A stretch of 60,861 bases of DNA from an uncultured Pseudohongiella sp. Lineage in GTDB: Bacteria; Pseudomonadota; Gammaproteobacteria; Pseudomonadales; Pseudohongiellaceae. Below the pieces are notes generated by a model, which worked only from the letters and a program-made list of their open reading frames with translations, searched no databases and was not told the origin of the DNA. Within the stretch, counting starts at the first letter, position 1; each line of letters starts with the position of its first letter. Positions 1-60,861 of the stretch are shown one piece after another. A program made the translations under genes and the position numbers. The stretch lies in the NCBI GenBank assembly GCA_902591495.1, contig CACJAW010000009.1, forward strand, positions 1 through 60,861, read 5' to 3'.

Positions 1-487
1 ATTGAGCTCTATCTGAATTCAAAGGGATTCCTTGTCGCGAGCCATCAGAAGAGTCAAATATCCCTTTTTGACCTATTCGCATCAACATTTCACTACCATC
101 ATGAGAGTATTTCTGAATGTATCCAGTGCCGGCAGCGACTACCCAAATACTTCCATCCTGCTCCACATGGCAATCATGAAGCCGCGGCCCCAAGACTTCA
201 GAATCGCCCCAACCTCTGACAACCTCTCCTTGAGGATTGAGTTCTATTATAGGTGGTGCCAACTTTGCGCCATCGAGGTCGGCTTCAACAACATTTTGGC
301 GGTTTAACAAAAACACATGGTCGTCTCGGCCAATACAAATCCCGCCGATACCCCCAGTCAACCAATTTTCGCCCATTGGAACCTGAGGCCATTGCAGGTC
401 GAGCTCAAACTGGGGGGGCTGTGCAAAGGTCTTCACAGCGACCATGATAGTCGCAAAGTTTAACCATCGAAGTATCGTCTTATTCAT
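1..487 (-). CDS. Secreted NHL-type beta-propeller protein, N-terminal part (runs off left edge)
   Basis: The minus strand from an ATG at 485-487 stays open to the window edge, about 162 codons. The product starts with a signal peptide (MNKTILRWL... ending near the Ala-Gln at residues 22-23). Repeated propeller-strand motifs follow: GGIGGICIGRDDHVFLLNR, LAPPIIELNPQGEVVRGWG, HDCHVEQDGSIWVV and IQKYSHDGSEMLMRIG. These are typical of NHL or SMP-30-like six-bladed propellers. The role is unknown. Many such periplasmic propellers are annotated as peptidylglycine-monooxygenase-like, but no catalytic residues can be judged here. The downstream part lies outside the window. Confidence 0.8.
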   Translation of the reverse strand, partial: MNKTILRWLNFATIMVAVKTFAQPPQFELDLQWPQVPMGENWLTGGIGGICIGRDDHVFLLNRQNVVEADLDGAKLAPPIIELNPQGEVVRGWGDSEVLGPRLHDCHVEQDGSIWVVAAGTGYIQKYSHDGSEMLMRIGQKGIFDSSDGSRQGIPLNSDRAQ

Positions 488-553
488 ACTAATCCTCTTT
501 GTAACAAGCTCCTCAAAAATATAACTCCTGCATTTTATAATTGAACTCGAAAA

Positions 554-1735
554 CTAACGCAGATCAAACCAAGGACGAATCTTTGTTCCGAGAATACTTC
601 CCACAAAGGCAGATAAAAACCAGAGCCAACCATGTAGACTCGTGGAACCAATGCCACTGAAATAAGCACCTATATTGCAGCCATACGCTATTCGGGCACC
701 ATAACCCAACAATAAACCACCGATTACCGCGGCTATAATTTGCTTGGGTGGTAAAACTAGTGATGGCGTGAATTTTCGGGCTAAATTCGCAGCGCTTGCT
801 GCGCCAAGCATAATCCCAATGTTCATTATCGTGGTGACATCACTAAAGATGCTTTGATTAAGCGAGTTTAAGGAAGCTGGTCGACTCCAATATGGCCAGG
901 CCGAAACGTCCAAACCTAGGCCTCCAGCGGCTTTTGCACCCCAAAGTGCGAAAGCCGAAGTTACACCCCAGGGTCTTCCGGCCAGCAATAAAGTTGCTAC
1001 TTGAACTAGAACCAATGCTAAAGCCCCTGCAAGCAATGGCCATGGTCCTCGAAGCACCGAAAAACCGCTACGTGGTTCACTGACTATCGTTCCATTTCGG
1101 CTTCTTTCATACAAAATCGAAACATACCAAATGCCAGCAAATATTATAAAGCTGAGCAGAATTCCTCCTAGTAGACCAAAACTTCCAGTCAAAGAAACTG
1201 GTGCTATTCCTGGAGTGTTTTGCCAACCGGACCACTGCCAGGTCCCCAGAAGCGAGCCAATTATGAAGGATATCAGCGTAATAAACATTCGCGTGTTCCC
1301 GCCTCCAGCAGTGTAAAGAGTGCCTGATGCACAGCCCCCGCCCAACTGCATACCAAGACCGAACATAAAAGCCCCACATATAACGGAAAAGTTTAAAGGT
1401 GCCACAGAACCCCTCAAACCAAGACCAAATAACTCACCTTGAGCGATAATTGGAGTAAAGAACAGGACCGTGAGAGCCAACATTAACATTTGGGCTCTCA
1501 AACCAGCTCCCCGTCCAGAACTAACGACTTCGCGCCAAGCGGAGGTAAATCCAAAAGCAGCGTGATAAAGAATTATCCCAGCCGAAAGCCCAACCAAAAA
1601 CAAAGCACCTTGGCGCCAACCAAAAAAATTCGCTAACAAAAGAGTAAAAGTCCCGCTAAACAAACATATCACCCCAAGTAAATAGGGGGCTGGAGCAGTC
1701 ATCAAAGTTTCTTCCCTTGCCGTCTTAAGATCCAT
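554..1735 (-). CDS. YeeE/YedE family membrane transporter (DUF395, TsuA-like)
   Basis: This 393-residue polytopic inner-membrane protein has two homologous halves. Each carries the family's glycine/cysteine signature: GGGCASGTLYTAGGG in the first half and GYGARIAYGCNIGAYFSG near the C-terminus. Characterised relatives (TsuA/YeeE) take up thiosulfate through conserved cysteines; others are proposed to move other small sulfur compounds. No tusA/yeeD partner is adjacent. Two starts are possible: the long one, or an internal ATG 11 codons later (MTAPAPYLLG), which begins right at the first membrane segment. It is divergent from the amine dehydrogenase operon, which ends with a sulfite-oxidase-like gene, so a sulfur link is possible but unproven. 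Confidence 0.88.
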   Translation of the reverse strand: MDLKTAREETLMTAPAPYLLGVICLFSGTFTLLLANFFGWRQGALFLVGLSAGIILYHAAFGFTSAWREVVSSGRGAGLRAQMLMLALTVLFFTPIIAQGELFGLGLRGSVAPLNFSVICGAFMFGLGMQLGGGCASGTLYTAGGGNTRMFITLISFIIGSLLGTWQWSGWQNTPGIAPVSLTGSFGLLGGILLSFIIFAGIWYVSILYERSRNGTIVSEPRSGFSVLRGPWPLLAGALALVLVQVATLLLAGRPWGVTSAFALWGAKAAGGLGLDVSAWPYWSRPASLNSLNQSIFSDVTTIMNIGIMLGAASAANLARKFTPSLVLPPKQIIAAVIGGLLLGYGARIAYGCNIGAYFSGIGSTSLHGWLWFLSAFVGSILGTKIRPWFDLR

Positions 1736-1793
1736 ACGTTCATTCCGAAATTAGATAAGATGGAAGAATAGCATAATGGTATTTGCATCCATC

Positions 1794-1823
1794 ATGAAAT
1801 AGAAAGATATCGCCCTTTATAAT
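1794..1823 (+). promoter_or_regulatory. Candidate promoter of the aau operon
   Basis: A perfect TATAAT lies at 1818-1823, with ATGAAA (four of six matches to TTGACA) at 1794-1799 and an 18-nt spacer. The expected start leaves a leader of about 115 nt before aauB. A short inverted repeat (TCGCA at 1903-1907, TGCGA at 1915-1919) lies in that leader and might be an operator. This is consensus matching only. Confidence 0.4.
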
Positions 1824-1945
1824 TGTGAATGGCAAGATTTGTTCTTTTAATCAATGAATATGAAGCCATTGAAAGATAATTGAGATAGACTCTTTCTTAA
1901 GATCGCAGTCAAATTGCGACAGAAATTATTGAAGGAGTGGATCTG

Positions 1946-3043
1946 ATGAGCCTTGTATTTAGAACAGCTCTAATTCTTAATTTTGTCACCCAATTCGCAG
2001 TGGCACAAATTGTTCCAGAAGAAATCAGTGTTGAAACTATGCCTGATCGCGGGCCGAACTGGTTTATAGGTAAGACAGGTAACGGTGGATACATATTTGA
2101 TGCGACGGATGGCGAAATGAAAGGCATGTTATCGCTATCAAGGTATACCCCGGCGGTGACTTTCTCGCCACCCCGCCAAGAATTTTATGCAGCAGAATCT
2201 TATTTAGCGCGGGGTGTTTACGGCGAGCGTACTGATATAGTAGCCATTTATGATTATGAAAATTTAAGCCCGATCGCTGAAATTGAGATTCCAAATTACA
2301 TCGCCAGATTGCAAGTTCGAAGCCATATGGGATTGCTGAATAATGGACGACATTTGGCCGTACTCAACATGAACCCTGGCCACTCAGTCTCAATAGTCGA
2401 TGTAGAGGACAGAGTTTTCGCGCATGAGGCCTCCACGCCGGGTTGTGCAGTAATAATGCCAGTTGCTCAAAATGACTTTTTACAAGTATGTGGTGACGGG
2501 ACACTTCAGTTGATTCAACTCGACTTAAGCGGCTTTGAAGCCAATCGTGTTCGGAGCGATATATTCTTTAGCGTAATGGATGATGCAATTTTTGATCGCG
2601 TTGCGTCTAGCAATACTGGTTGGTTTTTAATCACACATTCCGGAACTATATTTCATGCATCCACCGACGACGATCAAATAATTATAGAAGACGGGTGGAA
2701 TCCGCGCTTAGAGGGTGAAGAAAATTGGCGTCCGGGAGGTCGTAATGAAATCATCACTGCTCATCACGAGACAGGCTTAATATATGTCGCAATGCACGAG
2801 GGGCCAATTGACACACATCATGAGCCAGGAACAGAAATTTGGGTGCTAGATTCAAACTCCAAACGTCGCATAGGCAAGATTGCATTGGACACTCCGGCGA
2901 ACAGTATTCTCGTTACTCAAGAAGAAAATCCAAAGCTATTGGTGGTTGACAGCGAGGGAGGATCGCATGTCTACAACGCTATGACGCTGAGTTACGAGCG
3001 ATCCATCGCAATCCCCGGGTCAACCGCTTTTGAAGACCTATAG
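1946..3043 (+). CDS. aauB: Amine dehydrogenase (TTQ-dependent) large/heavy subunit
   Basis: This is the large subunit of a periplasmic quinoprotein amine dehydrogenase (MauB/AauB family). It forms a seven-bladed propeller that packs against the TTQ-bearing light chain. The mature part begins after a Sec signal peptide (MSLVFRTALILNF...AVA-Q). Recognisable family segments are RGPNWFIGK, LLNNGRHLAVLNM, HASTPGCAVIMPV, GLIYVAMHEG and GTEIWVLD. I take the ATG at 1946 as start because AAGGAG at 1932-1937 is spaced correctly for it; the in-frame GTG at 1937 lies inside that ribosome site. It is first of the operon aauB-E-D-A-cytochrome c-molybdoenzyme. I favour the aromatic type over methylamine dehydrogenase because of the light-chain cysteine pattern. 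Confidence 0.9.
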   Translation: MSLVFRTALILNFVTQFAVAQIVPEEISVETMPDRGPNWFIGKTGNGGYIFDATDGEMKGMLSLSRYTPAVTFSPPRQEFYAAESYLARGVYGERTDIVAIYDYENLSPIAEIEIPNYIARLQVRSHMGLLNNGRHLAVLNMNPGHSVSIVDVEDRVFAHEASTPGCAVIMPVAQNDFLQVCGDGTLQLIQLDLSGFEANRVRSDIFFSVMDDAIFDRVASSNTGWFLITHSGTIFHASTDDDQIIIEDGWNPRLEGEENWRPGGRNEIITAHHETGLIYVAMHEGPIDTHHEPGTEIWVLDSNSKRRIGKIALDTPANSILVTQEENPKLLVVDSEGGSHVYNAMTLSYERSIAIPGSTAFEDL

Positions 3044-3052
3044 TTCTTAGCG

Positions 3053-3616
3053 ATGATAGACTCAGTCATTCAATCTCTCATATCAACAAGTGCCTGTCTG
3101 CTATTTTTAATAGCCGGGATACACAAATTAGCAAACCGTTCCGAATTTCAGGGAATCATTGAAAATTATAAATTGATACCCCAAAAATTTTCAAAAGCCA
3201 TAGTATTAATACTTGGCGTAACAGAATTAACTCTCGCAGCAGGTTGGCTAACTAGTCAATCACTCGCGACACCTGTTGCGAGCATCTGCTTACTGAGCAT
3301 TTACACTCTTTCCATAGCCATAAATCTTGTTCGGGGACGAGTATATATTGATTGTGGGTGTAGCTTCTCCAAATTCGACAAGCTTCTTAACCGAACAAAT
3401 GGCTCACATTTATCCTTGGGGCTTGTGATAAGAAACCTTAGTTTAATCTTGATTATGATGGCGTCTCTTCTACCTTCAAATTCAAGAATTCTGAATTACT
3501 TAGATTATATGAATTTATTATTCAGCCTGATATGCATCGTCGCAATCTATGCAGCTGCCAATCAGCTACTCCGAAATAATAACGAAATCAGCTCTTGGAG
3601 AAACGTCAATGAATGA
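3053..3616 (+). CDS. aauE: MauE/AauE-type membrane protein for amine dehydrogenase maturation
   Basis: This 187-residue inner-membrane protein has four to five hydrophobic segments and belongs to the MauE/DoxX-like family. MauE and MauD are needed for export, folding and disulfide formation of the cysteine-rich light chain. A conserved YIDCGCSF motif sits in the first third to half and probably takes part in thiol-disulfide chemistry with the partner MauD. The gene starts 9 nt after aauB stops and overlaps aauD by 8 nt, so translation is probably coupled. Confidence 0.87.
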   Translation: MIDSVIQSLISTSACLLFLIAGIHKLANRSEFQGIIENYKLIPQKFSKAIVLILGVTELTLAAGWLTSQSLATPVASICLLSIYTLSIAINLVRGRVYIDCGCSFSKFDKLLNRTNGSHLSLGLVIRNLSLILIMMASLLPSNSRILNYLDYMNLLFSLICIVAIYAAANQLLRNNNEISSWRNVNE

Positions 3617-4256
3617 AGCGCTGATTATTTCAAATATTATTTTATGGGTAGTTGTAATCGCGTTAACAATCCTTTTATTTGCGGTTACAAGACAAGTAGG
3701 CATATTACATGAGCGAGTAGCACCAGCCGGTGCTCTTCAACCAACGTCCGGACCCAAAATCGGCGAAATTACCGAAGAAATAAGAACCACTTCACTTCAG
3801 GGTAACTCCGTGTTAATTGGTGGAACTCAAGAGAAAGAGAACGCATCGTTAGTCTTGTTTATTTCACCAACCTGTCCAGTTTGCAAAGAGCTAGTGCCTA
3901 CTGCAAAATCATTAGCAAAAGCGGAGCTAAACCAAATGCGTTTGTTCTTCGCTAGTGATGGTGAAGATCTAAAGCAACATAAAAATTATATCCATGATTT
4001 AGAAATTGAGGATTATCCTTACTTGGTGTCAGAGGCACTCGGGATGTACTATCAAGTCAGCAAGCTTCCTTTTGCTGTTCTAATCGATGGCAATGGGATT
4101 CTAAGAAGTAAAGGTCTAGTGAATACCCGTGAGCACCTCGAGAGTCTCATTGAATCAATGAATACAGGTATAGCTACAGTACAGGAATATGTTGCTTCTA
4201 AGTCAGAATCAGTAAAACCAAAGACCAAATTATCAGCAGCGGAAAATATGTCATGA
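3609..4256 (+). CDS. aauD: MauD/AauD-type thioredoxin-like protein
   Basis: The product has one N-terminal membrane anchor (residues about 5-28) followed by a periplasmic thioredoxin/AhpC-TSA-like domain with the redox motif C-P-V-C (Cys89 and Cys92). The cis-proline region is seen as KLPFAVLIDGNG. Members act as disulfide isomerases or reductants for the light chain, which here has 14 cysteines. A longer in-frame start at 3549 is possible, but the ATG at 3609 overlaps the aauE stop and leads straight into the anchor, so I prefer it. The gene overlaps aauA by 4 nt. Confidence 0.88.
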   Translation: MNEALIISNIILWVVVIALTILLFAVTRQVGILHERVAPAGALQPTSGPKIGEITEEIRTTSLQGNSVLIGGTQEKENASLVLFISPTCPVCKELVPTAKSLAKAELNQMRLFFASDGEDLKQHKNYIHDLEIEDYPYLVSEALGMYYQVSKLPFAVLIDGNGILRSKGLVNTREHLESLIESMNTGIATVQEYVASKSESVKPKTKLSAAENMS

Positions 4257-4789
4257 GAATAGACACGATTATTGATCGTACTTACTACTGGATAGACGAA
4301 AGCGCACGCCGCACGAGCTTGGCTATGGCTCGCAAGTTATCTCGGAGGAACTTTATTTCTAAATTGGGCTTGTTCCTAACTGGAGCAGCTTCGTTTCCAT
4401 TATTGCCTGTTGCTCGATCATTTGCTCAGGAATCAGTGCAAGAGATTGGCGACCCCCAGAGCTGCGACTATTGGCGATACTGCGCCATGAGCGGAACACT
4501 TTGTACTTGTTGCGGCGGAACATACACTTCATGCCCACCAGGGTCTGAAGCATCCCCTATCACTTGGGTTGGCACATGCACAAATCCTGCGGATGGACGC
4601 AGCTACCTGATGTCTTATAACGACTGTTGCGGGAAAGCAGTCTGCTCACGATGCGGTTGTCATAATACGGAAGGCGACAAACCAGTGTACTTCAATAGCA
4701 ATAGCAGCACAGTGCTGTGGTGTTTTGGTACTGAAAATACAAGTTATCATTGCACTGTGTCGCTAGTATTGGGCGCGGCAGACGAATAG
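4253..4789 (+). CDS. aauA: Amine dehydrogenase light subunit, TTQ cofactor-bearing, aromatic type
   Basis: The small subunit carries the self-derived tryptophan tryptophylquinone cofactor. By alignment from memory to Paracoccus MauA, the two cofactor tryptophans are Trp105 (ITWVGTC) and Trp156 (VLWCFGTE); the catalytic Asp is Asp124 (YNDCCG) and the active-site Thr is Thr168. A twin-arginine signal (SRRNFISKLG, residues 30-39) precedes the mature domain, so it is exported by Tat like known light chains. The mature part has 14 cysteines; methylamine dehydrogenases have 12. The extra pair (Cys87 in CTCCGG and Cys131 in GKAVC) matches my recollection of Alcaligenes aromatic amine dehydrogenase. 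Likely substrates are phenylethylamine-like amines, giving aldehyde plus ammonia. Confidence 0.92.
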   Translation: MRIDTIIDRTYYWIDESARRTSLAMARKLSRRNFISKLGLFLTGAASFPLLPVARSFAQESVQEIGDPQSCDYWRYCAMSGTLCTCCGGTYTSCPPGSEASPITWVGTCTNPADGRSYLMSYNDCCGKAVCSRCGCHNTEGDKPVYFNSNSSTVLWCFGTENTSYHCTVSLVLGAADE

Positions 4790-4799
4790 TGACCAAACC

Positions 4800-5216
4800 A
4801 TGCGAAAAAAACTCGTTCTTTTAACATCGCTAGCACTACTTTTATTACAGGCTTCTTTTGCGGTCTTTGCCGCCAGCCCCCGAACGAATTATCTGCTGTA
4901 TTGCAGCGGTTGCCATCGCCCAATGGGTGAAGGCAAGCCACCCAATGTTCCTACTCTTCATGATGAGCTTGGCAAAATGATGAGTGTGAATGCCATGCGT
5001 GGATACTTGGCTCGAGTCCCAGGGTCTGCACATGCACCAATTTCAAATTCGGAATTAACTGAAGTTTTAAACTGGTTGTTAGCAGAATTCAACGCTGAGA
5101 CACTACCGAAAAATTTTAAGAAACTGACCGTTGGAGAAGTAACAGAAGCAAGAACCCAGATTTTGGCAAACCCAAATCAGTACAGAGAAGATCATTGGAA
5201 AGCTTACGAATTTTAA
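4800..5216 (+). CDS. Monohaem cytochrome c, probable electron acceptor of the amine dehydrogenase
   Basis: This small exported c-type cytochrome has a signal peptide (residues 1-25) and a single haem site C-S-G-C-H (Cys35, Cys38, His39). A Met ligand is likely in the segment near KMMSVNAMRGYL. It starts 10 nt after aauA. From memory, the Alcaligenes faecalis aau cluster also has a small monohaem cytochrome gene right after aauA, whereas mau clusters usually have the copper protein amicyanin. It probably accepts electrons from TTQ and passes them towards the oxidase. Confidence 0.85.
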   Translation: MRKKLVLLTSLALLLLQASFAVFAASPRTNYLLYCSGCHRPMGEGKPPNVPTLHDELGKMMSVNAMRGYLARVPGSAHAPISNSELTEVLNWLLAEFNAETLPKNFKKLTVGEVTEARTQILANPNQYREDHWKAYEF

Positions 5217-5249
5217 GACCAAATTATAAGATTAAACGAGGACTGCCCC

Positions 5250-6419
5250 ATGAATGACAAAAAAATTACCCGAAGAGAAGCGATAAAAAAAACAGTCAAC
5301 ACGAGTGTGGCGGCTGGCACACTGGCAAGCATGCCCCAATGGATACTTCCGGCTCTCGCGCAAGGAGAGGAGCTGGTTTTGTTTACTGATATGCCTGAAG
5401 ATTACAGCAGACCACCTGCAAGACCGGGCGCACCGCACTGGTTAGACACAAGAATGATCTCAGACTTCTATACCGACAATCAGGACTTTTATGTTGTGCA
5501 ACATTACGGCCAACCAGAGATAGATCTCTCCGATTACACCCTTAAAGTAACTGGGTTAGTTGATCGAGAGATGGAATATAGCCTCTCTGATCTGCAAGGC
5601 ATGAACCAAGTCGACATAGATGCTGGTTTTGAGTGTGGTGGAAATAATACAGGTAGGTTCCAAGGCCTGATTGGTAACGCGAATTGGAAAGGCGTGAGAC
5701 TTCAAGACTTGCTCAATGCAAGTGGAGTGAAAAGCGAGGGGACTGAAGTCGTATTCTTTGGCGCCGATAGCGGAGCAGAGGAGATTCCAAACCGGGACAT
5801 CGAAGTAGAGCAGTCCTTTTCTAGAAGCCTTCCTGTGGCAGAAGCCTTGCGTGAGGAAAACCTGTTAGCTCTTGAAATGAACGGCGAAAATTTGCCTCAG
5901 GGTCACGGTCGACCAGTACGTCTTCTCGTGCCCGGCTTTTACGGTGTCGCCAATGTTAAATGGTTAACGCAAATACATGTCCAAGATAGACGACATATGG
6001 GCAGGTTTATGGGTCGCGACTACGTTACCTTAAAGAGAGAAATGATTGGTGGTGAAGAGCGATGGGTCGAGAATTCGGTCACCAGGATTCAGCTAAAATC
6101 TGCAGTTGTGCGAGTAACCAAACTAGGCAATCAGCACAAAATAACGGGTTTTGTGCTGACGGATGGTACTCCACTTCGCAGCGTCGAAGTAAAGGTCGAT
6201 GACGGTCCTTGGCAAGCAGCAACTGTCGACCCGAGGTCCACCAAATATTCCTGGAAATTATTCACAATGGATTGGAACCCGACCCCCGGCGACCATACCT
6301 TAGTTTCGAGGGCCACTGATGTAAATGGCCATGTTCAGCTTACGGCAGAAGAGATGCCGGAAAAAGCAAGCCGTTGGGAGAACTATGCTCAATTCCCAAG
6401 AACCATCAGAACATCGTAA
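5250..6419 (+). CDS. Sulfite-oxidase-family molybdopterin enzyme, Tat-exported
   Basis: This is a 389-residue member of the sulfite oxidase family (SorA/SoxC-like). The N-terminus has a twin-arginine signal (TRREAIKKT, Arg8-Arg9) and a hydrophobic stretch ending near ALAQ. The molybdenum-binding domain carries the cysteine ligand Cys129 in GFECGGNNTGR, then WKGVRLQDLL, GHGRPVRLLVPGFYG and VKWLTQIHV. A C-terminal immunoglobulin-like dimerisation domain follows (from about residue 270). It has no haem domain, so it may use the cytochrome c encoded just upstream. Its substrate need not be sulfite. Its place 33 nt after the cytochrome gene suggests it belongs to the amine operon. Confidence 0.87.
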   Translation: MNDKKITRREAIKKTVNTSVAAGTLASMPQWILPALAQGEELVLFTDMPEDYSRPPARPGAPHWLDTRMISDFYTDNQDFYVVQHYGQPEIDLSDYTLKVTGLVDREMEYSLSDLQGMNQVDIDAGFECGGNNTGRFQGLIGNANWKGVRLQDLLNASGVKSEGTEVVFFGADSGAEEIPNRDIEVEQSFSRSLPVAEALREENLLALEMNGENLPQGHGRPVRLLVPGFYGVANVKWLTQIHVQDRRHMGRFMGRDYVTLKREMIGGEERWVENSVTRIQLKSAVVRVTKLGNQHKITGFVLTDGTPLRSVEVKVDDGPWQAATVDPRSTKYSWKLFTMDWNPTPGDHTLVSRATDVNGHVQLTAEEMPEKASRWENYAQFPRTIRTS

Positions 6420-6450
6420 GCTAAGTTCAAAGAACTGATCAACTTCGATT

Positions 6451-6500
6451 AAAGACTTCCACCAACGTCAAACTGAGTGTTCGTTGGTGGGGGTCCTTTT
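6451..6500. terminator. Bidirectional rho-independent terminator
   Basis: A perfect 9-bp inverted repeat (CCACCAACG at 6459-6467, CGTTGGTGG at 6482-6490) has flanking AAAGAC and GTCCTTTT that extend the stem. It ends the amine dehydrogenase operon on the plus strand. By symmetry it may also serve the convergent sirtuin gene, whose stop lies within it. Confidence 0.8.
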
Positions 6501-7389
6501 AACCTTGGTCCAACAAACAGCCGACCAACTGATTTAACACCTCTGAGCAATCTCCTCCAATCTTAAGAGAAAAAAGGTTGTCGCCCCTCGTAAGTCCCTG
6601 GTTTATGCAAGCGATAGGTATATGGTTCTCACTCGCATACTTACAAAAACGAAAACTAGAATAAACCATTAGTGATGTCCCAATCACCAATAGCGCTTTA
6701 GCTTTTTGTAAACGATTGAAAAGATAATTTACGATTTCTTTATTGACAGTGCTCCCGTAGAAAACCACATTTGGTTTCAACAGACCACTGCACCTAGGAC
6801 ACTGAGGAACCTTCATTTGATTAACAAATTCCTCTTGCACCTCTGCGTCCCCATCTGGTCTTAACGCCGTCTGTATTGTTTCCATGCGAGCTAACTGAGG
6901 ATTGTGCTGCCAAAGCCACGCTTGAACTCTTTCTCTCGAAGTCAAAAACCCACAGTCCATACAAACAACTTGATCTAATCTCCCATGAAGGTCTGTCACT
7001 TTTTTATGGCCAGCTTTTTGGTGCAGCCTATCTACGTTTTGCGTAGCTAAGGTTGCAATGTAACCTGTAGATTCCAATTCGACTAAGACTTTATGCGCAT
7101 CGTTAGGTTTCGCCGATGAGACGTTAGGCCAACCACCAAAGCTTCGTGCCCAGTATCTTCTGCGAGCCGCCTCTTTGTTTAGAAATTCTGAGTGCTGAAT
7201 TGGGTTATTACTTTTCCATTTGCCGACTTCGTCTCGATAGGTTTGGATGCCAGAGTTACGACTGATTCCGGCGCCTGTAATAACAAATAGCTCTGGGTAT
7301 TGTTCAATAAACTCTGCTAAATGGAACGCAGAACCCAGACGGGATTCTGCAATAGTCTGCTCTGATAAATTTGATCTCAATGAAAGCAT
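6499..7389 (-). CDS. SIR2-family NAD-dependent protein deacylase, SIRT4-like (class II)
   Basis: This 296-residue sirtuin removes acyl groups from lysine using NAD+. The NAD-binding GAGISRNSGIQTYRD spans residues 39-53. The catalytic His135 lies in TDLHG after TQNVD, and four zinc-ligand cysteines are at 143, 146, 197 and 200. LKPNVVFYGSTVN and LVIGTSL complete the Rossmann core. The segment RRRYWARSFGGWP is characteristic of the SIRT4 branch, whose members act on acyl groups other than acetyl, such as lipoyl, biotinyl and branched acyl. An acetyltransferase gene lies 32 nt upstream on the same strand, suggesting a shared transcript. Confidence 0.9.
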   Translation of the reverse strand: MLSLRSNLSEQTIAESRLGSAFHLAEFIEQYPELFVITGAGISRNSGIQTYRDEVGKWKSNNPIQHSEFLNKEAARRRYWARSFGGWPNVSSAKPNDAHKVLVELESTGYIATLATQNVDRLHQKAGHKKVTDLHGRLDQVVCMDCGFLTSRERVQAWLWQHNPQLARMETIQTALRPDGDAEVQEEFVNQMKVPQCPRCSGLLKPNVVFYGSTVNKEIVNYLFNRLQKAKALLVIGTSLMVYSSFRFCKYASENHIPIACINQGLTRGDNLFSLKIGGDCSEVLNQLVGCLLDQG

Positions 7390-7421
7390 TGAATTACCAA
7401 GATTCCAAAACCCTTTATACG

Positions 7422-7973
7422 TTAGAGGCTCTTACGCATTTTAATAATAGTATTGACATGCCCGTTTGCCGCCTTTCTCTTCTCTCTAGAAACCTCTGTA
7501 TATCCTTTAGCGACGTATAAAGGCTCCCCTGGGATGGTTGACCCTAACTCAATAACCTTAAAGCCAGATTCTCTCGCTGCCTGCTCACCCTTTAACAAAA
7601 GGAGAGATCCTATCCCCTTTCTCGTCCAGTCTGGATGGGTATACATCGCACGAATTCTTGCCGGTTCTTTCTTAGGGTCCGAAAAACTGTCGTCTCTGCC
7701 TTTGGTATGGTTTCCACCAAACAATGTCCTGCGCCTACTCCAACCCCCGCAGCCTACCAGGACTTTTTCCCCTTCTTTAGATGTCTCTACTACGAAATAA
7801 CTCCCATCTTCGATCAGCGTGAGATCTACACCCATCGACTCCTTATTAGCCTCGATTTGTTCCGCACTAAGGAACGCTTTCATGTTGATCTCTATTGAGA
7901 GCCTCATAAGCTCGGTTATAGATGCGATATCTGACTTATTTGCCACTCGGCAAGAAAATTCAAATTCTTTCAT
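7422..7973 (-). CDS. GNAT-family N-acetyltransferase
   Basis: This 183-residue single-domain GNAT protein has the acetyl-CoA-binding signature in RKGIGSLLLLKGEQ (motif A, R-K-G-I-G). ARIRAMYTHPDW precedes it and FKVIELGSTIPGEPLYVAKGY follows (motif B). The substrate cannot be predicted. The adjacent sirtuin on the same strand raises the possibility of an acylation/deacylation pair. Its start is an ATG at the end of a 201-nt intergenic region. Confidence 0.85.
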   Translation of the reverse strand: MKEFEFSCRVANKSDIASITELMRLSIEINMKAFLSAEQIEANKESMGVDLTLIEDGSYFVVETSKEGEKVLVGCGGWSRRRTLFGGNHTKGRDDSFSDPKKEPARIRAMYTHPDWTRKGIGSLLLLKGEQAARESGFKVIELGSTIPGEPLYVAKGYTEVSREKRKAANGHVNTIIKMRKSL

Positions 7974-8078
7974 GGTCTCTTGAAATCTAGAAAAAGCTCT
8001 AAGGTTGTTAATGCACTATTTGATGGGGAACCGCTTCTCACTAAAGCCTAGTCCGAGTTACTTCACAGGGAGATTCAA

Positions 8079-8114
8079 ATGGGTCCAGGTGGCTTAATTT
8101 ATGCTCCAGACTAA
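8079..8114 (+). other. Possible 11-codon mini-ORF or small RNA just before a terminator
   Basis: An AGGGAG ribosome site (8067-8072) lies 6 nt before an ATG that opens an 11-residue frame (MGPGGLIYAPD, stop TAA). A hairpin terminator usable on this strand starts 12 nt later. The region lies between two minus-strand genes, so no known plus-strand gene needs these signals. No convincing promoter was seen. It may be chance. Confidence 0.2.
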
Positions 8115-8126
8115 AGCCCTATATAT

Positions 8127-8155
8127 AAAAATGCAGAGCAAGGCTCTGCATTTTT
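8127..8155. terminator. Bidirectional rho-independent terminator
   Basis: A 13-bp stem is formed by AAAAATGCAGAGC and its complement around a 3-nt loop (TGCAGAGC 8132-8139, GCTCTGCA 8143-8150), flanked by A and T runs. On the minus strand it terminates the TPR-protein gene ending at 8175. Confidence 0.88.
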
Positions 8156-8174
8156 ATTATAGAGCAAGTTAAAA

Positions 8175-9845
8175 TTACAATCTCGAACGTTCTAGCTCAA
8201 CGTCAGCATTTCGCCATAGTTCTTCAAACTGCCGGTTCACGATAATTGCCTCCTGATCCTTCCCTTGCGCATCTAGCGCTTGGTAAAGCCCAAAAGTTGT
8301 CCAACCATTTCGCTGATTCCACTCCAGATCCTTTCGGTAAACCCTCTCAGCCTCAGCAGCTTGCCCTGCTTCCAACAACGCAGCGCCTAGGTATAGTCTG
8401 ATTGAGTGAGACCAATCAGGCGGCTCGGTGTAATTCAAATTATCTTGAAATTCTACCGCATGACCAAAATGCAATATGGCACCATCAAGATTTCCTTTGG
8501 CCTGCTCGATTTCTCCTAACAGCGCATGCATCGCTAAACTAAGCACATGATCTGCAGGAGTCGGACCAACTCCAGAATCGTTCACACCTTCTGCTGAAAT
8601 TTGTTCTCTTATAATTGCCAATTCTGCCTCTGCAGGACCTATGTGACCCATTGCTGCATGAGCACTGCCCATTACATAAGCCCACATACCCTTAAGGTAA
8701 GGACTATCTGCCAGCTCTTTGTTCTCTGCGTTGGCTGCGTGTATTTTATCCCATTTACCGAAGACCTTATCCATCATCCAGGCGTGAGCAGTATTCTTGT
8801 TACTACCTCTAAGAGCTCCCATGCCCTGACCTGAATTGCGGTAAGCTGCCTCACTGGCATCCTCATAGTTACCTTGCAGCATATTTGCATAGCGAACAAA
8901 ATCAAGCGCATGAGGCTTGTGAATTTTGTGTGATAAAGGATAGGTCCCAATCAGGGGAAAATTCGTGTCACCCCAAATTTCAGCAAACTGGTCATCCACA
9001 ATTTGTGACCGCTCATTTGACAAAATAGCTTTCTCATACTCGCCCACCCGCAAGTAAATGTGGCCTGGCATGTGCACCATGTGGCCAGAAATAGGCAATG
9101 TGCCCTCTAGTTTCTGAGCGGCTGGCATTGCAAGTTCTGGCTGATCTGAACCCTCCATCAAATGAATATACAAATGGTTTGCTCCAGGGTGATCGTGCTC
9201 CAAGGCCATCGCCGCCTCCAAAGCCGCTTTGCCTTCCGCAGTACCGGACTTTGCCGAACCATCCGCCTCCCAGTAATCCCAGCGGGTCGTATTCATATAC
9301 GCCTCACCAAAAACCGTAGCGATATCGGCATCACCAGGGTATTTATCGTGGAGCTCGCGCATAGCGGCCAAAAACGCAAAATCCCTCTCTCGGTCATCGG
9401 GAACCGCATCCTTATTGTAAAGTACGTAGGTGGCAGCAATTAGGTCTCGCTCTAACTGCGAGCCATTATCAGCCAGTTCCATCGCGCGGCGAATTGCTGC
9501 CAGTCCGGCCCCCTGTGGATCATCTGGCAAACCTTGATACCTACTATTTGGATTAGGTCCTGCTGCATGGGCTATACCCCAGTGCGGCATGGGACTGTCC
9601 GGGTCAAGCCTGGCTGCCTCCTGATACGAGGCGATAGATTCCGGAAAATAAAACCCCCATGCCATTCGAATCCCCTGGTCGAAAAAGGCCTGGGCCTCCT
9701 CTGAATCCGTAGAGATTGGACGACTATAAGTACCTCCACCCGGAACAATAATGGCTAATGCTCCCTCATCTCCCTGAGCGTAAGCCTTTGAAAATACGTT
9801 AATTAATAAAAACGTAGCGCCAAATAGTGCTATTAGTCTGCGCAT
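8175..9845 (-). CDS. Secreted TPR-repeat protein with conserved histidine clusters
   Basis: This 556-residue protein has a signal peptide (residues 1-23, ending AYA-Q) and TPR-like helical repeats over most of its length, e.g. AQAFFDQGIRMAWGFYFPES, ANMLQGNYEDASEAAYRNSG and GAALLEAGQAAEAERVYRKD. A central region has closely spaced histidines (217, 219, 224, 228, 255, 258, 262: HDHPGANHLYIHLME and GHMVHMPGHIYLR). Similar exported TPR proteins occur in many marine bacteria without known function. The histidines could bind a metal or haem-protein partner; that is speculation. It is divergent from the cytochrome/sugar dehydrogenase gene and has its own terminator. Confidence 0.8.
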   Translation of the reverse strand: MRRLIALFGATFLLINVFSKAYAQGDEGALAIIVPGGGTYSRPISTDSEEAQAFFDQGIRMAWGFYFPESIASYQEAARLDPDSPMPHWGIAHAAGPNPNSRYQGLPDDPQGAGLAAIRRAMELADNGSQLERDLIAATYVLYNKDAVPDDRERDFAFLAAMRELHDKYPGDADIATVFGEAYMNTTRWDYWEADGSAKSGTAEGKAALEAAMALEHDHPGANHLYIHLMEGSDQPELAMPAAQKLEGTLPISGHMVHMPGHIYLRVGEYEKAILSNERSQIVDDQFAEIWGDTNFPLIGTYPLSHKIHKPHALDFVRYANMLQGNYEDASEAAYRNSGQGMGALRGSNKNTAHAWMMDKVFGKWDKIHAANAENKELADSPYLKGMWAYVMGSAHAAMGHIGPAEAELAIIREQISAEGVNDSGVGPTPADHVLSLAMHALLGEIEQAKGNLDGAILHFGHAVEFQDNLNYTEPPDWSHSIRLYLGAALLEAGQAAEAERVYRKDLEWNQRNGWTTFGLYQALDAQGKDQEAIIVNRQFEELWRNADVELERSRL

Positions 9846-10035
9846 CTACCCCACCTCACATTAAGAATTTAATCCACTTCCCCACTTTATTGGATGTTTT
9901 CCGCAAATTGGAGAACTTTAAAAACAGTGATTTAGTATACCCTTAATCATGTCGGTCATCCTAGTTTGTTTGGTAAATTGCAAAAACAACTGAGTAGGAG
10001 TAGGTTTGGGAAACCGTGAACTGGAATGATTCGAA

Positions 10036-11592
10036 ATGCAATTCCTCAAATTAATTCGTTGTCTTCTTATAGTAGTGTTCGGATTATCGTTAGCAGAGCA
10101 ATCGATAGCCCAACAAGAGGCCGAAGCTTATTCCGGGGTTACTGAATCGCGCTTGATGTTTCAAGAAAATTGCGCAGTTTGCCACGGAGAAAGCTTAGAG
10201 GGCACGGGTCAAGGATCACCGCTTCGGGGCAGCCTAATTCATGGGGAGTCGATAGAAGCAATCGTCACTAGCATAACCAACGGGTATGAAGTTCAAGGCA
10301 TGCCAAGTTGGCGAGACATCTTCAGCCCGACTGAAATCCGTGGCTTGGCCATGTACTTGATGGAAACTCGAAATAATGTTGGCTATGTCACCTCGAATTA
10401 TGACACAGATTTCACTTTACCTGACGAGGTTTTCGAAACCTCTTTGCACGACTTTAGTTTAGAAATTATCGCTGAAGATTTAGACCCACTCCCCTTTTCA
10501 ATCGAACCGATGCCAAACGGTGACATTCTCGTCACCGAAAAAACTAAGGGGGTACGAATCATTCGTCAAGATGACGGTCGGTCGGATCTCATCCAAGGCA
10601 CTCCCACAGCTTACGACGACATATACAGACTAGAATCCCGAATTGACATTGAGAGGGGTATGGGCTGGTTATTTGATATCAAACTTCACCCAAATTATGT
10701 TGAGAATGGCTGGATCTACCTTTATCACAGCCACCGCTGCACAGACTGCAATGAAGCAAGTCGTAGAGAGGAAAGACCTGTTTCCATGAACAGACTCGTT
10801 AGGGGCAGATTGGATGGCATTAACTGGATAGATCAAGAGGTAATTTGGCGAGCTCCTATAGAAGATTATTTTTTTGCCGGGGATGTTGGTGCTGGCGGTC
10901 GTATTACATTTGACAATAGGGGTCATGTATACTTTTCAATTGGTATGAAATGCGGCGGACAGGGGGGAGGCATTCAAAATCTAGCTACACCATGCGGCAA
11001 GATTCATCGAGTTAATTATGACGGGTCTATTCCTGAAGACAATCCATATTTCGGCGTTGAAAATGTTTATGAAAGCATCTACACCTATGGTCATCGAAGT
11101 CCACAGGGGCTTGAATATGACCACAACAACGGCGAGCTTTGGGGAAGTGAGCATGGCCCACGAGGTGGCGACGAAATTAACCGATTGCTTCCTGCGGAAA
11201 ATTATGGATGGCCCCTCTACTCAACCGGTTTGCACTACGACGGGAGTCGAGTGAATGGACTAGATCTCGGGATTGCTTTTGAGCTATCCGACATAACGCA
11301 ACCGGTCGTGGACATGACACCGTCTCCCGCTGTTTCCAGTTTCATAATCAGTCAAAGCGAGAAATTTCCTAATTGGAAAGGTGACTTCATTGTTGGATCC
11401 CTAAAATCGCGAAGCTTATTTCGTATTGATATAGAGAATAACCGCTTCATCGAGACAGAGACTTTGTTCGAGGGCATTGGCCGTATTCGAGATGTGGAGA
11501 TGGGTTTGAATGGAACTATCTATCTTCTTTTTGAGCATGGTGAAGGCGGCAAGATTGTCTCACTAGTCCCTAACAATCAGGCTGGGGAATGA
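10036..11592 (+). CDS. Cytochrome c fused to PQQ-dependent sugar (glucose/sorbosone) dehydrogenase domain
   Basis: This 518-residue exported protein has a signal peptide (to about residue 26) and a cytochrome c domain with C-A-V-C-H (Cys46, Cys49, His50) and a probable Met89 ligand in VQGMPSW. A six-bladed GSDH propeller follows from about residue 140 to the end. Propeller hallmarks include SIEPMPNGDILVTEK, GWLFDIKLHPNY, YGHRSPQGL, WGSEHGPRGGDEINRL and NYGWP. Such enzymes oxidise aldoses or other alcohols with PQQ; the fused haem would take the electrons directly. The substrate is unknown. Its stop overlaps the ATG of the selenoprotein candidate in an ATGA. Confidence 0.88.
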   Translation: MQFLKLIRCLLIVVFGLSLAEQSIAQQEAEAYSGVTESRLMFQENCAVCHGESLEGTGQGSPLRGSLIHGESIEAIVTSITNGYEVQGMPSWRDIFSPTEIRGLAMYLMETRNNVGYVTSNYDTDFTLPDEVFETSLHDFSLEIIAEDLDPLPFSIEPMPNGDILVTEKTKGVRIIRQDDGRSDLIQGTPTAYDDIYRLESRIDIERGMGWLFDIKLHPNYVENGWIYLYHSHRCTDCNEASRREERPVSMNRLVRGRLDGINWIDQEVIWRAPIEDYFFAGDVGAGGRITFDNRGHVYFSIGMKCGGQGGGIQNLATPCGKIHRVNYDGSIPEDNPYFGVENVYESIYTYGHRSPQGLEYDHNNGELWGSEHGPRGGDEINRLLPAENYGWPLYSTGLHYDGSRVNGLDLGIAFELSDITQPVVDMTPSPAVSSFIISQSEKFPNWKGDFIVGSLKSRSLFRIDIENNRFIETETLFEGIGRIRDVEMGLNGTIYLLFEHGEGGKIVSLVPNNQAGE

Positions 11593-12188
11593 AGAAATAT
11601 AACTTGAAGGTATTCATAGATTACATCTGACCATGGTGTTATCTCAGTACTGTAAGTATTGAAAAGTTGAAAGTTCGTTATCCCATTAATGTCCAATTGA
11701 TCTATTTCCCCCTACACCCAGAAACACCAGAAGGGGGCATAACCCTGGAGGAATTATTCCCCGGTAGAAACCTAAACCCAATGAAAGAGAATATGAAAAG
11801 GTTGATGCGAGAAGCTGGGCTAGAATATGGAGAACGGTCACATACATTCAATAGTCGCCTTGCCCAGGAATTAGGTAAGTGGGCTGATTCTCAAGATGAG
11901 AAGTCTGAGATACATGATTTAATTTATAGAGCTTACTTCGTCGAAGGCAAAAACATTAGCGATATGGATGAGTTGCTAAAAATTGCTGAAACAGCTGGCT
12001 TTGATAGAACGAGCGCGAAAGAGATTCTGGAAAAACGATCATTCAAACTCATTGTAGACGAGGATTGGAAAAAAAGCCGGGAACTTGGCATCACAGGTGT
12101 TCCGACTTTTCAGCATAAACAACACTTGCTGGTTGGCTGTCAGCCCTATGAAATACTTGAGCATTTTGTTAACACTCCAACCAAGTAA
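11589..12188 (+). CDS. DsbA/FrnE-family oxidoreductase, probable selenoprotein (UPWC active site, TGA at 11628-11630)
   Basis: Read from the ATG at 11589, this frame gives MKKYNLKVFIDYI, then TGA, then PWCYLSTVSIEKLKVRYP, and continues open to 12188. That is 199 residues with the TGA as selenocysteine 14. The TGA replaces the first cysteine of the CPWCY motif that follows the first beta strand in FrnE/2-hydroxychromene-isomerase-like DsbA proteins. Further family marks are the LIYFPLHPETPEGG segment and the cis-proline GITGVPTF (Pro172). Without the TGA the frame opens only at a TTG (11667), losing strand one and the active site. A SECIS candidate lies just downstream. The ATG overlaps the preceding stop, so translation is coupled. 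UxxC thioredoxin-fold selenoproteins are a known class; no sel genes lie in this window. Confidence 0.85.
11644..11662 (+). promoter_or_regulatory. Bacterial SECIS element candidate for Sec insertion at 11628-11630
   Basis: An 8-bp stem is formed by TCAGTACT (11644-11651) and AGTATTGA (11655-11662), with one G-U pair and apical loop GUA. The loop begins 22 nt after the TGA and its first base is G. Known bacterial SECIS elements have a short stem, a loop about 16-37 nt from the UGA and a G among the first loop bases, so position and form fit. Hand folding only. Confidence 0.6.
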
Positions 12189-12239
12189 TGACGGATTCAA
12201 TTAACCCTAAATTACCGTGATTTTCTTGTTCGTCTCTCG

Positions 12240-13835
12240 TCAAACAAGTTTACTCCCTCGACCTTCCCAAAACGGTTTTCGTAATTCTGTTTTCAGGATT
12301 TTATTGATCGGCGAGAGTGGCATTGGGTCGAGCCTGAACGTTACACTAACTGGACATTTGTAACTCGCAATTGCGCTTTTACAAAAATTAATAAGTTCCT
12401 TTTCCGAAGCTTTGCCTCCTTTGTTTAGAGTAACTACAGCGTGAACGGCCTCGCCCCAAGTATCATGGGGAATTCCAATGACCGCACACTGGTGTATCGC
12501 GGGATGGTTTTCTAGTACGTTCTCTACTTCGATGGGGTAGACATTTTCACCACCCGACACAATCATATCTTTGACTCGTCCCTCTAGATAAAGAAATCCT
12601 TCCTCGTCCAAGTATCCAGCATCACCAGTATGATACCAACCTCCTTCGAGAGCCTCTTGGGTAGCGTCGGTTAACTTCCAATATCCCTTCATTATATTTG
12701 GTCCCTTTGCCAAAATTTGTCCAATCGTATTCGGAGGCACCTCGCGATCATGGTCATCAGCAATGATCAGTTCGACATGTTCAACCGATCGGCCCACAGA
12801 GCCTAATTTTTTAGAATTAGGCCCCGCAAGGACATGGTATTTGGAGTCTAGACTTGTCAGAACGGGTGAAGCTTCAGTCATACCGTAGGTTTGAAAGAAC
12901 TCTGTTGTCGGAAATGCTTCTAAAATTCGCCGGAGCAACGCATCAGATAGTGGTGCTGCTCCTGAAGCTAGCATTTTCAAGGAAGAAAGATCAAAAGAGC
13001 AAAATTCAGGATGATCTAATATTAATTGGTACATCGTGGGAACTAGCGTAGCCGAGTTGATTTTGTATTTTTCAATAACGCCCAACAGTGCAGTGACATC
13101 AAATTTTGACAAAATAACGGCGTGGCCTGCAAGAACAGCACAACTAAAAACTCGAGAGCCTGCCGCCACATGAAATAGCGGGCCGACAATTACAAATGCC
13201 CAGTGCTGCTTCATACGATATAGAGGAATCGTACAATTTGTATTACACACCAGATTGTTATTAGTTAACATCACTCCTTTGGATCTGCCGGTTGTTCCAC
13301 CCGTGTAAAAGAAAATAACGACCTCATCCTCACTACTCGGAGATAATTCACAATATTCCTCTGAAGATATAATCGCTTTTACAGAGTCCTCATATGACAA
13401 TCCTCCCCCCGAGCGCAACATCTGACCGCTGTATATAGTTTCCTGTAAGCTTTCACATGACTTTGCCAGGCGTTTTCCATGTTCACCGAAGTTTTCATCT
13501 ACGATTAAAAGCTTAGGAGCACAATCGTCGAGACACTCCTTCATCTCTCCAATAGAAAGTCTATGATTAATAGGAACAAAAACAGCCCCAATTAAAGCTG
13601 GTGAGTAATAAGTTTCGAAACAAACGTTGGAGTTTAACCCTAAGTAGGCGATTCTATCTCCTTGCCCCACTCCCAAGCGCCGAAATAGGGTTGCAGCGGC
13701 ATGGCATCGCTCTTTAGTTTCCAACCACGTCCGTGTTACTCCTGAAAAGGTAACAGCAGGCTTACCAGGCCAACGTTCAGCGGTTCGTAACAGAAAACTA
13801 CTGATCGAATTTCTTTTAACTTCTTCTGAACTCAT
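12240..13835 (-). CDS. Acyl-CoA synthetase (AMP-forming ligase)
   Basis: This 531-residue ANL-superfamily enzyme activates a carboxylic acid to its CoA thioester through an acyl-adenylate. The P-loop motif is YTGGTTGRSKGVML, the A5 motif is QTYGMTEASP, and GGWYHTGDAGYLDEEGFLYL with GRVKDMIVSGGENVYPIEVE forms the hinge. The catalytic lysine region near the C-terminus is PLSPINKILKTELR. Resemblance is to FadD3-type and medium/long-chain ligases. It is last of the eight-gene acyl-CoA cluster, 3 nt after the CoA-transferase gene. Confidence 0.9.
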   Translation of the reverse strand: MSSEEVKRNSISSFLLRTAERWPGKPAVTFSGVTRTWLETKERCHAAATLFRRLGVGQGDRIAYLGLNSNVCFETYYSPALIGAVFVPINHRLSIGEMKECLDDCAPKLLIVDENFGEHGKRLAKSCESLQETIYSGQMLRSGGGLSYEDSVKAIISSEEYCELSPSSEDEVVIFFYTGGTTGRSKGVMLTNNNLVCNTNCTIPLYRMKQHWAFVIVGPLFHVAAGSRVFSCAVLAGHAVILSKFDVTALLGVIEKYKINSATLVPTMYQLILDHPEFCSFDLSSLKMLASGAAPLSDALLRRILEAFPTTEFFQTYGMTEASPVLTSLDSKYHVLAGPNSKKLGSVGRSVEHVELIIADDHDREVPPNTIGQILAKGPNIMKGYWKLTDATQEALEGGWYHTGDAGYLDEEGFLYLEGRVKDMIVSGGENVYPIEVENVLENHPAIHQCAVIGIPHDTWGEAVHAVVTLNKGGKASEKELINFCKSAIASYKCPVSVTFRLDPMPLSPINKILKTELRKPFWEGRGSKLV

Positions 13836-13838
13836 CTT

Positions 13839-15056
13839 TCAGCTCACTTCAGGTCCGGCCACAATTTTATTGTCATGCAATTTTGCAATTTCTAAGCTGT
13901 CGAGTCGAAGAATCTCAGAGAGAATTTCGTCCGTGTGTTCTCCAAGGAGAGGTGCTGGTTCTGGAGGATGATGCTCAAAACTAGAAAACTGCATCGCCTG
14001 AGAAGGAGTCAAGTATTCCCCTACGCCAGGCTGATTGACAATCGAAAACATTGGATTCTCTACAGAGCACTCTGGATCATTTCTTACAAGTTCCTCTACT
14101 TTTTGGTATCGCCCCCAGCAGACTCCAGCCTCATCCAAAGATTTCTTTGCATCTGCAAACCGTTTTTTCGCGAACCAAGGAGCAAAAATTTCACACAGTT
14201 TTTTTCGAGCAGAGAAGCGATCCCCTTCATTAGAAAAATCTAAATCTAATTCTTCCTCAAGAGAAAGTATTTCATTTTCAGTTTGGGTTACTGTAACAAT
14301 AGCATTCCATTGCTTTTGACTTATTCCAACAATCATGACACGACAACCGTCCTTTAAAGCAAAGTCATGTCCAAATGTACCAAAGATGTGGTTGCCAATG
14401 GCTTTTCTTCCCTCATCAGCTAACTGTGCCTCTGCGATGTAACCGAGGTGTCCCATAGTTGCCATGGCCACGTCTGCTAGCGCAATTTTAACAAACTGCC
14501 CCTCTGAGAATTTTGATCTGTGACGCTCTGCTGCCAATAGTGCTACCGCAATTTGCTGACCAGCGAGTACATCCCAAACAGGAAAAGGATTATTAATAGG
14601 CTTTTCACCCTCTCCAGTCAGATAGGGCAGGCCAATTCTACTATTAACCGTGTAGTCAACAGCACTTCCTCCTTTCCTATCTCCAGTGAGATTCACATAA
14701 ATTAGATCGTTTCGCTTTGCTCTTAAAATCTCATCGGAAAGAAAGCCTTTGGCAGGAAAATTAGTTACAAACAGTCCATTATCCTCGCCCGGTTCTGCGA
14801 TTAGCCGTTGAACTAGTTCCCGACCCTCTTTATTTCTAAAATCAACAGCAATAGAACGTTTACCTTTATTGAGAGAATTCCAGTATAGGCTTTTCCCTGT
14901 ATCACTTAATGGCCAGCGCTTATAATCAATTCCTCCTCCTAGCTGGTCAAAGCGAATGACGTCCGCACCCAGTTGGGCTAATGTCATTCCACCAGAAGGA
15001 GCGGCAACGAATGCGCTGCCCTCAACAACTCGCATTCCTTTGAGTATCTTTTGCAA
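13839..15056 (-). CDS. Family III CoA-transferase (CaiB/BaiF)
   Basis: This 405-residue protein has the N-terminal KGMRVVEGSAFVAAPSGGM, GADVIRFDQLGGG and LNKGKRSIAVDFRNKEGREL segments of formyl-CoA transferase-like family III enzymes. These move CoA between acids through aspartyl intermediates. The branch with EGSAFVAAP is common in steroid, terpenoid and branched-acid clusters, where some members act as racemases or transferases. The frame opens with TTG at 15056; an ATG eight codons in (15035) is the alternative, but it would trim the first strand. Confidence 0.87.
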   Translation of the reverse strand: MQKILKGMRVVEGSAFVAAPSGGMTLAQLGADVIRFDQLGGGIDYKRWPLSDTGKSLYWNSLNKGKRSIAVDFRNKEGRELVQRLIAEPGEDNGLFVTNFPAKGFLSDEILRAKRNDLIYVNLTGDRKGGSAVDYTVNSRIGLPYLTGEGEKPINNPFPVWDVLAGQQIAVALLAAERHRSKFSEGQFVKIALADVAMATMGHLGYIAEAQLADEGRKAIGNHIFGTFGHDFALKDGCRVMIVGISQKQWNAIVTVTQTENEILSLEEELDLDFSNEGDRFSARKKLCEIFAPWFAKKRFADAKKSLDEAGVCWGRYQKVEELVRNDPECSVENPMFSIVNQPGVGEYLTPSQAMQFSSFEHHPPEPAPLLGEHTDEILSEILRLDSLEIAKLHDNKIVAGPEVS

Positions 15057-15069
15057 TTACGATTCCTTT

Positions 15070-15933
15070 TTAGTCCTTGATGAGTAAATATCCATTGTTT
15101 ATTACGATCTTATTTTGTTCCACCGATTTGCAACGAAAAGCTATCTCATTGCCATCTTGCCAGATTTCCGTGCGGATAGTTTCGCCAGGATAAACAGGCG
15201 CTGAGAATCGTAATCTCATCCTTACAAAACGACTGGGGTCATAATCACAACAGGTTTTGACTAACGCATGAGTCATAACCCCAAAGGTACACAGACCGTG
15301 AAGGATAGGTGCCTTAAATCCAGCGTTCTTGGCAACTGAAGGAGACGCGTGAAGTGGATTGAAGTCGCCAGATAGACGATAGATTAGAGCCTGCTGCGGT
15401 AAAGTCGGTAGTTCACAAACCTGATCTGGGTCGCATGTTGGAATAGCATCTGGTTTAGTAGATGACGCCTTTCGCTGCCCCCCGAAGCCACCATTACCGC
15501 GAGCTAAAATTGTCGTTATCAAGGTACAAATATCTGCACCAGTCGATAAATCACGAACTACTCTTTCTGAATTTATTAACGCCCCTATCTTTTCCCCTTT
15601 ATCCGTTACTTCAGTGACCCGAGTCGTTGCCTCAACTGCCCCCGAAGTAGGAATCGGATTGTGGAAGATGACCTCCTGTCCAGCGTGTAATACCCTAACC
15701 CAGTCAATGCCAGTATCCTCTTCTTTTGCCCAGAACCCCGGGTGAGCCATAATTACAGACTGGCTCGGCAGCACCTTTAAGTCATCCTCATACACAAATC
15801 TGAGACAATTCTCGTCAAGTGGGTCAAGACCCATGCCGACACCTAGAGCATAAAGTATGCAATCTTTTTCGCTGTAAGTTTCTCGAACAGAACCAAAATC
15901 CCTATTCAATAACTTGTCCGGATCAATAGCCAT
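15070..15933 (-). CDS. MaoC-type enoyl-CoA hydratase 2 (double hot-dog)
   Basis: This 287-residue protein resembles the hydratase 2 part of peroxisomal multifunctional enzyme type 2. The C-terminal hot-dog has the hydratase 2 motif YRLSGDFNPLHASPSVAKNA with the catalytic Asp and His; the N-terminal half is the degenerate hot-dog. The expected reaction is hydration of trans-2-enoyl-CoA to (R)-3-hydroxyacyl-CoA. The next step would be done by the SDR encoded 14 nt upstream, so the pair equals a split MFE-2. Confidence 0.9.
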   Translation of the reverse strand: MAIDPDKLLNRDFGSVRETYSEKDCILYALGVGMGLDPLDENCLRFVYEDDLKVLPSQSVIMAHPGFWAKEEDTGIDWVRVLHAGQEVIFHNPIPTSGAVEATTRVTEVTDKGEKIGALINSERVVRDLSTGADICTLITTILARGNGGFGGQRKASSTKPDAIPTCDPDQVCELPTLPQQALIYRLSGDFNPLHASPSVAKNAGFKAPILHGLCTFGVMTHALVKTCCDYDPSRFVRMRLRFSAPVYPGETIRTEIWQDGNEIAFRCKSVEQNKIVINNGYLLIKD

Positions 15934-15947
15934 AATTTATTTTTTCT

Positions 15948-16865
15948 CTACATTGGATCCCAACTAAATACATCTCCAGATCTCTCAAGCGAAAAGAAAT
16001 CTGACTTAAACGCCGGTATTACTCGATCTAGAACAGAGTCTGCTGTCCATCCCTCTTGTGTATGAGCAAAACGGATTGGTCGATTCTGGCTGAACAGGAA
16101 TATTTCGTTATTCCTGACACCAAATATTTGCCCAGAAACTTCACTTGCCGCGTCGCTGCATAGTGCAATCGCAAGGGGAGCTATTTTTTCCGGAGTCATC
16201 TGCTGTATTTTTGCTACACGCGCCTTTTCCTCATCTGTATTAGTTGGAATTGTTCCAATTAAACGACTCCAGGCAAATGGTGCAATACAGTTGGACCGAA
16301 CACGAAAACGCCCCATGTCCAGTGCCATCGATTTAGAGAGACCGACAATGCCTAGCTTCGCTGCAGAATAGTTTGCCTGACCAAAATTACCTATTAATCC
16401 TGACGTAGAAGTCATATTTACAAAGCAACCACTAGTTTGAGCTCTAAAATGTGTAGCGGCGGCTCTGCTCACGTTAAATGTCCCTTTTAAATGAACATTT
16501 ATTACAGAGTCAAAATCTTTCTCAGTCATCTTATGAAAAATTGCGTCTCTTAAGTTACCTGCATTATTTACGACACAATCTATTCGTCCGAAATAATTGA
16601 CGGCAACATCTACTATTTCGTGTGCAGCGTCCCAGTCAGTGACACTTGCATAAGACGCTATCGCCTCACCGCCCATAGCTTTGATTTGTTCAACAACTTC
16701 ATCAGCCGGACTGCTATCAGCGCCTGAACCATCCTCTGATCCACCAAGGTCATTGACCACGACTTTTGCTCCATTTGCAGCCGCCATCATCGCAATACCT
16801 CGACCTATTCCCCGACCAGCGCCTGTAACAATCACGACCTTGTCCTGCAAAAGCGGTGTCGTCAT
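15948..16865 (-). CDS. Short-chain dehydrogenase, MFE-2 (R)-3-hydroxyacyl-CoA dehydrogenase-like
   Basis: This classical SDR has the NAD-binding TGAGRGIGRG, the NDLGGS segment seen in MFE-2 dehydrogenase domains, VVNNAG, and the active site Tyr-x-x-x-Lys in NYSAAKLG with the preceding Ser in TSTSG. I start at the ATG at 16863-16865 (MTTPLLQ) because GAGGAGGGA lies just before it; the longer frame begins at a TTG inside that ribosome site. The role is oxidation of the 3-hydroxyacyl-CoA made by the adjacent MaoC hydratase. Confidence 0.9.
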   Translation of the reverse strand: MTTPLLQDKVVIVTGAGRGIGRGIAMMAAANGAKVVVNDLGGSEDGSGADSSPADEVVEQIKAMGGEAIASYASVTDWDAAHEIVDVAVNYFGRIDCVVNNAGNLRDAIFHKMTEKDFDSVINVHLKGTFNVSRAAATHFRAQTSGCFVNMTSTSGLIGNFGQANYSAAKLGIVGLSKSMALDMGRFRVRSNCIAPFAWSRLIGTIPTNTDEEKARVAKIQQMTPEKIAPLAIALCSDAASEVSGQIFGVRNNEIFLFSQNRPIRFAHTQEGWTADSVLDRVIPAFKSDFFSLERSGDVFSWDPM

Positions 16866-16908
16866 CTGTCCCTCCTCTTCCAACTCATCAAAAGTTAATT
16901 AAAACATT

Positions 16909-18588
16909 TTACGCGGTTTCTATTAGCTCTCGTGCAACTACTTTTAAAGCGAGAACTTCCTCGGCTCCTTCAAAAATTGAAAGTACACGAGCGTCAACAA
17001 AATATCGTGATACTGCACTTTCTTCTGCGTAGCCCATCCCTCCATGAATTTGCATAGCCTCACGCGTCAGCCATTCAGCCGCTCGGCAGCTAAACAATTT
17101 TACTAAGCTTGCTTCCATTTGGCCTTTACCTCTATCCAAGAGATCAGCTACCGCATAGCTGAACTGTCTACAAGCGGTAATCGTGGAAAGCATCCTTGCT
17201 AATTTCATTTGAGTAAGCTGAAATTCACCTAAAGATTTTTCAAAAACCTTTCGTTCCTGAGAATAGCTCATAGCCTTTTCAAAAGCTGCCTGCATTAAAC
17301 CAGTCGCTCGAGCTGCGGTTTGAATCCTACCACCAGAAAAACCTGCCATTGTGTAATAAAAACCTCTCCCTAAGCCAGCATTGCCCCCAACTAGATGCTC
17401 ATTAGATACAAAAAAATCTTCGAAAAATAAGTCAAAGGAATGCATACCCCTATACCCAAGGGTTGCTATAGATTTGCCACTCAACTTACCTCCCTGAACT
17501 TGATGGTGTTCGAACTTATGTCCTGAAAAAGCTGGCTTCTCAATGAGGAACATGCTTAATCCTTTGTGGCCCAACGAAATATCCGGGTTAGTCCTTGCAA
17601 GGGTAACAATAAGTTCAGAGCGACCCGCGAAGGTACACCATGTCTTGCTTCCATTCAAAATCCAACCACCTTCAGCCGGGGTAGCTTTCAAGCTTACGGC
17701 AGCAACATCTGAACCTGTGTTTGGTTCAGTGATTGATATTGCACAGAGTGTTTTTCCCGAAGCTAATTTAGGCAGCCAAAATTGCTGCTGGCTCTCTGTG
17801 CCTCCCGCCAATAATGCTCTTGCAGCGATCTCTGGTCTAGTTATTAAACTACCCGCAGCTCCTAAAGATCCTCTAGACAACTCTTCGGTAACGACAATCA
17901 TACCCAAACTATCCGACTTGTTATCCGGCTGGAGACCACCAAATTTTTCTGGTATGCAAGTCCCAAAACATCCCAGCTCAGACGCCGCTTCTATGATTTG
18001 TTCCGGAATATCTAAATCTTCTCGATGAATCTTTTCAGCAAGAGGCGCTACAATTTCATCAGAAAAACGATAAAAAGTGTCTCGTACTAATTCTTTTTCA
18101 TCATCTAATCCCGAGCGCAATCTATCAACTTTCTTATTAATGATCAGAGAACCAAGTGCTGAAATAATGCTAGGCCGATTATGTTTCAAAACATTTCTGT
18201 ATTCAGCGCTATTCTCTAGAGTGGTTAGTGACTCGAGTTCAATCCCAACATCAAGTGCAATTTTTTTCAATCGCCCCATAACATTGTCTAAAGTATCGCA
18301 TGCAAAAAGTAAGGCAAAAGCGCTTTCATAAGAATTCTCAGTGCTTTCCTTACAATAATGAAGGAAACTTTTTGCAGCAGCTATCTCTGCCACGCTAAAA
18401 GCTATTTGGTAACTGGAAAATTGATAATCATCAAGAAGTTCAGAGTCTAACTTATCTTCTACGGTACATGATGCTTTTAGACTAGCAAGCCCTTGAGACA
18501 GCATACCCTGAATGACTTCAAGCAATCTTCTAGCTGAGTCGAGTTCGAGCGCCGAATCACTTAGCATGTTTTTTTCTTTTGCTTGCAT
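16909..18588 (-). CDS. Long acyl-CoA dehydrogenase, methylsuccinyl-CoA dehydrogenase (Mcd)-like
   Basis: This 559-residue flavoprotein has an N-terminal helical extension of about 150 residues before the normal acyl-CoA dehydrogenase fold. Its length and the segments KTWCTFAGR, LGYRGMHSFDLFFEDFFV, REAMQIHGGMGYAEES and FVDARVLSIFEGAEE match my recollection of (2S)-methylsuccinyl-CoA dehydrogenase. The Glu in FEGA is the expected catalytic base. No other ethylmalonyl-CoA pathway gene is present here, so it may act on another 2-methyl-branched acyl-CoA. An alternative start is Met8. Confidence 0.82.
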   Translation of the reverse strand: MQAKEKNMLSDSALELDSARRLLEVIQGMLSQGLASLKASCTVEDKLDSELLDDYQFSSYQIAFSVAEIAAAKSFLHYCKESTENSYESAFALLFACDTLDNVMGRLKKIALDVGIELESLTTLENSAEYRNVLKHNRPSIISALGSLIINKKVDRLRSGLDDEKELVRDTFYRFSDEIVAPLAEKIHREDLDIPEQIIEAASELGCFGTCIPEKFGGLQPDNKSDSLGMIVVTEELSRGSLGAAGSLITRPEIAARALLAGGTESQQQFWLPKLASGKTLCAISITEPNTGSDVAAVSLKATPAEGGWILNGSKTWCTFAGRSELIVTLARTNPDISLGHKGLSMFLIEKPAFSGHKFEHHQVQGGKLSGKSIATLGYRGMHSFDLFFEDFFVSNEHLVGGNAGLGRGFYYTMAGFSGGRIQTAARATGLMQAAFEKAMSYSQERKVFEKSLGEFQLTQMKLARMLSTITACRQFSYAVADLLDRGKGQMEASLVKLFSCRAAEWLTREAMQIHGGMGYAEESAVSRYFVDARVLSIFEGAEEVLALKVVARELIETA

Positions 18589-18651
18589 GAAAATTTACAA
18601 AGAGAGTAAAAAAATCTTTTAGGTTGTTTAAATAGTTTCTCGTGACACTTC

Positions 18652-19851
18652 TTAGTTATATGGTCCCACGATAGAGATTGAGCAAATGTTTTGATGAGGA
18701 AAACCACCTAGATTATGGTTAAGGCCAAGCTTAGGCTCTGATAACTGTCTCGCGCCAGCTCTGCCATTTAATTGCAGGTAATTTTCATAAATCATACGCA
18801 GGCCGGACGCGCCAATTGGATGACCAAAGCATTTAAGACCACCATCTATCTGGCAAGGAGTCTTTCCATCTGCATCGAAATTTCCGTCTAAAACTTCATT
18901 AACTCCTTTACCTTCCTCTGCTAATTGTAAATCTTCCATAGTGACAAGTTCTGTAATCGAAAAACAATCATGAACTTCGGTCATGGTTATCTCTTCCTTT
19001 GGTCTGCGAATACCAGCTTCATCATAGGCTCTTTGAGAGGCTATACGGGTCGTTTTTAGATAAGATCCATCCCAACTTTCGTGACTCGATTCAGTTCCAT
19101 TAGACACGGCTAACTGCAGAGCCTTGACGGAAACGAGGTTTTCCTTACCCAAACTTTTTGCTAACTCCGGAGTCGTAACTATTGCACACGCAGACCCATC
19201 ACTGACCCCACAACAGTCGAACAGACCAATCGGCTCTGCGATATATGGAGCGTTGACAGCCTGTTCCGAAGTTATCTCTCGCTGCAAATGAGCTTTGGGA
19301 TTTTTTGCGCCATTCGCATGACTCTTAACTGACACATGAGCCATCGCTCTTTTTAGATCCTCTTTGTTAAGATTGTGCTTAGCGCGATAGCCAGTGGCAA
19401 GTTGAGCAAATGCGCCAGGTGCTGACAAATTAGGCCAGTACATGTCATTCTCTAATCCTCTAGACCTTTGTGGCAATCCCCCGTAGCCAGTATCTTTTAA
19501 CTTCTCCACACCAAGAGCTAGGGCTATATCGCAAGCACCAGAGGCTACCGCATAAACCGCTCCCCTAAATGCTTCCGTACCTGTTGCACACATATTTTCT
19601 ACTTTGGTAACGGGGATATAATTTAAGCGTAACGCAATTGCTAGAGGCATTGCTGACGCACCCACATTAAAAGCGTCAATACCGGCTCCGAACCAAGCCG
19701 CCTCAATTTGCCCTCGTTCAATGCCAGCATCTTGTATGCACTCCTCGAATGCCTCGACCATGAGTTCAGAGGGGCTTGATTCCCAACGTTCTCCAAATTT
19801 ACTGCAGCCCATCCCAAGAATAACAACTTTATCTTTTATTCCGCTTGCCAT
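18652..19851 (-). CDS. SCP-x-type thiolase / lipid-transfer-protein-like acetyl-CoA acetyltransferase
   Basis: This 399-residue thiolase of the SCP-x/Ltp branch has active-site Cys88 in VENMCATGTEAFRG, the TMTEVHDCFSITEL motif, and GGLKCFGHPIGASG with the general-base His. The branch cleaves 3-oxoacyl-CoAs with branched or bulky chains. In some steroid pathways it instead works as a retro-aldolase with a DUF35 partner. A DUF35-bearing protein is encoded 87 nt upstream, which supports a functional complex. Confidence 0.88.
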   Translation of the reverse strand: MASGIKDKVVILGMGCSKFGERWESSPSELMVEAFEECIQDAGIERGQIEAAWFGAGIDAFNVGASAMPLAIALRLNYIPVTKVENMCATGTEAFRGAVYAVASGACDIALALGVEKLKDTGYGGLPQRSRGLENDMYWPNLSAPGAFAQLATGYRAKHNLNKEDLKRAMAHVSVKSHANGAKNPKAHLQREITSEQAVNAPYIAEPIGLFDCCGVSDGSACAIVTTPELAKSLGKENLVSVKALQLAVSNGTESSHESWDGSYLKTTRIASQRAYDEAGIRRPKEEITMTEVHDCFSITELVTMEDLQLAEEGKGVNEVLDGNFDADGKTPCQIDGGLKCFGHPIGASGLRMIYENYLQLNGRAGARQLSEPKLGLNHNLGGFPHQNICSISIVGPYN

Positions 19852-19938
19852 CAGTCTTTACTCGCTCTTTAATTTTAAAAATCTTAATAGATTCAAACCT
19901 TCAAACCTTTAATCAGGGTTTTCATGGCATTCTAACAT

Positions 19939-21378
19939 TCAGTCTTCAATAACAGCTTTCCAAAAATACTTTCTAAATCCGCGCACAGAGTCGAACTGTC
20001 TTATACGAAAATGGACGGACACTCTGGAACCCGTGTCAATTTTACCTTCCTCAACTTCTGTAAAATCCATCATAATTTTACCGCCGCCATCAAATTTTAC
20101 CATGCCAAAGTACGCAGGCGGGTTCCAATCAAACGTTAATCTATCAGCCGTCCAAGTGGCGACGGTACCTAGCTTATCAGCAAAGGTATAGTCATCTTGA
20201 CTATCTAGCGCATTACACTCTGGGTTAACACAATATTTTTCTCGAGGAATTTGCACTGTCCCGCAAACCCGACATTTGCCCCCGATAAACCCGGTGAGTA
20301 GATCCTTTCTTCGATTATAACCAGAGAGGTAGGTTTGCTTGTCGACTTCACCGCGCTTGCCGATATCTTTTTCAATTAAATTATTAAAACTAAGAAATTT
20401 ATTATAGTTCATCTCTTCACGTCGATTAGCGAGCGCGGATTCAACACCCACAAATGGCTTATACTTTGTTATCGCCTCTGTCGTCCTAAAAAGTATGGCA
20501 TCGCAGCCCTGGCCAAAACCCAAGACTAAGATGTATTCTCCGGGATCGGCTGTCTCCAAAGCTTTAGAGAACAAAACTATAGGCTGCGCCGCGCCTGCGA
20601 CTCCTACACTTGATATTTGGTTATCTACAACAGCCTCTTGAGCAACTCCAAGCTTCTTTGCTATTGCTCCAGGTGTACGGGCCTGATCACTCGGAAGAAC
20701 CAGATGAGCTATTTCTTCGGATTTTATATTTGCTTTGTTTAGAAGCTTTTCCACAGCGGGTGGAATGACCTTCAAATATCCCTCATCTCTTATCCAACGC
20801 TCCTCCCAATCGTAATCGAAATCCGATTCTTCTCCTCGATAATGATCAACAAAGTCTACTGCCGAGGTTTCTACTCCAATACATTCTGCGATGACATTTT
20901 TATGGCCGATAATCAATGCTCCCGCAGCGTCTCCCCAAAGCATCTCGGAACGGGAGCCTGCCTTGCTTCTTCGATGCTCAGAGGAAACCAGAAGCGCGTC
21001 GCTCTCAACGTCAGACTCGAGCAATGATATGAGTGATGATGTTGCTGATCTTTGAGATGCCCCAATATCCATAGTTCTAATGTTGCTTTGAAGATTTAAA
21101 GCCTCACTAAGAACTACAGAATTTTGCCGATCTGTGAAAGGAAAAGTCGTCGAAGCAAGGTATAAGGACTTGATTTGTGCAGCGTTAGAAGAGGCCAAAC
21201 AATTTTTTGCTGCTTCCACTGCCATTGTTATCGTGTCCTCGTCCCAGTTACAAATAGCCCGTTCACCCTTTGCTATAGAATTTAGACTGGCATCGAACCA
21301 GGAATTTGCTGTAGCAATTGATTTTTTGTTCAATCTAGCACGAGGAACATAAACGCCATGCGCTGAAACTCCAATCAT
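19939..21378 (-). CDS. HMG-CoA-synthase-like (thiolase fold) protein fused to a DUF35 zinc-ribbon/OB domain
   Basis: This 479-residue fusion has a thiolase-fold domain of the HMG-CoA synthase type at residues 1-310 and a DUF35 domain from about 345. DUF35 has a rubredoxin-like zinc ribbon (Cys369, Cys372, Cys383, Cys388) and an OB fold (VATWTADRLTFDWNPPAYFG). In the synthase domain the place of the nucleophilic cysteine reads DIGASQRSATSSL, with Gln109 or a neighbour instead of Cys. The general-base His region reads HLVLPSDQARTP. It may be a scaffold or substrate-channelling partner of the adjacent thiolase, not an independent synthase. Confidence 0.85.
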   Translation of the reverse strand: MIGVSAHGVYVPRARLNKKSIATANSWFDASLNSIAKGERAICNWDEDTITMAVEAAKNCLASSNAAQIKSLYLASTTFPFTDRQNSVVLSEALNLQSNIRTMDIGASQRSATSSLISLLESDVESDALLVSSEHRRSKAGSRSEMLWGDAAGALIIGHKNVIAECIGVETSAVDFVDHYRGEESDFDYDWEERWIRDEGYLKVIPPAVEKLLNKANIKSEEIAHLVLPSDQARTPGAIAKKLGVAQEAVVDNQISSVGVAGAAQPIVLFSKALETADPGEYILVLGFGQGCDAILFRTTEAITKYKPFVGVESALANRREEMNYNKFLSFNNLIEKDIGKRGEVDKQTYLSGYNRRKDLLTGFIGGKCRVCGTVQIPREKYCVNPECNALDSQDDYTFADKLGTVATWTADRLTFDWNPPAYFGMVKFDGGGKIMMDFTEVEEGKIDTGSRVSVHFRIRQFDSVRGFRKYFWKAVIED

Positions 21379-21388
21379 AATTTACCTC

Positions 21389-22528
21389 TCAAATGGTCCT
21401 TCCAATCACGATTTTCATTACCTCCGAAGTACCACCATAAATTCTTCTCACTCTTGAGTCTACAAACAGCCGAGATATGGGATATTCATTCATGTAACCA
21501 TAACCACCGAACAATTGAAGGCACGTATCTACAATCTTGTTGCCCGTTTCAGTTGTCCATAACTTGGCCATAGCTCCTTCATCTGGAGTTAGTTTGCCAT
21601 CAATAATCTTAGCCAGGCACTGATCAATATATGCCCAGCCCACAGCCAAATCAGTTTTCATCTCCGCTAATTTAAACTGAGTGTTCTGAAATTCATAAAT
21701 TTGCTTCCCGAAAGCGTTCCGCTGTTTAACATAGTCAACCGTTAATTCGTATGCCCGTTGTGCTTCTGCCAGCGCACGACAAGCAATCGTTATCCGCTCC
21801 CTGGGTAATTCATTCATAAGAACAGCAAAACCAGCGCCAGCCTTACCAAGAAGATTTGTCTTGGGAACTCTGACATCTGAAAAAAACATCTCGGACGTGT
21901 CCGCAGCCTTTTGGCCAATTTTTTCAAGATTCCTTCCTCTACTAAAGCCATCTCGATCTGTCTCAACAATAATAAGGCTTATACCTTTCGCACCCGCTTT
22001 AGGATCTGTTGAGCATGCCAAGAGTACGAAATCACAATTCTGTCCGTTAGTGATAAACGTTTTCTGCCCATTGATTACAAAGTCATCACCTTCCTCAACA
22101 GCTGTGGTTCTTAATGCCTTTAAATCACTGCCACAACCGGGTTCAGTCATTCCAATAGCTGGTATCGCCTCACCTGTAACCATTTTTGGCAACCATTGCC
22201 GCTTCTGCTCCTCGCTGCCTCCATGCAATAGATAATAAGCAACAATGTCTGAAGAAACTGAAAAACCGACACTAGCACCCCCGATTGCAAATCCAACCTC
22301 TTCAGATAAGACCATATTGTATAGAAAATCTGCTCCAGGCCCTCCATATTCAGATGGGATGCCACAACAATGGAATCCGTTTTCACCTGCTTTCAGCCAA
22401 AATTCTTTTGGCAATCGGCCCTCTTTTTCCCACTGATCAATATAGGGTTCTAATTCCTCCCTGAAAAAGCGTCTAGCGCTGGCCCTAAAAAGCTCATGAT
22501 CGCTGTTATATATCGCACGATTGTGCAT
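21389..22528 (-). CDS. Acyl-CoA dehydrogenase
   Basis: This standard-length (379-residue) FAD-dependent acyl-CoA dehydrogenase has AIGMTEPGCGSDLKALRTTA, GQKTFITNGQNCDFVL, LGKAGAGFAVLMNELPRERI and LQLFGGYGYMNEYPISR. The C-terminal RRIYGGTSEVMKIVIGR has Gly where the MCAD-type catalytic Glu (IYEGT) sits. The base therefore probably lies elsewhere, as in isovaleryl-CoA and long-chain enzymes. It is first gene of the eight-gene cluster and introduces the alpha-beta double bond. Confidence 0.9.
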   Translation of the reverse strand: MHNRAIYNSDHELFRASARRFFREELEPYIDQWEKEGRLPKEFWLKAGENGFHCCGIPSEYGGPGADFLYNMVLSEEVGFAIGGASVGFSVSSDIVAYYLLHGGSEEQKRQWLPKMVTGEAIPAIGMTEPGCGSDLKALRTTAVEEGDDFVINGQKTFITNGQNCDFVLLACSTDPKAGAKGISLIIVETDRDGFSRGRNLEKIGQKAADTSEMFFSDVRVPKTNLLGKAGAGFAVLMNELPRERITIACRALAEAQRAYELTVDYVKQRNAFGKQIYEFQNTQFKLAEMKTDLAVGWAYIDQCLAKIIDGKLTPDEGAMAKLWTTETGNKIVDTCLQLFGGYGYMNEYPISRLFVDSRVRRIYGGTSEVMKIVIGRTI

Positions 22529-22683
22529 TAAAACGGTCCCCTGATCTCAACACTAAAAGACTGGCGATTCTATTCGAAATAACACTGAATTGCGATCTGG
22601 AAAAATTTACGAAAAGCGCTAGCGAAAATTACAAAAGAATCGAAATTCAGGTAACTAACGCTAACGACTGGTCTCACTTAATT

Positions 22684-23499
22684 TTAAAGCAGTTTACCCC
22701 AATCAAAATTTGGATCAGCAACTGCAAAAAAATTGGGGTTTAACAGGCTCGATTTCTGATTGTACTTGAGCGATCGAAAGTTGGCGTCGAAAATTTCCCC
22801 GCCTGACCCGGCAAGCACCGCGTGTGCAGCAGCCGTATCCCACTCACAAGTGGGAGTCAGTCTGGGGTATAAATCTGCTTTCCCCTCAGCAAGTAAGCAT
22901 ATTTTAAGAGAACTCCCCATGGTAACAATCTCAACTTCCCCTACTTTCTCAGAAATGTTTTGTATCAAATTATCTAGCAAGTCGTTGCGATGGCTTCGAC
23001 TTGTCAAGACTTTAATAGCTCTGGAAGGATTCTCAATTTTCCTCGCATGAATTTCTCTCGCTACATTGCCCTCGTCCACTATCCATGCTCCAAATCCCCT
23101 TTTACCTAGATAAGTAACACCACTCACTGGTACATGAACTGCTCCCATCTCCGGGATACCATTTCGAATGTGCGCAATGTTTACCGTAAATTCACCGTTC
23201 TGCTTTATGAACTCTTTTGTTCCATCTAACGGGTCAATTAACCAATAATCTATCCAAGATTCCCGTGTTCTATATGAAGGTTTATCAGACTCCTCAGACA
23301 GTATGGGGAAATTAACTGGTAATTTTTTTAACGCTTGAACAATTGTGCTATTTGCAAGTCGATCAGCTTCTGTGATGGGCGAATCGTCTCCTTTATAACT
23401 GATCCGGGAATTACTGGGGTCAGAGTAAACAGAGAGTACTTCCGACCCAGCTTCCCTAATTATTTCAAGTAAAATAGTAAGTTGATCGTCATTCCACAT
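22684..23499 (-). CDS. cysQ: 3'(2'),5'-bisphosphate nucleotidase CysQ
   Basis: This 271-residue inositol-monophosphatase-fold enzyme hydrolyses 3'-phosphoadenosine 5'-phosphate to AMP, removing an inhibitory by-product of sulfate assimilation. Metal-binding motifs are ILSEESD, WLIDPLDGTKEF and CEWDTAAAHAVL. It is divergent from yrfG-hslR, an arrangement common in gammaproteobacteria. Confidence 0.92.
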   Translation of the reverse strand: MWNDDQLTILLEIIREAGSEVLSVYSDPSNSRISYKGDDSPITEADRLANSTIVQALKKLPVNFPILSEESDKPSYRTRESWIDYWLIDPLDGTKEFIKQNGEFTVNIAHIRNGIPEMGAVHVPVSGVTYLGKRGFGAWIVDEGNVAREIHARKIENPSRAIKVLTSRSHRNDLLDNLIQNISEKVGEVEIVTMGSSLKICLLAEGKADLYPRLTPTCEWDTAAAHAVLAGSGGEIFDANFRSLKYNQKSSLLNPNFFAVADPNFDWGKLL

Positions 23500-23604
23500 A
23501 AACGAATAGTCCTGCTAATTAATATTTCCCGAGTAAATTAAATAGGCCCATTTGTAAATACAAACATGTTGCATTACTCTGCCATGGTTGCCAAGAGATA
23601 GTAA

Positions 23605-24285
23605 ATGAAATTTGAAACTCCACCCTGGACAGAGATCGACACAGTAATGTTTGATATGGATGGAACCTTGTTGGATCTCCAATTTGACAACTACTTTTTC
23701 CTAGAGTTAATCCCAGAGACTTACGCAGAAATTAATTCCATTTCAAAAGAAGAGTCGCTCATAATAATTAAAAGGCTGTATCAAGAAGTTCAAGGCACCC
23801 TTAAATGGTACTCGATTGACTACTGGACAGACCGATTGAAAATCGACATTCGGAGTTTAAAACGGTCCGTGGTTAACAAGATATCTATTCGGCCTAACGT
23901 AGAATTATTCTTGTCAAAACTACTAAACCTCAACAAACGACTTCTTTTAGTAACAAATGCGCACCCGGAAACTTTGCGGATAAAAGTGGAACATACAGGA
24001 ATATTTGATTGCTTTGAGCAACTAATCAGCTCCCATACCCTTATGCTCGCAAAAGAAAATCCTGGTTTTTGGAAACGTCTACAAGCCATCAACCCCTATA
24101 ATCCTAACCGTACAATTCTGATCGATGACTCACTCCCAGTTCTCAGACAAGCAAAAATTGAGCATCTTAAATATTTGTGGGGAATAAAAACTCCAGATAG
24201 TCAAGGAAAGGGTCAGATATCGTGCGAATTTCCTTTAATCGATGATTTCAAACAATGCTTCCCAAATCAAACCACCGGACTCTGA
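23605..24285 (+). CDS. yrfG: HAD-family GMP/IMP 5'-nucleotidase YrfG
   Basis: This 226-residue HAD hydrolase has motif I FDMDGTLLDL (nucleophile and acid Asp pair), motif II LLVTNAHP, the lysine in LMLAKENPGFW and motif IV ILIDDSLPVL. YrfG dephosphorylates purine mononucleotides. It is followed by hslR after one base, as in enterobacteria and pseudomonads. Confidence 0.87.
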   Translation: MKFETPPWTEIDTVMFDMDGTLLDLQFDNYFFLELIPETYAEINSISKEESLIIIKRLYQEVQGTLKWYSIDYWTDRLKIDIRSLKRSVVNKISIRPNVELFLSKLLNLNKRLLLVTNAHPETLRIKVEHTGIFDCFEQLISSHTLMLAKENPGFWKRLQAINPYNPNRTILIDDSLPVLRQAKIEHLKYLWGIKTPDSQGKGQISCEFPLIDDFKQCFPNQTTGL

Positions 24286-24286
24286 A

Positions 24287-24691
24287 ATGGTCAACTCAAG
24301 AAAAGTCTTTACCAGCGAGCGAATTCGAATAGATAAATGGTTGTGGGCAGCCAGATTCTTCAAGACTCGCGGAGTTGCAAAGCAAGCTATTGAGGGTGGT
24401 AAAGTTCAAGTAGATGGCCAGAGAACTAAGCCAAGTAAGGAAATCGAGGTCGGAGCCAAAATTAGAGTGAAACAGGGCTTTGATGAGAAAACCATTCTAG
24501 TTAAGTCACTTAGCGATCAGAGGCGGCCTTTCTCAGAGGCAAAGCTTATGTTTGAGGAAACAGATGAGAGCATTGAGAAACGCCTGATTCTCTCCGAACA
24601 ACGAAAAGCCCAACCAACAATTTGGACATCATCCTCTAAGCCTAATAAGAAGCAGAGGCGCCTTATTCATGAATTTAAGCAACGAAGTTGA
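24287..24691 (+). CDS. hslR: Heat shock protein 15 (ribosome-associated S4-domain protein)
   Basis: An S4 RNA-binding domain (RIRIDKWLWAARFFKTRG to VQVDGQRTKPS) is followed by a basic C-terminal tail rich in Lys and Arg. Hsp15 binds free 50S subunits still carrying peptidyl-tRNA and helps recycle them. The open frame extends further 5' into yrfG, but the ATG at 24287, just after the yrfG stop, gives the normal length (134 residues). Confidence 0.9.
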   Translation: MVNSRKVFTSERIRIDKWLWAARFFKTRGVAKQAIEGGKVQVDGQRTKPSKEIEVGAKIRVKQGFDEKTILVKSLSDQRRPFSEAKLMFEETDESIEKRLILSEQRKAQPTIWTSSSKPNKKQRRLIHEFKQRS

Positions 24692-24751
24692 ACGAATTCG
24701 AGCCAGAACGCTTAAGAGACACTGCAGACTGTTCCCATGTCTAAGGGATAT

Positions 24752-24781
24752 TTGACATAATGCGATTCCGTCTTAGATACA
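24752..24781 (+). promoter_or_regulatory. Candidate promoter of gshA
   Basis: A perfect TTGACA lies at 24752-24757, followed after 16-18 nt by a weak -10 within TAGATACA (24773-24780). It is 45-75 nt upstream of the gshA start. The -10 match is poor, so confidence is limited. Confidence 0.35.
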
Positions 24782-24826
24782 GAGTGATCAAATAAGTTAA
24801 GTATATCGAGACGATTAGGAGTTATT

Positions 24827-26395
24827 TTGGGCAATCAATTCAGTGAATCCCTCAAAAGGTACCAACTAAAAGCTTTTGAGGATGATTGGGGAGCGCTACA
24901 GAGGGGAATCGAGAAAGAAAGCCTGCGTGTAAAGTCTAATGGCCATATATCACACTCGCCGCACCCAAACAGGCTTGGTTCGGCTCTGACTAACCCATAC
25001 ATTACAACTGATTTTTCTGAGGCGCTGCTGGAATTAATTACTCCGGTTTCACAAACCATCGACGGTTGTCTGGAAGAGCTGGAAAATATCCATCGATACA
25101 CGCAGCAGAATATAGAGAATGACGAAATACTTTGGGCCTCCAGTATGCCCTGTCCACTAAGCGCAGATACAGAAATTCCAATCGCTCAGTATGGAAAATC
25201 CAATATAGGAAAACTAAAGACTCTCTACCGGCATGGCCTACACCATAGGTATGGTAGCCTCATGCAGGCTATAGCTGGGATTCATTATAATTTTTCAATG
25301 CCTGACTCATTTTGGGAGTCATATAAACTTCTCTGTAAATTTAAAGGCCCAACTCAAGAATTTAAGACAGAGAAGTATCTTCACTTGATTCGTAACTTCC
25401 ATCGATTTTCTTGGCTACTTTTGTACTTGTTTGGCGCTTCACCAACGGCATGCAAATGCTTTGTAGAGGGGCGAGCGCATGATCTATCAAAATTAGATGG
25501 CACAACTTTATTCAAGCCTTTTGCAACTTGCTTAAGAATGGGTAATCTCGGTTACAAAAGTGAAGCACAACAATCCCTTTTTGTTTGTTATAACGACCTT
25601 GAGACATACGTAGAGTGTCTGGGTGGAGCAATAAAAACCCCATACCCGGAATACGTAAAAATTGGTCATGAAAAAGACGGCAAGTATAAACAAATAAATT
25701 CTAACCTACTCCAACTGGAGAATGAGTTTTATTCTACGATAAGACCAAAACGTAACGTCGAAAATGGAGAAAAACCTCTGGACGCGCTTACCAATCGAGG
25801 AATCGAATATGTTGAGGTAAGAGCACTTGATCTAGATCCGTATTCTCCGGTGGGTATAAGTAGAGGGCAAATTCATTTCTTAGATTCGTTTTTACTCCAC
25901 TGTCTGTTGGCTGAAAGTCCCGATTGCAACAGAGATGAATTTTTTGAAGTAGCTAATAATCTAAATTTAGTTGTTAGTAGGGGTAGAGAGCCAAATTTAC
26001 CTCTATCGAGTAAGGGTAAAACAAGGGTGTTGCGTGAGTGGTCTATGGAAATAATAAACGATATAAAACACAGCGCATCCATTTTGGATAAGGTTAATCA
26101 AAGCAACGAATATTCTCTTTCAGCCTTTGAGCAAGAGGAAAAAATTAAAAACCCGGGACTAACACCATCTGGCCGTATGCTTGATCAAATGAAAAAAGAG
26201 GGCATGTCCTTTTTCGAATTTTCCATGGAACATTCAAAAAGCCATTCAAAAACTCTCAGAGAGGCGGAAATAAATCAAAACTTTTTGACGCATATGAAAA
26301 ATGTCAGCAGTAAATCTCTTTTCGATCAACAAGAGATTGAGAAATCTGACTCAACAGATTTCAAAACGTTTCTGGACCAGTGGAATGACTTCTAA
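24827..26395 (+). CDS. gshA: Glutamate-cysteine ligase (E. coli type)
   Basis: This 522-residue enzyme catalyses the first and rate-limiting step of glutathione synthesis. Family segments are GIEKESLRV (substrate-binding Glu-Lys-Glu), ITTDFSEALLELITP, GIHYNFSMP, EYVEVRALDLDP (metal ligands) and TPSGRMLDQM. The start is TTG at 24827 with AGGAG at 24818-24822. The glutathione synthase gene gshB is also in this window, at 58224. Confidence 0.93.
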   Translation: MGNQFSESLKRYQLKAFEDDWGALQRGIEKESLRVKSNGHISHSPHPNRLGSALTNPYITTDFSEALLELITPVSQTIDGCLEELENIHRYTQQNIENDEILWASSMPCPLSADTEIPIAQYGKSNIGKLKTLYRHGLHHRYGSLMQAIAGIHYNFSMPDSFWESYKLLCKFKGPTQEFKTEKYLHLIRNFHRFSWLLLYLFGASPTACKCFVEGRAHDLSKLDGTTLFKPFATCLRMGNLGYKSEAQQSLFVCYNDLETYVECLGGAIKTPYPEYVKIGHEKDGKYKQINSNLLQLENEFYSTIRPKRNVENGEKPLDALTNRGIEYVEVRALDLDPYSPVGISRGQIHFLDSFLLHCLLAESPDCNRDEFFEVANNLNLVVSRGREPNLPLSSKGKTRVLREWSMEIINDIKHSASILDKVNQSNEYSLSAFEQEEKIKNPGLTPSGRMLDQMKKEGMSFFEFSMEHSKSHSKTLREAEINQNFLTHMKNVSSKSLFDQQEIEKSDSTDFKTFLDQWNDF

Positions 26396-26444
26396 AGGAT
26401 TTCACAGAACAAAATCCTAAAGTTCCCTGACTTGAAGTTATATA

Positions 26445-27911
26445 TCAATTACCAGTGGGGTCTAACCATGCTAAGAATCGTTTACCCCACGCTATATACT
26501 TTTTAGGTAAGTGGTTTTTACGCCACTCGTTAGCAGCAAGTTTATTTGCTTCAAACATAGTCGGGTAAACATGTATAGCGTCTATAATCTTTCTTAAACC
26601 CATATTATGGGTCATAGCAAAAACGAACTCTCCAATAAGCTCACTTGCTTGATAACCAACTATTGTCACACCTAAGATTTTATCTTTTTTAGGAACGGTG
26701 AGTATCTTAATAAATCCTTGTGTTTCTGCTTCAGTTCGCGCTCTGTCCAAGTTTGATAACTCATACCTCGTAATCTCATAGCTAATTTTTTGCATTCTCG
26801 CCTCAGTTTCACTTAGGCCAACTCGAGCGACTTCTGGTCTAGTATAAGTTGCCCATGGCACTGCTTTATAGTTTGCTTGAATTTTCCAGAGCCCACTCAA
26901 CATCGCGTTGATTGAAGAAAAAAATGCCTGGTAGGAAGCCATATGAGTGTATTGATACGGACCAGCAACGTCACCGCAAGCAAAAATATTCGAAATACTT
27001 GTCTGCATTGAAGAATTTACTTTCACCGCTCCAAGTGAAGTTAATTCAACTCCCAAATTTTCAAGCCCGAGGTCTTCCACATTTGGTTTTCTCCCAGCCG
27101 AAATGAGCAATTTATCAAATTCAATCCGAACAGTTTGTCCTTCATGGCGAGCTTCTAAATAGTTCCGATCGGCGTCTTGCATGACTTTAATCGGTTTGTG
27201 GTCAGTTAATAAGTTTACGCCATCTCGTTGGAACTGGTTGCTAATTAAATCCGAAACTTCAGGATCTTCCTTTGGTAGAAGCCTTGGTTGTATGTCCACT
27301 TGAGTTACTTGTGTTCCGAGATGACAAAAAGCTTGCGCAAGCTCGCATCCAATAGGTCCTGCTCCGATGATCAACAGGCGCTTTGGCAAAGCTTTCAAAT
27401 TCCAAACTGATTCTGAAGTCAAAAAATCGACAGAATCTAGACCGTCGATGGGAGGCAAACTTGGACTTGCTCCGGTTGCAATGATGATAGTTCGTGTACT
27501 AATTGTTTTATCTTTGACTGACACTAAGTAAGGCGATTCGATTTTTGCTGACCCACTGATACATTCCACCCCCAAAGAAGTTAGCCTCTCTACAGAGTCA
27601 TGCGGCTCAATCGATTTTATTACCTTTTTTATACGTTCGATCACTTCCCCGAAATTTACCTCTGTATCCCCTACTTCAATTCCAAATTCACTTGCTTGGT
27701 TAATATCAAACATTAAGCGTGAAGCTCGAATTAGAGACTTGCTTGGAATACAGCCAGTATTAAGACAATCTCCGCCCATCTTTCCTTGCTCTATGAGAAC
27801 TACTTTTCCTCTCCCCCCGGCGAAAATGATAGAGGAAACCAGTCCTGCCGCCCCGGCGCCAATCACAACAGCGTTTACATCAAACTTTTTTGGCTTCCTA
27901 AATTTCTTCAC
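26445..27911 (-). CDS. FAD-dependent pyridine nucleotide-disulfide oxidoreductase (mercuric reductase / lipoamide dehydrogenase-like)
   Basis: This 488-residue flavoprotein has the FAD-binding GAGAAGLVSS, the redox-active disulfide GGDCLNTGCIPSKSL, the NAD(P)-binding GAGPIGCELAQ, the second FAD motif IFACGDVAGPYQYTH, and a dimerisation domain ending AIHVYPTMFEANKLAANEWR. It lacks the HPHPT-type C-terminus of lipoamide dehydrogenase and the C-terminal Cys pair of true MerA, so neither substrate is assured. The gene overlaps the TVP38/TMEM64 gene by 14 nt; this pairing recurs in many bacteria. Confidence 0.88.
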   Translation of the reverse strand: MKKFRKPKKFDVNAVVIGAGAAGLVSSIIFAGGRGKVVLIEQGKMGGDCLNTGCIPSKSLIRASRLMFDINQASEFGIEVGDTEVNFGEVIERIKKVIKSIEPHDSVERLTSLGVECISGSAKIESPYLVSVKDKTISTRTIIIATGASPSLPPIDGLDSVDFLTSESVWNLKALPKRLLIIGAGPIGCELAQAFCHLGTQVTQVDIQPRLLPKEDPEVSDLISNQFQRDGVNLLTDHKPIKVMQDADRNYLEARHEGQTVRIEFDKLLISAGRKPNVEDLGLENLGVELTSLGAVKVNSSMQTSISNIFACGDVAGPYQYTHMASYQAFFSSINAMLSGLWKIQANYKAVPWATYTRPEVARVGLSETEARMQKISYEITRYELSNLDRARTEAETQGFIKILTVPKKDKILGVTIVGYQASELIGEFVFAMTHNMGLRKIIDAIHVYPTMFEANKLAANEWRKNHLPKKYIAWGKRFLAWLDPTGN

Positions 27912-28587
27912 TCTTTTTCCTTTTGACTGCGTTTAAAATATATTTAGCAACGATCGGACTCACTCCCAAAATAACAAAAGATAAGATCACCGGTGGACTA
28001 AGTATGCCTGATAAACTGTTTATCATTGACAATTGAGCGCCAGCATTCACGTACACGACTGTACTTAAAAGCATTCCAAGTTGACTTATAATATAGAAGT
28101 AGCTTGCTCTGATAGTGGTTAAACCCATTAACAAATTCACTGCAAAGAAAGGGAATATTGGAACCATCCTCAGAGCAAATAAGTAAAATAGTCCTTCACG
28201 CTCGAATCCCTCATTAATGGGGGCAAGGTATTTTCCAAACCTCTCAAAAGCCCAATTTCGCAATAAAACCCTTGACGTAAAAAACGCTAGTGTTGCGCCA
28301 ATACTACTCGCAAACGAAACAACTAAAGTTCCAAAAAAAACACCGAAAACAGCACCTCCAAGTAGCGTCAATACCACCGCACCAGGAATGGATAGTGCGA
28401 CAGTTAAACAATAGACGCAAAAATAGAGGAACAGGGTCAATTCAAAGTTTTCGTACTTAAACCTTTGAATCGCGTCTAGTTGAGATTTAATAAAATTTAG
28501 GTCAATTAATAGATTAAGATCAAAATAGAAATAGCAGCTTATGCTCAAAAAGATAAGAGCTGCAAAGGTAATCTTTTTCCAGTTCAC
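27898..28587 (-). CDS. TVP38/TMEM64 (DedA-superfamily) inner-membrane protein
   Basis: This 229-residue protein has about five to six hydrophobic segments. The family's central region reads LSIPGAVVLTLLGGAVFG, then RVLLRNWAFERFGKYLAPINEGFEREG and LRMVPIFPFFAVNLLMGLTTI. The superfamily includes lipid scramblases or flippases and proton-coupled transporters. The function of the bacterial TVP38 branch is not settled. It is translated with the downstream flavoprotein (overlapping frames). Confidence 0.85.
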   Translation of the reverse strand: MNWKKITFAALIFLSISCYFYFDLNLLIDLNFIKSQLDAIQRFKYENFELTLFLYFCVYCLTVALSIPGAVVLTLLGGAVFGVFFGTLVVSFASSIGATLAFFTSRVLLRNWAFERFGKYLAPINEGFEREGLFYLFALRMVPIFPFFAVNLLMGLTTIRASYFYIISQLGMLLSTVVYVNAGAQLSMINSLSGILSPPVILSFVILGVSPIVAKYILNAVKRKKSEEI

Positions 28588-28731
28588 TAAAATTCCTTTA
28601 AAGACACAGCATAAAACTTAATATAGATTTAGGTAATTAGCGGGACAAATTCTTCTTTTTCTGCAGCTCAATATGTTATAAGGCTTTTTCGAGCTTAACC
28701 TTTTGAACTCATTTTCTAACACGAAAACCAA

Positions 28732-29783
<1,052 letters not shown>

Positions 29784-29954
29784 AAATTGAATCACCGGCC
29801 ACTTTGCGTGGATATGAGAGAATTAGTTTTCCTATATCTTGAATACTTTATATTTCTCTTTATCATTGAACCGTCAGTTTCAAGGATAAAATTAGGTTTT
29901 GAATTTAGACTCAAACAACAAGTAAAAGATAGATAATTAAAGAAGGAATAATTT

Positions 29955-30281
29955 ATGAGCGACAATATCGTTCAAATTTCAGATAGTAGCTTTGACGCAG
30001 ACGTATTACAGGCAGAGGGCCCAGTTTTAGTTGATTTTTGGGCTGAATGGTGCGGTCCTTGCAAGATGATAGCGCCTGTTCTGGAAGAGCTGGCGAGTGA
30101 GTACGGAGAAAAATTAAAAATCTGCAAGATGGATGTAGATGCAAATCCGGAAACTGCCCCAAAATATGGCATTAGAGGAATCCCGACTCTGATACTTTTC
30201 AATAATGGAGATGTAGCTGGGCAAAAGGTAGGTGCTTTGTCTAAGTCACAGTTGTCAGAGTTTATTGACAGCGCCATTTAA
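29955..30281 (+). CDS. trxA: Thioredoxin 1
   Basis: This 108-residue thioredoxin has the canonical W-C-G-P-C active site ([14 protein letters not shown]), cis-proline [11 protein letters not shown] and C-terminal [10 protein letters not shown]. It is a general cytoplasmic disulfide reductant. AAGGA precedes the ATG at normal spacing. It has its own terminator and sits upstream of rho, a classic gammaproteobacterial order (trxA-rho). Confidence 0.95.
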
Positions 30282-30295
30282 ATTGCGTTTAATGA

Positions 30296-30325
30296 GGGGG
30301 CTTGCTTGTTCTTAAGCCCCTTTTT
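30296..30325 (+). terminator. Rho-independent terminator of trxA
   Basis: The GC-rich stem GGGGCTT (30297-30303) pairs with AAGCCCC (30314-30320), loop 10 nt, followed directly by five T residues. Confidence 0.85.
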
Positions 30326-30659
30326 GCAGGTTGTTCTGCTAAGTAATACTAAGTTCCCAGCCCTCTAAACTGAGCAAAACCATTAGGTTGGCTGTTAGTA
30401 GACTTACAAATAACTAGTAGGTGAAATGAAATAGCTTTTTCGGAGATGATCTATAAGAAGATTTACTTTTCTTAAAAAAACGTAAGCTTAAGTAGAAATT
30501 GTTTCTATCTTACAATCCCATAAACTTTTTAGATTCTTATTTATTCGACATTCAGCCCTTAACCAATATTTTCTTTCAACGTGACTAACCTCGCTCCCTG
30601 AACAATTTTCCTAAATAAACATATGAGACTTTAATTCCCACTACTCTACATCTATAACT
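30326..30659 (+). other. rho leader / intergenic region
   Basis: This is the longest gene-free stretch in the window. It is AT-rich with no credible ORF or RNA gene. A possible -10 (TACAAT near 30512-30517) would leave a leader of about 140 nt before rho. Rho genes of enterobacteria have a leader used for autoregulation by Rho-dependent attenuation, and this leader could do the same; that is inference. No strong ribosome site precedes the rho ATG. Confidence 0.4.
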
Positions 30660-31919
30660 ATGAACTTAACTGAACTTAAGCAAAAACCAATCGCAGAACT
30701 ACTTGAAACAGCAAATGAGATGGGACTGGAGAATGTTTCCAGATCCCGAAAGCAAGATATCATTTTTGTGATCCTTAAGCGGCACGCTAAAAATGGTGCT
30801 GATATCTATGGAGACGGTGTGCTTGAAATACTTCAGGACGGATTCGGATTCCTCCGTTCTGCGGACTCATCATATTTGGCAGGCCCAGATGATATCTACG
30901 TTAGCCCAAGTCAAATCAGAAGATTTAACTTACGGACGGGAGACACTGTTGCAGGAAAGATAAGACCGCCTAAAGATGGCGAAAGGTATTTTGCGTTACT
31001 CAAGATTAGCGAAATTAATTTCAGCAAGCCTGAAAGCTCTAAGAATAAAATTTTATTTGAAAACCTGACTCCACTGTTTCCACAGGATAGATTAGAGCTT
31101 CAGTTAGGTAATGGAAGCACGGAAGATTTGAGCGCCAGAGTGATTGATTTAACTTCACCAATTGGCAAGGGACAAAGAGGTTTAATAGTGTCTCCTCCGA
31201 AAGCTGGCAAGACTCTAATTCTGCAAAACATTGCTCAGTCAATAACCAAAAATAATCCCGAAGTACGTTTGATTGTGTTGCTAATAGATGAGCGTCCCGA
31301 AGAAGTCACTGAAATGCAGCGATCTGTAAGGGGAGAGGTGGTCGCTAGTACATTTGATGAGCCACCTTCAAGGCATGTCCAAGTTGCGGATATGGTGATA
31401 GAAAAAGCGAAGAGATTGGTCGAGCATAAAGAGGATGTGGTTATCTTGCTAGACTCTATAACTCGTTTAGCTAGGGCCTATAACACAGTTATCCCATCGT
31501 CTGGGAAAGTTCTTACCGGTGGTGTAGATGCTCACGCCCTCGAGAGACCAAAACGCTTTTTTGGTGCTGCACGTAATTTAGAAGAAGGAGGTTCATTAAC
31601 CATCATTGCTACCGCGTTAATTGAAACCGGTTCTAAAATGGATGAAGTTATATATGAGGAGTTCAAAGGTACGGGCAACATGGAGCTACACCTAGATCGT
31701 AAGGTTGCCGAAAAACGAATTTACCCTGCCATAAACGTGCGACGATCTGGAACTCGAAGAGAAGACCTTCTCACTGGTGAAGAAGAGCTACAGAGAATGT
31801 GGATACTAAGAAAACTTCTAAGTTCAATGGAAGATGTACAAGCAACAGAGTTTATCTTAGATAAATTAAAAGGCACAAAAACCAATGATGAGTTTTTCAA
31901 TTCCATGAAGAGAAATTGA
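30660..31919 (+). CDS. rho: Transcription termination factor Rho
   Basis: This 419-residue hexameric RNA helicase has an N-terminal helical domain, an OB-type primary RNA-binding site ([15 protein letters not shown]), a P-loop (VSPPKAGKT), Walker B ([16 protein letters not shown]), the Q-loop region ([15 protein letters not shown]) and the secondary-site R-loop [11 protein letters not shown]. Length and sequence are typical of proteobacteria, with no insertion. Confidence 0.96.
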
Positions 31920-31979
31920 TAATTTTGCTTTGGATTTATAGCACTTGTTTGCCTAAAACTTTTTAATTAGAACCTCTTA

Positions 31980-33455
31980 ATGGCCTTTAAAGATTTACGA
32001 GATTTCATCGATCTTCTTGAAAGAGAAGGGGAACTGAAAAGAATTAGTGCTGAGGTAGACTCATATCTTGAAGTCACAGAAATATCTGACCGAACTTTAA
32101 AAAAGGGTGGCCCGGCACTTTTATTCGAAAATATCAAAGGTTCCCCAATCCCTTTATTGGCCAATTTATTTGGAAACCATCGCAGAATTGCGCTAGGAAT
32201 GGGTCAAGATGACTTAGATGGACTAAGAGATGTCGGTAAACTTTTAGCTTTTCTAAAAGAACCTAAGCCACCTTCTGGTTGGAAAGACCTTTGGGGGAAT
32301 CTGCCGAGCTACAAAAGTGTTCTAAACATTTCAACAAAAGTAAAGAATTCCGCTCCTTGTCAGGAAGTAGTAATTAAAGACGGGGACATAGATTTGTCAA
32401 TTTTCCCCATACAAACTTCCTGGCCCGGTGACGCTGGCCCGCTGGTCACCTGGCCGCTAGTGGTCACAAAAGGTCCTGAAAAAGAACGGCAAAACCTCGG
32501 CATCTATCGAATGCAACAAATTAGCCCAAACAAGTTGATTATGCGGTGGTTGTCACACAGAGGGGGCGCATTAGACTTTAGGGATTGGAAGATTAAGCAT
32601 CCTGATAAGCCCTTCCCCGTGTCGGTTGCCCTTGGCGCAGATCCTGCAACCATCCTAGCAACAGTAACACCTGTCCCTGATTCACTATCAGAATATGCTT
32701 TCGCAGGCCTCTTGCGCGGCAGTAAAACCGAAGTTATAAAATCGCAGACGAATGAGCTACAAATACCAGCGAGTGCCGAAATAATTCTTGAAGGTCACAT
32801 CAAAAGTGATGAGGTCGCGGAGGAAGGACCTTTTGGTGATCACACAGGATACTATAACGAAATCGACAAATTCCCCGTTTTCACCGTTACTCGGATAACC
32901 CACAGACGGGACCCGATTTATCACAGCACCTACACGGGACGTCCGCCTGATGAACCCGCAATGCTAGGGGTCGCTTTAAATGAAGTTTTTGTTCCTATCT
33001 TACAAAAACAGTTTCCTGAAATTATCGACTTTTACCTGCCTCCGGAGGGTTGCTCATATCGAATGGCAATAGTGAGTATTCGTAAGCAGTATGCTGGCCA
33101 TGCAAAGAGAGTAATGATGGGAGTATGGTCCTTCCTTCGTCAATTTATGTACACTAAATTTATTGTGGTAGTCGATGAGAAAATAGATATCCGTAACTGG
33201 CAAGATGTTATCTGGGCAATAACTACTCGAATGGATCCGGCTCGAGACACGATAATGATCGAAAATACCCCTATTGACTATTTGGACTTCGCTTCTCCTA
33301 CATCTGGCCTTGGATCGAAAATGGGCTTGGACGCCACTAATAAGTGGCCTGGTGAAACGAGTCGCGAGTGGGGCACCCCCATAGAAATGGATGATGAAAT
33401 AAAACGCAGAGTAGACGAACTTTGGCCAGATTTGGGAATCGACTTACCTCAGTGA
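31980..33455 (+). CDS. ubiD: 3-octaprenyl-4-hydroxybenzoate carboxy-lyase UbiD
   Basis: This 491-residue prenylated-FMN-dependent decarboxylase acts in ubiquinone synthesis. Typical segments are the N-terminal [22 protein letters not shown] (only partly cited here), [30 protein letters not shown] (active-site Glu) and RMDPARDT. The Arg-x-x-x-Glu-Asp-type catalytic region appears intact. The family's partner UbiX, which makes the cofactor, is not in the window. Confidence 0.93.
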
Positions 33456-33460
33456 AATTT

Positions 33461-34559
33461 TCAAGATACTAAAGGCAAATCCAACTTGCCAGCAGCAACG
33501 ATTTTGAAATAGAGCTTCAGTCTCTCAAGACTAGCTTTGTCATCGCCCAACCTAGCCGATAATAGTGAAAGTTCAAAGTAGGCTTCCGCAGATGGCGAAG
33601 ATGCAATACTCAACTCGTAATAATTGTTTGCTGTTTCCCTTAGTTCATTTATCGGCGAGCGCTTTCTCTATTACCATCGGCGCGTCGCGATTAGCGACAA
33701 ATCTGATAAAATTACTCGCATAAACTAAAATTAATCCCTCATCTGCACGCAATCTATTGGGTGCTTGTCTCCAAAATGCCGTTAACGACTCAACTGCTTC
33801 TTAATGTTCCCTGCTGCCCACCTTTTCAGACTGAGCTTTGATTTCCGATTTCACGCACTTCACCGTTAATTCATGCAGCTCTTCCGGTTTTATAAGCCCT
33901 TTTTTTTCTAACTGAATAAGTAGCGCTTTCAAGGACTCCCATTCTCCTATTTGTAGATAATAGTCTTTAAGAGTAAACATCAACCGAGGATTTTGTGAAG
34001 CACTCCCCCTTAAAGTTTCTAGAGTTTCCTTAGCTTCATTAAATTGTCCAGCATCTAATAAAAACTGCGCCCTCATTAATTCGATCGTAGATTTATGAGT
34101 CGGAAATTTTTGCTTCGCGTCATCAAGATAACGTGACCATTTTTCTAATTCATCATTTTTAAAAGTAGCATAAGATGCCGCTAAATAATCTATAATGCTG
34201 GCATCTCTTGTTCTTAAAATTTTCTTCAGAAGTTTATGACCTGTTGACCAGTTACCCAGATACAATTGTATGTAGCCTTCCGTCGCGGCACTCTTGGCTC
34301 TATCTTTTAACTTACTCTTATAAAGCTCTTTTACCCGGAGCAATCTTGGCAAGTCGATCCAATTAACGATTAGCTTCAATATACGAAATACTAAGTAAAC
34401 AACCACCAATAAAATTAAGAGCGCGAATAAACTTGTTTCGAAAGTATAGCTACCAAACGCAATTAGTATATATCCAGGGTCTTCGTAAAATCCCAAAAAG
34501 AGAGTCAACCAAAGTCCTAAAACAGTGATTATGAGACAAAGGAAAAATAACCGTATCAT
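33461..34559 (-). pseudogene. hemY: hemY pseudogene (nonsense codon plus internal deletion/frameshift)
   Basis: The first 252 codons encode a HemY-like inner-membrane protein: two membrane segments, then TPR-like helices (GYIQLYLGNWSTGHKLL, AKETLETLRGSASQNPRL). A TAA at 33801-33803 stops this frame. HemY-like sequence resumes in the same frame straight after it (EAVESLTAFWRQAPNRLRAD, then GLILVYASNFIRFVANRD). That ends at a TGA at 33645-33647, and the C-terminal part continues in another frame (RETANNYYELSIASSPSAEA and ERLKLYFKIVAAGKLDLP, stop at 33461-33463). The segment usually between these blocks appears missing. HemY in gammaproteobacteria is a protein of unclear role in porphyrin metabolism. 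The remnant overlaps hemX by 4 nt. Confidence 0.8.
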
Positions 34560-35644
34560 CTCAAGTCTTGTAGCCTGGATGCCAGTTCATTCATTAACTT
34601 GAGAGACTCTTCGAGTTGGGGAACTGTTGGATCAATATTTATCGCGGCGAGGTCATCTATTTCAATCATGATTGATTGCCTCAATCCTGAATTCTCAGCA
34701 GCTAGCAAGACTAGCAATTCTTTTGCTTTCAATAAACTCTGTTCATAAACCGTCTCATTTTGAGAAATCAGTCCTAGCTGAGCTTGCTCTAGAAGGAGGT
34801 GTAATCTCTGCTTAGTGAGCATCCTTTCATCAGTCATCAATATCAAATCTGATGCGTCGTCCCACTCCCTCCAAACAAAAATATTTGATAGCATATTTAT
34901 CATCGAGTTAAGCCCCATATCAGGATTTTGAGTCTCACCTAATTCTTTGACTGACCCACTAGTTCGATTACTAGCGATTTTCAATCCTCGTACCTCAATG
35001 TCTTCCACTAATGCTCTCATTGACTCAATTCGAATAAAAATACCCTGTTTATCTACGTGTTCGATAGCATGCAGATTCATCAGTACTTTAGCTAAAGATT
35101 CTCTAAAGGAGATCACGTCCTGGTAACCGGAGGCTAAAATGGTAGAGTCTACATCCTCAATTAGTCCGATACTGGAGTTGATATCCTTTTCCAAGGTCAG
35201 CTTTCGGTTGGCTAAGTTCAACAGGAACTCTGCTTCTCGAATATGCCAATATGACTCTGGCTCAGAAGGTCCAATTAGTCCTCGAGCTTTCAAGTCTTCA
35301 ATCTCTGAATTCATCATACTTATATCTTCAATCAAAGATTGGTCTGGGACTCTAGCGCCAGAATATTCATCTACCTCAGCAGCCAGAGCTTCGAGTTGAT
35401 ATTTTTGATTAGAAATAATATTACTTAGCGCACCATACTGAGAGTTCAGTATCGCAAATTCCTGTCGGAGTTCGTAGAGCTGAAACCCCAGATAACAGGT
35501 GGTTATAAGTATGGGAACCAACAGTAACGTTACAACAAAAAGCCTACGGCGGGCATTCTTTTGATTTCTAGGCCGACTGTTACCTTTGGCGCCAGCCCGA
35601 GAGATTTCCTCTAAAATTTTGGGCGTGTCTGAATTTTCTTCCAC
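34556..35644 (-). CDS. hemX: HemX, uroporphyrin-III C-methyltransferase-like membrane protein
   Basis: This 362-residue protein has a basic, low-complexity N-terminus, one membrane segment (LFVVTLLLVPILITTCYLG), a coiled coil (ILNSQYGALSNIISNQKYQL...) and a periplasmic helical domain with SYWHIREAEFLLNLANRKL. Despite the old name, HemX has no methyltransferase motifs; its role in the haem operon is unproven. It lies between hemD and the broken hemY. Confidence 0.88.
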   Translation of the reverse strand: MEENSDTPKILEEISRAGAKGNSRPRNQKNARRRLFVVTLLLVPILITTCYLGFQLYELRQEFAILNSQYGALSNIISNQKYQLEALAAEVDEYSGARVPDQSLIEDISMMNSEIEDLKARGLIGPSEPESYWHIREAEFLLNLANRKLTLEKDINSSIGLIEDVDSTILASGYQDVISFRESLAKVLMNLHAIEHVDKQGIFIRIESMRALVEDIEVRGLKIASNRTSGSVKELGETQNPDMGLNSMINMLSNIFVWREWDDASDLILMTDERMLTKQRLHLLLEQAQLGLISQNETVYEQSLLKAKELLVLLAAENSGLRQSIMIEIDDLAAINIDPTVPQLEESLKLMNELASRLQDLR

Positions 35645-35695
35645 TCAAAACCCTCTTTATAGCCAGTAGTTCATTATCTTAAATCAACTTACTCT

Positions 35696-36511
35696 TTACT
35701 TGCCATCTCTTTTACAGACTTCTGAAGCAACTTCGCAAAGTGCCGCAACCATAGACTCCGTATCAGCTCCTTGAGCAAGTTTCACTTGCTCAAACCCGAA
35801 CCCCACTGCCAGCCGACCGACGCGAGCAGAAGGTACTACCATAGGCATGTGAAAAAATTTTGGGAATGTATTCCTACTTTCTAGAAACAGTTTATTAAGT
35901 ACATTAAGAGAATCACCACTAGTAATGGTTAAGACATTAACATGATTTTCAATTAATATTCCTAAAAGTGCCTGACAGCTTCTCTTGGTAGGACTTCGCT
36001 GATAGACCTCTATATAGTCTACTTCGGCTCCACGTGCTTTTAGAATGCCACCCAGAAATCCACGTCCACCTGTACCTCTAAAAATCGCAATTCTTTTCCC
36101 CTCGACATTCATTAAACTAGGTAATGCCACTAAGTCCTCACTCACAGATCCATTCTCAGGATGTATAACTTCGCAACCAAAATAATCGGATGCCATTTTT
36201 GCTGTACCAGACCCAATAGCGATTACCTCACTATCAATTGGCAGCTTATGCCAATTTGCATTGATTATTGTAGCCCCATACCGAACTGCATTTTTGCTAA
36301 CAAAAATTAAAATGTCATAATCATCAAGTTTTTCAATTGCATATCTCAGCAAGTTTATTCGAGATTCCTCTGTAATTGTCTCTATTTCCAACAGCGGAAA
36401 ATTTACGGTTTGTCCACCGAAATTCCTTACTGCTAATGCTAAGTTTTCTGATAACTGCTCGGGGCGGGTAATTAGTACTCTCATCCCGCTTAAGATTTCA
36501 GAGTGTGTCAT
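35696..36511 (-). CDS. hemD: Uroporphyrinogen-III synthase
   Basis: This 271-residue HemD cyclises hydroxymethylbilane with inversion of ring D. The family is poorly conserved, but MRVLITRPEQLSENLA, FVSKNAVRYG, AIGSGTAKM, IAIFRGTGGRGFL, YIEVYQRSP and LTITSGDSLNVL fit the two-domain fold. It is 9 nt downstream of hemC. Confidence 0.9.
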   Translation of the reverse strand: MTHSEILSGMRVLITRPEQLSENLALAVRNFGGQTVNFPLLEIETITEESRINLLRYAIEKLDDYDILIFVSKNAVRYGATIINANWHKLPIDSEVIAIGSGTAKMASDYFGCEVIHPENGSVSEDLVALPSLMNVEGKRIAIFRGTGGRGFLGGILKARGAEVDYIEVYQRSPTKRSCQALLGILIENHVNVLTITSGDSLNVLNKLFLESRNTFPKFFHMPMVVPSARVGRLAVGFGFEQVKLAQGADTESMVAALCEVASEVCKRDGK

Positions 36512-36520
36512 ATCCTTTAT

Positions 36521-37447
36521 TCACTCTTGTCGGAGCTCGTCGAGAATACTGCCGGCACCTTTGTTAAGTAAATCGTCGGCAACTCGTAGCCCAAGTTCCC
36601 AAGCAGAATCACAATAATCTACATGCTCACTTCTAACTATATGAGTGCCATCCACTCTGCCGACCAAGGCACGCAACCTCATTTCATTTTTGTACAATTC
36701 AGCATAGCTCGCTATTGGTACTTGGCAACTTCCTTGAAGCCTTTGATTTACCGCGCGCTCTGCTAGAACGCAAGAAGCAGTTGCAGCATCATGAATAGTG
36801 CTTATAATTTTTTGCGTCTCTTTATCATCTACGCGTGATTCTATTCCGACTGCACCTTGACCCGCTGCCGGCAAACATTCTTGAGGTTCTAGACGACTGC
36901 TAATTCGGCTGTTTTGGTTTAATCTGATTAAGCCGGCACTAGCGAGAACTATGGCATCATAATTATCTTCGTCTAACTTGCGTAAACGTGTACCAACATT
37001 CCCTCTAAGATCTGTAATCTGGAGATCTGGGCGAATGTACTTTAACTGACATTGCCTTCGTAAGCTCGATGTACCAATTATCGCTCCTTTTGGCATATCT
37101 TCCAGATTGCGAAACTTATTTGAAACTAAAGCATCAGTGGGATCTTCGCGTTTGCAGATTCCTGCAAGTTGTAATCCTTCCGGAAACTCCATTGGAACAT
37201 CCTTCATAGAATGAACTGCTACATCTGCAGAATCTTGTAATAAGGCCATTTCAAGTTCTTTGACAAATAATCCTTTTCCGCCAATTTTTGCTAGCGGACT
37301 ATCGAGAATCTTGTCGCCTTGAGTGCTCATAGGAACAAGCTCAACCTGTAAGTCCTTATGAGCTTTTTCCAAAGATTGGCGTACAAAGTTTGCTTGCCAA
37401 AGGGCTAATGGGCTCTTTCTAGTGGCTATTCTCAGTTTTCTGCTCAT
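36521..37447 (-). CDS. hemC: Porphobilinogen deaminase (hydroxymethylbilane synthase)
   Basis: This 308-residue enzyme polymerises four porphobilinogens. The N-terminus [25 protein letters not shown] and [10 protein letters not shown] are diagnostic, and the dipyrromethane-cofactor cysteine is present in [11 protein letters not shown]. It is first gene of hemC-D-X-(Y) and divergent from argH. Confidence 0.95.
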
Positions 37448-37572
37448 AACTTTGACATTTTTGGTAAGTTTGAAGAGCCTCTTGTTCGAATTAGTTTCAT
37501 TTTAGCGTTTCTTTCTCTCTTATTCCTTAATTTTCATAGGGTAATTATCAGGTTATTTGATACTAACTATCC

Positions 37573-37581
37573 TGCTATAAT
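37573..37581 (+). promoter_or_regulatory. Extended -10 promoter of argH
   Basis: TGCTATAAT gives a perfect TATAAT (37576-37581) with the TG extension, 31 nt before the argH ATG. The -35 region is weak, as allowed for extended -10 promoters. Confidence 0.55.
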
Positions 37582-37612
37582 CCTATTTGTATTTAAAAAG
37601 AAGATTATCAAT

Positions 37613-39016
37613 ATGTCTGTTAAAAAATCCCTCAAGAACAGAAAGCTTTGGGGTGGCAGGTTCGAGGAAGCCACATCGCCATTTGTTGAGCGATTCACCT
37701 CTTCGGTTTCATTTGATAACAACCTCTTTCAATATGATATTGACGGATCTATTGCGCATGCAAAAATGCTTGAAAAAGTCGGTACATTAACAGAGAAAGA
37801 AGTGACAGACATCATAGACGGACTTGAGGAAATTCGTGAAGAAATAACCAATCAAAATTTTAATTGGTCTACCGAGCTAGAAGATGTCCACATGAATATC
37901 GAATCTGCTCTGACTAAAAAAATAGGTGAAGCCGGCAAAAAACTTCACACAGGGAGGTCAAGAAATGATCAAGTTGCAACTGACCTAAGATTATATGCAA
38001 GAAGCCAAATAGATGAGATTTGCGAATTAATCACCGATTTTCAAAGAGTAATAGTAAATTTGGCTGAAAAAGAAGCGAACACAATTTTACCAGGATTTAC
38101 GCATCTCCAAACAGCTCAACCTGTGACATTTGGTCATCATATGATGGCTTGGTTTGAAATGCTGAGTCGAGATTTTGATCGCTTTCAAGACTGTAGGAAG
38201 AGAGTCAATCAATCTCCACTAGGGAGTGCAGCTCTAGCGGGCACAACTTTCCCCATAGATAGAAATTATACTTCTGAGATGCTGAGTTTTGATTCTCCAT
38301 GTGCTAACTCTCTAGATGCAGTCAGTGATAGAGACTTTGTTATTGAGTTCGCTTCAACTGCAACTCTATTAATGACCCACCTATCGAGGTTTTCAGAAGA
38401 AATAGTCTTATGGACTTCCGCTCACTTTGATTTTATCGAGCTGCCCGATAGCTTTTGTACTGGCTCATCAATCATGCCTCAAAAGAAAAATCCTGATGTG
38501 CCTGAACTCATTCGAGGGAAATTCGGTCGAGTAGCAGGGGCCCACACTGCTCTTATAAGCATAATGAAATCTCAACCACTTGCATACAATAAAGATAATC
38601 AAGAAGACAAAGAGCCTCTTTTTGACATAGTAGATACTATCAAAGACTGTTTATATGCTTATGCACAGATGGTACCAGCTATCAAATGTAACAGGGACAA
38701 TATGGAAAACGCGGCTTCAAAAGGATTTGCTACAGCTACTGACCTAGCTGATTACTTGGTCAAGAAAGGAGCTACTTTTCGGGACGCACATGAAATTGTT
38801 GGCAATGTAGTATCCTATGCAATAAGAGAAAATTTGCTCTTGACAGAAATTCCATTGAATAAGTTAGTTGAGTTTGCTTCCATAATTGCAGAGGATGTTT
38901 CCACAATTCTTACTTTAGAGGGATCAGTTCGCGCTCGAAACCATTTTGGAGGAACCTCGCCCGAGCAAGTTTTAAAGGCCGTGACTAATGCGAAAATTCT
39001 GCTTGATCAACGTTAA
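37613..39016 (+). CDS. argH: Argininosuccinate lyase
   Basis: This 467-residue enzyme is the final step of arginine synthesis, releasing fumarate. Family motifs are [45 protein letters not shown] and the signature [12 protein letters not shown] with the catalytic Ser. Its position divergent from hemC is conserved in pseudomonads and relatives. Confidence 0.96.
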
Positions 39017-39026
39017 CCAATCTTCC

Positions 39027-40103
39027 TCATCGGTTTGGAGGCGCTCGTAACTCGATATTGTATGTCATTATGGAATTATCGAGCAGCGTCTTAACTTCAA
39101 CTACATCTCCCGCTCTATGTTGTTCCATAACATTGGCGTAATCATCTTCATTAGCAATAGCTTGTCCATCAATCTCAAAAATCACGTCCCCGAGTCTTAT
39201 GCGTCCTCTTTGGACGCGCTGCAACCCACGCATACCTAGCTTCTCTGGGTCAGTACCTTGAACAACATCTAAGACAATCACTCCTTCAATATCCCAAAGA
39301 CTCCTGTAGTAGTCAGGCTGAGGCACCTGAATAATTCCAAGAATCGGAGTCTGTACTCGACCATAAGTTATTAATTCTGGAACTATTCGTTGAACGGTAT
39401 TAACAGGTATAGCGAAGCCTATACCTGAGCTACCTCCACTAGGGCTATAAATAGCGGTATTTACCCCAACTAATTGTCCAAGAGAATTCAGTAGTGGTCC
39501 TCCAGAGTTGCCGGGATTAATTGCAGCATCGGTCTGAATTACATCTCTTATTTTTCGACGGCTCACTGAATCGATCTCTCTTCCAAGAGCACTAACAACT
39601 CCTACCGTCATTGTCGTATCCAAACCGAATGGATTACCGATAGCAATTACCTTCCTGCCCACCTCAAGCAAGGAAGAATCTCCAAGAGAAATTGGGCTGA
39701 GCTTATTTCCTTCTGCATCAATCTTCAAAACTGCTAAGTCTTTATCGGGATCCGAGCCGACAGGTGTAGCTTCATAACTCGAACCGTCCTGCAACGTTAC
39801 TGTGACAACACTTGCCTGTTGAACAACATGAAAGTTCGTTACTACATAACCATCTTCATTCCAGATAAAACCAGTCCCAGTTCCTTGGGGGACCTCCTGA
39901 GGATTCAACGAATAGAACGATCTGACTAATCTAGAGTTTGTAATATGAACTACCGATGGGCTTGCGTGTTTAAAGACCTCGATGTTATTTTCTTCGTCGT
40001 TGGTTTTAAACTCGCTATAAATTTGAGTCTGAGCTACAGCCAAAGTTGCAAAAGAGATCATTGTCAATGTGAGTAGCAGTTTTTCAATTAACTTCATGTC
40101 CAC
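39027..40103 (-). CDS. Periplasmic S1C (DegP/DegS-like) serine protease with one PDZ domain
   Basis: This 358-residue trypsin-fold protease has a signal peptide (to about AVA-Q, residue 25), the catalytic His in VVTNFHVVQQ, Asp in DKDLAVLKI and Ser in NPGNSGGPLLN. A single C-terminal PDZ domain follows (LGDVIFEIDGQAIANEDDY). The N-terminus looks like a cleavable signal, not a DegS anchor, so it is likely a soluble quality-control protease. Confidence 0.88.
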   Translation of the reverse strand: MDMKLIEKLLLTLTMISFATLAVAQTQIYSEFKTNDEENNIEVFKHASPSVVHITNSRLVRSFYSLNPQEVPQGTGTGFIWNEDGYVVTNFHVVQQASVVTVTLQDGSSYEATPVGSDPDKDLAVLKIDAEGNKLSPISLGDSSLLEVGRKVIAIGNPFGLDTTMTVGVVSALGREIDSVSRRKIRDVIQTDAAINPGNSGGPLLNSLGQLVGVNTAIYSPSGGSSGIGFAIPVNTVQRIVPELITYGRVQTPILGIIQVPQPDYYRSLWDIEGVIVLDVVQGTDPEKLGMRGLQRVQRGRIRLGDVIFEIDGQAIANEDDYANVMEQHRAGDVVEVKTLLDNSIMTYNIELRAPPNR

Positions 40104-40237
40104 AAACCTCTTAATATTGTTATATTATCAACGGGTCTTTTTTATAAATGGTTCCATTTTGATAGGTTTCAAGATCGATACTGATGTTAAAAGACTGAAT
40201 TACTTCATCAAAATCCTTTTGCGAAAGCTAATCACGT

Positions 40238-42145
40238 TTAGCAGAGATCCAACTTTTTCTGCAATTCATACCATTCTCCTTCTTTATCCGTAAGTAAAGA
40301 TTTCAACCGGCCTTGTCTTTCAAGCGTATCTACCAAATGACTTTTTTGGTTTGAGTCATAAATCCTTTCATTTAATAACTCTTTCTCTGTTAACTTAAGT
40401 TGAGTAAGTATCTTTTCAATTTCCACCTCCAATAACTTTACTTGCCTTCTTAGAGGTGCCAATTTTTGCCGCTCTGCCGCGGCTTTTTTGCGAACTTCCT
40501 TTCTGTCGTCTCGGACAAGTTGAGTCTGACGTTCCTTAAAGAGGTCTTCTCTTCCACTTTGACCAATCTTAACTAACCAAGCTTCATAATCGTAAATAGA
40601 ACCCAAATACTCTTTGAGTTTACCATTGTCGATTGCATAAAATTCGTCGACAGTATTCGCCAATAAATGCCGGTCATGAGAAATTACTACCATTGCGCCC
40701 TCATATTCTTGAAGAGCAAGTTCTAAAGCGTGGCGCATATCCAGATCAAGATGATTAGTTGGCTCATCTAAAAGTAACAAATTTGGCTCAGAGAACACTA
40801 TCTTCGCCAAGGCAACTCTAGCTTTTTCGCCACCAGAGAAATTTTTTATGGCTTCATCAGCCCGAGATCCGTGAAAATCAAAACCACCAAGAAAATCGCG
40901 AATCTGCTGCTCTGTTTTAGGATTTAGGTGCCCTTCTGATTTTCCGACTGCAGAAATTAACTCGAACGGCGAAGCTTCAAGATTTAGAGCATCTACCTGA
41001 TGCTGCGCATAATATCCAATTTTAATATGCTTCGACTTTTTTACTATTCCAGATAGAGCTTTTAACTGACCTGCCAAAATCTTAATTAAAGTAGATTTGC
41101 CGCTTCCATTAAAACCTAGCAAGCCGATCCTAGACTCACATCTCACCATAAGATTAATATGGGTCGCTAGTGGGTAACCAAAACCAATCGATAGATCATC
41201 TATTTCTAAAAGAAAATTAGGTTTAATTCTGGGCTCTAGAAATTTAAATTTAAAAGGCGAATCAACGTGCGCTGGCGAGATATCTCGCATCCTTTTTAAC
41301 TCCCTAAGCCGTGATTGTGCCTGATTCGCTTTAGACGCCTTCGCACGAAAACGGCGAACAAATTCTTCTATTTTCTTTTTCCTTGCCTCCTGCTTTCTAG
41401 ATAAAGAAGCTTCAAGGGCCAACCTCTCAGCATGCTGTCGTTCAAATGCGCTGTAATTGCCCACATACATTCTGAGATGACAGCTCTCAAAGCTGATTAC
41501 GTGATCAATAACCTTATCTAAAAATGCACGGTCGTGCGAAACCAAAAGCAGCGTCCCTTTGTATTTTAATAGCCACTGCTCCAGCCAGATGGTAGCTTCT
41601 AGATCTAAATGATTTGTTGGTTCATCCAACATCAATAATTCAGATGGGCATAGAAGGGCAGCTGCTAAATTAAGTTTCACACGCCAACCACCTGAAAAAT
41701 CAGTCACAGGCTTTTCATAATCATCAATGGAAAACCCAAGCCCATTTAAAATCTGTTGCGCTGAGTTAGTTACTTTATAACCTTCCATGTCGTCTAACTT
41801 AGAGACCGCAGTAGTTAGCGCATCAATATCGCAAAGCTCTTCAGCAATTAGCCTTTGTTTCTCCAGTGCTCGAAATTCGGCGTGCGCATCAATAACAAAA
41901 TCAATTGCGCCCCTATCAACTCCAGGAGTTTCTTGCGCCATCAAAGAAAGACGCAAGTCAGAGCTCTTTATAATTTCGCCGGTTTCCAAATACGTTTCAT
42001 CTGAGATGGCTTGAAATAAAGTAGTTTTACCACAACCATTACGCCCTATAATACCCACCCGGTGACCCTTTGAGATTAGAATATTCGCATCATCTAAAAG
42101 TTTTTTATTACCCTTAGATATACTTACATTATTAAAGGAAATCAT
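40238..42145 (-). CDS. ABC-F family ATPase (YheS-like translation factor)
   Basis: This 635-residue protein has two ABC ATPase domains and no membrane part. Walker A motifs are GRNGCGKTT and GFNGSGKST; signatures are FSGGWR and FSGGEKA; Walker B is LLMLDEPTNHLDL and LLLLDEPTNHLDL. A charged linker lies between the domains (RKQEARKKKIEEFVRRFRAK) and a coiled coil closes the C-terminus. The length matches E. coli YheS (about 637). ABC-F proteins bind the ribosomal E site and help translate difficult sequences. Confidence 0.9.
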   Translation of the reverse strand: MISFNNVSISKGNKKLLDDANILISKGHRVGIIGRNGCGKTTLFQAISDETYLETGEIIKSSDLRLSLMAQETPGVDRGAIDFVIDAHAEFRALEKQRLIAEELCDIDALTTAVSKLDDMEGYKVTNSAQQILNGLGFSIDDYEKPVTDFSGGWRVKLNLAAALLCPSELLMLDEPTNHLDLEATIWLEQWLLKYKGTLLLVSHDRAFLDKVIDHVISFESCHLRMYVGNYSAFERQHAERLALEASLSRKQEARKKKIEEFVRRFRAKASKANQAQSRLRELKRMRDISPAHVDSPFKFKFLEPRIKPNFLLEIDDLSIGFGYPLATHINLMVRCESRIGLLGFNGSGKSTLIKILAGQLKALSGIVKKSKHIKIGYYAQHQVDALNLEASPFELISAVGKSEGHLNPKTEQQIRDFLGGFDFHGSRADEAIKNFSGGEKARVALAKIVFSEPNLLLLDEPTNHLDLDMRHALELALQEYEGAMVVISHDRHLLANTVDEFYAIDNGKLKEYLGSIYDYEAWLVKIGQSGREDLFKERQTQLVRDDRKEVRKKAAAERQKLAPLRRQVKLLEVEIEKILTQLKLTEKELLNERIYDSNQKSHLVDTLERQGRLKSLLTDKEGEWYELQKKLDLC

Positions 42146-42257
42146 AGATCAATAATAACTACTCTAGACGCGTGATTGCCACTCTCTGATTGATTTAGAT
42201 AGACCGAATTCGTAATATTGCCAAACTTATGATCTTTTAAACCCAATAGCGTAACTC

Positions 42258-42956
42258 ATGAAGCAAATTCTAATTATCGATGATGACGAAAAACTAGGCC
42301 AATTATTAACTCAGTATCTTGAGCGATATGATATGAAAGCCCATATCGCAATGACTCCATCTAAAGGATTCGAACTCATTAAGAAAATAAAACCCGACTT
42401 GCTAATTCTTGATGTGATGCTTCCGGAAAAAGATGGATTCGAGATCTGCAGGGAAATTCGCGCAAAATCATCGATATATGGTCAACTACCTATCCTTATG
42501 CTGACAGCTCACGCAGAGGTTACAGACCGAATAGTTGGGCTAGAGCTTGGGGCAGATGACTATTTGCCGAAGCCTTTCGAACCCAGAGAGCTAGTTGCTC
42601 GTATCCACAACATTTTGAGGAGAAGCAGCGATGACCACAGCATGAAAGAGATTAAGCCCATAAATGGTTTGGAGGTTGATGTTTCCCGTCGGGAAGTAAA
42701 GTTAGATGGAAAAGTACTAGATCTCACTACAATGGAGTATGAGCTTTTAATCCTTTTCATGCAATTTCCAAATAAGACATTTACTCGAGATGAGCTAATG
42801 AATCGATTAAGAGGTATAGACGCTGAGTTATTTTCGCGTGCAGTCGATACTTTAGTAAGTCGTCTTCGCCATAAACTAAACGATACTTCAAAAACACCTA
42901 GGTTCATCAAAACCGTGTGGGGTCGCGGTTACACTTTCGTCGGACAAGTGATATGA
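42258..42956 (+). CDS. OmpR-family response regulator
   Basis: This 232-residue protein has a receiver domain (IDDDEKLG, phosphoacceptor Asp in LLILDVMLPEKDG, Lys in YLPKPFEPREL) and a winged-helix DNA-binding domain (LDLTTMEYELLILFMQFP, RAVDTLVSRLRHKL, TVWGRGYTFVG). It resembles the RstA/CpxR group. It shares an ATGA overlap with the downstream kinase gene, so the two form a pair. Confidence 0.92.
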   Translation: MKQILIIDDDEKLGQLLTQYLERYDMKAHIAMTPSKGFELIKKIKPDLLILDVMLPEKDGFEICREIRAKSSIYGQLPILMLTAHAEVTDRIVGLELGADDYLPKPFEPRELVARIHNILRRSSDDHSMKEIKPINGLEVDVSRREVKLDGKVLDLTTMEYELLILFMQFPNKTFTRDELMNRLRGIDAELFSRAVDTLVSRLRHKLNDTSKTPRFIKTVWGRGYTFVGQVI

Positions 42957-44260
42957 CCACCTTGGTTCAATATATCCGTAAATCTCTTTTTTTTAGACTA
43001 CTCGCGATATTCGGAATAACAGTAGTTTTATTTTTAATAATTATTTTGATTTCACTACAGAGCATAGGCGATGATAGTGAAACAATTGAGACTATTCCAG
43101 ATTACTTCACCCGACATGTTGAATCAATAATAGAAGATATCGGCACGCCACCAAACCTTTCTAACGCTATGCGACTTGCAAGCGAACTTAGTTGGACCAT
43201 AAACATTAGAAACCCTATTATGGAGTGGAGTTCAGACGCTCAAAATCGGTTAGATGTTGATTCCTCTGAATACCAAGAGTCGCTAACTCCAGATGCCGAA
43301 ATGAGGACTATTAATGGCGAGGACATTATCCGAGTTGAGCGAGATGGTTATGATTTTTATATGTACCGAAGTGCCCAAGAAGAGGGACTTTACAACTACT
43401 TTGTGCTTTACACAGCACTAGCACTTGCAGCCTTAATACTTTTTCTTAACTACTTCATGGTAAACAAAATGTTAAACCCTGTCCGCCTTCTCAAACAAGG
43501 GGCGGAAAGAATCAGACAGGGTGATTTGAGCTTCCGAGTTAAAAGCAACTTGCAAGATGAGCTTGGAGAGTTAACCGAAAGCATAAACCATATGGCTGAT
43601 TCACTTCAATCAATGCTCGAAGCAAAAAGGCAGTTACTGATGGCGATAAGTCATGAACTTAGAACTCCAATAACCAAAGCGAAATTACGAATGGAGTTCA
43701 TGCCTGAAAGCGACGAAAAAGAGCAACTGAAAGAAGATATCAACGAAATAGATCTGTTAATATCCGATCTTCTTGAGGCAGAAAGACTCAATAACGATCA
43801 CTCTGCGTTGGTTTCAGAATATGTGCTATTAGGGAACTTTGTTCGTTCGATAACGGAGTCATTCAAATCCAACAATGGTGCAATAGAGATCGAAACTCCT
43901 GTTAATGATCTCGAATTTGAGATAGATAAATTGCGAATCAGACTTCTAATCACAAATTTACTAAATAACGCAGTGCGACATGGAAAAGGTAATCTTGTAA
44001 CTGTGCGAGTCAGTTTTTCAAGCGATCGAGGCATCATTGAAGTAAAGGATAATGGAGAAGGCATTGCGGAAGAACATATCTCTCAGATTACTGAACCCTT
44101 CTACCGGGCAGATAGTGCAAGACAGCGAAATACAGGAGGATTTGGATTAGGGTTGTACTTATGCCGTTTGATTGCACAAGCTCATGGAGGCGAGATGATA
44201 ATTGTGAGTCAGGAGGGGCAAGGAACTCAGATAACAGTCAATCTGCCCCGTAACCTCTAA
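42953..44260 (+). CDS. Sensor histidine kinase (RstB/CpxA-like)
   Basis: The protein has two membrane segments (residues about 12-35 and 145-165) flanking a periplasmic sensor of about 110 residues. A HAMP domain follows (LNPVRLLKQGAERIRQGDLSF), then the phosphoacceptor His in LLMAISHELRTPITKAK. The ATP-binding boxes are NLLNNAVRH (N), VKDNGEGI (G1) and GGFGLGLYL (G2). I start at the ATG at 42953, which overlaps the response regulator stop; an upstream frame extension lies inside that gene. Confidence 0.92.
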   Translation: MTTLVQYIRKSLFFRLLAIFGITVVLFLIIILISLQSIGDDSETIETIPDYFTRHVESIIEDIGTPPNLSNAMRLASELSWTINIRNPIMEWSSDAQNRLDVDSSEYQESLTPDAEMRTINGEDIIRVERDGYDFYMYRSAQEEGLYNYFVLYTALALAALILFLNYFMVNKMLNPVRLLKQGAERIRQGDLSFRVKSNLQDELGELTESINHMADSLQSMLEAKRQLLMAISHELRTPITKAKLRMEFMPESDEKEQLKEDINEIDLLISDLLEAERLNNDHSALVSEYVLLGNFVRSITESFKSNNGAIEIETPVNDLEFEIDKLRIRLLITNLLNNAVRHGKGNLVTVRVSFSSDRGIIEVKDNGEGIAEEHISQITEPFYRADSARQRNTGGFGLGLYLCRLIAQAHGGEMIIVSQEGQGTQITVNLPRNL

Positions 44261-44285
44261 ACTTGCAAAGTCAAATTAGTAATCC

Positions 44286-46256
44286 TCAACTAAATGTATA
44301 CCGACGGGATCGAAAATAATATCGGCCTAAAAAGAATAGGGTCAATAAAATTGGTACCAGAGCAGTGTTAACAGCCTTTAAATTGCTACCTAACTGTTCA
44401 ATGTCTTCAGTCAATTGAAATCTGACCTCTCTTAGGCGCCTTCTGGTCTCGATTAATTCTCTGTTAAAGCGATCTATTTCTGTCTGTATTTCAGGAGTAA
44501 TCTCTCCAATTGGATTTCCCTCTTCATCGGTGTTCAACTCAGCCAGTGCAGATTCTGTTTCTGCTACCCTTGCCGATAGTTCACTTTCCTCCTGGCGCAA
44601 CCGGTCATCTGCCTCCCGCTGGAGAGTAAGCACTTTCGTAAATGGTCTTGAGTAACGCCCTCGGCTTCTAATACTCGAAAGATCCGCGCCACCGCTCAAA
44701 TTATCCATAGCATTGATTACTAAATCACCATTATTTGCAAACGGTTGTGGAATACGCTGCCCAAAAAATTGAGTGACTTGTACCCATAACCTGTCAGTTA
44801 GTAAATCTGAGTCTGCGAAAACTACTATATTGGTTGGTTCTAAAGAGGCATTTAAGTGGACTATTTCGCTTTCCTCATTGACAACATCAACTTCGCCAGC
44901 AGTCTCCCCCGCAACTGAAACCTCCCCATCCGCATCGTCAGAACCGCTTTCTTCCTCTGTTACTGGAATAGGCGGTTGTCCCTCTGGAAAAGCCGTTTCT
45001 GTCAAACCACTCAATCTAGCCGCAATTACAAAGCTTCTATTTTCAGACTCAAATTCATCAAAGAGAGCATTGGGATCTGTAACATTTTCAACAAAGGACC
45101 TATCCATAAGCATCGCATCTGAGGAAGAAATTATTAGGGGCTCAAAACTTAAACTTCCTTCGTTAGATTGGCTTATAGCACCTACAGAAGACAAATTAAT
45201 CGTCTCTAAACGATTAGTAATAATATCACCTTGAGTAAGAAAATTTCCCTGAACGCCTAACATAGCCAAATGTGGCACCGCTCTTTGTCCCTGACCCATC
45301 ATAACGCGAAGAGCCAGCTCGTTATCCGTAAGAACCTTACTATTATCAAACTCAAGGCCCCAAGCATCTAGCAACCCTGGCAATTCAGAACTCATCCCCG
45401 CTGGAATTAAGTTCCCTTGTGGCGAGCGACCTACCATTGAGTCTGCGTTTGGATCCAAAAACAACAATGCATCACCCCCACGAAGAATATGTTGATCAAT
45501 CGCATATAAAAACCGATCTGATAATCCCTGTGGATGAACTATCATTAAGATATCAACATCCTCCTCAATGGAATCACTGGATACATCTATCCTTCGCACG
45601 TCATAGAGTTGACGTACTAAATCCATAATCATCCACTGCTGTGTCCCCTGTCCCGTCATTGGATCGAAACCACCGTCAATATCCAATTGTGTAACAAGAC
45701 CAATTACTGTTCGCTCGGGATTGCTCACCTGAGTGATGATTTTCATGAACTCATATTCTAAAAATTCTTCTTGATCGGGTCGAATTAAAGGCATAGTCTC
45801 TGTCGCTCGAAGCGGGTCAGGTAAATCTGCGCCTCCCTTCGCTGCAACTAAACCGAAATAAACTCCCTCACCGCCCTGAGTCACGGGAACGGCCCTAACT
45901 CCATACTGAGTCGCTAAATCTTCTTCTTCAGAAAAGGGTTCTGGATCGATTACCCTTAAGCTGAGGTTCCCCTCACTAGCGATTACAATTTCTCTCAGTA
46001 ACTCTTGAACCCGGTTACCATAAGTACGAAGCTGAGGAACGTCTTCCGTAGCAGAATCAGAGTAAAAAAACATAAGCTCTATCGGTTCGTTCAAGCTGGA
46101 AAGAATACTAAGAGTTCCCTCTGACAAGGAATAAAGCCTGTCTTCCGTTAAATCAATTCTTAAACTTGGTATAAGGCTTATGACTAAGACCCCAAAAAGT
46201 AACGTAATAGCTATAGCTGTCAAACCAAGAGGTGAAAAAAGTAATTTTTTCTTCAT
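44286..46256 (-). CDS. GldG-like ABC-exporter auxiliary protein
   Basis: This 656-residue protein has an N-terminal membrane helix, a large periplasmic domain and a C-terminal membrane helix (LVPILLTLFFLGRYYFRSRR). Family segments are RIDLTEDRLYSLSEGTLSIL, VRAVPVTQGGEGVYFG, YDVRRIDVSSDSIEEDVDIL and VFADSDLLTDRLW. A coiled coil precedes the last helix. It belongs to a GldAFG-like three-gene exporter named from Bacteroidetes gliding but widespread in gammaproteobacteria without gliding. Its cargo is unknown. An acidic insert (VTEEESGSDDADGEVS) looks disordered. Confidence 0.87.
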   Translation of the reverse strand: MKKKLLFSPLGLTAIAITLLFGVLVISLIPSLRIDLTEDRLYSLSEGTLSILSSLNEPIELMFFYSDSATEDVPQLRTYGNRVQELLREIVIASEGNLSLRVIDPEPFSEEEDLATQYGVRAVPVTQGGEGVYFGLVAAKGGADLPDPLRATETMPLIRPDQEEFLEYEFMKIITQVSNPERTVIGLVTQLDIDGGFDPMTGQGTQQWMIMDLVRQLYDVRRIDVSSDSIEEDVDILMIVHPQGLSDRFLYAIDQHILRGGDALLFLDPNADSMVGRSPQGNLIPAGMSSELPGLLDAWGLEFDNSKVLTDNELALRVMMGQGQRAVPHLAMLGVQGNFLTQGDIITNRLETINLSSVGAISQSNEGSLSFEPLIISSSDAMLMDRSFVENVTDPNALFDEFESENRSFVIAARLSGLTETAFPEGQPPIPVTEEESGSDDADGEVSVAGETAGEVDVVNEESEIVHLNASLEPTNIVVFADSDLLTDRLWVQVTQFFGQRIPQPFANNGDLVINAMDNLSGGADLSSIRSRGRYSRPFTKVLTLQREADDRLRQEESELSARVAETESALAELNTDEEGNPIGEITPEIQTEIDRFNRELIETRRRLREVRFQLTEDIEQLGSNLKAVNTALVPILLTLFFLGRYYFRSRRYTFS

Positions 46257-46268
46257 CTAATTAAACTC

Positions 46269-47003
46269 CTAATTAGCTTTTTTCATTTCGATTACTATGG
46301 CACTCGAAAGAAGCCAAGACATAATGAATAGGATGAAATACAAAATATCACGAACGTCCAACACTCCTTTCGAAATTGAATCAAAGTGACTTAGAAATCC
46401 TAACGCCGAAAATGCGTCGATAATTAACTGGGGAATCCATTCTGGAAATGAATTAAGGAGAATCGGGGAACCCATTATGACAAACAGAAAGCAAATTGAG
46501 ACAGTCAGAATAAAAGCGATTACCGAATTTTTAGTACAAGCTGACATACATGACCCTATCGCTAGAAAACCGCCTGCCATTAACCAACTGCCAAGATAAG
46601 CGGCGATGATCACACCATTGTCTGGATCTCCTAAGTAATTAACCGTTATCCAAATTGGAAAAGTAAGAATCAAGGCAATGCCAGTCAGAACCCACGCTGC
46701 CAGAAATTTTCCGAACACGGCCTCACTTAGCTTGACAGGTAAAGTCAGCAACAACTCAATAGTTCCAGTTTTTCTCTCGTCTGCCCACAGTGTCATTGCA
46801 ATAGCAGGAACCATAAAAAGGTAAAGCCAAGGGTGAAAACTAAAAAAAGGTAAGAGATCTGCTTGTCCTCGCAGATAGAACCCTCCAAGATCAAAAGTGA
46901 AAATCCCATTTATGATCAGAAAGATAACCACAAAAATATAGGCCAGAGGAGTAGCAAAATAACTAGATAGTTCTCTCCTAAAAATTATCCCCAAATTTTT
47001 CAT
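46269..47003 (-). CDS. ABC-2 type permease (GldF-like)
   Basis: This 244-residue protein has six hydrophobic segments, starting IIFRRELSSYFATPLAYIF and including WADERKTGTIELLLTLPV, the coupling-region motif of ABC-2 permeases. It overlaps the ATPase gene by 4 nt and precedes the GldG-like gene by 12 nt. Confidence 0.9.
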   Translation of the reverse strand: MKNLGIIFRRELSSYFATPLAYIFVVIFLIINGIFTFDLGGFYLRGQADLLPFFSFHPWLYLFMVPAIAMTLWADERKTGTIELLLTLPVKLSEAVFGKFLAAWVLTGIALILTFPIWITVNYLGDPDNGVIIAAYLGSWLMAGGFLAIGSCMSACTKNSVIAFILTVSICFLFVIMGSPILLNSFPEWIPQLIIDAFSALGFLSHFDSISKGVLDVRDILYFILFIMSWLLSSAIVIEMKKAN

Positions 47004-47929
47004 TCAATCCCCTCCCGTATTTTTTGTGTCACTGACCGGAAAACATCCTCTAGCTGCCCTTTTTTGACATACAACTCGGATATAGGCCACTTCTTCTGTT
47101 GTGCTATCTCGGAGATTTCCGCGAATATAGACTGTCCGTTTTTCGATATAATTGTAAAGCTGTTTCCTGAGTCGTTTTGCAAACTTATATTCGTAAGAGC
47201 GCTTAAATCTTTCGTTAAATCATATTCTGCAGAAAGTTGAACATTGACAGCGTTATGGTATTGCGACTTAGACTCCAGTTCCTCGGGAGTGCCGTCAGCA
47301 ACGATTTTTCCAGCATCTATGATTATTGCCCTGCTACAGACAGCTGAAACTTCTTCTAAAATGTGAGTCGAAATTATAACTATTTTATCTTTGGCCAAGC
47401 TCTTAATTAATTCTCGCACGTGATGCTTCTGATTTGGATCAAGCCCATCAGTAGGTTCATCCAAGATTAGAACCTTTGGGTCATGAAGAATGGCTTGAGC
47501 CAGCCCTACCCTTCTTTTAAACCCTTTCGATAAAGTCTCTATGGGTTGCATACAAACTTTCTGGAGCTCAACTTCTCTAATCACGTGTTGAACACGATCA
47601 GTGCACTCTTGACCCTGAAAACCGCGAATCTCTGCGATAAATTTCAAGAATTCAAGTGGAGTCATATCTCCATAACAAGGAGCCCCTTCAGGGAGATATC
47701 CAATAAGTGCCTTCGCATCTATAGGATTAATGCTCACATCATTACCATCAATTAATATGGAGCCGGAAGAAGGAGAAAGAAATCCGGTGATAACTTTCAT
47801 TGTGGTTGATTTACCAGCTCCATTAGGGCCCAGAAAACCGAGAACCTCACCTTCTCCTACGCTAAAACTCAAGTCATTAACAGCAATAAACTGATCAAAT
47901 TTCTTTGTTAAATTTTTTATCTCAACCAT
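47000..47929 (-). CDS. ABC transporter ATP-binding protein (GldA-like)
   Basis: This 309-residue single ABC domain has Walker A GPNGAGKST, signature LSKGFKRRVGLAQ, Walker B VLILDEPTDGLDPNQ and switch His in IISTHILEE. The C-terminal extension (QLEDVFRSVT) is typical of ABC-2 export ATPases. It is first of the three-gene Gld-like operon. Two small inverted repeats sit in its leader (47945-47975). Confidence 0.93.
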   Translation of the reverse strand: MVEIKNLTKKFDQFIAVNDLSFSVGEGEVLGFLGPNGAGKSTTMKVITGFLSPSSGSILIDGNDVSINPIDAKALIGYLPEGAPCYGDMTPLEFLKFIAEIRGFQGQECTDRVQHVIREVELQKVCMQPIETLSKGFKRRVGLAQAILHDPKVLILDEPTDGLDPNQKHHVRELIKSLAKDKIVIISTHILEEVSAVCSRAIIIDAGKIVADGTPEELESKSQYHNAVNVQLSAEYDLTKDLSALTNISLQNDSGNSFTIISKNGQSIFAEISEIAQQKKWPISELYVKKGQLEDVFRSVTQKIREGIE

Positions 47930-48148
47930 CGTATTTTGAACTCCTTAGAGACCAAGGCTCTAGCGGTTAGACCATAACCGACACACCCTTCAATCAAAAT
48001 TTTGTAGCTAGTTTCGAGGACAGAAATATATGCGCAGTTTCAAAAATTTTCAAGCCATGCGTCACAAGTAGTTCTTGAGGGCTGAACTTTTTCTAATTGA
48101 TTGAAATTGGGTCCTTTTTTGAGGTTAGGTTTATTTGAGATGCAGCTG

Positions 48149-48154
48149 TATAAT
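48149..48154 (+). promoter_or_regulatory. Candidate -10 element of the lptM-lysA-dapF operon
   Basis: A perfect TATAAT lies 38 nt before the lptM ATG. An 18-nt-spaced -35 would be TTAGGT (48125-48130), which is weak. Confidence 0.45.
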
Positions 48155-48191
48155 CATAATCTCTGGTGGTTCCTACTCGCGGAGTTATCCT

Positions 48192-48314
48192 ATGGAAAAT
48201 TTACTACGAATAACTATCGTTGTCTGTCTGGCGCTGAGTAACGTCCATTGCGGTCAAAAAGGGGGTTTAACCAGGCCCTCTCAGGCCAGTATTACCGCAT
48301 CATTCAGTCATTGA
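48192..48314 (+). CDS. lptM: LptM (YifL)-like small lipoprotein
   Basis: This is a 40-residue ORF with GGAG 7 nt upstream of its ATG. It encodes a short hydrophobic signal, a lipobox-like stretch ending in Cys20, then GQKGGLTRP, which matches the CGxKGPLxxP mature start of YifL/LptM. LptM stabilises the LptD/LptE outer-membrane translocon. Position directly upstream of lysA is the conserved location. The mature part (21 residues) is shorter than usual, but the function-bearing N-terminus is kept. The lipobox (SNVHC) is non-ideal because His precedes Cys. Confidence 0.8.
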   Translation: MENLLRITIVVCLALSNVHCGQKGGLTRPSQASITASFSH

Positions 48315-48357
48315 GCAGCTGTTTATCATCCAAATAATTGGAGACTTCACGGAATAC

Positions 48358-49608
48358 ATGGAACACTTCTCTTACAAAGATAACAATCTGCTGGTAGAGG
48401 ATGCGTCAGTTGCATCAATTGCAGAAAAGTATGGTACTCCATGCTTTATCTACTCAAAAGCCGCTCTTGAGCAAAATTATCAGGCTTATGAGAAAGCTTT
48501 TGAGGGCCACTCTCACTTAATTTGTTATGCGGTAAAAGCAAATTCTAATTTAGCCGTGCTGAATGTTCTATCAAAATTAGGTGCAGGGTTTGACATCGTA
48601 TCAGGCGGCGAATTAGATAGAGTAATTGCCGCAGGAGGTGACCCAAAAAAAGTTACTTTTTCTGGCCTCGGGAAAACCACTCAGGAAATTTACAAAGCCT
48701 TAGATACAGGTATCCATTGTTTCAATATTGAATCAGAAGCAGAGCTGTTACGCATTAATGAAATTGCCGTCAATAATTCCCAAGTTGCGCCAATTTCTAT
48801 AAGAGTGAATCCAGATGTCAATGCTGAAACCCATCCGTATATCTCTACTGGCCTTAAAGAAAATAAATTTGGTATATCGATGGGGAAAGCGATTGAGCTT
48901 TATTTACATGCTACAGAAATGAAAGGAATTTGCATAAAGGGTCTTGATTTTCATATCGGCTCTCAACTAACAAGCATCAGGCCCATCTTAGACGCTTTAG
49001 ACAGAATATTGACTTTAAACGAACAGCTCATATCAAGAGATGTCATTATCGAACATATCAATATTGGCGGAGGTTTAGGAGTAACTTACGAAAATGAAAT
49101 GCCACCCACTCCAATTGAACTTGTATCAGCAGTAAAAGAGAAACTTCATGGTATTGATCTAAAAATAGTGGTCGAACCTGGCCGCTCTATAGCTGCCAAT
49201 GCTGGCATACTAGTAACGAAAGTTGAATATTTAAAGAATAATGAAGAAAAGAATTTTGCGATAATTGATGGCGCTATGAACGATTTGATTCGACCGGCTT
49301 TGTACGGAGCTTGGCAAAAAATTGTGCCCGTAAAAAAGGCCGCAGGCAATGAAAATACAACATATGATATTGTTGGCCCAATTTGTGAATCTGCCGATGC
49401 CCTCGGAAAAAATCGATCACTGAATATAAACGCTGGAGACTTACTAGCAATTAAATCCGCGGGTGCATACGGTTTCGTCATGAGCTCAAATTATAATACA
49501 CGGCCCCGTGCCCCAGAAATTATGATTAGCGGATCTGAGACTCATCTAGTTCGCGAGAGAGAAACTGTGTCCGATCTTTTTCAAAATGAATATTTACTGC
49601 CGGGCTAA
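48358..49608 (+). CDS. lysA: Diaminopimelate decarboxylase
   Basis: This 416-residue PLP enzyme makes lysine from meso-diaminopimelate. The PLP lysine is in ICYAVKANSN; FDIVSGGEL, HIGSQLTS, INIGGGLGVTYENE, EPGRSIAANAG, GPICESAD and GAYGFVMSSNYN are diagnostic. It lies between lptM and dapF as in most gammaproteobacteria. Confidence 0.96.
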   Translation: MEHFSYKDNNLLVEDASVASIAEKYGTPCFIYSKAALEQNYQAYEKAFEGHSHLICYAVKANSNLAVLNVLSKLGAGFDIVSGGELDRVIAAGGDPKKVTFSGLGKTTQEIYKALDTGIHCFNIESEAELLRINEIAVNNSQVAPISIRVNPDVNAETHPYISTGLKENKFGISMGKAIELYLHATEMKGICIKGLDFHIGSQLTSIRPILDALDRILTLNEQLISRDVIIEHINIGGGLGVTYENEMPPTPIELVSAVKEKLHGIDLKIVVEPGRSIAANAGILVTKVEYLKNNEEKNFAIIDGAMNDLIRPALYGAWQKIVPVKKAAGNENTTYDIVGPICESADALGKNRSLNINAGDLLAIKSAGAYGFVMSSNYNTRPRAPEIMISGSETHLVRERETVSDLFQNEYLLPG

Positions 49609-49622
49609 TTTAAAAGACTTAC

Positions 49623-50462
49623 ATGAAGATTCCTTTTACAAAAATGCATGGCCTTGGTAATGACTTTATGATCGTCGACTGCACTGAACGAGATTTACAA
49701 TTTAAACCTGAGCTCATTAAAAAACTCTCGGATAGAAATTTTGGCGTCGGATTCGACCAATTACTGCTGGTCGAAAAAGCATCAACAACAGAAGTAGATT
49801 TTCACTATAGAATCTTTAATACAGATGGAACCGAAGTTGAACACTGCGGCAACGGCGCTCGCTGCTTTGCAACATTTGTTCGCGATAAAGGATTATCACG
49901 TAAAAATTTGATTAATGTGTCAACAATTAATCGTAATTTAAAGTTGACTCTCCATGGTGATGGAGAAATCTCAGTAGATATGGGGCACCCAGAGTTTAAT
50001 CCATCAAAAATCCCATTCCTATGCGACTCACGACTAGATACTCATGAAAGATTTATCAAGATTTCAGGTAAAAAAACAGCGATTACTTTTTCTGTATTAT
50101 CTATGGGAAACCCTCATGCGGTAGTTTGTGTTGAAGACCTAGAGAATATCGCCGTAAAAGATATTGGAAAGGCTCTTGGTAGTCACCCGGATTTTACTGA
50201 GGGTGTAAATGTTGGATTTATGGAAATACTCTCAAAGAATACAATCCAACTTCGTGTTTTTGAAAGGGGTACGGGTGAAACTCTTGCTTGCGGAAGCGGA
50301 GCATGCGCGGCAGTCGTAGTTGGAAGGCTCCTTGAAAAACTTAATTCGAAGGTCATTGTCAATCTACCCGGCGGGCAATTAACTGTATGCTGGGATTTAA
50401 GTAGCTCAGTAATAATGAAGGGACCAACTCAAACAGTTTATGAAGGAATAATAGAAATATGA
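49623..50462 (+). CDS. dapF: Diaminopimelate epimerase
   Basis: This 279-residue enzyme converts LL- to meso-diaminopimelate. The two catalytic cysteines are in EHCGNGARC and LACGSGACAA; the N-terminus KMHGLGNDFMIVD is typical. Its stop overlaps the DUF484 start (ATGA). Confidence 0.96.
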   Translation: MKIPFTKMHGLGNDFMIVDCTERDLQFKPELIKKLSDRNFGVGFDQLLLVEKASTTEVDFHYRIFNTDGTEVEHCGNGARCFATFVRDKGLSRKNLINVSTINRNLKLTLHGDGEISVDMGHPEFNPSKIPFLCDSRLDTHERFIKISGKKTAITFSVLSMGNPHAVVCVEDLENIAVKDIGKALGSHPDFTEGVNVGFMEILSKNTIQLRVFERGTGETLACGSGACAAVVVGRLLEKLNSKVIVNLPGGQLTVCWDLSSSVIMKGPTQTVYEGIIEI

Positions 50463-51193
50463 ATGAGGAATTTTCAGTGGCCGAAGACTTACCAAGCGAT
50501 GTAAACGTGGATGTTACAGAAAAGCAAGTTGTCAAGCACCTTCAGGACAATCCAGAATTCTTTCTAAATCATCCTGAGTTGCTCTCAAATATTAAGTTAC
50601 CCCACGACAGTGGTAAAGCAATCTCTTTGGTAGAAAAACAAGTTAATATACTCCGAGAACAGGGAGTTAAAGCAACAGAGAAGTTGAAGGATTTAACCGA
50701 CAATGCGAGAACTAACGATGAGATTTTTGATATAACTAGAAGTCTTATCTTAGATTTACTTGAAAGCAATACAATCGAAGAGGTGAGTACTTCCGTACAA
50801 AAGCAATTTGCTCAATTGAAGAATGTAGATGCCTGTGAGCTTATTTTTCTGAATCACTCCACGCAAAATTTGCCGACTGCCATTCGTGTGGAAGATTCAA
50901 AAGTCATGAAGGAAAAATTTAGTGAAGTTTTCAGGCTGGAAAAACCCTTCTGTGCGCAGCTTCAAGAAGAACAAATTTTATATCTTTTCCCTTTTTCAGA
51001 AGAAAATATAACTTCAACGGCTTTATGTCCGGTAAGCACTAATCGAGAAACCCTTGCTTTACTTGCCCTTGGAAATAAAACCGCAAATTATTTTAACGTG
51101 CATCTAGACACGCTGTTTCTTGATTTCATCTGTGAGGTGCTAGACTCAGTTATCCGAAGGGTAGGCGTCTCCGACAGAAACAACCAAACCTAG
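50459..51193 (+). CDS. DUF484 family protein (GAF-like)
   Basis: This 244-residue protein starts with the conserved VVKHLQDNPEFFLNHPELLSNIKLPH, then SLVEKQVNILRE and a GAF-like domain ending TALCPVSTNRETLALLALGN. The function is unknown. In most gammaproteobacteria it lies between dapF and xerC; here xerC does not follow. Confidence 0.9.
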   Translation: MNEEFSVAEDLPSDVNVDVTEKQVVKHLQDNPEFFLNHPELLSNIKLPHDSGKAISLVEKQVNILREQGVKATEKLKDLTDNARTNDEIFDITRSLILDLLESNTIEEVSTSVQKQFAQLKNVDACELIFLNHSTQNLPTAIRVEDSKVMKEKFSEVFRLEKPFCAQLQEEQILYLFPFSEENITSTALCPVSTNRETLALLALGNKTANYFNVHLDTLFLDFICEVLDSVIRRVGVSDRNNQT

Positions 51194-51232
51194 CATGCAC
51201 ACTAACTTCGAATTGGCGAAGTAGAATTAATT

Positions 51233-52438
51233 ATGTCCGAAAAAAGTGAGTCCACAACAAATAAACTCGTCACAATAATCTGTCGAAGCATAGGGCGTCC
51301 GGAACTAAAAAGTGCTTTGGATTCGATCTCTGCCCAATCATACAAACCTATCGAAGTTGTTTTGATAAACTCTTCAGAAAAACGGTTAGAAAATTTTTTA
51401 CCCCTTGATTTACAAGTCACTGTGCTTGATCAGCCTACACCCTTATCTCGTGCCGATGCCGCTAATGCGGGCATTGCTGCGGCCAAGGGTGGCCTTCTTC
51501 TATTTCTGGACGATGATGATTACATATCAAATGATCATATAAGTAATCTAGCGTCAAAAATGTGTTCTGACTCATCAATCAGGGCCGTCTATAGCGGCAC
51601 GCAAAAGGTAACCAATGATGGGAAATTACTCGGTCAAGTATATAGCACAGAGTTCGATCCAATCTTATTAATGCGCGACAACTATATCCCAATACATTCG
51701 ATGTTGTTTGAAAAAAGTTTGATTGACGAAGGATGCCGCTTCGACCCTCAGTTTGAGATTTATGAAGACTGGGATTTCTGGCTACAACTCGCTCAAAAAA
51801 CGAAATTTTTACACATCCCAAAAGTGACCGCTTATTATAGATCGGGAGGAGAATCTGGAACCGCATTAAGCGACGAAAGCAAAAAATATGATCCAGAGAA
51901 TAAAATCAGCAAAGCACGTGCACAAATTTTCGAAAAGTGGAAAACTCAATGGACTGGAGGCCACATAAATAAATTAATCGGACAAAGCTACAACGAGCTT
52001 GCTAGACACTGCGATGATCTCAACACGCAGCTTAAAATAACAGGAGAGCAATACGATATCCTTAAAACAGACCTTAACAAAATTAATGCAGATTACGAAA
52101 ATCTCAATCGTCAAAAAGCTAAATTAGAGGGGGTACTAGCCGTCATTGGTTCCTCTCTACAAGAGTCGCTTGCAAAAATCTCAGACTTGGAGGTCGAAGT
52201 AGAGCACAGAGTAACAACTGAGAAACATTTGCGTCTACATGAGGCGCAACTTCAAACTTCCTTAAACGAAATACTTTCTTCTCGCTCTTGGAAATTTACT
52301 AGCCCTTTTCGAAAGGCCCGTACGGTGTATAAAACGGTCTTTAAAGTTTTAAGCTTCCATAAAACGAAAACGCATGCCGAAAAGACAGGTGTAGAAAAGA
52401 CAAATAATATTATTTCAAAAAATACGTCGCATGAGTGA
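51233..52438 (+). CDS. Family 2 glycosyltransferase with C-terminal coiled coil
   Basis: This 401-residue protein has a GT-A fold (VTIICRSIGRPELKSALDSI, LFLDDDDYIS with the metal-binding DxD, FEIYEDWDFWLQL). From about residue 255 a coiled coil follows (LKTDLNKINADYENLNRQKA), ending in the motif SSRSWKFTSPFRKARTVY. That type of tail is common on O-antigen or surface-glycan transferases. It overlaps the next gene by 8 nt. It is first gene of an island in the usual place of xerC. Confidence 0.85.
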   Translation: MSEKSESTTNKLVTIICRSIGRPELKSALDSISAQSYKPIEVVLINSSEKRLENFLPLDLQVTVLDQPTPLSRADAANAGIAAAKGGLLLFLDDDDYISNDHISNLASKMCSDSSIRAVYSGTQKVTNDGKLLGQVYSTEFDPILLMRDNYIPIHSMLFEKSLIDEGCRFDPQFEIYEDWDFWLQLAQKTKFLHIPKVTAYYRSGGESGTALSDESKKYDPENKISKARAQIFEKWKTQWTGGHINKLIGQSYNELARHCDDLNTQLKITGEQYDILKTDLNKINADYENLNRQKAKLEGVLAVIGSSLQESLAKISDLEVEVEHRVTTEKHLRLHEAQLQTSLNEILSSRSWKFTSPFRKARTVYKTVFKVLSFHKTKTHAEKTGVEKTNNIISKNTSHE

Positions 52439-55400
52439 AAGCATTATGGCTAAAGACACTTTCCTCGATATGAAAATATATTGTTCAATAATCATTCCAA
52501 CAAAAGATCGATACTCTTATATTAAGCAATGTATCGAAAGTATCCAGAGCTCAAACAAAAGCGAACACCTTGAAATTATCATAGTTGATAATCAAAGCAT
52601 TGAAAAAGAAACACTTGATTATCTTGAGGCTCTCAAACAGAGAGAGAATATCCAAGTCTTAAGTTGGTCTAAGCCTTTTAATTTTTCCGCAATCAACAAT
52701 TACGCTGCGGCAAAAGCAAGAAGTGAAATTTTATGCTTTGCTAATAATGATATAGAGATATCTGACAAAAGTTGGCTGACAAAGATGATGCCACTCGTTC
52801 GGCGTGAGGATGTTGGTGCAGTAGGGTGCATGCTTCTTTATCCAAATTCGCGTATTCAACATGCTGGCATCGCTCTTGAGGAGTCTTCTATCGCTAAGCA
52901 TATAGCTTTAAACGAAGATCCGGATTATCTAGAGAAGAATAATATTTCGAGCCCCTTCCCAGTTGACTGTGCAACCGCGGCTTTTTTGCTTACCAAGAGA
53001 GATATATTTTTAAAGCTAGGTGGTTTCAATGAGAACTATTTAAGTGTCGCTTATAATGATGTTGATCTCTGCCTGAGGATGTCTGAAAAAGGATTAGTCA
53101 CACTGATAGAACCAAATGTTAAATTACTGCACCACGAATCGGTAACGAGAGGCAGCGACGATCTTCCGTCTAACCGTGCCAGGGCAGTTAACGAATTTAA
53201 TTACATGAAGTATCGGTGGCGACATCGATTGGCAGGAAAAAAATACGACCGTGGTATTCCTGTAAGCGCAGACAATCTCTTGAAGGAATCTCAAGGGGAA
53301 TTGGACAAATTGATCGAGCTGGCTGCTGGTTCTCTATACAAAGAACATAGAATAGCAGATAGAGATTTATTATCAGCTCCAAGACCAACTCAAGAAAGAT
53401 ATCAAACGCATGCCAAAAACAGCCACTTAAGTAATTGGGAGCTTAGATATAGTCGACTTTTTTCGCAATATTCCGAATTGGAAGCGCATACCAAGCGGCT
53501 CGAAAACGCACATCTGCTAATTGAGAGATCATTATTTTGGAAGATCACTTGGCCACTAAGAGTTTTTAGAGACGGTTTGCAAGTAGTCCTGTCTTTACTT
53601 GGAACAATAGAGACGAGAGACTCTAAACAGGAGACTGAGATTGAAAATTTAGTCGAAGATAATTCTGAGGAAAAAGAAGAAGTAAACATTAAAGAGCAGT
53701 ATGACGGTCTTGCAGAGTTAAACCTATCAAATTTTTTTAATTCAAAAAAAACAATTCACTTTCCGTATTCAGATGAACCAACTGTATCAATAATATTAGT
53801 ATTCTATAACCAGGCACATTTAAGCCTACTCTGCTTAGAATCTATTGCGAAAAATGCGGACGTAAGTTACGAGGTCATTATAGTCGATAATAATTCTAAT
53901 GACTCCACAATCGACCTCTTAAAGACTCTTGGAAATGCCATCATAATTAGAAACCAAGAAAATCTAGGTTTTGTCAAAGCGGTAAACTTAGCCGCGAGAC
54001 AAGCTAGAGGAAAATACTTCTTACTTCTAAATAACGATGCGATCCTGGAGTCCGAGGCTCTATCAAGAGGAACAGCTGTTTTCAAAACGCAAAAAAAAGT
54101 GGGTGCTGTTGGTGGTAAGATTAAATTACTTGACGGAAGCCTTCAGGAAGCAGGAAGCATAATTTGGGACGACGGCACATGCACTGGTTACGGCCGAGGC
54201 GGCAACCCAGATTCACCAGAATTTAACTTCATGAGAGACGTTGACTATTGCTCAGGAGCATTTCTGCTTACCTCAAATGAAATGTTTCATAAGCTTAATG
54301 GTCTAGATGAAAATTTTTCTCCGGCTTATTATGAGGAGACTGACTTCTGTGTTCGCATAAAAAAGAGCGGTTTTCGCGTCATTTATGAGCCAAATGTGGA
54401 GATAATACATTACGAGTTTGCAAGCACAGGCGGCTTGCAAAAAGCGAAACTCTTGCAGACTAAACACCAGAAAGATTTTTGCTCTAAACATTTTGCTTAT
54501 TTAAAGAAGCAGTATAGAAACATTAGTGGAAATATAGATCACGCGAGGTCTGCCACTCAAAATCCAAACGTGTTGATAGTAGATGATCGGGTTCCTCATC
54601 CAGATCTCGGAGCTGGTTATCCTCGCTGCAGCGATATTCTCGTTGAACTAAGTAAAATGCCAATCAATGTGACTTTCTATCCACTTCTTTACTCAGATGA
54701 TTCGTGGACAGACATCTACTCAACGTTACCGCAAAATATCGAAGTGATGAGAGCTATGGGTAAAGAAGGTTTACTAGAGCACTTGTCAAGGCGGAAAGGA
54801 TACTACCAGTTTATTCTCATAAGCCGTAACCACAATATGGAATTTTTCAGGCACATAATTGCTGAAAAAGAAAGCTTAATAGACGGCGTTGATATTATCT
54901 ATGATGCAGAAGCTCTTGCTGCCACCAGGGAAATAAAGAGAAGAGCCTTAAGTAGTATGCCATTAACAAAGGAAGATGAACGTCAACTTATAGCCAGCGA
55001 AATTGAACAGACCAACATCGCAAACTCTGTTGTCGCCGTCTCCCCAAGGGAGGCAAATATTTATAGAGAACATGGCGTAAGTAATGTGCATGTTCTCGGA
55101 CATATGATTGAAGCAAAACCCGGAGACAGCGCTTTTGAATGTCGTCTTGGTTTTCTTTTCGTGGGAGCGTTAAGGGACGATGGCTCTCCCAACGTTGATT
55201 CATTGTTATGGTTCTTGATAAATGTATTCCCTATCATCGAAGAACAAATTCCCGGAACAGAGTTTCATGTAGTAGGCGAGCACTCGGCTCCGTCTCTTCT
55301 TATCGTAGACAAACCCAACGTTTTATTTCATGGCAAATTGAAAAATATAGAAAATATTTACAATCGCTGCAGAGTTTTCATAGCGCCAACTCGATTTGCT

Positions 55401-55667
55401 GCTGGAATACCGCACAAAGTGCATGAAGCATGTGAAATGGGAATTCCGTGCGTTACCTCAAAGTTATTAGCTGAACAACTTCAATGGACTCATGACAGAG
55501 AATTACTTGTCGGAGTAACGGCGCAGGATTTTGCTGAGCAATGCGTTCGACTCCACGAGGATGGTGAGCTTTGGGGTAAAATAAGGGAAAATAGCTTAGC
55601 GGCAATAAGAAGGGAATGCTCCAAAGAAAAGTTTAAACATACACTTGAACAGTTATTCCTAAAATAG
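52431..55667 (+). CDS. Large tri-domain glycosyltransferase (GT2-GT2-GT4)
   Basis: This 1078-residue protein has three predicted transferase domains. GT2 domain one (residues about 17-260) has CSIIIPTKDRYSYIKQCIES, FANNDIEIS and NDVDLCLRMSEKG. GT2 domain two (about 450-690) has VSIILVFYNQAHLSLLCLES, LLLNNDAILES and YEETDFCVRIKKSG. A GT-B/GT4 domain (about 712-1078) has NVLIVDDRVPHPDLGAGYPR, GFLFVGALRDDGSPN and APTRFAAGIPHKVHEACEMG. Between domains one and two lies a charged linker with ERSLFWKITWPLRVFRDG, similar to the tail motif of the upstream transferase. It probably adds several sugars of one surface polysaccharide. Its stop overlaps the convergent gene. Confidence 0.87.
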   Translation: MSESIMAKDTFLDMKIYCSIIIPTKDRYSYIKQCIESIQSSNKSEHLEIIIVDNQSIEKETLDYLEALKQRENIQVLSWSKPFNFSAINNYAAAKARSEILCFANNDIEISDKSWLTKMMPLVRREDVGAVGCMLLYPNSRIQHAGIALEESSIAKHIALNEDPDYLEKNNISSPFPVDCATAAFLLTKRDIFLKLGGFNENYLSVAYNDVDLCLRMSEKGLVTLIEPNVKLLHHESVTRGSDDLPSNRARAVNEFNYMKYRWRHRLAGKKYDRGIPVSADNLLKESQGELDKLIELAAGSLYKEHRIADRDLLSAPRPTQERYQTHAKNSHLSNWELRYSRLFSQYSELEAHTKRLENAHLLIERSLFWKITWPLRVFRDGLQVVLSLLGTIETRDSKQETEIENLVEDNSEEKEEVNIKEQYDGLAELNLSNFFNSKKTIHFPYSDEPTVSIILVFYNQAHLSLLCLESIAKNADVSYEVIIVDNNSNDSTIDLLKTLGNAIIIRNQENLGFVKAVNLAARQARGKYFLLLNNDAILESEALSRGTAVFKTQKKVGAVGGKIKLLDGSLQEAGSIIWDDGTCTGYGRGGNPDSPEFNFMRDVDYCSGAFLLTSNEMFHKLNGLDENFSPAYYEETDFCVRIKKSGFRVIYEPNVEIIHYEFASTGGLQKAKLLQTKHQKDFCSKHFAYLKKQYRNISGNIDHARSATQNPNVLIVDDRVPHPDLGAGYPRCSDILVELSKMPINVTFYPLLYSDDSWTDIYSTLPQNIEVMRAMGKEGLLEHLSRRKGYYQFILISRNHNMEFFRHIIAEKESLIDGVDIIYDAEALAATREIKRRALSSMPLTKEDERQLIASEIEQTNIANSVVAVSPREANIYREHGVSNVHVLGHMIEAKPGDSAFECRLGFLFVGALRDDGSPNVDSLLWFLINVFPIIEEQIPGTEFHVVGEHSAPSLLIVDKPNVLFHGKLKNIENIYNRCRVFIAPTRFAAGIPHKVHEACEMGIPCVTSKLLAEQLQWTHDRELLVGVTAQDFAEQCVRLHEDGELWGKIRENSLAAIRRECSKEKFKHTLEQLFLK

Positions 55668-56591
55668 CCTTGCTAATCTGTAAAAGACCCTTTGGAGAAA
55701 TCCATTTTTTAGTTTCATCATGGATGAAAACCAAAGGCATAAATTTTCCTTAAAGCTCAAAAAACGTCCAAAACGGGTTTTAAACTCAAAAGCCTGATAC
55801 GCGACTTCAACCAGGTGATCGCTTTTTTTAGGGGCAAAGACAACATGCATAATTTTCGTTCTAGACTGATGATGCTTTTTAAATTCTTTAGCTCCAATCG
55901 TATTATTTTCGTGCTGTCGGTATTCGACTAGGGGTATATCTATGTATATGACTCGCCCGAATGCCGAAGCGATCAGAGCTAACCACCAGTCATGCATTAT
56001 TGCGTTATCAGGTATTGGAAGCGCTATTTGGGAGAGTTCTTCATTAAAGAGGGTTGTGCACCCTGTTACAAGATTACTTATAACAACGTTTGTGAATTTA
56101 TTCCGTTTTATTTCAAGCCCTTGATATTCAACAAATGACTCTGCGATTATTGTTTTGCTTTCGTCGACAACTTTTAGATCAGAGTGCACCAAAATCGGTA
56201 TATCAGGCGATTTTTGCTCAGCATTAAGCATCTCAGACATTTGTACTTCAAGTTTATTTTCAGCCCAAATATCATCTTGATCACACAGCATCATGTATAA
56301 ACGAGAAAGTCCCAATGCGGTTTTTTCTTTGATGATGTACTTAATTAGTATGCAGAAACTAGAACTCGGGCCAACGTTAGATTTTTTGCCCGGTAACTTA
56401 TAGATTTTTCCTCGATTTTTATCTACATAATGATTAATTATCTTTTCGGTAGAGTCAGTTGAGTCGTCATCTCTTATTATTATTATAAAGTTAGAATAGG
56501 TTTGCTTAAGCAGAGAATCTAATTGTTCCGCCAGATAGTCTTCACCATTATAGGTAGACAGAAGAATTACAATTTTAGGTTCTAAGTCCAT
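55659..56591 (-). CDS. Family 2 glycosyltransferase (rhamnosyltransferase-like)
   Basis: This 310-residue GT-A protein has IVILLSTYNGEDYLAEQLDS, IIRDDDSTDSTE and MLCDQDDIWAENK, plus an acceptor-side segment AIMHDWWLALIASAFG. Such proteins typically transfer rhamnose or related sugars to O-antigen. It is second of a three-gene minus-strand set and starts one base after the upstream gene stops. It overlaps the convergent plus-strand gene by 9 nt. Confidence 0.88.
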   Translation of the reverse strand: MDLEPKIVILLSTYNGEDYLAEQLDSLLKQTYSNFIIIIRDDDSTDSTEKIINHYVDKNRGKIYKLPGKKSNVGPSSSFCILIKYIIKEKTALGLSRLYMMLCDQDDIWAENKLEVQMSEMLNAEQKSPDIPILVHSDLKVVDESKTIIAESFVEYQGLEIKRNKFTNVVISNLVTGCTTLFNEELSQIALPIPDNAIMHDWWLALIASAFGRVIYIDIPLVEYRQHENNTIGAKEFKKHHQSRTKIMHVVFAPKKSDHLVEVAYQAFEFKTRFGRFLSFKENLCLWFSSMMKLKNGFLQRVFYRLARLF

Positions 56592-57500
56592 CTAAGTTAA
56601 AAGTTTCGCATCCTTAATTCCTGAGAGGATATTTCTATAATAATCTTTTCTTTTTCTTGATGTTATTAACAGCCACATTGACTTAAATATAAATCTGCAA
56701 ATGTCTCGATATTTCCAGCCAGCTGGCGAATAATCGACACTATATAAATGAACTCTGTTTCTGGATGAAAAATAAGATCGTTGGGGATTGTGCTGTGCCA
56801 TAATACCGGCTCGTACCAACGGATTTGAACTTCGCTCACCTATTGCATGATATAAAATAGCTTCATCAGTACCAATCAGCTCATAACCTTTAGATTTCGC
56901 CCTAAAACACCACTCCAAGTCGATATTATCAATGAAATAACTTTCCTTCATGGTACCAATTGAAGCCAAAGCATCTAAGTACAGCAAAGTCCCCGATGTA
57001 ATTAAAAAGTCAGCAATATAATGTGAAGAACTCCCTGGAACCTTTCTATCCGAACGACAAATAAATCTAGAAAATAATTTAAAACTAGTTTGCCGCATGG
57101 TCTGGGGGTTAATTATCCGAGGTCCAATTGCAGCAATATCTGATGCAGTTTTTTCACTCGCATCAAAAAAAGCATCTATCATCCTCTCTACATACAAATC
57201 ACATAAACTGCTATCTTGATCAAATAAAAATACGAAACCATAGCTTCGCTCCAGTGCCCAGGCGATCCCAATATTTAATGCCTTAGCCAAACCTTCGTTT
57301 TTATCTAAACATATGACAGCTTTGCATTTTTCATAAGCAGTGATTGATTCTACTATGCTAGAAATTCCCTGGGTTCCGTTATCAACGATTATGAAGTCCG
57401 ATTCTTTTGTCAATTGCGCACTAAGTTCTAATAGGGCCGTTATGTCCGGATTATAAGTGACGACGATGGCACAACTTTGAGAACAAGGTGAGTTTTGCAT
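56592..57500 (-). CDS. Family 2 glycosyltransferase (rhamnosyltransferase/RfbN-like)
   Basis: This 302-residue GT-A protein has CAIVVTYNPDITALLELSAQ, FIIVDNGTQG, LDKNEGLAKALNIG, FVFLFDQDSS and FIDNIDLEWCFRAKSKGYEL. This set is typical of rhamnosyltransferases acting on O-polysaccharide. Confidence 0.88.
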   Translation of the reverse strand: MQNSPCSQSCAIVVTYNPDITALLELSAQLTKESDFIIVDNGTQGISSIVESITAYEKCKAVICLDKNEGLAKALNIGIAWALERSYGFVFLFDQDSSLCDLYVERMIDAFFDASEKTASDIAAIGPRIINPQTMRQTSFKLFSRFICRSDRKVPGSSSHYIADFLITSGTLLYLDALASIGTMKESYFIDNIDLEWCFRAKSKGYELIGTDEAILYHAIGERSSNPLVRAGIMAQHNPQRSYFSSRNRVHLYSVDYSPAGWKYRDICRFIFKSMWLLITSRKRKDYYRNILSGIKDAKLLT

Positions 57501-57515
57501 AGTATAGTAAGCTTC

Positions 57516-58034
57516 TTAAGACTCCTTTTCTTCCCAAGGGAAATCCGCAGAGATTGGAATCGTCTCAGCTCGGATGGTAGCCAAGTATAAGAAATACAAT
57601 ATAGAACCACATCCAATCGTCAGCCCGGTAACCACACCAGCATCAAGTATTCCTCGCCAAGGCTGAGAGAGTAATCGTACTAAGATAACAAAACAAACTA
57701 TTAATCCAGTCAGTCCTAAAGAAGAGATTTGTCTTTTCTTAGTAGCACAGAAATAACTCATACAGAAAAAAGGAGCAAACATAACATAGCTAAGCCTAGG
57801 ATTTTGTTTCAGATATAAAGCTCTTTTTACAACCCGAGGTGCAAAACCTTGATGAAAACCTTTAATACCCTCGGCGTAAGCCATGTATGAAATGCTAACT
57901 GCCAAAAAAAACCAATGTGTTAATTCCATTGATGCGTCTTCAAGAGCAAGTGCCATTGGCGCAAGTCGGTAAATAGCAAATAACAAGAGTATAAATACCC
58001 CTCCTACACCCCATACACAACCCAATAATTTCAT
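57516..58034 (-). CDS. Conserved membrane protein of unknown function
   Basis: This 172-residue protein has about four to five hydrophobic segments with a central charged loop (EGIKGFHQGFAPRVVKRALY). I do not recognise a named domain. It leads the minus-strand glycosyltransferase set with 15 nt spacing. Role in export or assembly of the glycan is possible, but its size is too small for Wzx or Wzy. Confidence 0.65.
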   Translation of the reverse strand: MKLLGCVWGVGGVFILLLFAIYRLAPMALALEDASMELTHWFFLAVSISYMAYAEGIKGFHQGFAPRVVKRALYLKQNPRLSYVMFAPFFCMSYFCATKKRQISSLGLTGLIVCFVILVRLLSQPWRGILDAGVVTGLTIGCGSILYFLYLATIRAETIPISADFPWEEKES

Positions 58035-58223
58035 TATTTAATCACATCTCTAATAAATTGGAGTAAGTATAAAACAGAATGGTCAGGATACGAAAACTAG
58101 ATATAAATTGCAGATTTCAAGGTGTTTAAATCGAAAATCTTTATGAAGTGAGATAATATCGTTTATACAAATCGCCTTCGAAGATCAATTCAGACGTAAC
58201 GCAAAAACAGACTAGGTATTTAA

Positions 58224-59177
58224 ATGTCAGTGAAAATCGGAGTAATTATGGACCCTATAGAGTCCATCAGCTTTAAGAAAGATACGACTCTGGCTATTTT
58301 GTTAGCTGCACAAAAACGGGACTGCATAATTTTTTATATGCGCCAGTCAGACCTTTATGCAAAACAGGGAAATTCTTACGCCTCCATGAGGCCATTATCG
58401 GTATTCGATGATGAGGCAAAATGGTATGAATTAGGGGAAGAACAAGATAGGGATCTATCAAGTCTAGATATCATATTAATGAGAAAAGATCCGCCTTTTG
58501 ATCTAGACTATATTTATACGACCTATCTGCTAGAAGTAGCAAATCAAAAAGGTGTCGTTGTGGTTAACAATCCACAAAGCTTACGAGACTGTAACGAAAA
58601 ATTTTTTGCAACACAATTCCCGCAGTGCTGTCCCCCAGTTCTTGTAGCTAGCGCATCTCAGAAACTTAAAGAATTTCATCGGGAGCATGAGGACGTCATA
58701 TTCAAACCGTTAGATGGGATGGGCGGCAGCTCGATTTTTAGAGTAAAGAAAGATGATAAGAATTTAAATGTCATCATAGAGACTCTTACAGAAGGGGGTA
58801 GACGACAGACCATGGCTCAAAAGTATCTCCCAGAAATCAAATCTGGAGATAAAAGGATATTATTGATCGATGGGACACCAGTTGATCATTGTTTGGCAAG
58901 GATTCCTTCTATCGGAGAAAGCCGCGGAAATCTTGCCGCAGGCGGTAATGGCATAGTCCATGAATTAAGTGCTCGAGATCGATGGATTTGTGAGCAAATT
59001 GGTCCATCTCTTCAAAAGAAAGGTTTAATATTCGTTGGAATAGATGTAATTGGAGACTATTTAACAGAAATTAATGTTACTAGCCCCACCTGTGTGAAAG
59101 AAATTGATCAAGTTGTCGATCTGGATATCCCAGGCAAACTCATTGAAAGTTTGTTAAAAAAATTACCTCAGCATTGA
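58224..59177 (+). CDS. gshB: Glutathione synthetase
   Basis: This 317-residue ATP-grasp enzyme joins gamma-glutamylcysteine and glycine. It shows GVIMDPIESISFKKDTTLAI, RKDPPFDLDYIY, the grasp loop FKPLDGMGGSSIF, LARIPSIGESRGNLAAGG (substrate binding) and LTEINVTSPT. It is followed by tonB, algH and ruvX in the order seen in pseudomonads. Confidence 0.95.
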   Translation: MSVKIGVIMDPIESISFKKDTTLAILLAAQKRDCIIFYMRQSDLYAKQGNSYASMRPLSVFDDEAKWYELGEEQDRDLSSLDIILMRKDPPFDLDYIYTTYLLEVANQKGVVVVNNPQSLRDCNEKFFATQFPQCCPPVLVASASQKLKEFHREHEDVIFKPLDGMGGSSIFRVKKDDKNLNVIIETLTEGGRRQTMAQKYLPEIKSGDKRILLIDGTPVDHCLARIPSIGESRGNLAAGGNGIVHELSARDRWICEQIGPSLQKKGLIFVGIDVIGDYLTEINVTSPTCVKEIDQVVDLDIPGKLIESLLKKLPQH

Positions 59178-59217
59178 TCTAAATTGGTAAATGACTACGA
59201 CTTAACTAAAACAAAAT

Positions 59218-59838
59218 ATGCATAAAGATCGCTTTGCCTATACTTTATTCCTTTCCATCAGTTTTCATTTAGTAATTCTGATAGGTCTCAGTCTCGAAAT
59301 TGCTCAAAGAAAATTTGTTAATCTTGGTTCCAATTTAACCAACAATTCAAAAATTGAAAATTTTTCGGTCGAGGTAAAAGGCTTAGCATTACAAATGGAC
59401 AGTCGACCTAACTTAGATTCTATGATCGTGGAGCTTAAAAAAAAGATCAGTGACCATAATCAAGACTTGAGAATTCGACCCAGGCGCGACACTATAACCG
59501 CTGTTTCCGCTCACAGCAAACAAACTCTCTACCTCGAAAAATGGCGCCAACGAGTCGAAGAGGTAGGAAATTTTCACTACCCGGACGAGGCTAGAAAGAA
59601 CAAAATTTTTGGGAGTCTACGAATTTTAGTTGCAATTCAAGTTGATGGTAATGTGGAAGATTTTCGCATAATGGAAAGCTCAGGGTCTCAAATTCTAGAT
59701 GAGGCTGCAGAGAAGATTGTTGCGTTGGCTGCTCCCTTTGATCCTCTTCCCGAGGAAATCAGTTTTGAGACTGATATACTTGAAATAGTTAGAACTTGGC
59801 GTTTTCACGAGGGAATTTCTTTAAAACGTACTGAATAA
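59218..59838 (+). CDS. tonB: TonB-like energy transducer
   Basis: This 206-residue protein has one N-terminal membrane segment (TLFLSISFHLVILIGLSL), a short periplasmic linker and a TonB C-terminal domain (NFHYPDEARKNKIFGSLRIL, VEDFRIMESSGSQILDEAA). The proline-rich region of classical TonB is nearly absent, so the linker is short. No ExbB/ExbD partner is nearby. Confidence 0.85.
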   Translation: MHKDRFAYTLFLSISFHLVILIGLSLEIAQRKFVNLGSNLTNNSKIENFSVEVKGLALQMDSRPNLDSMIVELKKKISDHNQDLRIRPRRDTITAVSAHSKQTLYLEKWRQRVEEVGNFHYPDEARKNKIFGSLRILVAIQVDGNVEDFRIMESSGSQILDEAAEKIVALAAPFDPLPEEISFETDILEIVRTWRFHEGISLKRTE

Positions 59839-59846
59839 TCTATTTA

Positions 59847-60425
59847 ATGCTAAAAAGTCAAAATTATAGCTCGCTTGAAAATCAGTTTCTTCTAGCAATG
59901 CCTCAACTAGAGGGTTCCTACTTCGAAGATTCAGTAACATACCTGTGGAAACACACTGCAGAGGGAGCAATTGGAATAGTCATCAATAAACCGCTTCAGT
60001 ATACGGAAATGGATATCTTTACGGAATTAGAAATCAAATGCATAGAGGAGCAAAAATCCGTTATTCAACGCCAAGTGTTATCGGGAGGCCCTGTTGAAAA
60101 AGACAAAGGCTTTATTATTTATGATTCCATGAATGAGTGGGAATCTTCTATAAGCGTTACGTCAGAAATAAAAATTTGCACATCTAAAACTATTTTAGAG
60201 GATATTGCCATCGGCAAAGGGCCAGAAAATTACCTGATTGCACTTGGGTGTGCTGGCTGGGATGCCGGCCAACTAGAGCAAGAAATCAAAGAAAATTCAT
60301 GGCTTACCGTTCCTGCAACTCCTCAGTTAATTTTTACTCAAAATCATGCATCTAAATTCACTAAAGCAGCAGACATCTTGGGTGTCAATATTCACCAGCT
60401 ACCACGGGAAGCCGGGCATTCATAA
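59847..60425 (+). CDS. YqgE/AlgH family protein
   Basis: This 192-residue protein starts SLENQFLLAMPQLEGSYFED and contains GAIGIVINKPL, VLSGGPVEKDKGFIIYDS and LIALGCAGWDAGQLEQEI. The molecular function is unsettled; in Pseudomonas AlgH influences alginate and stress. It sits next to ruvX as is usual. Confidence 0.92.
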   Translation: MLKSQNYSSLENQFLLAMPQLEGSYFEDSVTYLWKHTAEGAIGIVINKPLQYTEMDIFTELEIKCIEEQKSVIQRQVLSGGPVEKDKGFIIYDSMNEWESSISVTSEIKICTSKTILEDIAIGKGPENYLIALGCAGWDAGQLEQEIKENSWLTVPATPQLIFTQNHASKFTKAADILGVNIHQLPREAGHS

Positions 60426-60442
60426 TTTTTGTAAACTTTATT

Positions 60443-60861
60443 ATGATTATTAATAGACTGCCGACCGATTGCTCTAAACCTGTGACTGTAATGTCATTTG
60501 ACTACGGTACAACAAAAATAGGCATTGCTATTGGACAAAGTATTTCATCAACCGCCGAGCCATTAACCATTATTAAAGCAAAAGATGGCATCCCTGACTG
60601 GTCACAGATCAACAGTCTGATTGAAAGTTGGGATCCAAACTTTTTCGTTGTGGGACTGCCGTACAACATAGACGGGTCTAATAGCGAACTCCTTCAAAGG
60701 GCATTAAAATTTGCAAACCGGCTTAACGGCCGGTTTAATATCCCTACTTTTGGAATCGACGAGAGATTGTCATCTGAAGCCGCTAAAGGAAAGTATAAAA
60801 TAGGAAATTCTAAGAACACTGTTAGAAAAGAAATAGATGACGTAGCAGCTCAAATCATTCT
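60443..60861 (+). CDS. ruvX: RuvX/YqgF Holliday-junction resolvase-like protein, C-terminus cut by window edge
   Basis: The frame opens at an ATG at 60443 and runs off the right end after 139 codons. RNase-H-fold motifs are present: FDYGTTKIGIAIG (first Asp), VVGLPYNIDGS, FGIDERLSSEAA and the last acidic region EIDDVAAQIIL. Nearly the full family length (about 140-150) is covered, so only a few residues are missing. It takes part in pre-16S rRNA 5'-end processing. Confidence 0.9.
   Translation, partial: MIINRLPTDCSKPVTVMSFDYGTTKIGIAIGQSISSTAEPLTIIKAKDGIPDWSQINSLIESWDPNFFVVGLPYNIDGSNSELLQRALKFANRLNGRFNIPTFGIDERLSSEAAKGKYKIGNSKNTVRKEIDDVAAQII

Follow-up and report, generated by a model that had tools for sequence, protein, structure and literature searches.

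The window analysed here, a stretch of 60,861 nucleotides, belongs to a 2.1 Mb draft genome of an uncultured Pseudohongiella sp. that is 66% complete. A frame at 11589-12188 reads MKKYNLKVFIDYI-TGA-PWCYL... and closes with a TAA stop; within its 199 residues, the TGA at codon 14 is the sole in-frame stop before that TAA. The original prediction, in which this TGA was taken for a selenocysteine (Sec) codon, withstands re-reading of the sequence and its translation: the ATG at 11589 leads to TGA at 11628-11630 as codon 14 and then through P-W-C-Y to 12188, the start codon lies in an ATGA overlap with the upstream gene at 10036-11592, and the alternative TTG start at 11667 yields 173 residues lacking the active site. 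That TTG is where the ORF begins under the standard code, with loss of the first strand as well, and gene calling by the standard code would leave no more than a fragment that lacks the active site.

The frame is not a product of chance, since its translation, with the TGA read as Cys, matches the Pfam DSBA family over residues 6-193 (E 1.5e-30; 106.8 bits against a gathering cut-off of 25.6) and since the TGA-containing frame is kept in 119 other intact copies (68 + 52 rows minus the window). The in-frame TGA at residue 14 almost certainly encodes selenocysteine, which would make the gene a selenoprotein gene (Table 1). The observations behind this reading are the frame itself, the conservation of the codon, the constraint on the RNA, the Sec machinery of the genome and the predicted fold.

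Table 1. Features at the locus in window coordinates, and AhpC/TSA genes with in-frame TGA in the same genome
Feature	Position	Strand	Remarks
Cytochrome c + glucose/sorbosone dehydrogenase domain gene	10036..11592	+	overlaps start codon of selenoprotein gene by ATGA
FrnE/DsbA-type selenoprotein gene, predicted	11589..12188	+	199 aa, U at residue 14, TAA stop included
Selenocysteine UGA codon, predicted	11628..11630	+	residue 14, first residue of UPWC
Cys17 codon TGT	11637..11639	+	last residue of UPWC; Cys codon in 120/120 intact Sec rows
Bacterial SECIS-type hairpin, predicted	11644..11662	+	7-bp stem, 5-nt loop; from alignments, pair counts and codon freeze
Pro172 codon, cis-Pro position (GVPT)	12102..12104	+	P in 68/68 genus rows; invariant in 24 aligned sequences
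AhpC/TSA gene	L139 (G000:C18:15309-15674)	-	in-frame TGA
AhpC/TSA gene	L140 (G000:C20:23121-23585)	+	in-frame TGA
AhpC/TSA gene	L142 (G000:C69:2315-2680)	+	in-frame TGA

Conservation of the TGA codon among relatives

The window protein (P0001) served as query against 137 genomes of its family. Within its own genus, TGA occupies residue 14 in 67 of 84 genomes (68 intact copies), while the 13 orthologues of two sister genera, 40-46% identical, all have Cys and further genera of the family hold more distant Cys proteins. A spread of 390 genomes across the order gave 12 matches at E 1e-25 or better, two of which carry TGA, both in another family. When 200 genomes of this second family were sampled, 52 matched; TGA is present in 51 of them (52 copies) and TGC in the remaining one, G536. 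The genome_contigs collection holds 30 relatives, 29 with TGC or TGT and a single TGA copy that is the same record as a member of the genus; L010, among the 29, is G536 again, to judge from its position and the length of its contig, which leaves 28 other relatives. L007 and L049 share record and coordinates and were counted once. Family-search matches in G011, G021, G022, G025, G032, G036, G045, G048, G050, G052, G074 and G092 were left unfetched, as were second, distant matches of genus genomes and a second piece of G679 in the second family.

The in-frame UGA is thus retained in homologues and aligns with Cys in the sister genera and in other phyla. Homologues with Cys or Sec at residue 14 were to be looked for as a check on the prediction, and the TGA does sit on the first Cys of CPWC: FrnE/DsbA relatives carry Cys at this residue, and the motif of the Cys relatives falls in the same place. 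The concern that homologues might start only after the motif proved groundless, the Cys homologues having CPWC at the corresponding position.

A doubt already raised with the prediction was that the codon at 11628-11630 is really TGC or TGT and the TGA an assembly or sequencing error; TGA and the Cys codons are one base apart, and the genome is a draft of 66% completeness. This codon is TGA in 67 genus genomes and in 51 from the second family, three of the TGA genomes being listed as single contigs (G134, G135, G136), and these independent genomes refute the error, whose probability is negligible.

A nonsense mutation, leaving either a pseudogene or expression only from the TTG at 11667 as a 173-residue protein without active site, is very improbable. 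The standard code does give exactly this TTG ORF, and one relative, G077, carries a decayed copy (L116, G077:C185:20700-21730) with two TGA codons and Arg replacing Cys17. Against decay in the window stand the first strand, which precedes the TGA, and the motif UPWC, both kept in 68 genus rows (Pro15 in 67, Leu in one), the synonymous freeze in the hairpin described below, and the comparison with the nearest copy (96%), in which 29 codons differ, 22 of them synonymously and 7 nonsynonymously, none in codons 1-25. The decayed copy was excluded from the pair, codon and tree counts; its host genome still has selB over the cut-off. Two genomes hold two TGA copies each: those of G525 (L168 and L202) are divergent, and those of G067 (L095 and L105) are near-identical and lie on two contigs.

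Among viral contigs no relative was confirmed. Phages gave four distant matches (26-27% identical), and the 761 matching plasmid records were all below 60% identity, with 31.5% as the best among the matches listed.

Selenocysteine machinery and the meaning of TGA in the genome

A search of the rest of the genome for selA, selB, selC and selD, suggested with the original prediction, found all four. Profile scores were 573 bits for selA (cut-off 268), 399 bits for selB (cut-off 242) and 297 bits for selD (cut-off 125); tRNA-Sec scored 62 bits against a gathering threshold of 47 and was called by ARAGORN as tRNA-SeC with anticodon tca (UCA). The selD match (L046:253-2529, plus strand) takes up the C-terminal portion of a frame of 758 aa, and the N-terminal half of that frame has, by eye, the look of a pyridine-nucleotide oxidoreductase. 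The active-site region of this SelD reads CAGCGAK, with Cys and not Sec.

Across relatives, selB over the cut-off was found in 59 of the 67 TGA genomes of the genus, with no miss among the 38 whose listed completeness is 90% or more. The second family has it in 41 of its 51 TGA genomes as well as in G536; among the sister-genus Cys genomes, 2 of 13 had it. It was missing in 18 of the 118 TGA genomes (8 of 67 in the genus, 10 of 51 in the second family). Five of the ten second-family misses are listed as at least 90% complete (G539, G522, G680, G524, G580), one of these five being in 8 contigs; assembly gaps are the sole account that can be offered for them.

Under a changed code, or with a suppressor tRNA, UGA could be read as Trp or Cys instead of Sec, and the frame would be open just the same. 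TGA still ends 19 of the 44 ORFs of at least 200 aa in the window. On the minus strand at 35696-37447, hemC and hemD (names assigned by eye) form one frame split by a TGA stop, with hemC ending directly before hemD; this TGA is an ordinary gene boundary and a sign that the codon still terminates. With tRNA-Sec (anticodon UCA), SelA, SelB and SelD present in the genome and a specific hairpin kept after the UGA, such a reassignment is exceedingly improbable.

The genome appears to use Sec elsewhere too. Three of its ten AhpC/TSA-family matches carry one TGA within the matched stretch (L139, L140, L142), in the contexts FTGGUTMQC, DWUPYC and HWUPYC, which are catalytic Cys positions in AhpC/TSA-type proteins; these three genes are likely further selenoproteins, as far as their reading frames indicate. 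In the same, incomplete genome SelW (PF10262) had no match, and none of the three matches to the molybdopterin family PF00384 had a stop inside the matched stretch, so that there is no sign of a Sec formate dehydrogenase.

The upstream dehydrogenase gene was found in 10 of 60 loci, many of which had short flanks; the ten comprise the window and one record present twice, which leaves eight other genomes. It lies directly before the selenoprotein gene in five of these (L049-L052, L054); in two more the gap is about 0.2 kb, and in the eighth about 0.7 kb. This association is a hint of co-expression rather than of function. Sec insertion by its nature competes with release, and the UGA might act as a regulated codon, a stop under selenium shortage and Sec under ample supply, its translation being coupled through the ATGA overlap to the dehydrogenase gene before it. 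The overlap of the ATG with the upstream stop and the recurrence of the arrangement in the five other genomes lend this some support; it extends the reading of the UGA as Sec and is no alternative to it. Such regulation is possible and rather unlikely.

The hairpin downstream of the UGA codon

In the window, the predicted SECIS-type hairpin reads UCAGUAC-UGUAA-GUAUUGA, with the loop UGUAA at 11651-11655 and a conserved G at 11652, and the spacing from UGA to loop is 20 nt. A published bacterial SECIS (bSECIS) model specifies an apical loop of 3-9 nt, an upper stem of 4-16 bp, a G in the first two loop positions, a spacing of 16-37 nt from the UGA, and a minimum free energy (MFE) of -7.5 kcal/mol or lower (PMC13188914). 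Loop, stem, G (loop position 2) and spacing all fall within these limits. The MFE does not, being -6.7 at 42, 48, 54 and 60 nt against -7.5, a limit reached by 32 of 68 genus rows at 48 nt and by 59 of 68 at 60 nt; a subset of putative SECIS elements is noted in the review itself to fail its model (PMC13188914). Taken by itself, the hairpin of the window folds unremarkably (z -0.70, with 47 of 200 shuffles matching its stability), and single-sequence folding was set aside as uninformative evidence for a SECIS element. An Rfam match on the hairpin was likewise dismissed as a single chance match (8.9 bits against a threshold of 77). Given the weak fold of the window and the missed MFE limit, the case for the hairpin rests on comparative data.

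Synonymous positions are frozen across the hairpin. In the 68 genus rows, pairwise codon identity is 0.79-1.00 at codons 19-25 versus 0.28-0.52 at codons 26-40, with Leu19 as CTC in 66/68, Ser20 as AGT in 64/64, Ser23 as AGT in 68/68 and Ile24 as ATT in 65/65. Upstream of the hairpin, there is comparatively little variation at codons 12, 13 and 17 either (0.84, 0.78 and 0.89), in contrast to codon 18 (0.49). The 13 Cys orthologues have 0.24-0.46 at codons 19-25, except at codon 20, which reaches 1.00 within its two residues. The freeze is looser in the second family (Ile24, for example, is ATT in 43 rows, ATA in 4 and ATC in 3), where the changes are largely compensated.

RNAalifold on the 68 rows returned the same seven stem pairs, with covariation contributing little (-0.11 of -5.89). 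In the full set of 120 rows, 85 of them distinct, standard pairs fill 99.3% of 680 cells. Cells with both sides changed number 28, whereas shuffles give 2.7 and slid versions of the alignment no more than 13; none of the 500 shuffles and none of the slides reaches the covariation score. Two of five pair measures do not go beyond shuffles: pairs changed on both sides (3) were equalled by 10 of 500 shuffles (23 of 500 in the 68-row version), and further pair types (9) by 178 of 500 (347 of 500 in the 68-row version). The rows of the alignment are related, which inflates the other pair measures, and many of the covarying cells are inherited. Compensated changes occur in the stem at columns 19-33 (A-U, G-C, U-A) and 21-31 (U-A, C-G). 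The apical pair 24-27, around G followed by U or G, is C-G in 64 rows, A-U in 9, U-A in 7 and G-C in 4, with one U-U row; genus rows show U-A in a single group of seven and A-U in a single row, which makes two events there.

Sixteen second-family rows (L157, L159, L161-L164, L166-L172, L176, L177, L203) have the loop CGGGC at alignment columns 24-28, where Gly-Arg replaces Val-Ser at residues 22-23. This loop is an RNA signal that shapes the protein sequence.

These patterns may be drawn together into a distinct SECIS tip shared by two families, an RNA that partly dictates residues 20-24, and an old, shared Sec gene with at least two reversions to Cys, a reading with about an even chance of being right. 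The tip would consist of an invariant G followed by U or G and capped directly by an exchangeable Watson-Crick pair between columns 24 and 27 (C-G, A-U, U-A or G-C), with a single unpaired base 3′ of the cap pair (A; C in 16 rows). Pairing would thereby come one position closer than in the quoted bacterial SECIS pattern, N1-G[G|U]-N-N2. The residues 20-24 so affected would lie in the first helix of the enzyme. A covarying SECIS apex amounts to a testable statement on what SelB reads.

Fold, proposed chemistry and history

The structure was modelled with AF2 from an alignment of 24 of 31 sequences (the window and its genome_contigs relatives), with Cys in place of Sec. The mean pLDDT is 94; residues 4-10 make up the first strand of the model and a helix begins at residue 15, in keeping with the claim that the residues before the TGA form the first beta strand. 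In Foldseek the top-ranking entries are those of FrnE (5co3: E 1.3e-14, TM 0.88 on the query). The assignment to FrnE holds by sequence as well: among solved structures, FrnE of D. radiodurans (DR_0659; PDB 5cnw, 5co3, 5coh, 5cp1, 5xwh) is the best match by sequence (E 6.3e-18) and by fold. It has the same CPWC motif and differs in having Cys at the first position, where the window protein has Sec. SCO1869 of Streptomyces coelicolor (PDB 3gl5), also among the nearest, shares the DsbA/FrnE fold and CPWC and is likewise a Cys form. NCBIfam gave a sub-threshold match only (29.8 bits against a cut-off of 190).

Since no signal peptide was recognised by eye, the protein is probably cytoplasmic; D. 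radiodurans FrnE is also predicted to be cytoplasmic (PMC8945050). U14, C17 and C184 are the only Cys or Sec residues among the 199, and the C-terminal CXXXXC of the FrnE subfamily is absent. That motif is reported in many, not all, FrnE proteins, those of D. maricopensis and S. roseofulvus being described without it (PMC8945050), and its absence here suggests that regeneration should resemble that of FrnE proteins lacking it.

The likely role of the protein is that of a cytoplasmic thiol-disulfide oxidoreductase with a Sec14-Cys17 cycle. In DsbA/FrnE chemistry, the N-terminal residue of the motif is the nucleophile and the C-terminal one the resolving residue. The hairpin just 3′ of the UGA would recruit SelB loaded with Sec-tRNA-Sec, and the ribosome would place selenocysteine at residue 14 rather than terminate. 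Sec14, as a nucleophile of low pKa, would attack a substrate disulfide or another oxidised thiol, Cys17 would resolve the mixed selenenylsulfide, and the Sec14-Cys17 bond would then be reduced by the cellular thioredoxin or glutathione system. GVPT provides the cis-Pro position, as had been proposed, and Pro172 would face Sec14 and Cys17 from there, its cis state being that expected of the thioredoxin fold.

A part for Cys184 as a third, resolving thiol coupled to Sec was considered and dropped. Among readable rows, Cys stands at this position in 66 of 67 from the genus and in 1 of 43 Cys rows, but the second family has it in just 20 of its 51 Sec rows; its replacement in the other 31 means that it is not essential. 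Residue 184 is Cys also in L199, a Cys copy of the second family.

DsbA-like UxxC selenoproteins (COG2761/PF01323) have been on record since 2005. COG2761 is taken here to be the COG of FrnE. A 'DsbA-like protein' of COG2761 with UXXC, represented by nine sequences, was one of 15 new selenoprotein families from the Sargasso Sea (PMC1088965), and 'DsbA 1' (PF01323, UxxC) accounted for 63 sequences in the GOS set (PMC2398784). Reviews list a DsbA-like selenoprotein as predicted, with NIP15863.1 as representative (PMC13188914, PMC9312934), and DsbA-like selenoproteins of anaerobes have been described (PMC1794560). According to the published descriptions, which and not the sequences were the basis of comparison, the window protein shares with the DsbA-like selenoproteins (form 1) PF01323, Sec as the first residue of UxxC, a SECIS-type hairpin after the UGA and an origin in sea water, and no difference could be shown; it likely falls in the same subclade as published members such as NIP15863.1. 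Among the papers listed for selenoprotein or selenocysteine together with FrnE, none had a title or abstract opening that concerned a Sec-containing FrnE. The finding is correct as far as can be judged from sequence, yet its kind is already known, since DsbA-like UxxC selenoproteins are in print.

The history of the Sec form was followed in a tree of 140 rows (68 + 13 + 6 + 53), from which other Cys rows, L010 among them, were left out. The 13 sister-genus Cys proteins and G536 are nested among Sec rows, with the outgroup Cys rows outside, and the starred branches force at least three label changes. They are most simply read as one gain plus two reversions to Cys. The tree leaves the origin of the Sec form unsure, since its branches are long, its root is weakly supported (80/66) and forks close to the base stay open; nor was the matter settled by a tree without the second family, built from 112 of 120 rows (without L007, L009, L030, L032, L033, L034, L036 and L116). 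The Cys form of G536 (L199, G536:C5:58761-59963, also L010), surrounded by Sec forms in the tree and encoded by a genome that has retained selB, is a candidate Sec-to-Cys reversion. Together, the 120 Sec rows and the nested Cys orthologues offer a good natural experiment on the retention or loss of Sec in a cytoplasmic disulfide oxidoreductase.

Elsewhere in the window, at 56213-56291 on the minus strand, an Rfam match to the eukaryotic snoRNA SNORD36 lies just over threshold (E 0.48) and is almost surely due to chance.
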